This document shows positions 1-26,171 of a DNA stretch of 26,171 nt, one piece after another. How positions within the stretch are numbered: position 1 is the first letter of the stretch; the number at the start of each line of letters is the position of its first letter. The notes below the pieces were generated by a model. That model saw nothing but the letters and a program-made list of their open reading frames with translations. It had not been told where the DNA came from and made no database searches. This DNA is from a virus, in the IMG/VR virus record IMGVR_UViG_3300033149_002357, positions 1 to 26,171 of that record. One strand, given 5' to 3'. A program made the translations under genes and the position numbers.

Positions 1-71
1 ACAACTACAGCCTCATTTAATATAGGAGCACCAACTAAACCACCTCCAAAACTTCCACCAAGTAAATTCAT
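1..71 (-). CDS. Start of a Gly-rich tail-end protein, truncated by the window edge
   Basis: Only the first 23 codons are visible. The ATG at 69-71 shares one base with the TAA of the upstream tail fibre gene (TAATG), and a strong GGGAGG ribosome binding site lies 6 nt before it, so the start is well supported. The N-terminus begins MNLLGGSFGGG and continues with small and hydrophobic residues. The position after a tail fibre would suit a second fibre, a fibre chaperone or a lysis gene, but too little is visible to choose. Confidence 0.6.
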   Translation of the reverse strand, partial: MNLLGGSFGGGLVGAPILNEAVV

Positions 72-1159
72 TATGCACCTCCCATATTTTCTATCATTCT
101 TACAAGGTCGTACAAATCATCTTTATCTTTGATGAGCAACAACCTATCTGTACCACCACTTGTGAAAGCTATATCTGCACCACTATTTAAAACGGCTGCT
201 AAATTTGTTGGTGTGTAATCCCCCCAATCTATCGCATCAATAATGAATGTACAAAACTCACCTGCAACAAAGTTACTAAAACCTATTGTTCCTGCTGCTG
301 TGAAAGTGACTTGTTGCACATCACCATTGGCATAATTAAAAGTGTGCAATGTAGCACCTACTGAGGCATCGGCTATCTGAACATAGCTACTTCTTTTTAT
401 TGTAGGAGTGTCAATTGTCGGTGCTGTTACTGTTCCTGTAAATGTAGGGTCTGCGATAAGTGCTTTTAAATCTAAAGCTGTTTGAGTGGCAGTAGATACT
501 GGCTTACTAGCATCACTTGTATTATTTACGTTACCTAAACCAACCATAGTTGCTGTTATTCCACCAACTGTACCAGTAAATGTTGGGCTTGCTATTGGTG
601 CTTTTAAGGCTAGCTCTTCTGGACTTACAGATTCTAAAAAATCCCATTCAGTTGTATTTGTTTCACTAGTAGGCTCAACCAAGTTAGTGTCAAGCTTAGA
701 TACATATTTTTTACCATCTGTATAAGTTACACTATACCCTAATGAATAGCCAGTGGTTTCATACCCTGCAACCCAATCACCTTTATATTCTGAAGCGTTT
801 AGTGCTATTGAAGCCCAGTCTTCAGCTTTTAAACTAAAATGTTTTGATGAGTATTTCCCTGCTGTCACCTCAACATCTTCATCTGCATTTGCATAGTTTT
901 GAGAAAGTGTAGCACTAATTCCTGATGCAGTTGCACTATCTGAAGCATTTTGCTCTATGATTTCCATCTCTCCACCAAAGGTGTTCATGGCAACTATAAC
1001 AGCATTTATCTGAGTGTTAACTGTATTTTTGGAGGTTATCCTTGATGGCTGTTCTCCATTATATGTGTCAATATCTTCTGGAAATGTTGCACTATTTAAA
1101 ACTGGTGTTACAGAATAGGGGGTTATCGTTTCTGTTATTTCTGGTATTGGTGTTGCCAT
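71..1159 (-). CDS. Tail fibre protein with phage fibre repeats
   Basis: This 362-residue protein is likely a receptor-binding or side tail fibre at the distal end of the tail. The middle (about residues 180-260) has two copies of an A-x-PTFTGTV motif, as in ASPTFTGTV and ADPTFTGTV. Between them is a VGLGNVNNTSDASKPVST segment, a repeat type very common in the shafts and tips of phage fibres. The N-terminus is polar and the C-terminal 100 residues are rich in beta-prone, aromatic and small residues. It follows the tail-tip gene and directly overlaps the next gene by one base, which fits the usual tail fibre position. Which surface molecule it binds cannot be read. Confidence 0.85.
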   Translation of the reverse strand: MATPIPEITETITPYSVTPVLNSATFPEDIDTYNGEQPSRITSKNTVNTQINAVIVAMNTFGGEMEIIEQNASDSATASGISATLSQNYANADEDVEVTAGKYSSKHFSLKAEDWASIALNASEYKGDWVAGYETTGYSLGYSVTYTDGKKYVSKLDTNLVEPTSETNTTEWDFLESVSPEELALKAPIASPTFTGTVGGITATMVGLGNVNNTSDASKPVSTATQTALDLKALIADPTFTGTVTAPTIDTPTIKRSSYVQIADASVGATLHTFNYANGDVQQVTFTAAGTIGFSNFVAGEFCTFIIDAIDWGDYTPTNLAAVLNSGADIAFTSGGTDRLLLIKDKDDLYDLVRMIENMGGA

Positions 1160-1189
1160 TACTTAAGCCTTTTATTTAATTTTCGCATC

Positions 1190-2395
1190 TTATATGAACC
1201 GTTGTACTTTTAGATTAATTTTCGACTGTTGATTATTTGCTTTAAATGTTGGTGACACATCTCTTGCAAAACCATACACTACTAGTGATCTATATTTTAC
1301 CTCATCTGTATTCTCACCAAAAACCACTACTCTTCTGTTTATTATTTCGTCACTTTTGTCTAACATCGTATCAATGGCGAAACTTTCAAAAGATAGGCTA
1401 AAATCGAAGATATGATATATTTTTGTTATATCTCCTTCGTCTTCAAAGATAATGTCTCCATTTGCTTGTTGGACTATTTTTCCTGAACTTTTTATTGTTA
1501 TTGGCAATCCGTCTAAAGTTACTCCATACTCTTGTGTTTGCCCCATTAGTATTTCGCCTAGCTTTATTAGTATTGGAGTTGTGTTGTTTAGTGTAATTCT
1601 TACTGTGACCTCTCCTGTAAAAAATGGTAATGTCCAATCTACATTTTTTATAAAAGATGGTTCGTATTGGCTTAATGTTCTCCAGTTTACTATTGAGGTG
1701 GTGTTTAGTAGTCCTGTTTTTGTATTTTCATATATAAATGTTCCTATTTCTGTATCAGGATCATAGTCTAATGGATTATATACTGTTATTTTTGCTGATT
1801 CTGCTTCAAAGTTAAACAATATTACTTTATTTATGTTTGTTGCTACAAACTCAAAATACGATTCTGTATCTTCTTCTTGAGATTGGGTATTTATTGCTTT
1901 GTCCGCACATTTATTTCTGTTTGTTGCACCTAAGTCTTTCCAATATATAGAATCATCTTCTACTGGATATCTGTATTGCCCTCTGAATTCAGCAACATTT
2001 TCTAAGCCTAAATCAGTAAAGTTTGCAGGGTTTTCTATATCTTCTATTGTAAAGTCTACATTTCCTGTTGTTTTTGATATATAGTAGTGCTTGTTTGAGT
2101 ATACATAAACTACTGTTACCGCATTTACTACTGGTACTGATGTTGGGTCTGGAATTAAAGTTTGAGTATGTAGATTTGTTCCGTACTCATTTAATGGGTC
2201 TAGATTATTCCAATCATAATGTGCCAACGGGTAAATAGTAGTGAAAGTTTCCCACAATCTTGTCTCGTAATATCTTTTAACGCCCTCTGCATATCCAAGT
2301 GTTACATCAAATGGGTATATTGTTCCATCGACACCTTCGTTCTCTGCAATGCTACTGTCTGTTATTACTACATCTTGTGGTATAAAAAACTTCAC
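1190..2395 (-). CDS. Tail-tip/baseplate-like structural protein
   Basis: This 401-residue protein lies between the tape measure and fibre genes, where siphophages encode distal tail and hub proteins. The start is GTG, preceded by AAGGG about 8 nt upstream. Around residues 150-170 it has a W-K-D-L-G-x-T-N-R segment, which resembles the W-x-DLGPTNR module of many phage tail and baseplate proteins. The last 80 residues contain a beta-rich part with RRVVVFGENTDEV and VVYGFARDV. I do not recognise the whole protein as any named lambda product, and lambda gpM, gpL, gpK, gpI and gpJ homologues are not evident. A structural role is inferred from position plus the W-x-DLG-x-TNR module. Confidence 0.6.
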   Translation of the reverse strand: MKFFIPQDVVITDSSIAENEGVDGTIYPFDVTLGYAEGVKRYYETRLWETFTTIYPLAHYDWNNLDPLNEYGTNLHTQTLIPDPTSVPVVNAVTVVYVYSNKHYYISKTTGNVDFTIEDIENPANFTDLGLENVAEFRGQYRYPVEDDSIYWKDLGATNRNKCADKAINTQSQEEDTESYFEFVATNINKVILFNFEAESAKITVYNPLDYDPDTEIGTFIYENTKTGLLNTTSIVNWRTLSQYEPSFIKNVDWTLPFFTGEVTVRITLNNTTPILIKLGEILMGQTQEYGVTLDGLPITIKSSGKIVQQANGDIIFEDEGDITKIYHIFDFSLSFESFAIDTMLDKSDEIINRRVVVFGENTDEVKYRSLVVYGFARDVSPTFKANNQQSKINLKVQRFI

Positions 2396-2412
2396 TTTAT
2401 TTGCCCTTCATG

Positions 2413-5400
2413 CTATGCTTCCAGCTTTACTAACAGTGGTCTTTGCTCTGCGTTTGACTCATCTAGTATTTCTGTTGTTTTGGAACTTGATTCAGCTATT
2501 GTATCTAATTTTTCTATAACTTTCTCTAAAAGCACTTTAACTTCTTTATCACTAGTTCCATTTGCATATCTCTGCAATGACCCTTTTGATGGATATTGAT
2601 TGTTCATTGTTACTGGTATAGTTCTTCCATCCGGTAGTGGAACAAATGCTTCTGTTCCTGCCTCTCCAAAAAGGGCTACAGTTGGTTGATTCACTACTCC
2701 ACCATCTGCAAAAGCATTATACACTGGTGCTGAAAATCCCGTTGACTCATACCATGCTGATGAACCAACATCACTTGATGAACCTGCAACATCTATTGTA
2801 TATGCTCCACTCGAACCACTTACGAAATTTACTGTTCCTGTTGACAGAGTTGGTACACCTGCTATGTTTCCGCTGCTAGTAGGTGCGTATGATAATCCAG
2901 AGTCACTAGCCCCAGAAGATGCTAGTAGTGTTGCATTAGCTGCATATAAGTCTGTATCGTAATCTCCTATATGCCCTGTTGCACTATATGCTCCATTTTC
3001 TCCACCGTAGGTTATATTGTTTGATCCAATCCCTAATGCTTCGTTACTTGTTGCTATTGCTCTCTCTACCTCTTCTATTGAAGCTCCTGACTCCAGCAGT
3101 TCTGAGTAAAAATCTAACCCCCCTGATAATGGGTCTCTTCCTAAGTATTCATTAAATAACTCTACTACTGAATTTTCATTGTCTGTAAATGCGTCTACTA
3201 GCTCTTCTGTTTGCTTTTCTATTACATTTTTGGTTGCTTCTGATTGGCTTTCTATTACATTTTTAGTTGCTTCTGATTGGTTCTCTGATACATAAGCGTA
3301 AGCAAGTTCTAGTTCTCTTTGAGCTTCAAATGTTGCAAAGTCTATATCATCTACTGTTCCATTTAGTGTTTTTAACCATGATACTATTTCTGAATCTTCT
3401 CCCAAATAATCTATTGCTGTGTCAGTTAACTCTTGCACTTTATCTTGTATAGTTAGCAACTCTTTATCATCTTCTAATTCTGAACTCAGAAGTTCTAATT
3501 CTGAAACAAGTTCATTAGTTATGTTTGCATTGTCTCCTATAGAAGCTTTTTGTATTTCTTTTGATAGCTTAGTCACATCTCCAGTTAGTGCTTTTAGTCG
3601 TGCTTCTTCTGCTTCTGTTAGATTTCCATCTTTCAACAAAAGAGTATCTAGTTCTGTTCTTTTTGACCAAAAATCTTCTATTAATCTGTCTTGTGCATCT
3701 AAGGCATCACTTCCACCAAGCAATGTTGATATAGTATCTTCTATACTTTGACCTAATGAATCAAATGTCTCTGACAAAGAGTTGAGCCTGTTGTCTGCTT
3801 CCTTCCATTGGTCTATTATGTCGTCTGCTATTATCCCTTGTGCATCCGATAGCGACTGTACTGCCTCTGATATTTTGCCTATTGACTTTAAATACTCTTC
3901 ATTCACTTCTAGTAATTCAAGTTCTGCCTCTGTTAAACCAAAGATATCACTGCTCATCTCGTTAAATAGACTGTCTAAGCTCTCTGCGTCACTAGCTAAT
4001 GTTACGCCTAGTGTATTTGCTAATCTTTTTGCGGTGCCTTCTGCATCCTCATTTCTTTGCATCCACCCAGCCATTCTTTCTGATGAGCCAGCCATAGCTT
4101 CTGCTGCAAGTTCGATTGATTCTAGGTAATTAAGAGCTTCTTTTGCTCCATCTGTGAAGACTTGTCCAGTCTCAGCAGAAAATTGAGCAATTAACTCTTG
4201 TTGTTCAATCCATTTTGTAGGATCTTTACTCATAAGTAAAGCTAGTCTTTCTTCTGTAAGAAACCCCTCAGCATCATCTATTACATCAATGATACTATCA
4301 AGATAATTCGCAATAGAACCCGTATCAGAGGCATCGACTAAGTCGTTTACTTCTTTAAAGGCTCTAGCTAATCTAGCCTCTGCATGGTCTGTAGAACCAG
4401 TAATACCATCAACTGCATCTTTAAAACTCTCTGAGGCATCAGTTAGTTCTTGCATTGACTCTATGGTGCTTATCGCCCAATCATTAGTAAGTTCTTGAAG
4501 GTCTGCAATAGCCAAATCCATAGCTAGTGCAAAAGATTTATGTGCTGATTCCGACCACCCTTCTGCACCCTCCTGAAAGAAAGGTCCTGTATATGTTAAA
4601 GTTGTTGGATCAAGTATGTCTGCAAGAGCTTTTATTAAGTCATTACTCTTAGTTAACTCTTCAGTATTTAGCTGAATATTATCCCCAACAATCGTATATA
4701 CATCAATGCCTAGTGCTTTCTCCCAATCCTCGACATTGGTCTTGTCTTGTTCTGTAAACATTGATTTAACTGGACCTAATCGAGATTCTTTATATACCTC
4801 TTGTTTCCATAAATCATAGTCTCTCTGGAATTCAATAGCTCCTAATTCAACAATAAGTGCTGCGGCAGAGCCGTTACGGTCTATTGACTCTAGTAATGCA
4901 ATTTGCTGCTCTAATCTAGATGTTATTGGGGCATAAGTAGCTTCTATATTTTCTATATTAGTGTCTACTTGTGCTTGTGCCAAAGCTCCTGCGGACATTC
5001 CGCCACCGCCACCTCCACCTGAGCCACCACCACCGAACATAGTCATCGCAGCAGCCATTAGTCCAATCATTATCGCAACTCTTGCTGGTGCTGTATATGG
5101 GTCACCTTTTCCTGCTGCTGTTACAGATGCCGTTGCGTTTGCTCCTGCTTCTGTCATTGAAGCTGCTGCTGCTACTCCTGATGCTGTTGTAGAAGTTGCT
5201 GCATTTGCAACTGTTGAAGTCATCTCTATAATATCCATTGCTAATCTAGCTGTGTGCATACCAACTTCAATAGCTTCTAGTGCTTTGTACGCTCCTGTTT
5301 TTTCTTTAAACATACTTTTTGCTGAACCTGCTAAATCTTCATATCCATCTAGTTCATTTTTTAAACTCTTCTTTTTTATCTTGTCACTATCTTTAGCATA

Positions 5401-7899
5401 TTTCTTTTCTATTTTTAATTTTTTCTTAGGGTCGCCACCAAACTTTTTTAATTCTTCATCATACTTGATTTTTAGTTTTTGCTGTTTTTTTTCTGATTCT
5501 TCATTGTTGTTATACATAGTAGCAAATGAATTGGATAGGCTTCCGATTGAGTTTAGTGTTTCACCTAATGCACTATTCCAGTTGTTAGTGTTATCTATTA
5601 ATGCTATTTGAGTGTCTAGCATTGATAGATTGTATTCTTCCATCCATATAGCCCATTCTTCATCTATGGTTTTTGCGTCTTCTTTAGCTTTTTTTATTTC
5701 ATCTATTTTCTTTTTATATGCTTCTGCATTCTCTATGTTGAATATGGCAGTCTCATACTGCTCAGGAGTTATTTGTCCTGATAGCTTAAGCATTTCAAGC
5801 TGAACTAAGGCTCTTGCTTTTTCTATACTTAAATTTTCCGCATTTGACAAAACTTGTGCGTTTAGTTCATCTTCTAAACCTTTTGAAGTTGTGTCTAATT
5901 TGTCTAAATACTTTATTCCTTCGGTAAATATTGGAGATTGTTTTAACATCTCTTCTGTTATCGCTTCTTGGTAAGAAAGGGCTTGTTTGTTTAGTTTTGT
6001 CGAGAGTACACCTTGTTCTTGACCTACTCTTGCTATTTCTAGTTGTCTTACTGTTTTTTCTATCTGTCTTTGTATTTCATCTGACTTTTTCACCTCAACA
6101 CCAAGTAGTGCTTGCTCAGATATTTGTAAGTCTGTTGTCCAATCTAGTTCTTTTTGTAATGCGTCTAGCTTTATCTTCTCTATCTTTGCTCTATCTCTTG
6201 CTGATGATTTTTCGAGTGCTGCTATATGGGTTGCTGTTTTTACTAGGTCTTCTTTCGGCTGCCCTTTTGTTGCCTGAACTTCTCTTAGCTTCTTTAAAAT
6301 TTCTTCGTCTTTTATTATTTTGTTTGTCAGCTTATGGACTTCCTCTAAGTGTTTGTTGTTCTCTGCCATCCGCTTTCCAACCCACTCATAGTCTTTTACC
6401 ATGTTTGCGACTAGTTCACCTGCTGCTATCTCTCCTGCTGTCCTATTTAGCTCTACATGTCTTTCATTTAGTCTCTTTATTTCTGTCTCTATGTCTCTTA
6501 CATCTTGTGCATCATATCCAAACCAGCTTTTTACCCCTGACTTTACACCTGCTTTCGCTGCATCTAGTTCTTTTATTTTTTGTTCTAGTTCTTTTACTAT
6601 ACTGAATGTTTCTCTTTTTTTATCTACATCTGTCTCTTCCCAAAAGTCTATTAGTGCTTGTGTTGCATCTTTTATGTCAACTGCTAAATCTTTAAATGTG
6701 TGCTTTAAGGTGTCGAAAAGTGGTTCTGATGTCGTTTGCCATAGTTGCGACCATGCATCTTCTAATTCCAATAGTGATCTTGTATAAGATTCTATATCCT
6801 TTAGAGCCTCGAATGGTTTCAACATGGTGTCCATCATGTCTTTTACACCATTTTCTCCTCTTTTTTTAGCCTCTTTCATTGCTTCATTGGCTTTTGTTGG
6901 GGAACCGAATAGTAAAACTGCTATTAGAGAATCCGTTGAGACATTGCCCGAAAGGAGTGATCTGATTTCTTCTTGGGCTTTTTGCATTTCCATCCCGATA
7001 GAACCTGCTATGTTAGAGATACTTTGGGTCAGACCTATTGTATTTTCTATGATGTCTTCTGTTGTTTTTCCAAACGCATCACCCATTCCAAGAGTGTGTC
7101 CTATTGATTGCTGAAAGAGTTGAGTTAACTGAGGGAATGTCGCATAAGTGGATATGCTTGCTTCTCTTAACTCATCCATTGTTCTAGTTGCTACTTGCTG
7201 TCCTATTCTGAACTTCTCGTAACTATCTACCACTTGACCATTGGATAAAACCATTTGAGTGTTAGCTGATAGAAGTGCTGCGATACCTGATGTATTGTCT
7301 TCCATCATTTTGTTTACTTCTATACCTATACCAAGTGTTGACTGCCATGCTCTTTGACCTGCGTATACAACACCTGCGATTGTACCAGCCCATCTTAGAT
7401 ATCTAATTGTCTGGTTTGCTAGGTTTTCTGTTGACTTGCTTTGTTTATCTATTATTTTATTGTTGTTTAATTGAGCAGAAGTGTTTGCGTGTAGTGCTTG
7501 AGTTTCCTTCTTTAGAGATACTTGCTTCTTACCTAACTCAGCCCCTTCTTGCTTTTTTGCTGCGATTGATTTTTTTGTATTTGCAATATCTATTTTTTGA
7601 AGAGCTATGTTATCTTTTTGCTCTTCTTTTAGTTCTTGCAGAATCGCTATGTATTGCTGTTGTGTTTTCTTTTCTTCACCTGTAAGAATTTTTAGTTTGT
7701 TTTTTTCTTTCCTTAACGTAGCGGTTTGCTTTATTAATTCTTTTCTATCTGCTGTGAGTTTTTTTTCAGCGTTATTATATTCTTGTGTTACTTTGCCTAT
7801 CTCCGAGTAGGTTTCTTTATAATGTTTTTCTACTGCTTTTAGGTCTTTTTCTAAATTTGTACTATCAATTTTTAGGACTGTTTTTGCTGAAGCTGCCAT
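2413..7899 (-). CDS. Tail tape measure protein
   Basis: At 1828 residues this is the longest gene, as expected of a tape measure that sets siphophage tail length and is ejected into the host with the DNA. Residues about 10-150 are a Lys/Glu-rich coiled coil. A hydrophobic segment follows near 169-193. An Ala/Thr/Ser-rich stretch (about 887-927) leads to a hydrophobic helix (about 930-953) and then a run of glycines with one serine (about 955-967). Near 1578-1622 is a segment NEYLGRDPLSGGLDFY resembling DUF4214 repeats. Near 1742-1765 is GEAGTEAFVPLPDGR, a motif common at tape measure C-termini. The gene lies directly after the G/GT chaperones and has its own promoter candidate 31 nt upstream. 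Confidence 0.93.
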   Translation of the reverse strand: MAASAKTVLKIDSTNLEKDLKAVEKHYKETYSEIGKVTQEYNNAEKKLTADRKELIKQTATLRKEKNKLKILTGEEKKTQQQYIAILQELKEEQKDNIALQKIDIANTKKSIAAKKQEGAELGKKQVSLKKETQALHANTSAQLNNNKIIDKQSKSTENLANQTIRYLRWAGTIAGVVYAGQRAWQSTLGIGIEVNKMMEDNTSGIAALLSANTQMVLSNGQVVDSYEKFRIGQQVATRTMDELREASISTYATFPQLTQLFQQSIGHTLGMGDAFGKTTEDIIENTIGLTQSISNIAGSIGMEMQKAQEEIRSLLSGNVSTDSLIAVLLFGSPTKANEAMKEAKKRGENGVKDMMDTMLKPFEALKDIESYTRSLLELEDAWSQLWQTTSEPLFDTLKHTFKDLAVDIKDATQALIDFWEETDVDKKRETFSIVKELEQKIKELDAAKAGVKSGVKSWFGYDAQDVRDIETEIKRLNERHVELNRTAGEIAAGELVANMVKDYEWVGKRMAENNKHLEEVHKLTNKIIKDEEILKKLREVQATKGQPKEDLVKTATHIAALEKSSARDRAKIEKIKLDALQKELDWTTDLQISEQALLGVEVKKSDEIQRQIEKTVRQLEIARVGQEQGVLSTKLNKQALSYQEAITEEMLKQSPIFTEGIKYLDKLDTTSKGLEDELNAQVLSNAENLSIEKARALVQLEMLKLSGQITPEQYETAIFNIENAEAYKKKIDEIKKAKEDAKTIDEEWAIWMEEYNLSMLDTQIALIDNTNNWNSALGETLNSIGSLSNSFATMYNNNEESEKKQQKLKIKYDEELKKFGGDPKKKLKIEKKYAKDSDKIKKKSLKNELDGYEDLAGSAKSMFKEKTGAYKALEAIEVGMHTARLAMDIIEMTSTVANAATSTTASGVAAAASMTEAGANATASVTAAGKGDPYTAPARVAIMIGLMAAAMTMFGGGGSGGGGGGGMSAGALAQAQVDTNIENIEATYAPITSRLEQQIALLESIDRNGSAAALIVELGAIEFQRDYDLWKQEVYKESRLGPVKSMFTEQDKTNVEDWEKALGIDVYTIVGDNIQLNTEELTKSNDLIKALADILDPTTLTYTGPFFQEGAEGWSESAHKSFALAMDLAIADLQELTNDWAISTIESMQELTDASESFKDAVDGITGSTDHAEARLARAFKEVNDLVDASDTGSIANYLDSIIDVIDDAEGFLTEERLALLMSKDPTKWIEQQELIAQFSAETGQVFTDGAKEALNYLESIELAAEAMAGSSERMAGWMQRNEDAEGTAKRLANTLGVTLASDAESLDSLFNEMSSDIFGLTEAELELLEVNEEYLKSIGKISEAVQSLSDAQGIIADDIIDQWKEADNRLNSLSETFDSLGQSIEDTISTLLGGSDALDAQDRLIEDFWSKRTELDTLLLKDGNLTEAEEARLKALTGDVTKLSKEIQKASIGDNANITNELVSELELLSSELEDDKELLTIQDKVQELTDTAIDYLGEDSEIVSWLKTLNGTVDDIDFATFEAQRELELAYAYVSENQSEATKNVIESQSEATKNVIEKQTEELVDAFTDNENSVVELFNEYLGRDPLSGGLDFYSELLESGASIEEVERAIATSNEALGIGSNNITYGGENGAYSATGHIGDYDTDLYAANATLLASSGASDSGLSYAPTSSGNIAGVPTLSTGTVNFVSGSSGAYTIDVAGSSSDVGSSAWYESTGFSAPVYNAFADGGVVNQPTVALFGEAGTEAFVPLPDGRTIPVTMNNQYPSKGSLQRYANGTSDKEVKVLLEKVIEKLDTIAESSSKTTEILDESNAEQRPLLVKLEA
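3217..3282 (-). repeat. Two tandem 33-nt repeats inside the tape measure gene
   Basis: Units 3217-3249 and 3250-3282 are nearly identical in DNA and encode tandem 11-residue units of the type NVIESQSEATK. The unit length is a whole number of codons, so copy changes would keep the frame and alter the tape length by 11 residues at a time. Confidence 0.85.
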
Positions 7900-7929
7900 T
7901 TTACTCTCACTTTTAGAAGTTTATGGCTT

Positions 7930-7968
7930 ATTATATCTAAATTTCAAATGTGCCTTGATTTAAGTCAA
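7930..7968 (-). promoter_or_regulatory. Candidate promoter of the tape measure gene, with an upstream dyad
   Basis: Read on the minus strand, TTTAGATATAAT (7930-7941) supplies a perfect TATAAT hexamer, 31 nt before the tape measure ATG. The same 12-mer occurs before gene G. The inverted repeat TTGA-N6-TCAA at 7955-7968 lies 19 nt upstream of this hexamer and also serves the opposite promoter, so it may govern both directions. Confidence 0.5.
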
Positions 7969-7996
7969 TGTTTTATTGTTCATAATATACTATAGT
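7955..7996 (+). promoter_or_regulatory. Plus-strand promoter with CRP/FNR-like operator
   Basis: The dyad TTGATTTAAGTCAA (7955-7968) is followed after 22 nt by TATAGT (7991-7996). With a start point 7 nt beyond the hexamer the dyad centre lies at -41.5, the classic class II activator position. A second possible -10, TATACT, lies at 7986-7991. The same dyad and 22-nt spacing recur at three minus-strand promoters in this window. It is placed to transcribe the plus-strand gene starting at 8022. Confidence 0.6.
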
Positions 7997-8021
7997 ACTT
8001 TTAGAAATTAAGGAGCCTAGT

Positions 8022-8180
8022 GTGGAAGTTGCTAAATATACTGCTTTGTTATTATGTACTCTAACTGCGGCAGGAGGAATTATGCTTGTAATTGTCTCTG
8101 TGTCGGAAGACGTTAAAGATGCAAAAAAAATAATTAAAGAGAGCGAGAGATGGAATGCTATATGGACTACGTTAGACTAG
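8022..8180 (+). CDS. 52-residue single-span membrane protein, the only plus-strand gene
   Basis: A GTG start at 8022 is preceded by AAGGAG with a 6-nt spacer, and a promoter lies just upstream. The protein has a short N-terminus (MEVAKYT), one hydrophobic span at about residues 8-27, then a charged tail with VKDAKKIIKESERW, probably an amphipathic helix. Topology is likely N-terminus out and tail in the cytoplasm, or a cleavable leader. It sits between the tape measure and the chaperone genes but faces the opposite way, which is the layout of a moron: a self-contained cargo gene. No family is recognised. Possible roles are superinfection exclusion, a small regulator of a host membrane protein, or an antisense-transcribed toxin-like peptide. 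All of these are guesses. Confidence 0.65.
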   Translation: MEVAKYTALLLCTLTAAGGIMLVIVSVSEDVKDAKKIIKESERWNAIWTTLD

Positions 8181-8186
8181 TGGCTA

Positions 8187-9175
8187 TTATCTAGCCCTAG
8201 CTTGATACTCTCTGTGTTGTTTTTTTAACATTTCGCTTTCGTATTCTGTAACCATTGGGGTGTACTTCGATATATTTATCCCATATAGCTTCATTGCTGA
8301 GTCTGCAATCTTTGGTCTGTCTAAGCCTGTGAAACTTCCCTCCATGCCTACATTTGTAGTAAGATTCTCGTTCTCTCTTAAAAAACCAAATATCTTAAAG
8401 GCTAACTTTGTTGAACTTGGAGGGAACCTTGCTTCCAATCGTCCTTTATGATCGTCCTCATGGAGTTCTTCATCAGAGATTTTGTGTTCTCTGATGTATT
8501 CTCTCCAGTATTCTTTATCTTCATTGAACCACCATTCAATTAACTCTGAGAATGCTTTCCCTGAGCATGGTTTCTATACCCTCTCACTGTTGAGAATGTC
8601 ATATTTGCAACCAACATTTGTTCCCAGACTGTTAAATCTTCTTTTTTTAGCCCGACTACATCAAAGACCATATCACTTAACTCTTCTGAATCTTTGACAA
8701 ATTTTTTCATTACTTTGTCTTTGTCTTTGTCTTTTATGTCAGGGTCTGCTATTTTTTGTCTTGATTTCTCTACTTTTTCAAGCATCTTCAACAAATCTTC
8801 CACAGCAAAAGCGTCTGGCATATCACAATCTTTTGTGTTTTCAGTAGATTTATAATCTCCGTTTTCATCTTTATGAGAAGATACTTTTTCTATGACAGCG
8901 TGGATAAAATCTCCTATCTCTTCTGCTTTGAAGTTTTTTACTTCTTCTCTTGTTATTAGGTCTTCTACTATTGCGATCAAACCATTTTCATCTTTGTCTT
9001 GAATCTTTTTGTATCTCGCTTCTTCAAGAATTGGAGTGTTTCCTATTTTTTTCAGCTTTTCTTCTAACTCTGGTGCTAAAACTACTTTTGAATCAAGCTT
9101 ATTTAGTAGCTCTACTATTGCTCCCTCATTCCCTTTTTCTATATGCTCATCTAATCTCAGTCTTATTGCTTTCAT
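8187..9175 (-). CDS. GT: Tail assembly chaperone GT fusion, made by -1 frameshift
   Basis: Ribosomes that slip back one base at GGGAAAG (8555-8561) join residues 1-207 of G to 122 residues read in the -1 frame, giving about 329 residues; base 8555 is read twice. The T part begins AFSELIEWWFNEDKEYWREY and has no start codon or ribosome binding site of its own near the junction, which supports translation by fusion. In lambda, gpGT binds the tape measure and recruits tail tube subunits during tail assembly. The order tail tube, G/GT, tape measure is exactly the lambda order. A TTG at 8438 could start a fragment of 83 residues, but the open frame runs back through the slip site. Confidence 0.85.
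8523..8561 (-). other. Programmed -1 frameshift signal, G GGA AAG
   Basis: On the minus strand the heptamer GGGAAAG occupies 8561-8555 and is read in the G frame as CAG GGA AAG, the same heptamer and the same phase as in lambda G-T. A 6-bp hairpin, ATTGAA-TGGTGG-TTCAAT, follows at 8540-8523, 14 nt downstream of the slip site. The hairpin is weak and may be incidental. Confidence 0.85.
8540..9175 (-). CDS. G: Tail assembly chaperone G
   Basis: This is the unshifted product, 211 residues, longer than the 140 residues of lambda gpG. The ATG is preceded by AAGGA about 7 nt upstream and by its own promoter candidate. The protein is acidic and helical, with a Lys/Asp-rich linker near residues 140-155 (IKDKDKDKVMKKF). 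The C-terminal end ANMTFSTVRGYRNHAQGKHSQS carries the slip site in its last codons, so G and GT share all but four residues of G. Chaperone function is inferred from position between tail tube and tape measure plus the frameshift arrangement, not from clear sequence identity. Confidence 0.85.
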   Translation of the reverse strand: MKAIRLRLDEHIEKGNEGAIVELLNKLDSKVVLAPELEEKLKKIGNTPILEEARYKKIQDKDENGLIAIVEDLITREEVKNFKAEEIGDFIHAVIEKVSSHKDENGDYKSTENTKDCDMPDAFAVEDLLKMLEKVEKSRQKIADPDIKDKDKDKVMKKFVKDSEELSDMVFDVVGLKKEDLTVWEQMLVANMTFSTVRGYRNHAQGKHSQS

Positions 9176-9202
9176 GTTTTTTCCTTGTTTTTGAATGTTT
9201 GT

Positions 9203-9214
9203 ATTATATCTAAA
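9203..9214 (-). promoter_or_regulatory. Candidate promoter of gene G
   Basis: Minus-strand TTTAGATATAAT gives a perfect TATAAT hexamer (9208-9203), 28 nt before the G start codon. It follows an A/T run. No dyad of the TTGA-N6-TCAA type is seen upstream, and no clear -35 element. Confidence 0.5.
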
Positions 9215-9237
9215 AAAAATTATTAATAAAAATGTGG

Positions 9238-9293
9238 TTCCTTGTTTTTAAGACTTCAGGCTAAAACACAAAACAAGGAAATGCTTTAGCCCT
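9238..9293 (-). terminator. Overlapping hairpins after the tail tube gene, weak terminator or attenuator
   Basis: One 11-bp perfect inverted repeat pairs 9270-9280 with 9238-9248, TTCCTTGTTTT with AAAACAAGGAA. A second, GGCTAAA with TTTAGCC, pairs 9286-9292 with 9259-9265 and overlaps it, so the two are mutually exclusive. A T-rich stretch follows but not immediately. The site is just after the tail tube stop and before the G promoter. Confidence 0.45.
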
Positions 9294-9302
9294 AATGTTT
9301 GT

Positions 9303-10499
9303 CTACTGGTAGTCTACTTCTGAATAAACTATGTAGCTGATTGTTTTAGTTGTATTATCTCCATCCGCTGTTAACGGAATTGTCATATACGCAACCTTAT
9401 CTGTTGTGAAATCAGGGTCTACTCTATCCCCTTCAACACTTGGTAGTGTGAAATGAGCTGCTGAACCACTATCATTTCCGTATAGCACTTTAACTTCTTG
9501 TGCATCGCCTCTATAGCTTGCCTCGTATTGTGCTTTAGTGAATTTCAGGCTATAGCTGCCTTCAACTACCATGTTTGGATTGTCATAAACTTTCGTTCCA
9601 ACTTCTAGTGCATCATCAAGCGTCACTGCTCTGTTGATGCTCATTGTGAAGTCTCTTGCATCTACAGGTTCAGCACTATCAAACTGAATCATAAGGTCAT
9701 CATATTTAAAAGGCTGGTCTAATGTTACAACCTCTGTGTACCCTGCTTCTGTATCAATAGATGTGAAAGCTGTTCCATCAGGATTTCCGATAACGCTATC
9801 TACTGCACTTGAGCCTTTAACTGGCATAGAGTACTTATGAATAACAGTACCATTTGATTTGCTAAACTCGTAGCTATCAAGGTAGTTTCCTTCAAATCTT
9901 TTTTCAAATGTATCTGGTGTTGCACTACAACCTGAAGTTGCTTCACCTTCCATTCCGAATGAAGGAAGACATGCTTCTGAAGAACCAGTGTATTTCCAAA
10001 TAGGTAAACGAGCTTCCCATACTACATCACCATCTGTTGTGATGATTTCGCCTACTGCTGTTGGAACTGGCTCTGTTGCACCTGTTGTTCCTCCTATTTT
10101 ACATACAAGGAAAAAAGCTGGTGTTCCTGGTAGAGAAATGATATCTCCAGCTAAAGTATGTTTTTCAAATTTAGAGTAAGCTGTCAAAGTCTGCCATGCA
10201 TCTGTTGCTGCTGAAATTGGGGCTGCTGGCTGACCAAGAACATGAGTTACGATAAAAGGCATCATATCTCCAGTTGTCTTACACTCCATGTTTCCTGCAA
10301 AGTCAGAACTTCCTCTGTCTTTCTTAGAACCTTGACCACCACTATCTAAAGTTGTGTTTACTTCTGTTTTTTGAGTCTCTTTAACATCACAATTAATAAG
10401 ACCTTTTACTATTAGGGCTGATGGATTTGCTGGAATAACATTAGCTTCATCCTCTTTCCAAACTCTTAACTGCGTGAATCTATAATTTTTTTCTGCCAT
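9303..10499 (-). CDS. Major tail tube protein with an inserted binding-type module
   Basis: At 398 residues this is longer than lambda gpV (about 246). It is likely the subunit that polymerises around the tape measure. Residues 1-95 and about 165-398 are beta-rich and polar, with G-rich loops near 50-75. Between them, about residues 100-165, is an insert starting AWQTLTAYSKFEKHTLAGD and containing C-K-x-GGTTGATEP and TTDGDVVWEA. This is the pattern of small carbohydrate-binding-like modules found in many phage virion proteins (W, aromatic, C-x-x-GTSG-x-xEP, DG-x-x-W). It would project from the tube surface. The start has AGGAG 7 nt upstream. Position before G/GT supports the tail tube call. 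Confidence 0.8.
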   Translation of the reverse strand: MAEKNYRFTQLRVWKEDEANVIPANPSALIVKGLINCDVKETQKTEVNTTLDSGGQGSKKDRGSSDFAGNMECKTTGDMMPFIVTHVLGQPAAPISAATDAWQTLTAYSKFEKHTLAGDIISLPGTPAFFLVCKIGGTTGATEPVPTAVGEIITTDGDVVWEARLPIWKYTGSSEACLPSFGMEGEATSGCSATPDTFEKRFEGNYLDSYEFSKSNGTVIHKYSMPVKGSSAVDSVIGNPDGTAFTSIDTEAGYTEVVTLDQPFKYDDLMIQFDSAEPVDARDFTMSINRAVTLDDALEVGTKVYDNPNMVVEGSYSLKFTKAQYEASYRGDAQEVKVLYGNDSGSAAHFTLPSVEGDRVDPDFTTDKVAYMTIPLTADGDNTTKTISYIVYSEVDYQ

Positions 10500-10511
10500 A
10501 ATATTCTCCTA

Positions 10512-11003
10512 CTATAAGCCATTATCTTCGCCAAATTGTACAAACACTTGTGCTTGTAAATCATCCGCTTCATCTATATCTGTGGTCGTTAAGCTTTCTA
10601 TTGCTAAAAATCTTACTTTTCCACTTCCTATCGTACAGTCATATTTTTCTAAAATCTCACATGCTTTATATGCTATTTTTTTAATATCTTGCGTTGAAGT
10701 CCAACTCTCGACCCCATTCACTAACTCGCTGTTCACTCTTGGGATTATCTGCACAACAAATGGTAACTTCCACTCTCTGAAAAAATCTGCTGTTGAGTTG
10801 TTGCTGCCTTCCATCATTTCTGAATAGAATATTATGGCAGGTAAATTATCCTCTCTCACTTCTTCTTTAAAAGGAAAACTGCTATAGAAAGACAACTCAC
10901 TTCCTATTGTATCTACACAAAACTGATTAAACTCTGCATTGTTTTTCAATGTAGAAGAAGCCCACTCTTGAATATCTACAAATTCTGCTAAACTGCCTCT
11001 CAT
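10512..11003 (-). CDS. Tail terminator or tail completion protein (gpU-like position)
   Basis: This 163-residue protein lies between the gpZ-like gene and the tail tube gene, where lambda encodes gpU, which caps the tail tube. The sequence has the pattern LPAIIFYSE, then FFREWKLPFVVQI, a helix IKKIAYKACEILEKY, and a final strand LQAQVFVQFGE. That alternation of edge strands and one helix suits the small alpha/beta terminator fold, but I see no diagnostic motif. The start overlaps the upstream stop as ATGA, so expression is coupled to that gene. Confidence 0.5.
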   Translation of the reverse strand: MRGSLAEFVDIQEWASSTLKNNAEFNQFCVDTIGSELSFYSSFPFKEEVREDNLPAIIFYSEMMEGSNNSTADFFREWKLPFVVQIIPRVNSELVNGVESWTSTQDIKKIAYKACEILEKYDCTIGSGKVRFLAIESLTTTDIDEADDLQAQVFVQFGEDNGL

Positions 11004-11665
11004 GCTGTTTTCACCTTCCTTGATGTTACATTTGTTCTGTCTATTTTCTTCTGAATTAGTTTTTCAAGCTTGTCTGTCATGATACTTCTTACTTGACCCA
11101 TTGCATTAGCTCGACCTCTTTCTATAAAGTTTTGCTTTTTATAACTTGGATTTCTGAATTTTCTCATATCCACAGAAGGTCTTACTTTTGAATTGTAATC
11201 ATTGTTATCAGTATCTACATCTCCGCTATTTAACTTTTGAAGTATAGCATAACTCCCTTTCGTCACCGCACCAACTGGTCTTGCAAATCCAACAACTTTA
11301 CCATCTTTTCTTAGTTTAGGTCTTAGCTTTCCATGCTTTCCACCCACAACCATTGGTAAACTTTTTGTCATTAGATTTGAAGTTATGAAGCTTTTCATGT
11401 TGTCTGGAGAACCACTGCTTGTTTTCCCCACATGAGACATTCTTTTTCCAAGAACATTACTAGAGCTTGTTTTAAAAATCTTCAACTCACCTTTGATGTA
11501 TGATTGTCTCCAGTTTGTTCTTGATGCTAAAAAAGCTTTTCGTGTAGACTCTCTCAGAATTATACCTGCGTGATCTAAAGCATCCAGAGCCATTCCGTAA
11601 TTTATCTCTATTATCTCTTCCAACATTGGTATTGAACCATCATGTATTTCAATTCTAATAGCCAT
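11000..11665 (-). CDS. Minor tail / head-tail joining protein (gpZ or HK97 gp10-like)
   Basis: This basic protein of 221 residues has an N-terminal helical part with ALDHAGIILRESTRKAFLAS, a central Gly/Lys-rich part with VVGGKHGKLRPKLRKDGK, and a C-terminal helix after FRNPSYKKQNFIERGRANA. Proteins of the HK97 gp10 and lambda gpZ group share the early helix, a middle loop on substrate pore residues and a late FxxxA helix, and sit at this place between connector and tail genes. The match is by layout and position only. It is coupled by ATGA to the next gene. Confidence 0.5.
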   Translation of the reverse strand: MAIRIEIHDGSIPMLEEIIEINYGMALDALDHAGIILRESTRKAFLASRTNWRQSYIKGELKIFKTSSSNVLGKRMSHVGKTSSGSPDNMKSFITSNLMTKSLPMVVGGKHGKLRPKLRKDGKVVGFARPVGAVTKGSYAILQKLNSGDVDTDNNDYNSKVRPSVDMRKFRNPSYKKQNFIERGRANAMGQVRSIMTDKLEKLIQKKIDRTNVTSRKVKTA

Positions 11666-11667
11666 AA

Positions 11668-12003
11668 TTACGGTCTTCCTCTGTGTCTCACTTTTTCTCC
11701 ATAGACAGTATATAGTTGCCCTAGCTTTGCAACTCTTCTGACTTGGTAGGTAACTCCATCGTAAGTGACTTTATCACCACTCACTGATGAAACTGGAACT
11801 TCCTCTAACTTCAAGCCTCCAAAAGACTGATAATCATCAATCTTATCTTTCTCTATTTTGTTAAAAGTTCCTGCACCTACAAAGGAGTTTAAAGGGATTT
11901 CCAAATCATCACGACTTCTTATATACACTATACTTCTCGTTGGTGCAGTATTAGCATTTACAAATTTCTCTCTGACTTGATCTATTAAATCCCTTACTGC
12001 CAT
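11668..12003 (-). CDS. Head-tail connector protein (gpFII-like)
   Basis: The 111-residue product has a helical N-terminus (VRDLIDQVREKFVNA) and a beta-rich C-terminal half ending GDKVTYDGVTYQVRRVAKLG and then RHRGRP. The end resembles the layout of lambda gpFII, which has GDTLTIG, a V-D-R-V strand and a basic tail, and which binds the filled head to receive the tail. It also lies in the gpFII position between a gpFI-like small head gene and the gpZ-like gene. Sequence similarity is too thin for a firm name. Confidence 0.45.
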   Translation of the reverse strand: MAVRDLIDQVREKFVNANTAPTRSIVYIRSRDDLEIPLNSFVGAGTFNKIEKDKIDDYQSFGGLKLEEVPVSSVSGDKVTYDGVTYQVRRVAKLGQLYTVYGEKVRHRGRP

Positions 12004-12006
12004 TTT

Positions 12007-12168
12007 TTACTCTTTTACTGACTTAGATTTTGGTTTAACAAAGTCTTTTGCTGAACCTCTTTCAGTTAATATTTCATAAATAGAATTAGAAACACTTAAT
12101 GTGTCTCCTTTTTTATATGTTTTATTATTAACTTTATCTGCTTTAGTAAATTGAATAACTTTAGCCAT
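12007..12168 (-). CDS. 53-residue basic protein of the head-tail junction
   Basis: The ATG at 12166-12168 shares a base with the stop of the upstream gene (TAATG), and the TAA at 12007 lies 3 nt before the next gene. The product starts MAKVIQFTKADKVNNKTYKK, contains GDTLSVSNSIYEIL, and has a Lys/Ser-rich tail. The pattern of a short strand, then KKGDTL, then a helix ending in E-R-G-x-A-K resembles small head proteins with one barrel-like domain. Its neighbour at 12168-12434 has a similar plan (NSGREFLEANSIVEV then a final helix), so the two may be diverged relatives. No named family is recognised. Confidence 0.7.
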   Translation of the reverse strand: MAKVIQFTKADKVNNKTYKKGDTLSVSNSIYEILTERGSAKDFVKPKSKSVKE

Positions 12169-12434
12169 TATGCATCCTTTTTGTAGTCTGCTGGCTTTTG
12201 ACCTTTTGGTAAACCAATCGCCTCTTCAACAAAACCTTCAAGTTCAGCCACTTTAGCTTTTAGTGCTGTTGTTTCATCAATAGGAGTGTTTTTATCAAGC
12301 TTTTCGTCATATTTGCGAACAAGCCCCAAATCAAATAATTTCTTATCTTTTTTAGGGTCTACTTCTACAATAGAATTAGCTTCTAAAAACTCTCTTCCTG
12401 AGTTCAAACATTTTGTTATTACTTTACATTTCAT
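12168..12434 (-). CDS. Small head protein after the capsid gene
   Basis: This 88-residue protein directly follows the major capsid gene, the gpFI position in lambda. The N-terminal half (MKCKVITKCLNSGREFLEAN, then IVEVDPKKDKKLFDLGLVRK) looks like a small beta-barrel with a short helix, and the C-terminal half is a helix (TTALKAKVAELEGFVEEAI) that could form a coiled coil. The start has AAGGAG about 7 nt upstream. An assembly or packaging accessory role is inferred from position only. Confidence 0.65.
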   Translation of the reverse strand: MKCKVITKCLNSGREFLEANSIVEVDPKKDKKLFDLGLVRKYDEKLDKNTPIDETTALKAKVAELEGFVEEAIGLPKGQKPADYKKDA

Positions 12435-12455
12435 AGAATCTCCTTGTTTTTACGA

Positions 12456-12481
12456 GTAAAAGAACTGTTAAGTTCTTTTAC
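12456..12481 (-). terminator. Perfect 11-bp hairpin over the capsid gene stop
   Basis: GTAAAAGAACT (12456-12466) and its exact complement (12471-12481) enclose a 4-nt loop. The capsid stop codon lies at 12468-12470, so the hairpin spans the last codons of the capsid gene and the leader of the next gene. There is no T run after it, so it is more likely a 3' stability or processing element than a strong terminator. Confidence 0.5.
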
Positions 12482-13496
12482 CGCTTTGTAGCATCTCTGG
12501 ACGAGTACAGTAAGGTAGTGGATAAGAATATACCTCTACGTCTGCGTAAGCATTTCTGTCTTTGTCAGGGATAATCATTGCATATCTTGGCAAACCTCTT
12601 GTGTTCACAAAGTCAAAAGTCTCAGCAGGTGCTTGAGCTAAAGTGAATACACCTCTTGCTCCTTTAGGGAACAGTTTAACTTTGTCTGTGCCAATCGCTA
12701 CCGTTGATCCATCATCAGTACCACGATAGTTTACAAAAGTGATTCCACCGAATCTGATTGCACCATAAGCTCCATACTCATTTGATAATGCCAGTGCTTC
12801 AACAAAGTTATTCTGACCAACAACTTCTGGATGAGCAACTAAATCATCATAGAAAGCATCTCCACATAAACCAACAACTTCTGTAGTAGGAGTAAATGCA
12901 CCTTGGCCAGCAGTTGACATAGCTCTCACAACACCAGTACATACTTTTTTCAACGCACCAGAAGCAGGAGAAGCATTATCTAAATCAAAATCTACTTCAG
13001 TTGCTTGCGTTACACCAAAATCTGTATAGAAGTTGTTGATAACTGTTGAGCCATCTGCGTCAACTAGGATTCCTTGAACTGCTCCAAGCATTAGGTTTTC
13101 AATAGTTAAATCTAAATTGCCATTAGCAATATCTAATCTATCATTAATTTCCATCATCACTTCTTTAAGTTCTGCTTCTGTACCTTCGGCACGAATATTT
13201 TGAAGCTCATCAGCAGTGATTCTGTCACCCTCTGCAAGTCTTAAAGTTTCTAATGGAACAGCACTTCTTTTTTGTTTTTCATTTTGAAAAATCGGTGCGC
13301 CTCTTTTTGAAGTAGGAATTAAAGCGATTTTACCATCTTTAAGTTCTACCCATATTGTTGTTGTTCTTACAGATTTAACATCGAATAAACCCATATCTCT
13401 TAATAGAGATGGAACATATGGTTTTTTGCTTACGAACTGTGTCAACTCTGTTGTACTAAAAGTGTCTTCATTAAATATATCTAATGTAATTGCCAT
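12468..13496 (-). CDS. E: Major capsid protein (lambda gpE family)
   Basis: At 342 residues it matches the 341 of lambda gpE. The N-terminus has IFNEDTFSTTELTQFVSKKPYVPSLL cut in pieces typical of the family: an early F-T-x-x-E-L-T segment, then LRDMGLFDVKSVRTTTIWVE. Further on come ETLRLAEGDRITADELQ and NLMLGAVQGILVDADGS, also family hallmarks around the spine and E-loop. The C-terminal half has VVAHPEV-like FYDDLVAHPEV and RGLPRYAMIIPDKDRN. The fold is HK97-type. It follows a gpD-like decoration gene, as in lambda, and has a strong AAGGAG ribosome binding site 7 nt before ATG, as expected for a highly made protein. Confidence 0.93.
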   Translation of the reverse strand: MAITLDIFNEDTFSTTELTQFVSKKPYVPSLLRDMGLFDVKSVRTTTIWVELKDGKIALIPTSKRGAPIFQNEKQKRSAVPLETLRLAEGDRITADELQNIRAEGTEAELKEVMMEINDRLDIANGNLDLTIENLMLGAVQGILVDADGSTVINNFYTDFGVTQATEVDFDLDNASPASGALKKVCTGVVRAMSTAGQGAFTPTTEVVGLCGDAFYDDLVAHPEVVGQNNFVEALALSNEYGAYGAIRFGGITFVNYRGTDDGSTVAIGTDKVKLFPKGARGVFTLAQAPAETFDFVNTRGLPRYAMIIPDKDRNAYADVEVYSYPLPYCTRPEMLQSGKRT

Positions 13497-13507
13497 AACT
13501 TATCTCC

Positions 13508-13876
13508 TTATCTTACAATTAAGCCAAGAGCTAATAGCCCTGCTACTTCTGCTGTGATTGTGCCTGCAACTGCTTCGTTGTATGTTAAATCACTACCTCT
13601 TACTTCTGCATCACGAACTACAAAAACTGCGTTCAGCACATCAGCAGCCGAAGCGTCAACTTCTGCATAAGCAACACCTGCTACCGTGCTTGAGCCAGTT
13701 ATCGTATCAGCAGGATCATATGCTACATACTTGCCACTTGCTGTTTCAACACCCACAAGTTCGCCTACTACTAACTCTTGACCAGACAAAACTGTACCAG
13801 TCCCTTTTGAGCGTGTTCCATTTGCTTCACTAACCATAAATTCGCCAGTGTGATTGCCTTCTGTTAATACTGCCAT
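13508..13876 (-). CDS. D: Head decoration protein (lambda gpD family)
   Basis: This 122-residue protein is close to the 110 of lambda gpD, which trimerises on the expanded capsid and stabilises it. It has the family pattern: an N-terminal arm with NHTGEFMVSEANG, then LVVGELVGVET, a central AGVAYAEVDAS strand, a VVRDAEVR strand, and the final LLALGLIVR. The ATG shares a base with the stop of the protease gene (TAATG). The order protease, decoration, capsid is that of lambda C, D, E. Confidence 0.92.
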   Translation of the reverse strand: MAVLTEGNHTGEFMVSEANGTRSKGTGTVLSGQELVVGELVGVETASGKYVAYDPADTITGSSTVAGVAYAEVDASAADVLNAVFVVRDAEVRGSDLTYNEAVAGTITAEVAGLLALGLIVR

Positions 13877-14277
13877 TATTTTTCCCCTCCGTTAAATTTT
13901 GTATCATCCCATAAACTTTTTACTGGTTCTGTTGATACTTGATTTGTTACACCATCTGTGCCTTTGCTTGCTAGAATGATTTTTGATGCTTCTTTTGCAC
14001 TTTCAGCAAAAATCGCATTTACAATCACATCTGCATCTACTTTATACGAGATAGCTTCTTGCGCTCTAGTCAATCCATCGACTTTTAGTGCATCAACTTT
14101 TCCTACCGCCTCAGAAAGCTTTGAATCATGCTCTGCGATTAGCGTTGCAATTTCTCCATCTTTAGCTTCTAAAGCAGTTGTTGTCTCTCCTAATTTCGCA
14201 TTTAACGCTTCTATGTTTCCATTTAAGTGCGCTCTGCTTTCTAAAAGAAGATTAAAATTATCTATATTAAACTCCAT
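13876..14277 (-). CDS. Nested in-frame scaffold protein (lambda Nu3-like)
   Basis: An ATG at 14275-14277 in the protease frame is preceded by AAGGAG with a 5-nt spacer, a stronger site than that of the protease itself. The product would be 133 residues starting MEFNIDNFNLLLESRAHLNG, followed by a heptad-like coiled coil (ALNAKLGETTTALEAKDGE) and a C-terminal tail. Lambda makes Nu3 scaffold from the same nested place in gene C. The start is a prediction from the ribosome binding site and the known lambda arrangement. Confidence 0.75.
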   Translation of the reverse strand: MEFNIDNFNLLLESRAHLNGNIEALNAKLGETTTALEAKDGEIATLIAEHDSKLSEAVGKVDALKVDGLTRAQEAISYKVDADVIVNAIFAESAKEASKIILASKGTDGVTNQVSTEPVKSLWDDTKFNGGEK

Positions 14278-15147
14278 TTCTGCTCCTTCGTTTATTTCAT
14301 TTGAATTGTTGCTTGTAGAGTTTTCACTTACTGAGGCGGTAGGGTCAAAAGTAGAACCTGTGCTTAATTTTAAAGACTTCATTAGTTTATCAAAAGTTAT
14401 GACTTCTTTTATGAAGCCATCTTCTTTTGCCTTAGTTGCAAAAATCATATCTCCGTTGTTGAAGTTTTCTCTTATCTCTTGTGACGAAAAACCTGTGTTT
14501 CTCATTACTCTTGAAAAGAAGATATCTTCATATGAATCTAGCATTGATTGAATTTTTTCTTTACAATCTCCATTTAAGCTGCATCTTTTGTTTTCTGCGT
14601 TCTTAGAAACAATATCTATTCTTTTGCCTTCAGTGTCGTTTTCTTCCATATATGAAACTACAACACCTATTGAACCAAGCATTGTTGTTTCTGCTGCATA
14701 AACCTCATCACTAGCACTAAAAATCCAGATACCACCACTAGCTCCAGTATTCTCATAGAAAGTGATAGTTTTTTTGCTAGAGTTAAAGATTCTCTCTCCA
14801 ACCTCATCAGCACCATCAACTGAACCACCGCCTGTGTCAACTCTAAACAGAATTGTATCCACAGCATTGTCGGCTTCAGCTTTGTCTATATATGAAACTA
14901 TTTTATCATAAGAAGCTACGGATGAACATAGTCCACCAACATCTCTCTTATACATTCCACCTTCTACTGAAATAACTGCAATGGAATTTACTGTCTGATA
15001 TTGTACTGAATTATGAGCTACCTCAATTGTGGTGTCTTCTGCTCTTGGTGCTTCAGAGTTTGCCATCTCCATAAGAGCGTGCATTTGACTTGGAAGAAGT
15101 GCAAATGCCATACCGTTCATCTGTGCTTGAAAGATTTTATTTCTCAT
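13876..15147 (-). CDS. C: S49-family prohead protease with C-terminal scaffold part (lambda gpC-like)
   Basis: At 423 residues it is near lambda gpC (439). Residues about 50-260 form the SppA/ClpP-like serine protease: DTGGGSVDGADEVGE (104-118) precedes the nucleophile S137 in ENTGASGGIW, followed by TTMLGSIGVV (154-163). The catalytic lysine is probably in the following segment KNAENKRCSLNG. Residues about 290-423 are a helical scaffold-like part. The start has AAAGGA 6 nt upstream and a promoter candidate farther up. The protease matures the prohead by removing scaffold. A nested start gives the scaffold alone. Confidence 0.9.
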   Translation of the reverse strand: MRNKIFQAQMNGMAFALLPSQMHALMEMANSEAPRAEDTTIEVAHNSVQYQTVNSIAVISVEGGMYKRDVGGLCSSVASYDKIVSYIDKAEADNAVDTILFRVDTGGGSVDGADEVGERIFNSSKKTITFYENTGASGGIWIFSASDEVYAAETTMLGSIGVVVSYMEENDTEGKRIDIVSKNAENKRCSLNGDCKEKIQSMLDSYEDIFFSRVMRNTGFSSQEIRENFNNGDMIFATKAKEDGFIKEVITFDKLMKSLKLSTGSTFDPTASVSENSTSNNSNEINEGAEMEFNIDNFNLLLESRAHLNGNIEALNAKLGETTTALEAKDGEIATLIAEHDSKLSEAVGKVDALKVDGLTRAQEAISYKVDADVIVNAIFAESAKEASKIILASKGTDGVTNQVSTEPVKSLWDDTKFNGGEK

Positions 15148-15178
15148 GAATTTCCTTTGAGCGTTTTTCTTTTGCCAT

Positions 15179-15215
15179 ATTATATCTTAATTTCTTATTT
15201 ATTGATATATGTCAA
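15179..15215 (-). promoter_or_regulatory. Candidate promoter of the protease-capsid operon, with upstream dyad
   Basis: TTAAGATATAAT on the minus strand gives TATAAT (15184-15179), 32 nt before the protease ATG. A dyad TTGA-N6-TCAA at 15202-15215 lies 17 nt upstream, closer than the 22 nt seen at the accessory promoters. A TATGGC at the 22-nt position is a poor hexamer, so this site mixes both promoter classes. Confidence 0.5.
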
Positions 15216-15237
15216 CATTCTGTTTACTTTAACACAC

Positions 15238-16329
15238 CTAATACAGTATCGACTCTATATAGAAAGTAGAAGACGAGAAAGCAAAGTTAGTCAAAGCTAG
15301 TTCACTTCTTATTTCCATTCTATACTCATGCTCTGCCTCTAGGGCTACTGCTCCGTTGTCGGTCATACTATAAGTCTCTGCATCTTTTAGAATAAAACCT
15401 CTCAGTGATTTAACTGTAGTGTTTAGAGTAATGTCTACTAAATCCAGATATATCTCTTTTTTACCTGCACCACCTACATTGTCAAAGTACATGTGCATAC
15501 TTATGTTTAATCTATATATGCCGTCTAGTGGGATTGTCACTACACCAGTTGTTTTATTTGTTTCTGTGACTATCTCTATATTGCTATCATAACTAGCTAT
15601 CGGAGTTCCATTTACTAAATCAAGCGGAATACTTGTAGGTTCAGTTGCCCCTAACAGGCTTCCCAGTGTTCTAGGTAGTGGCACATTATTGACTATATTT
15701 ACAACCAACTCTCCGTCTTCATCATCGCTAATTTTTGCACCGCCTACTTGAGTTCTAATAACAGGAGAAATATGCGTATAAGTTCCTGCTACTGTGTCGC
15801 TTAAATACAAAGGCATACCAACAGGATTAGTTGATGTGTCTATGCCTTTAACTACGCCATGTGTCGCTAAAATTCCAGTTTCCCCAGAAAGGATATCATG
15901 TGCTGTTACTCCAAGTATAGTTGCATGCACAAAAGACTCAGCTAAAGCAAGAGCAATTTGAACATTTCCATCAACTACTCCATTGTGTCTACATGCCATT
16001 CCTTTGTCAATTTTAACACCCGTGTTGTTTATAACTTGTATGTGCATATCTCTACCGATATTCAGCGTTATGCCTTCAAAACCATCTTGGATTTTTACAA
16101 CACCGTCAGAGTAAAACATTTGACCAGCCGTATGACTTGGTTCGTCCCCCGTCCTGTCTTCTAATATTATTTTAGAGTTATCAAATGCAGAGGTGTCCGT
16201 TAAGTCTTTTACGTTGCCGTCTTCATCTTTTTGCTTCAGATGCTTATCTTCTTCGTCTACATATACAACCACTTTACCTGCTGATGGACTTTGTGGTTCG
16301 TTTGTCGTGCTAAATCTTGCTGTACTCAT
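15238..16329 (-). CDS. Fibre- or spike-like virion protein with C1q-like C-terminus
   Basis: The N-terminal 100 residues are polar with short strands (KVVVYVDEEDKHLKQKDEDG). The middle has VINNTGVKIDKGMAC, ILGVTAHDILSGETGI and VKGIDTSTNPVGMPLYLS, a fold module found in many phage head and tail fibres. The last 120 residues (from TTGVVTIPLDGIYRLNIS onward to the C-terminal FYIESILY) read as a beta-sandwich of the C1q/TNF type, a usual trimeric knob. It sits between the portal and protease genes, which is not a tail fibre place, so a capsid-anchored fibre is possible. It abuts the preceding gene directly (TAA then ATG). Confidence 0.65.
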   Translation of the reverse strand: MSTARFSTTNEPQSPSAGKVVVYVDEEDKHLKQKDEDGNVKDLTDTSAFDNSKIILEDRTGDEPSHTAGQMFYSDGVVKIQDGFEGITLNIGRDMHIQVINNTGVKIDKGMACRHNGVVDGNVQIALALAESFVHATILGVTAHDILSGETGILATHGVVKGIDTSTNPVGMPLYLSDTVAGTYTHISPVIRTQVGGAKISDDEDGELVVNIVNNVPLPRTLGSLLGATEPTSIPLDLVNGTPIASYDSNIEIVTETNKTTGVVTIPLDGIYRLNISMHMYFDNVGGAGKKEIYLDLVDITLNTTVKSLRGFILKDAETYSMTDNGAVALEAEHEYRMEIRSELALTNFAFSSSTFYIESILY

Positions 16330-17097
16330 TTAATGCTCCAATATTAATTTTCCGTCTATATATAATTTATTTTCTATTTCAATCCCACCCATTACTATCA
16401 TCTGCTGATTATGTGGGATTATTACTGTTTGATCTACTAAATCATAAGAAAAGTTAGCAGGGTCCACTTTACCACTGCCCCCGTTGCCAAACATTTGAAA
16501 GTTCTTGAATGACATGGGAAACTTATACTTCTTGCCATCTGTCATTATTATGATAAGGTTTTCTTTTTCTAGCTTTATATCTTTAATCCCAATTATCTCT
16601 TCTTCTTTTGAGAGAGACTTTTTAATATCTTCAACTATGGCTTTCTTTGGAAACTGAGCCATGATATCTTGATTTACTTTTGTGTAGTCTATTTTTGGAG
16701 AGATTCCATCTATCGCAGGGTTTGCATCTTTGCCTGGTTTACCGTTTTTTGGAATTGGAATTTTTGCTACTTCTTTTGCTATGGTTGACGAGATAGTATT
16801 GTAGTCTGCTTTTTCAGGTGATACTTTCATCACTTCTTTTGCTATAAATCCTTTAAGCATCTCATAGTCAACTACTGCATCTTGACCATCTTTAGGAATG
16901 CGAATAGTTTTTACATAGTTCTCTACGGTAGCATCTATTTCTAAAAACTTTTTTTCTATATCTAGCTGAAGTTGTCTAGCCTCTATTGATTGAAGGTTTT
17001 TGTTTTTAGAGAGAGATTCTTGCAGGTCTTGGATTGCTGCTTTGTGTTTAGCTAATCCTTCTCCAAGAATCTTGATTGCCTTTTCGCCATAGTTCAT
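16330..17097 (-). CDS. Coiled-coil virion protein with short collagen-like segment
   Basis: This 255-residue protein has an N-terminal coiled coil (about 1-65, rich in Lys, Glu, Leu), then RIPKDGQDAVVDYE, two similar units with IAKEV-MKVSPEKADY and IAKEV-AKIPIPKNG, and a Gly-rich PKNGKPGKDANPAIDG near 115-130. The C-terminal part has IIIMTDGKKYKFPM and ends GIEIENKLYIDGKLILEH, which looks like the end piece of phage fibre or head-vertex proteins. It overlaps the portal stop by one base. It probably acts with the C1q-like neighbour, for example as stalk and knob. Function is inferred. Confidence 0.55.
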   Translation of the reverse strand: MNYGEKAIKILGEGLAKHKAAIQDLQESLSKNKNLQSIEARQLQLDIEKKFLEIDATVENYVKTIRIPKDGQDAVVDYEMLKGFIAKEVMKVSPEKADYNTISSTIAKEVAKIPIPKNGKPGKDANPAIDGISPKIDYTKVNQDIMAQFPKKAIVEDIKKSLSKEEEIIGIKDIKLEKENLIIIMTDGKKYKFPMSFKNFQMFGNGGSGKVDPANFSYDLVDQTVIIPHNQQMIVMGGIEIENKLYIDGKLILEH

Positions 17098-18677
17098 TAG
17101 AACGCAACTTGTTCTTTCAATGTCATTAGCTGCTTATTTTGAGAGTGTATACTTGATAGCATTTCTGCTGTAGCATCTTCGGCAACCGTTATTCCTGACT
17201 TCTTCATTTTGTCTTGTCTCTGTTTTTCAAGCTCTATCTCATAATCCAAAGCTAATAAATCTTGCTCATGCTTTTTCTTTAGAAATGTTTCGTATTTTAC
17301 ACCTGTAGATTCTTCTATAATTTGACCTCTTGTTCTTAATCCTTCTGCAATATTTGTTTTATTTGCTACTGCATTTTTAGCTGGCTCTGTGTCAATTCTG
17401 TTTCTTCTTAAATATCTAAACTTGTTAAACTTGTTTGGATTCTTCCAATAATTAACTCTATCTGTTATTCTTCCTATTTGTATTCCAACTCTAATGAGTC
17501 TTGTGTTTATCTCAAAGAAAACTTTATTTGAGATATCGTCAAATCTAATATCTGCTGTTCTTTGATCTGTTTCCACTGTGTATTTGATAGATGAGTAATT
17601 TGCATCTGAAGCTTTGCTGTAAACTCCTATATCTGATAAACCCTGAGAAGCTGATATCTTCATTTCTGAGTTATTGTTCATATCTTTGTATGCACTTTCT
17701 CTTTTTGTTGCATTAAATTGAACTTCATCATCGCTTGCTATAGGAGTTAGCCCTCTTCCTTTTAGTCCTAAGTTAGACATATCTCGCAGGATTGGAGTGA
17801 CCAAGTCTTTTGCATTTTTTATTCTGTCTGCACCAGTTCCAGTAGTTGCTTTGTTAATCTCATCGGCTACGACTCGCATCAACTCATTATAGGCTGTACT
17901 TTTTACATAGTGCCCTGCTTTCGCTTCTTCTATTGCTGATTCTAGTTCTGCTATTCCGTATTGAGTAGTCATATCTAGCTTTGATAAAGTGTTAGTCAGT
18001 TTACTCACTGCTGTTTGCTGATCTATATTTATCCACACTTCCGAGTAATATGTCAAGTCTGAATAAGACACTTTATTGGAACGTGTTTTTTCTGGTGTTG
18101 AGTATATCCAGACATCTGTTATTTGTCCGTATTTATTTCTCACTAGCCCATTTATTGTTGTTTCTGCTGGTTTTTCTTCCGTTACATATGTAGTTTTTGA
18201 TATGTCTATCATATCTACACCAAGAAATTCATACTTATACGGAATAGTCCATGCTGTATTGTAGTGATGTCTGAGTATTATTCCACCGTTTAGGGCGGTA
18301 AAGTCGCTTATAATTCTTCCACAAGCGTTAAAATGATGCTTCCCTGTTATTTCTCCAAGTGCTACTATATTTCCATTTTCTAGTCCAAAATTTCCATGCT
18401 CTGCTATTAAGGCTTCTGCTTCTTCATTAAATTTATCGTTTGGAGACTCTACTTGGGTATTGATAGATATTCCCATAGTTTTAGAGGTTAAAGAACTTAC
18501 TATCGCTTGAATGTCTGTTTCATTAACATTCATCCAGTTTATTTGCTCTCTGATTTTCTTTGCGAAACTTGGGTACTTTCTATCTATGTGACCATCTGCT
18601 TTAGGAGTTCCAGCAGTTGTTACTTTTGCACCATTCGCATATCCACCACCGAATACAAGATTGTTTGTTGTTATCAT
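17097..18677 (-). CDS. B: Portal protein (lambda gpB family)
   Basis: At 526 residues it matches lambda gpB (533). The protein forms the dodecameric ring at one capsid vertex through which DNA enters and leaves. The N-terminus has NLVFGGGYANGAKVTT, the centre has an acidic beta region (YKYEFLGVDMIDIS), and the last 130 residues are typical of the family: YWKNPNKFNKFRYLRRN, then DTEPAKNAVANKTNIAEGLR and TRGQIIEESTGVKYETFL, corresponding to the D-P-x-K-x-x-x-A and GL-T-R segment of lambda-like portals. A long C-terminal helix follows. It starts as ATGA with the gpW-like stop. Confidence 0.9.
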   Translation of the reverse strand: MITTNNLVFGGGYANGAKVTTAGTPKADGHIDRKYPSFAKKIREQINWMNVNETDIQAIVSSLTSKTMGISINTQVESPNDKFNEEAEALIAEHGNFGLENGNIVALGEITGKHHFNACGRIISDFTALNGGIILRHHYNTAWTIPYKYEFLGVDMIDISKTTYVTEEKPAETTINGLVRNKYGQITDVWIYSTPEKTRSNKVSYSDLTYYSEVWINIDQQTAVSKLTNTLSKLDMTTQYGIAELESAIEEAKAGHYVKSTAYNELMRVVADEINKATTGTGADRIKNAKDLVTPILRDMSNLGLKGRGLTPIASDDEVQFNATKRESAYKDMNNNSEMKISASQGLSDIGVYSKASDANYSSIKYTVETDQRTADIRFDDISNKVFFEINTRLIRVGIQIGRITDRVNYWKNPNKFNKFRYLRRNRIDTEPAKNAVANKTNIAEGLRTRGQIIEESTGVKYETFLKKKHEQDLLALDYEIELEKQRQDKMKKSGITVAEDATAEMLSSIHSQNKQLMTLKEQVAF

Positions 18678-18889
18678 GTTGTAGCCCTATATAGTGTATC
18701 TAGTCTAGTTTGTAATTTTTGTGCTTGCTGGTACAGCTTGTTTATATCTGTAAACTCTGTTCTATGCTTTCCACCAGCTCCACCCTCTTCCACTTCTTTG
18801 AGTTCTTCTTGTGCGGATATTTTAGTGCGGATAGCTGTCAAAGATGCTTCAAGCCTTGAAATAGATTCTGATATGGTTTCTTGTGCCAT
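18674..18889 (-). CDS. W: gpW-like head-tail joining protein
   Basis: The 71-residue product is the size of lambda gpW (68). It has an N-terminal helix (SRLEASLTAIRTKISAQEEL), a middle Gly-rich turn with strand (GGAGGKHRTEFTDI) and a C-terminal helix (NKLYQQAQKLQTRLDTLY). This helix-hairpin-helix plan and its place just before the portal gene match gpW, which stabilises the filled head and prepares for tail joining. Overall sequence identity to gpW is low by eye. The ATG has AGGA 7 nt upstream and a promoter candidate 31 nt upstream. Confidence 0.65.
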   Translation of the reverse strand: MAQETISESISRLEASLTAIRTKISAQEELKEVEEGGAGGKHRTEFTDINKLYQQAQKLQTRLDTLYRATT

Positions 18890-18919
18890 GTAACATCCTA
18901 GTTGAATATGCTTTTTTGT

Positions 18920-18931
18920 ATTGTATCTTTT
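18920..18931 (-). promoter_or_regulatory. Candidate promoter of the gpW-portal operon
   Basis: AAAAGATACAAT on the minus strand contains the hexamer TACAAT (18925-18920), 31 nt before the gpW ATG. It resembles the TTTAGATATAAT motif before G and tape measure. A degenerate dyad TTGAT-N4-GCCAA lies at 18959-18972 inside the resolvase gene but is not at the usual spacing. Confidence 0.4.
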
Positions 18932-18937
18932 TTTATG

Positions 18938-19351
18938 CTAAATGTCTATTTTTTGTTTTTGGCTTACATCAATGTTTTCTATAAGAATAGTAATTCTGTC
19001 TTCGCCTTCATTCAAATGCTTTCTCACTCTGAGGTCTAAAATCTGATTGTCGTTCTTATAACAAAGTCCTTCTAGCGCATCAAACAGTTGCTTCAGAAGA
19101 GCATCTATATCTTCTGATTTTACCTTAACTATGTCCACATCCATATATAGAAGCAAATGACCTGCGAGCATCTTATCTTGTCTCTGCCTTATGACTTCTG
19201 ATTGTATAAGCTTTTTGGTTGCTCTTGCCTCTTTCGATAATATAATTGTGGCGACTTGTTTGCCGTTAAGCCATTTGATTACAGGTGTGTACAAACGGTT
19301 TAAAGCTGTTGGTTTTATTTGCTTCAGTTTTATTATTATTTTGTTTTTCAT
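18938..19351 (-). CDS. rusA: RusA-like Holliday junction resolvase
   Basis: This 137-residue protein belongs to the RusA endonuclease family, which cleaves four-way DNA junctions as a dimer. The N-terminus has PTALNRLY (14-21) like the family's P-x-x-x-N-x-x-Y, then LSKEARATKKL (38-48). The acidic active site is present: D81, D83 and K87 in SEDIDALLKQLFDAL, and D101 in YKNDNQI (98-104), matching D70, D72, K76 and D91 of E. coli RusA. Length is usual for the family. Its place is odd, as phage RusA genes usually lie in replication or pre-late regions. It overlaps the HNH gene by ATGA. Confidence 0.9.
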   Translation of the reverse strand: MKNKIIIKLKQIKPTALNRLYTPVIKWLNGKQVATIILSKEARATKKLIQSEVIRQRQDKMLAGHLLLYMDVDIVKVKSEDIDALLKQLFDALEGLCYKNDNQILDLRVRKHLNEGEDRITILIENIDVSQKQKIDI

Positions 19352-19854
19352 TTATGGCGACCATGATTTTTATCGAACCCATACAGTCTTTCTGCTTGTT
19401 TTCGTGCATGTATTGCATCTTTTTTTCTTTTAAATCTTCCGAGATATATATTTTTAAAGTCAACCCCTATGCTTGCTTCCCATATTAAATCTCTCTTGTG
19501 CCAAGCTACTCCAACTACACTACTCGTATTGTTTTTTGGAGCTGATTGATTTCTACAATTCTCCCTATTCGTTACTTCTCTTAAATTTCTCAGCCTATTG
19601 TCTGCTCTGTTTTGATTCCTGTGGTCTATTTGATTCTTAGGCATTTCTCCATACTTATAAAGCCATGCAAGGCGATGTGCTTTATATGATTTTCCATATA
19701 TTGATATTTGTGCGTAGCCCCTATTATTGCAGCTGCCAGCGATATGCCCTGCAAGTATCTTGTTGCTTTGCTTTTTTACCCATATAAAAACACCTGTGTT
19801 TGGATCATAATGCAACAGTTCTTTTAATTCTTTCTGTGTGATTTCTTTTTTCAT
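19348..19854 (-). CDS. HNH endonuclease with AP2 DNA-binding domain
   Basis: The preferred ATG (19852-19854) has AGGA 6 nt upstream; an ATG six codons earlier is possible but lacks a site as good. Of 168 residues, about 15-105 form the HNH nuclease: AHRLAWLYKYGEMPKNQIDH (59-78) with H78 as likely catalytic base, followed by N82, N86 and N90 in RNQNRADNRLRNL, and N99 in NRENCRN. Residues about 110-160 (SSVVGVAWHKRDLIWEASIG, then YLGRFKRKKDA) are an AP2 domain, usual in free-standing homing endonucleases of phages. It likely cuts related genomes lacking it. It sits in the accessory block, with a structured leader. Confidence 0.9.
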   Translation of the reverse strand: MKKEITQKELKELLHYDPNTGVFIWVKKQSNKILAGHIAGSCNNRGYAQISIYGKSYKAHRLAWLYKYGEMPKNQIDHRNQNRADNRLRNLREVTNRENCRNQSAPKNNTSSVVGVAWHKRDLIWEASIGVDFKNIYLGRFKRKKDAIHARKQAERLYGFDKNHGRHK

Positions 19855-19860
19855 GTGAGT

Positions 19861-19926
19861 TCCTACGCTCATTAATTTGAAGAAGTCGTAGGAGCGTAGG
19901 AGTTGCTACGACTTCTGCGAATTAAT
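19861..19926 (-). promoter_or_regulatory. Structured leader of the HNH gene with two exclusive hairpins
   Basis: Minus-strand 19926-19906 and 19891-19871 form a 21-bp imperfect inverted repeat (19 of 21 matches) with a 14-nt loop. The loop contains TCCTACGCTC (19901-19892), perfectly complementary to GAGCGTAGGA (19870-19861), which is immediately 3' of the first stem and includes the TAGGA ribosome binding site of the HNH gene. The second pairing would hide that site. A tandem 8-bp repeat CGTAGGAG lies in the plus strand at 19887-19902. Confidence 0.6.
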
Positions 19927-19957
19927 CATGGTGCATTCTAGCACATTTTTGCTTAGT

Positions 19958-20158
19958 TTAACTAAAAAAAGCTTTTGTTTTTATATTTATATATCCTTCA
20001 CATATGTGATTTATTGAGCCGATATTCCTCTTAATGTTAAAAGCAGCACTGTCGTCCGATACTCTGTTCCGCTCACAGTTTTTGCAAATATACGCATCTG
20101 CTTTTGGATTAGAACAGCTTGCTATTTCCATCACTGCTTCTTGGTTATTTTTTTCCAT
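19958..20158 (-). CDS. Small Cys-rich, zinc-finger-like protein
   Basis: The 66-residue product has C15, C25, C28 and C53 in the pattern C-x9-C-x2-C-x24-C, with ICKNCERN and ICEGYI as landmarks. The protein at 22169-22357 has the same plan (FCENCKRN and KCDGYI), so the two are paralogues. Four cysteines suggest one zinc site. Its start overlaps the previous gene by 14 nt, within AATGGAAAAAAATAA. No known family or partner is recognised; nucleic acid or protein binding is a guess. Confidence 0.7.
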   Translation of the reverse strand: MEKNNQEAVMEIASCSNPKADAYICKNCERNRVSDDSAAFNIKRNIGSINHICEGYINIKTKAFFS

Positions 20159-20270
20159 TCAAAATATCCCATATATTTTGTGGCTCTACATTAAAATGCT
20201 TACTTGCTTTTAATACTGTCCGCTGCGTATCCTCTTCAAAATAATTCTCTATTTCTTGTTTAGTTGGCAT
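20145..20270 (-). CDS. 41-residue protein, possibly a helix-turn-helix
   Basis: The ATG (20268-20270) overlaps the stop of the upstream small gene by one base (TAATG) and the stop lies in the start of the Cys-rich gene. The product starts MPTKQEIENYFEEDTQRTVL and has KASKHFNVEPQNIWDILNGK, where A-x-x-F-N-V-x-x-x-x-I-W-x-I-L resembles the second half of a helix-turn-helix. It may be a minimal DNA-binding protein, but it is very short. Support comes from coupled junctions on both sides. Confidence 0.6.
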   Translation of the reverse strand: MPTKQEIENYFEEDTQRTVLKASKHFNVEPQNIWDILNGKK

Positions 20271-20416
20271 TACTTTTTCCCTTTTGCTGATTTAACTATC
20301 TTTTCTGCTTTTATACCTTTGAGAAGTTCTTTTATCTGCTTCTCCCCAAACTCCTGACCGTCTACAAGCAATGAAGTTAGTTGCCCTATATGTCCATCTT
20401 TAAATTTCCCTGTCAT
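20270..20416 (-). CDS. 48-residue basic protein
   Basis: The ATG at 20414-20416 has AAGGAAG about 7 nt upstream. The product starts MTGKFKDGHIGQLTSLLVDG, followed by a charged helix (EFGEKQIKELLKGIKAEKIV) and a Lys-rich end. It is the first gene after the tRNA in this operon and is coupled to the next by TAATG. No family is recognised. Confidence 0.6.
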   Translation of the reverse strand: MTGKFKDGHIGQLTSLLVDGQEFGEKQIKELLKGIKAEKIVKSAKGKK

Positions 20417-20450
20417 ATTGCACTTCCTTTTTTCTAGTTCATCTAAGTCC

Positions 20451-20501
20451 TCAATATAACCAGTAGCAGAAAGGTTGAAAAACTACTGCTGGCTATATTG
20501 A
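20451..20501 (-). repeat. Large imperfect hairpin just after the tRNA
   Basis: 20451-20469 and 20483-20501 form a 19-bp inverted repeat with three mismatches, partly G-U pairs in RNA, and a 13-nt loop. It begins 9 nt after the tRNA 3' end in the transcript. No T run follows, so an RNA processing or 3' end signal is likelier than a terminator. Confidence 0.65.
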
Positions 20502-20509
20502 AAACTCTT

Positions 20510-20585
20510 TGGTTGGTAGAGTGAGATTTGAACTCACATCTGTATCCTTATGAGGGACGAGGACTAACCGTTGTCCTACCTGCCA
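20510..20585 (-). tRNA. tRNA with anticodon CAT (Met, or Ile if the C is modified)
   Basis: The minus strand folds as a canonical 76-nt tRNA including an encoded CCA. Acceptor TGGCAGG pairs with TCTACCA (one C-A mismatch and one G-T). D stem is GGAC/GTCC with a GG-bearing loop. The anticodon loop is CTCATAA, giving CAT. The T stem is GTGAG/CTCAC with loop TTCAAAT, and the 3' end is A-CCA. The anticodon stem has one C-A mismatch at its base. A paired first position argues against an initiator. It lies 172 nt downstream of a promoter inside the accessory block, with hairpins on both sides. Confidence 0.9.
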
Positions 20586-20597
20586 ATACGGTAAACA

Positions 20598-20633
20598 AAG
20601 AAGCCAAATGTATGTAAAATTATTTGGCTTCTT
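20598..20633 (-). repeat. Perfect 12-bp hairpin just before the tRNA
   Basis: AAGAAGCCAAAT (20598-20609) and its exact complement (20622-20633) enclose a 12-nt loop. It ends 12 nt before the tRNA 5' end in the transcript. The region from here to the promoter at 20757 holds no convincing gene. Possible roles are a processing signal or a weak terminator. Confidence 0.65.
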
Positions 20634-20756
20634 GTACTTTAACATATCGAACTTTATCACGTTCATTATTTATTAATCTATAGCTAGATACAACTTATTT
20701 CAAATAGTTGCCAAACTTCTCTTGCTCTTTCTAATCTCTTTTATTGAGATGGTGTA

Positions 20757-20798
20757 AGTATATCATAGGCTGCTTTTGATTCTCTTGACCTATATCAA
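20757..20798 (-). promoter_or_regulatory. Promoter of the tRNA-HNH-RusA operon with CRP/FNR-like operator
   Basis: On the minus strand TTGATATAGGTCAA (20798-20785) is followed after 22 nt by TATACT (20762-20757), which also has a TG one base upstream (TGATATACT, extended -10). The dyad centre falls at -41.5. The dyad overlaps the stop codon of the upstream gene at 20795-20797. Confidence 0.65.
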
Positions 20799-21007
20799 GC
20801 TTTTATGATACCTATTCCACTTGATGCAAATTCCCACTCTAGAGTCCAATGCTCTGTGCTTATTTCATCTGCGTCTGCTAGTTTTTCTAGAAGCTTTTTC
20901 GCTGTTGCCTCATCTAAAGGTTTTTTATATACAAAACACCCTTTCTCAGTAAGAGCAACCACTTCTCCTTCTGATCCTATATGTGAAGATATTAGTTTAG
21001 TTTTCAT
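20795..21007 (-). CDS. Small protein of unknown function, 70 residues
   Basis: This is the last gene of the methyltransferase operon and overlaps that gene by 11 nt. It starts MKTKLISSHIGSEGEVVALT, with a short strand-rich N-terminus, a helix (EATAKKLLEKLADADEI), and a strand HWTLEWEFASSGIGIIK. The plan is alpha/beta with one domain. No family is recognised. Its stop codon lies inside the operator of the next promoter. Confidence 0.65.
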   Translation of the reverse strand: MKTKLISSHIGSEGEVVALTEKGCFVYKKPLDEATAKKLLEKLADADEISTEHWTLEWEFASSGIGIIKA

Positions 21008-21743
21008 TTTCCATTCTCTCTTTAGCTATCTGAAAATAACCATCATCTAATTCTATACCAATAAAATCACGATTTAAATTTCCACATGCCACACCTGTTG
21101 TTCCACTACCCATAGTGAAGTCTAAAACTAATTCACCCTCATTTGTGTAAGTCTTTATTAGGTATTCTTTTACTGAAATAGGTTTTTGAGTGGAGTGAAC
21201 ACATTTTGATGGGTGTATCTTTTGAATATCTATAGAAAGACTGGATGGATATTTTAAAGTGTTCCCTTTCTTGTCCTCATAGTCAAAAGTCTGTTTCCCA
21301 TAATTCTCGCTATGATTACATCCTCTTTTGGAGCCTTGACTATGCTGAGGCTTACCTTCTTCCATTATTGGAAAATAATTTATTCTTTTTCCACTACTAA
21401 AAACACTAATAACTTCATGCTGACCCATAGGCATTATTTTAGCATTTAAATGTCCAGTCTTTAATTGCTTATTCCAAACCCAATCGTACTTAAAGTTTTT
21501 GATGTTTGACACCCTGAGAAAACTACTAAAAGGCTCTGAACCAAACAAAACTATAGCACCATTAGGTTTTATAAGTTTGTTTAGTCTAAGCCACATTTTA
21601 TCAAAAGGAATAACACTATCCCACTTACAAGCAGTAGTTCCATAAGGAGGGTCTGTGATGATAGCATCTACCACTACACCCTTAGCTATCAACTCATCCA
21701 TAACCTCTAAACAGTCACCTTTATATAAATCTATCTTGCTCAT
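20997..21743 (-). CDS. DNA methyltransferase, beta-type N6-adenine/N4-cytosine
   Basis: This 248-residue enzyme would transfer a methyl group from S-adenosylmethionine to an exocyclic amine of A or C. Motif IV is DPPY at 31-34. Motif I, the SAM pocket, is FTMGSGTTG near residues 210-220, after the catalytic motif. Catalytic motif first, SAM motif last, is the order of the beta class. Between them lie KYDWVWNKQLKTGHLNAK and a variable target recognition part (NYFPIMEEGKPQHSQGS). No restriction gene is nearby, so it is an orphan enzyme, probably for protection from host restriction or for regulation. It starts with ATGA overlap to the upstream gene. Confidence 0.93.
   Translation of the reverse strand: MSKIDLYKGDCLEVMDELIAKGVVVDAIITDPPYGTTACKWDSVIPFDKMWLRLNKLIKPNGAIVLFGSEPFSSFLRVSNIKNFKYDWVWNKQLKTGHLNAKIMPMGQHEVISVFSSGKRINYFPIMEEGKPQHSQGSKRGCNHSENYGKQTFDYEDKKGNTLKYPSSLSIDIQKIHPSKCVHSTQKPISVKEYLIKTYTNEGELVLDFTMGSGTTGVACGNLNRDFIGIELDDGYFQIAKERMENEN
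21714..21743 (-). repeat. Duplicated 30-bp gene start, copy in the methyltransferase
   Basis: The first 30 bases of the methyltransferase gene, coding MSKIDLYKGD, match the first 30 bases of the upstream gene (22121-22150) at 28 positions. Identity begins exactly at the start codon. Confidence 0.9.
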
Positions 21744-22150
21744 ACTGAAACTCCCTTTTTCTGTTCATGACAATAATCAAGAAAGTTTTTAAGAACATCT
21801 GGTAGTAATTGTTTTTTTATCTCAAGTGTATCATCAATATACTGTACATCTGTACAAACTAAATTTAAACAAGTCTGAGAGAAACCCTTTATCATTTTAC
21901 AATAAGAGTCAGCATCATCTATGTAGCTATATGTATCTTTATCACCTAACCACATATGAATGCTTCCATCAAACTTCACATAAGCACTTCCAATTTCTTC
22001 TGCTTCGCAAGGGGAGTTGTCTGGTTCCCATGCAGTAACCTCATAAAGAGTCACGCTTATGGTGTGGGTTATGTCTGCATCTATCCTCATAAAATATAAA
22101 TTGGGAACCAACTCTATGTAGTCACCTTTATATAAATCTATTTTACTCAT
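21740..22150 (-). CDS. Unknown protein with methyltransferase-like first ten residues
   Basis: The 136-residue protein starts MSKIDLYKGD, identical to the first ten residues of the next gene's methyltransferase, then diverges (YIELVPNLYFMRIDADITHT). The remainder lacks any methyltransferase motif and contains EPDNSPCEAEEIGSAYVKFD and a C-terminal helix with four of its five cysteines in the second half. The RBS is AAGGAG about 8 nt upstream. The shared start reads as a recombination scar that gave the gene a new leader, or as the remnant of a methyltransferase start. No function is recognised. Confidence 0.75.
   Translation of the reverse strand: MSKIDLYKGDYIELVPNLYFMRIDADITHTISVTLYEVTAWEPDNSPCEAEEIGSAYVKFDGSIHMWLGDKDTYSYIDDADSYCKMIKGFSQTCLNLVCTDVQYIDDTLEIKKQLLPDVLKNFLDYCHEQKKGVSV
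22121..22150 (-). repeat. Duplicated 30-bp gene start, copy in the 136-residue gene
   Basis: This is the partner of 21714-21743, with 28 of 30 identical bases including the start codon. The two copies are about 407 bases apart in direct orientation, so recombination between them would delete the gene between. Confidence 0.9.
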
Positions 22151-22168
22151 CTCTTGTCTCCTTATATT

Positions 22169-22357
22169 TTATGTTTTTATATACCCATCACACTTATAGC
22201 TGACAGGATTTGTTTTTAAGCTCTTGGTCATTCTAAACTCTCCCCATTGTTGATTTTCTACAACATCCCACATATCTATATTTCTTTTGCAATTTTCACA
22301 AAAATCTTTCTTGTTTTCGCTTGCACATGCTGGTTCGTCTTGTCTAAGCTGTTTCAC
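22169..22357 (-). CDS. Small Cys-rich protein, paralogue of the one at 19958-20158
   Basis: This 62-residue protein starts at a GTG that overlaps the upstream stop (GTGA), with AAGGA 6 nt upstream. Its cysteines are C11, C20, C23 and C56, with FCENCKRN and KCDGYI matching the ICKNCERN and ICEGYI of the protein at 19958-20158. The spacing between the second pair and the last Cys is longer here. One zinc site is likely. The family is not recognised. Confidence 0.75.
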   Translation of the reverse strand: MKQLRQDEPACASENKKDFCENCKRNIDMWDVVENQQWGEFRMTKSLKTNPVSYKCDGYIKT

Positions 22358-22518
22358 TTTTCATCCTTTTTTATAAGCAACTCCGAAAACATAAGCTGAA
22401 TACATATATCAGCATTAATCCACTTGCCTCTTGTTTTTCTATTTGACTTGCTTTCCATGAAGCGCAAACACTCTTTTTTCTTCACACAATTTAGTCCACT
22501 ACACTTTTGGATACTCAT
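22354..22518 (-). CDS. 54-residue Cys-rich phage protein
   Basis: The ATG at 22516-22518 overlaps the upstream stop (ATGA) and the end overlaps the next gene (GTGA). The product starts MSIQKCSGLNCVKKKECLRF with C6, C11 and C17, and has C39 later. The C-S-G-x-x-C-x5-C-x-R pattern is common in short phage proteins encoded among accessory genes and suggests a zinc or Fe-S site. The function of such proteins is unknown to me. The chain of overlapping starts and stops supports that it is real. Confidence 0.7.
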   Translation of the reverse strand: MSIQKCSGLNCVKKKECLRFMESKSNRKTRGKWINADICIQLMFSELLIKKDEK

Positions 22519-22910
22519 TTTAATAACTCTGGATTTTCTTGTAGTGTTCCTATTATTTTTAGGTTGTCTATTCTTCCATTATCATACCAAAGACAAACAG
22601 CTTTAGAATTATTTAAAATATTTATTTCGTATCTTAAATCTTCATAATTAAATTCAAACCATCCAGTGTAAGAAAACTTTTTATTATTTCTTTCTGTAAA
22701 TTCAAACTCAAAAACACTACAATCAGCATAAATCTTTTTATCACTTATGTCTGTTTTGCCTATGTAGTTGAAGTATTTATGCTTATTATTAGGTTGAATT
22801 AAAGTTACAGTGTTGCTTCTCTCTAATAACATACCTTTTAAATCTATTACAAATCTATATTCGTCTTTATTTATGAACTCTTTACCATCCCATACTATAA
22901 ACTCATTCAT
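22515..22910 (-). CDS. YopX-family protein, copy 2
   Basis: This 131-residue protein has the family plan: an N-terminal F-x-V-W-D (FIVWDGKEF), a middle YFNYIGKTDISDKKIYADCSVF (in the place of the usual Y-T-G-L-x-D-x-x-x-x-x-I-Y-E-G-D), and the C-terminal IIGTLQENPELL, which matches the GN-x-x-EN-PEL ending. YopX proteins are common in phages and prophages of many bacteria; their job is unclear. It starts right after the stop of a 34-residue gene, whose end supplies the GGGAG ribosome binding site. Confidence 0.8.
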   Translation of the reverse strand: MNEFIVWDGKEFINKDEYRFVIDLKGMLLERSNTVTLIQPNNKHKYFNYIGKTDISDKKIYADCSVFEFEFTERNNKKFSYTGWFEFNYEDLRYEINILNNSKAVCLWYDNGRIDNLKIIGTLQENPELLK

Positions 22911-23015
22911 CTAGTCTCCCTTAAATCTAAACTTACACGATATCATAAACAGCAAAGTAAATGACGCAAATGCACTCATAACTAAACATGGTATTACTTG
23001 ATAATTTTCAATCAT
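22911..23015 (-). CDS. 34-residue single-span membrane protein
   Basis: The ATG at 23013-23015 follows AAGG and lies 25 nt after a -10 hexamer, so it is the first gene of its operon. The product starts MIENYQVIPCLVM, has one hydrophobic span of about 20 residues (VIPCLVMSAFASFTLLFMI, about residues 7-25), and a basic end (CKFRFKGD). The stop directly touches the next start. It may be a tiny membrane-acting factor or act mainly as a leader for the YopX gene. No family is recognised. Confidence 0.6.
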   Translation of the reverse strand: MIENYQVIPCLVMSAFASFTLLFMISCKFRFKGD

Positions 23016-23039
23016 ATTCAACCTTTTTTTATTTATAGT

Positions 23040-23081
23040 ATTTTACCATCTTGGCATGTGGAAGTGCTTGATTCATGTCAA
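23040..23081 (-). promoter_or_regulatory. Promoter of the YopX-methyltransferase operon with CRP/FNR-like operator
   Basis: Minus-strand TTGACATGAATCAA (23081-23068) is followed after 22 nt by TAAAAT (23045-23040) with TG one base upstream (TGGTAAAAT, extended -10). The dyad centre falls at -41.5. The dyad contains the stop codon of the upstream gene (23073-23075). Confidence 0.65.
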
Positions 23082-23315
23082 GATTTTTCTCTTAACTGAT
23101 TTGAACCAAGACTTAAACTTTCTTGGTTTCACTTGAGACATAAAATGTCCTTCCTCTAACTTACTCTGAGGCACTACCCATAGAACTTCATCCATAAAAG
23201 CAAGATAAGGCTCATTTATGTGAAGAGCGTCAACCTCGACACCATCTACTGCCTCGGCTAGTAAGTTTAGTTCTTCTTGGCTCTCTATGAGGATTAAGAC
23301 TCCATGTTTAAGCAA
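23073..23315 (-). CDS. Unknown acidic-to-basic 80-residue protein
   Basis: Translation likely starts at a TTG (23313-23315) preceded by AGGGG 7 nt upstream, overlapping the MazG-like gene by 8 nt. The product has a strand-helix N-terminus (GVLILIESQEELNLLAEAVD), a second strand region with EPYLAFMDEVLWVVP, and a basic tail (KPRKFKSWFKSVKRKIL). An alpha/beta domain with a nucleic-acid- or membrane-binding tail is plausible. No family is recognised. It ends within an operator, closing this operon. Confidence 0.6.
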   Translation of the reverse strand: MLKHGVLILIESQEELNLLAEAVDGVEVDALHINEPYLAFMDEVLWVVPQSKLEEGHFMSQVKPRKFKSWFKSVKRKILT

Positions 23316-23610
23316 TAGTTATCCCCTTGTCTATTGAGTATTTCATCCAGTCTAAAACTTTTAGTTTTTTTATGCTAATTTTATTTTTATGAAATATCTC
23401 GCTTTTATTTAGAATACCTTTATCTGTCAACAACTCTACTACACCTAATAAATCTGCTAACTCGTTTTGTATTTTCTCTCTATTTGTGTTTATCCCTTTT
23501 GGCTCAACATCTTCTAATCCAAAAAGCAGTGCTTTACTTATTTCTTTTGATACTTCTACACACTCTTCGCTTACTTTTTGTAGCAAGTGTTCTTTTATTG
23601 TTAAACTCAT
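23308..23610 (-). CDS. MazG-like nucleotide pyrophosphohydrolase
   Basis: This 100-residue protein belongs to the all-alpha NTP pyrophosphohydrolase group that splits nucleoside triphosphates to monophosphate and pyrophosphate with Mg2+. The metal-binding motifs are E-E-x-x-E (15-19 in SEECVEVSKE) and E-x-x-D (50-53 in NELADLL). KALLFGLEDVEP and TNREKIQNELADLLGVVELL match the short phage MazG-like branch. It could adjust nucleotide pools or counter an alarmone signal in the host. It lies between the ACP-like gene and a small gene, in the first accessory operon. Confidence 0.85.
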   Translation of the reverse strand: MSLTIKEHLLQKVSEECVEVSKEISKALLFGLEDVEPKGINTNREKIQNELADLLGVVELLTDKGILNKSEIFHKNKISIKKLKVLDWMKYSIDKGITIA

Positions 23611-23672
23611 CTCTTTTCCTCTGACTCTTTACTTATCATAATGCAACTCCTTGTATTCAACTACTTTTGTCA

Positions 23673-24053
23673 TTATGGTTCAACTTCAAAACCACTTATG
23701 AATGGTTTTTCTTCCAGCACATCTTCTACTTGATTGATGATGTCTTTAACTGTTTGCCATGCCATAACGTTTGAAAAAGGTATGTTATCTAGTCCAAAAC
23801 TTTTTATCACTATATCAGCAAAAGCAACTATATCCATAGCCTCTAGTTTTAAATCAGTAAAATAGCTAGATTCTTTTACTTCTTTGACTGAAACAAATTC
23901 GATCAGCATAAGGTCAATAACTTTATCTTTTATATCATCTCTTAACATGCCTTCTTTTTCCTCTACTACATATTTTCTTTTTATATGTTCACGCAACTCA
24001 GTTTTTTCTTCTTCCGTTAGCTGCTTAACTAAATTTACTATCTTTTCTATCAC
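23673..24053 (-). CDS. Acyl-carrier-protein-like protein lacking the carrier serine
   Basis: A GTG start (24051-24053) with GGAG 6 nt upstream overlaps the upstream stop (GTGA), giving 126 residues. Residues about 38-110 read as an ACP fold: DDIKDKVIDLMLIEF (helix 1), then ESSYFTDLKLEAMDIVAF (61-78) aligning with the ACP pattern S-F-x-x-DLGADSLD, then a helix ending IKSFGLDNIP (83-92) and WQTVKDIINQV (99-109). At the phosphopantetheine position, DSL is replaced by EAM: residue 72 is Ala (codon GCT), so no prosthetic group can attach there. Residues 1-35 are an extra charged helix. The role is probably binding a partner protein rather than carrying acyl groups. Confidence 0.7.
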   Translation of the reverse strand: MIEKIVNLVKQLTEEEKTELREHIKRKYVVEEKEGMLRDDIKDKVIDLMLIEFVSVKEVKESSYFTDLKLEAMDIVAFADIVIKSFGLDNIPFSNVMAWQTVKDIINQVEDVLEEKPFISGFEVEP

Positions 24054-24253
24054 TCTTGCTCCTTTAACTCTACTGGTTCGTCTTCCCATGTTAGTTTTTT
24101 GCCTATTAGTTTTTCTATTGAGCCTTTTGGTATGGGAATTGGGTCCGACCCTTCTTTGGTCTCCCAAACTGCCACTCCCCTCTCTGGTTTATTTAAGTAA
24201 ATAAATTCTACTGGATGCTTGTGAAAATCTGTGTCTACTGCTATATATGCCAT
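24050..24253 (-). CDS. Unknown 67-residue protein
   Basis: The ATG is preceded by AGGAG 6 nt upstream. The product starts MAYIAVDTDFHKHPVEFIYL, then has VAVWETKEGSDPIPIPKGSI and ends with an acidic LTWEDEPVELKEQE. A small beta-rich fold is likely. It overlaps the ACP-like gene by four bases and follows the first YopX gene by three bases. No family is recognised. Confidence 0.65.
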   Translation of the reverse strand: MAYIAVDTDFHKHPVEFIYLNKPERGVAVWETKEGSDPIPIPKGSIEKLIGKKLTWEDEPVELKEQE

Positions 24254-24256
24254 AAT

Positions 24257-24628
24257 CTACTCCTGTATTCCTGCTACTTTAATATAGTCTTTATTTTCAA
24301 GCATTTTTATGTAGTCTTTCATCGTCATTGTCGCAGTATTACTACTATCATAAATGTCTGCGCATATATCCCCACCTCCACCATCTTCACTTAAACTAGC
24401 AAATATCTTAGTGCCTTCTGAGTCTATCATTCCTTTCATGTGTATTGCTAGTGTTGATGGGGCTATTTCATAAGTACCGTCTTTGTTCCATATCCACAAT
24501 CTCAGCAGTGGTTTTAAGTCCTTGTTTGTGCTATAAATCTGCATCGCTTCCGACACAAGACCCTCAACATACTCATCACTATCTATCTTCTTTGCTCTGT
24601 ATATTGGTATCTGTGGTTCATTACTCAT
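24257..24628 (-). CDS. YopX-family protein, copy 1
   Basis: The start at 24626-24628 has AGGAG 6 nt upstream and lies 23 nt after a -10 hexamer; a longer in-frame start exists but lacks such a site and would begin before the promoter's start point. The 123-residue protein has IPIYRAKKIDSDEYVEGLV near the N-terminus and IAPSTLAIHMKGMIDSEGTK followed by IFASLSEDGGGGDIC, matching YopX's P-x-T-V-x-x-x-x-GL-x-DKNG-x-x-I-x-E...GD-I order. It differs from copy 2 and may have a different source. The function of the family is unknown. Confidence 0.75.
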   Translation of the reverse strand: MSNEPQIPIYRAKKIDSDEYVEGLVSEAMQIYSTNKDLKPLLRLWIWNKDGTYEIAPSTLAIHMKGMIDSEGTKIFASLSEDGGGGDICADIYDSSNTATMTMKDYIKMLENKDYIKVAGIQE

Positions 24629-24650
24629 AATTTCTCCTAGTATTTGCCAA

Positions 24651-24692
24651 ATTATACATTCTTCATAAGACAAAGTCCTTGACTTATATCAA
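24651..24692 (-). promoter_or_regulatory. Promoter of the YopX-ACP-MazG operon with CRP/FNR-like operator
   Basis: Minus-strand TTGATATAAGTCAA (24692-24679) is followed after 22 nt by a perfect TATAAT (24656-24651). The dyad centre is at -41.5 if transcription starts 7 nt after the hexamer. The dyad contains the terminase stop codon at 24684-24686. Confidence 0.7.
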
Positions 24693-26171
24693 GCTCCCTA
24701 TTCCGCTTAGTGCTTCTTGTAGGTTTTCTCCTGTTGGTTTTCTCATAAGTGCTATTTTGTCCATTTCTGCTAATGTTAGTGCCATTGTTGAAGTATCTAT
24801 TGCATCATTTCTTTTTCTAATTGGTATCCAGCTTTTTTCTAGTGCCATTTTCCCTGTCTTTGGATTTTTTGCGTAGTCAAATGCTTCGGCAGTAAGCATT
24901 TTAGTGATAGATAGGCTAGTTGTTCCGATTCTATCTCTTTCTATGTTGTCTTGATTTATATAAAAAAGTTTTGCTGTATACAGAAATCCCTCATCCTCTG
25001 TTTTTTCTGCTTTTTCTTTAATTATGGTTCTGTCTATGCTTCTGAAAAGAATATTTTTCAAATATAGATTAGAAAATTTTACTATCTTCACTTTTAATTC
25101 ATTTCTTTGGTTTGAATAATCTTTATGATTTACTACGGTGAAAGCTTTGTTCCCCGTAATCACAGGATGCCCTTCCCCTCCATAAACTCGATCCTCTCCC
25201 CATTTCTGCGTCATATAGTCTACGAAAGCATCTGCCTCATCTGTTCTACTTACTCCACCTTCATTGTACCCACGTCTATCTATCATCATTTTCGACACCA
25301 TATACACTTCACCATCTTTATCTTCTAAATACTGACATCTATCCCATAGGTCTTCTATATCATTCCAGCTTTCAACTCTATCAAAATACATCACATGAGT
25401 TACATTTCCATATCCGATTGCTGTCACTTGAGCAAAGAAGTAGTTTATCTGATTATCCACAGTCAAGTAGATTCTTACTGTGTCTTCTGGTACTATCCAC
25501 TCTTTTACTTTATTTCCTAGTAGCAGCATATCGTTTTGGTCTGCTTGTTTTATATTTTTTTTATAAAACCTGTTGAACCATCCTCTATACAGCTTACCTA
25601 GTTTTATTTCGTCATCTTCTGCTTTTATAATGCTCTCAACCATATCTTCGTATGTAACAAAAAAGCTTCCAAAAGAGTTCATATCTGTACCAAATGAAGT
25701 TTCCGTAGTTAGGTTCTCTATTTCTAAAAGTTCATATTCTCCATTTTCATGCCTAATGTACCAATCCATGCTCTGTTGAGCTATCATCACATCTTTTTCT
25801 TTTGTATCTATTTTGTTTTGGCAGTGAGGACATTCCATGTGTACTGTTGCTTTTGCTTCGTCTATATACTTGTTTTGAACTATGTCTTCTTCAGCTATTT
25901 CATTTTCTTTTAGGTAGTCTTTTTTTTGTTTAAATTTGAACAGCTTTATGTCTGGATAAAAATGCCCTTTACATTCCATGCAGACATAATGCCATTCTAT
26001 TTTCACACTACATGCGTCAAAATTTGAGCATATCTCATCTTTTGGGTGGACTATGGTTGAAACTCCTACAACTTTAGGGTGAAACTTTGTGAAAGATTTT
26101 GTACGCTCCTTAAACTCAAAAACTGCACCTTCTTCAAACTCTACAATCTCATCAAGAACTATAAATGGTGA
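24684..26171 (-). CDS. A: Large terminase subunit (lambda gpA family), N-terminus outside window
   Basis: The open frame runs unbroken to the window edge; 495 residues are visible. It begins in the ATPase domain: FIVLDEIVE holds Walker B, with D7 and the catalytic E8 of the visible part, followed by KVVGVSTIVHP (coupling motif). A zinc-binding insert follows (C-x2-C in VCMECKG and ECPHCQNK). The nuclease part has LTVDNQINYFFAQ, MMIDRRGYNEG and NDAIDTSTMALTLAEM, the three acidic blocks of the gpA nuclease. It packages DNA into proheads and cuts at cos-like ends. A GTG at 26006 is internal, not the start. Confidence 0.92.
   Translation of the reverse strand, partial: SPFIVLDEIVEFEEGAVFEFKERTKSFTKFHPKVVGVSTIVHPKDEICSNFDACSVKIEWHYVCMECKGHFYPDIKLFKFKQKKDYLKENEIAEEDIVQNKYIDEAKATVHMECPHCQNKIDTKEKDVMIAQQSMDWYIRHENGEYELLEIENLTTETSFGTDMNSFGSFFVTYEDMVESIIKAEDDEIKLGKLYRGWFNRFYKKNIKQADQNDMLLLGNKVKEWIVPEDTVRIYLTVDNQINYFFAQVTAIGYGNVTHVMYFDRVESWNDIEDLWDRCQYLEDKDGEVYMVSKMMIDRRGYNEGGVSRTDEADAFVDYMTQKWGEDRVYGGEGHPVITGNKAFTVVNHKDYSNQRNELKVKIVKFSNLYLKNILFRSIDRTIIKEKAEKTEDEGFLYTAKLFYINQDNIERDRIGTTSLSITKMLTAEAFDYAKNPKTGKMALEKSWIPIRKRNDAIDTSTMALTLAEMDKIALMRKPTGENLQEALSGIGSLI

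Follow-up and report, generated by a model that had tools for sequence, protein, structure and literature searches.

Is a phage protein that resembles an acyl carrier protein (ACP), with alanine in place of the phosphopantetheine serine, a true member of the ACP family, and what could such a protein do for the phage that encodes it? The question is raised by a gene in the window, by which we mean the whole stretch of DNA analysed, 26,171 nucleotides long (positions 1 to 26,171 of IMG/VR virus record IMGVR_UViG_3300033149_002357). The features of the locus are given in Table 1, where L001 and L003 designate the two related genes in other viral contigs (G001 and G003, respectively).

Table 1. 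Features in and around the ACP-like gene of the window
Feature	Position	Strand	Remarks
Serine-less ACP-like gene	23673..24053	(-)	126 aa, GTG start, stop included; homologues L001:1-243 and L003:4906-5271
N-terminal extension, residues 1-35	23949..24053	(-)	Predicted helical; additional to a normal ACP; L003 has it too (alignment)
ACP-like domain, residues 36-114	23712..23948	(-)	Ser-type ACP profile aligns with residues 34-115
Codon GCT, Ala72	23838..23840	(-)	Phosphopantetheine serine position (E. coli AcpP Ser36); the three family members all have Ala
Shine-Dalgarno AAAGGAG of the ACP-like gene	24059..24065	(-)	
67-aa gene upstream	24050..24253	(-)	Homologue in G003 (47% in a 75-column alignment), second gene upstream of the ACP-like gene there
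MazG-like pyrophosphohydrolase	23308..23610	(-)	Pfam MazG 22.2 bits (cut-off 22.0); PHROG 4856, E 7e-20
80-aa gene downstream	23073..23315	(-)	G003 75% and G001 57% identical
Small-gene block	18890..24683		Variable; terminase to portal
N6/N4 DNA methyltransferase	21000..21743	(-)	Pfam E 1e-29; in the terminase-portal block; resembles the methylases of many phages
YopX-like protein	22518..22910	(-)	Pfam 25.2 bits (cut-off 22.4); G001 relative 35%

The GTG start of the ACP-like gene overlaps the stop codon of the upstream 67-residue gene by 4 bases (GTGA). Set against the ACP sequence DLGADSLD, the core DLKLEAMD places Ala72 at Ser36 and Glu71 at Asp35 (E. coli numbering), two replacements that a first-pass annotation of this DNA had already noted. 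The gap-free alignment claimed there holds for this core, which is flanked by a one-residue deletion just before DL and a one-residue insertion between helices II and III. The LEAMD core contains no Ser, Thr or Cys, and a Trp occupies the position of ACP Ile62. The additional N-terminal helix of about 35 residues was also correctly recognised: residues 1–35 precede the ACP-like part, with helices predicted at low confidence for residues 2–10 and 14–33 (2–11 and 15–29 in L003).

Homology to ACPs extends across the whole domain. Against a profile of 50 serine-type ACPs the window protein scores 22.8 bits, matching end to end over residues ~36–114, whereas the best of 3000 shuffles of its own residues, run against the same profile, reached 11.4 bits (0/3000 as good). 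Individual database searches returned weak matches from the PDB (phmmer), eight of the nine to ACPs with a best E of 0.07, together with E values of 0.016 for the NCBIfam ACP family and 0.67 for PHROG 5934, 'acyl carrier protein'; PF00550 was not matched in Pfam. The relatives add to this picture. L001, which lies at the cut end of a viral contig and lacks its 5' end, is 70% identical to the window protein, while L003 (122 aa) is 35% identical over its full length, N-terminal extension included (E=4e-17). With PF00550 both fall under the cut-off of 20.8 bits (L003, 19.3; L001, 18.8, E 0.002), and L003 matches the solved ACP 2lol with E=6.7e-7 in a PDB search and PHROG 5934 with E 3e-6. A chance resemblance was rejected.

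The core motif by itself would have been insufficient, because among at least 120 viral contigs carrying [DE]Lxx[DE]A[hydrophobic]DxxE[L/F] the only clear ACP is L003 (E 4.8e-13 for its ACP match; 0.006 for the next best of the motif-bearing contigs listed). Used directly as a tblastn query against the phage collection, the window protein brought up nothing beyond chance-level matches in tape-measure genes.

Structure prediction and structural search, proposed at the outset as a check, did not turn up an unrelated fold. The AlphaFold model of L003 (mean pLDDT 63.5, about 70–81 at residues 71–120) has core helices at 40–54, 78–89, 96–100 and 105–119, consistent with the four-helix ACP fold, plus two N-terminal helices, and nearly every one of its 50 best listed structural matches in the PDB is a carrier protein, with TM-scores of up to 0.71. 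The model of the window protein, computed from a two-sequence alignment, is poor (pLDDT 47); its top eight fold matches are nevertheless ACPs or ACP-bearing complexes. Since the window model is of low confidence, the predicted fold is taken from the L003 relative and from the sequence. On sequence and predicted fold, the window protein is an ACP homologue without the means of being charged at the normal site.

Ala occupies the phosphopantetheine position in 3/3 family members, which come from independent phage contigs. One contig, that of L001, came from scans for close relatives, and the L003 phage was reached through terminase synteny (terminase 60% identical), its ACP-like gene sitting in the same terminase–portal interval as in the window. 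Because all three members share the alanine, with the window protein and L003 only ~35% identical, the residue can be read from these alignments as a family trait, and the concern that it was a lone substitution did not materialise. The three proteins form one clade (98/92), whose branching point among ACPs is not settled in the tree. The phage profile matches 331 of 397 Campylobacterota genomes, and all 31 of these matches taken into the alignment are ACPs that keep the serine.

The surface of the domain, on the other hand, is not preserved as the first-pass annotation had supposed. In E. coli numbering the window protein and L001 carry E41A, E47I/V, E48K and E49S/N, with F-A-D in place of the helix-II residues L42-V43-M44 (M44D), whereas L003 keeps D35, D38, E41, E47, E49 and D51. 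The net charge of helix II is -1 in the window protein and L001, -4 in L003 and between -3 and -7 in the remaining ACPs of the comparison. To judge from these substitutions, the recognition face of the window protein is rebuilt, its acidic residues having given way to mostly hydrophobic ones and a single Lys.

This rebuilding bears directly on the suggestion that the protein is a decoy of host acyltransferases, that is, a permanently apo ACP that would occupy AcpS, acyltransferases and other ACP partners, slowing lipid synthesis during infection. Charging at the normal site is impossible, the accumulation of apo-ACP is toxic in E. coli, and the serine-less proteins of Ackermannviridae, discussed below, keep or strengthen the acidic surface; all of this would fit an inhibitor of that kind. 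For the window protein and L001 the rebuilt face argues against a decoy of the canonical ACP partners, since E. coli ACP with the changes L42M, V43E and M44I binds SpoT, FabZ, FabA and PlsX less well or not at all, and M44K abolishes its function (PMC3340395). The family is not uniform in this respect: L003, with several acidic helix-II residues retained, may possibly still bind canonical ACP partners, so that the decoy role is possible for that member. Overall we regard this explanation as unlikely, yet as the second most probable of those considered.

In all three phages the ACP-like gene is found among a block of small genes upstream of the portal gene. Capsid, portal or tail genes of these phages recur in a further phage record, G002, and in L022, a portal-bearing Campylobacterota MAG contig without the ACP block that came from one of two scans of genome contigs, the other having found no ACP relative; based on this one MAG contig, the shared genes suggest that the phage host belongs to Campylobacterota. 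In G002 and L022 the terminase–portal block is missing and a single gene of 70–73 aa joins terminase and portal, so the ACP-like gene occupies the position expected of an accessory gene. The 80-residue gene is the only downstream neighbour common to the three phages; neither this gene nor the upstream 67-residue gene has a PHROG match, and, in the three phages compared, the conserved neighbours of the ACP-like gene imply no binding partner.

A second proposal was that the protein modulates a stringent-response enzyme (SpoT/Rsh), perhaps in concert with the adjoining MazG-like pyrophosphohydrolase, under a common theme of nucleotide stress. E. coli ACP does bind SpoT, via helix II (PMC3340395), and the MazG-like gene does come next in the window, although the two genes described as directly adjoining are 62 nt apart and the Pfam match to MazG barely passes its cut-off. 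Vibrio phage 150E35-1 (253-753) shows the same order, a Ser-type ACP followed by an annotated NTP pyrophosphohydrolase, which can be counted in favour and may be coincidence. However, SpoT is confined to beta/gamma-proteobacteria (PMC3340395) and the likely host is a member of Campylobacterota, the window protein differs from ACP at the residues involved in SpoT binding, and MazG is absent from G001, G002 and G003 (G001 and G003 possibly being fragments), so that the linkage is not conserved in the contigs of either relative. We therefore rejected the SpoT/MazG theme as very improbable.

Could the protein still be a functional carrier, and its gene an auxiliary metabolic gene, through another modified residue or a non-covalent route? 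Phage-encoded ACPs are indeed common (the phage collection yields 244 matching records at E<=0.01), and acpP is accompanied by fabF and fabG in some prophages (PMC8224337). Against this, the core offers no Ser, Thr or Cys, for which reason an alternative attachment residue was rejected; a phosphopantetheinyl transferase (PF01648) was not found in the four phage records, all possibly fragments; and in E. coli ACP the change S36T alone yields a non-functional protein (PMC3340395). Only a very slight chance is left to this explanation. That the gene is a host ACP copy in decay and without function, which the loss of the key serine and the accessory location might bring to mind, is scarcely credible and was rejected, given that the reading frame is complete in both the window and L003 and stays open across the available part of L001, that members ~35% identical share the same Ala, that the ribosome-binding site is good and the start coupled, and that across the domain the window and L001 differ with dN 0.21, dS 1.23 and dN/dS 0.17, values that are approximate with dS near saturation. 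This ratio argues that the ACP-like domain is under purifying selection even though acyl carriage at the normal site is impossible.

The explanation that we prefer, with a confidence that is about evenly balanced, is that the ACP fold was converted into a non-carrier protein-binding module. It draws on the homology, the predicted fold, the conserved Ala, the purifying selection, the loss of the canonical surface and the accessory-gene position, in a family from which three proteins were recovered, one lacking its 5' end. Mechanistically, a phage lineage probably infecting Campylobacterota would have captured a bacterial-type ACP; with the loss of the serine, 4'-phosphopantetheine would no longer be received at the normal site; the helix-II recognition face would have been rebuilt and a helical N-terminal extension added. 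Most likely the protein would then serve as an adaptor or an inhibitor by binding a single specific protein of the phage or of its host. We infer both protein binding and a partner outside the fatty-acid machinery.

Comparison with known systems places the family as follows. Bacterial AcpP (PF00550; Campylobacterota) has the same four-helix layout, the D-L-x-x-x-[S/A]-x-D core and a C-terminal helix of the type TV.D..N..E, and the phage family departs from it by the Ala for Ser36 and the 35-residue N-terminal helix, with the acidic and LVM residues of helix II lost in the window protein and L001, and the Trp and the one-residue insertion already described. The serine-bearing phage ACPs of PHROG 5934 (Prochlorococcus phage P-HM2, Brevundimonas phage Bajun, Erythrobacter phage ZS04) are likewise phage genes with an ACP fold, but those read keep the serine that is Ala in the window family. 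Outside phages, mitochondrial ACPs are structural subunits of complex I and of mitoribosome assembly intermediates, and they appear among our fold matches; an adaptor or inhibitor with an ACP fold may be likened to them by analogy, the ACP fold serving in both as a protein-binding part. Most mitochondrial ACPs are phosphopantetheinylated, however, and bind LYR proteins with the help of the acyl chain, unlike what is proposed for the window family.

Loss of the serine is not confined to the Ala family. Among 25 phage-encoded ACPs, collected with a Ser-type Campylobacterota ACP as query and picked for diversity, so that the counts are not frequencies, 21 have the serine and four lack it: Salmonella phage Vi01 (Asp), Dickeya phage LIMEstone1 (Glu), Pseudomonas phage Lu11 (Asp) and Vibrio phage K452 (Asp). 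Lu11 and K452 thus carry Asp-type ACP-like proteins outside Ackermannviridae. Five further Ackermannviridae (CBA120, Maynard, EspM4VN, PWKp5 and IME250) likewise show Asp or Glu here, which with Vi01 and LIMEstone1 makes seven of the seven proteins read from the family, and well over 100 Ackermannviridae records match. The proteins of Vi01, LIMEstone1, PWKp5 and Lu11 pass the PF00550 cut-off, yet charging at the normal site is closed to these serine-less proteins.

Most of the records read label the Ackermannviridae gene (PHROG 4154; Vi01, Escherichia phage CBA120, LIMEstone1) as 'acyl carrier protein', and in four of seven records it follows an annotated vWA-domain gene; the vWA protein is a confirmed structural protein in LIMEstone1. 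In the Vi01-like phage Sajous1, one 'putative acyl carrier protein' product was detected by mass spectrometry (PMC10892097). We count the vWA neighbour and this detection as a precedent for the binding-module reading. These proteins resemble the window family in the lost serine and the N-terminal extension, and differ from it in having Asp or Glu rather than Ala, in keeping an acidic helix II and in the adjoining vWA gene; in the tree they stand apart from the Ala clade, with the deep forks not settled. No discussion of serine-less phage ACPs was found in the literature searched, mostly without subscription journals. Tentatively, and as a serious possibility, phages may have exchanged the serine of captured ACPs more than once, each time obtaining a binding protein that is no carrier, such that a class of genes listed as metabolic 'ACPs' would be factors of host takeover or assembly.

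The label generally given to phage ACP genes, that of auxiliary metabolic genes of lipid synthesis, is probably wrong for the serine-less ones. An ACP fold that is under selection without charging at the normal site would exclude a function in lipid synthesis in at least some phages. It raises the question of whether a phage needs the ACP fold or the carrier, which can equally be asked of the Ackermannviridae gene so widely annotated as an acyl carrier protein.
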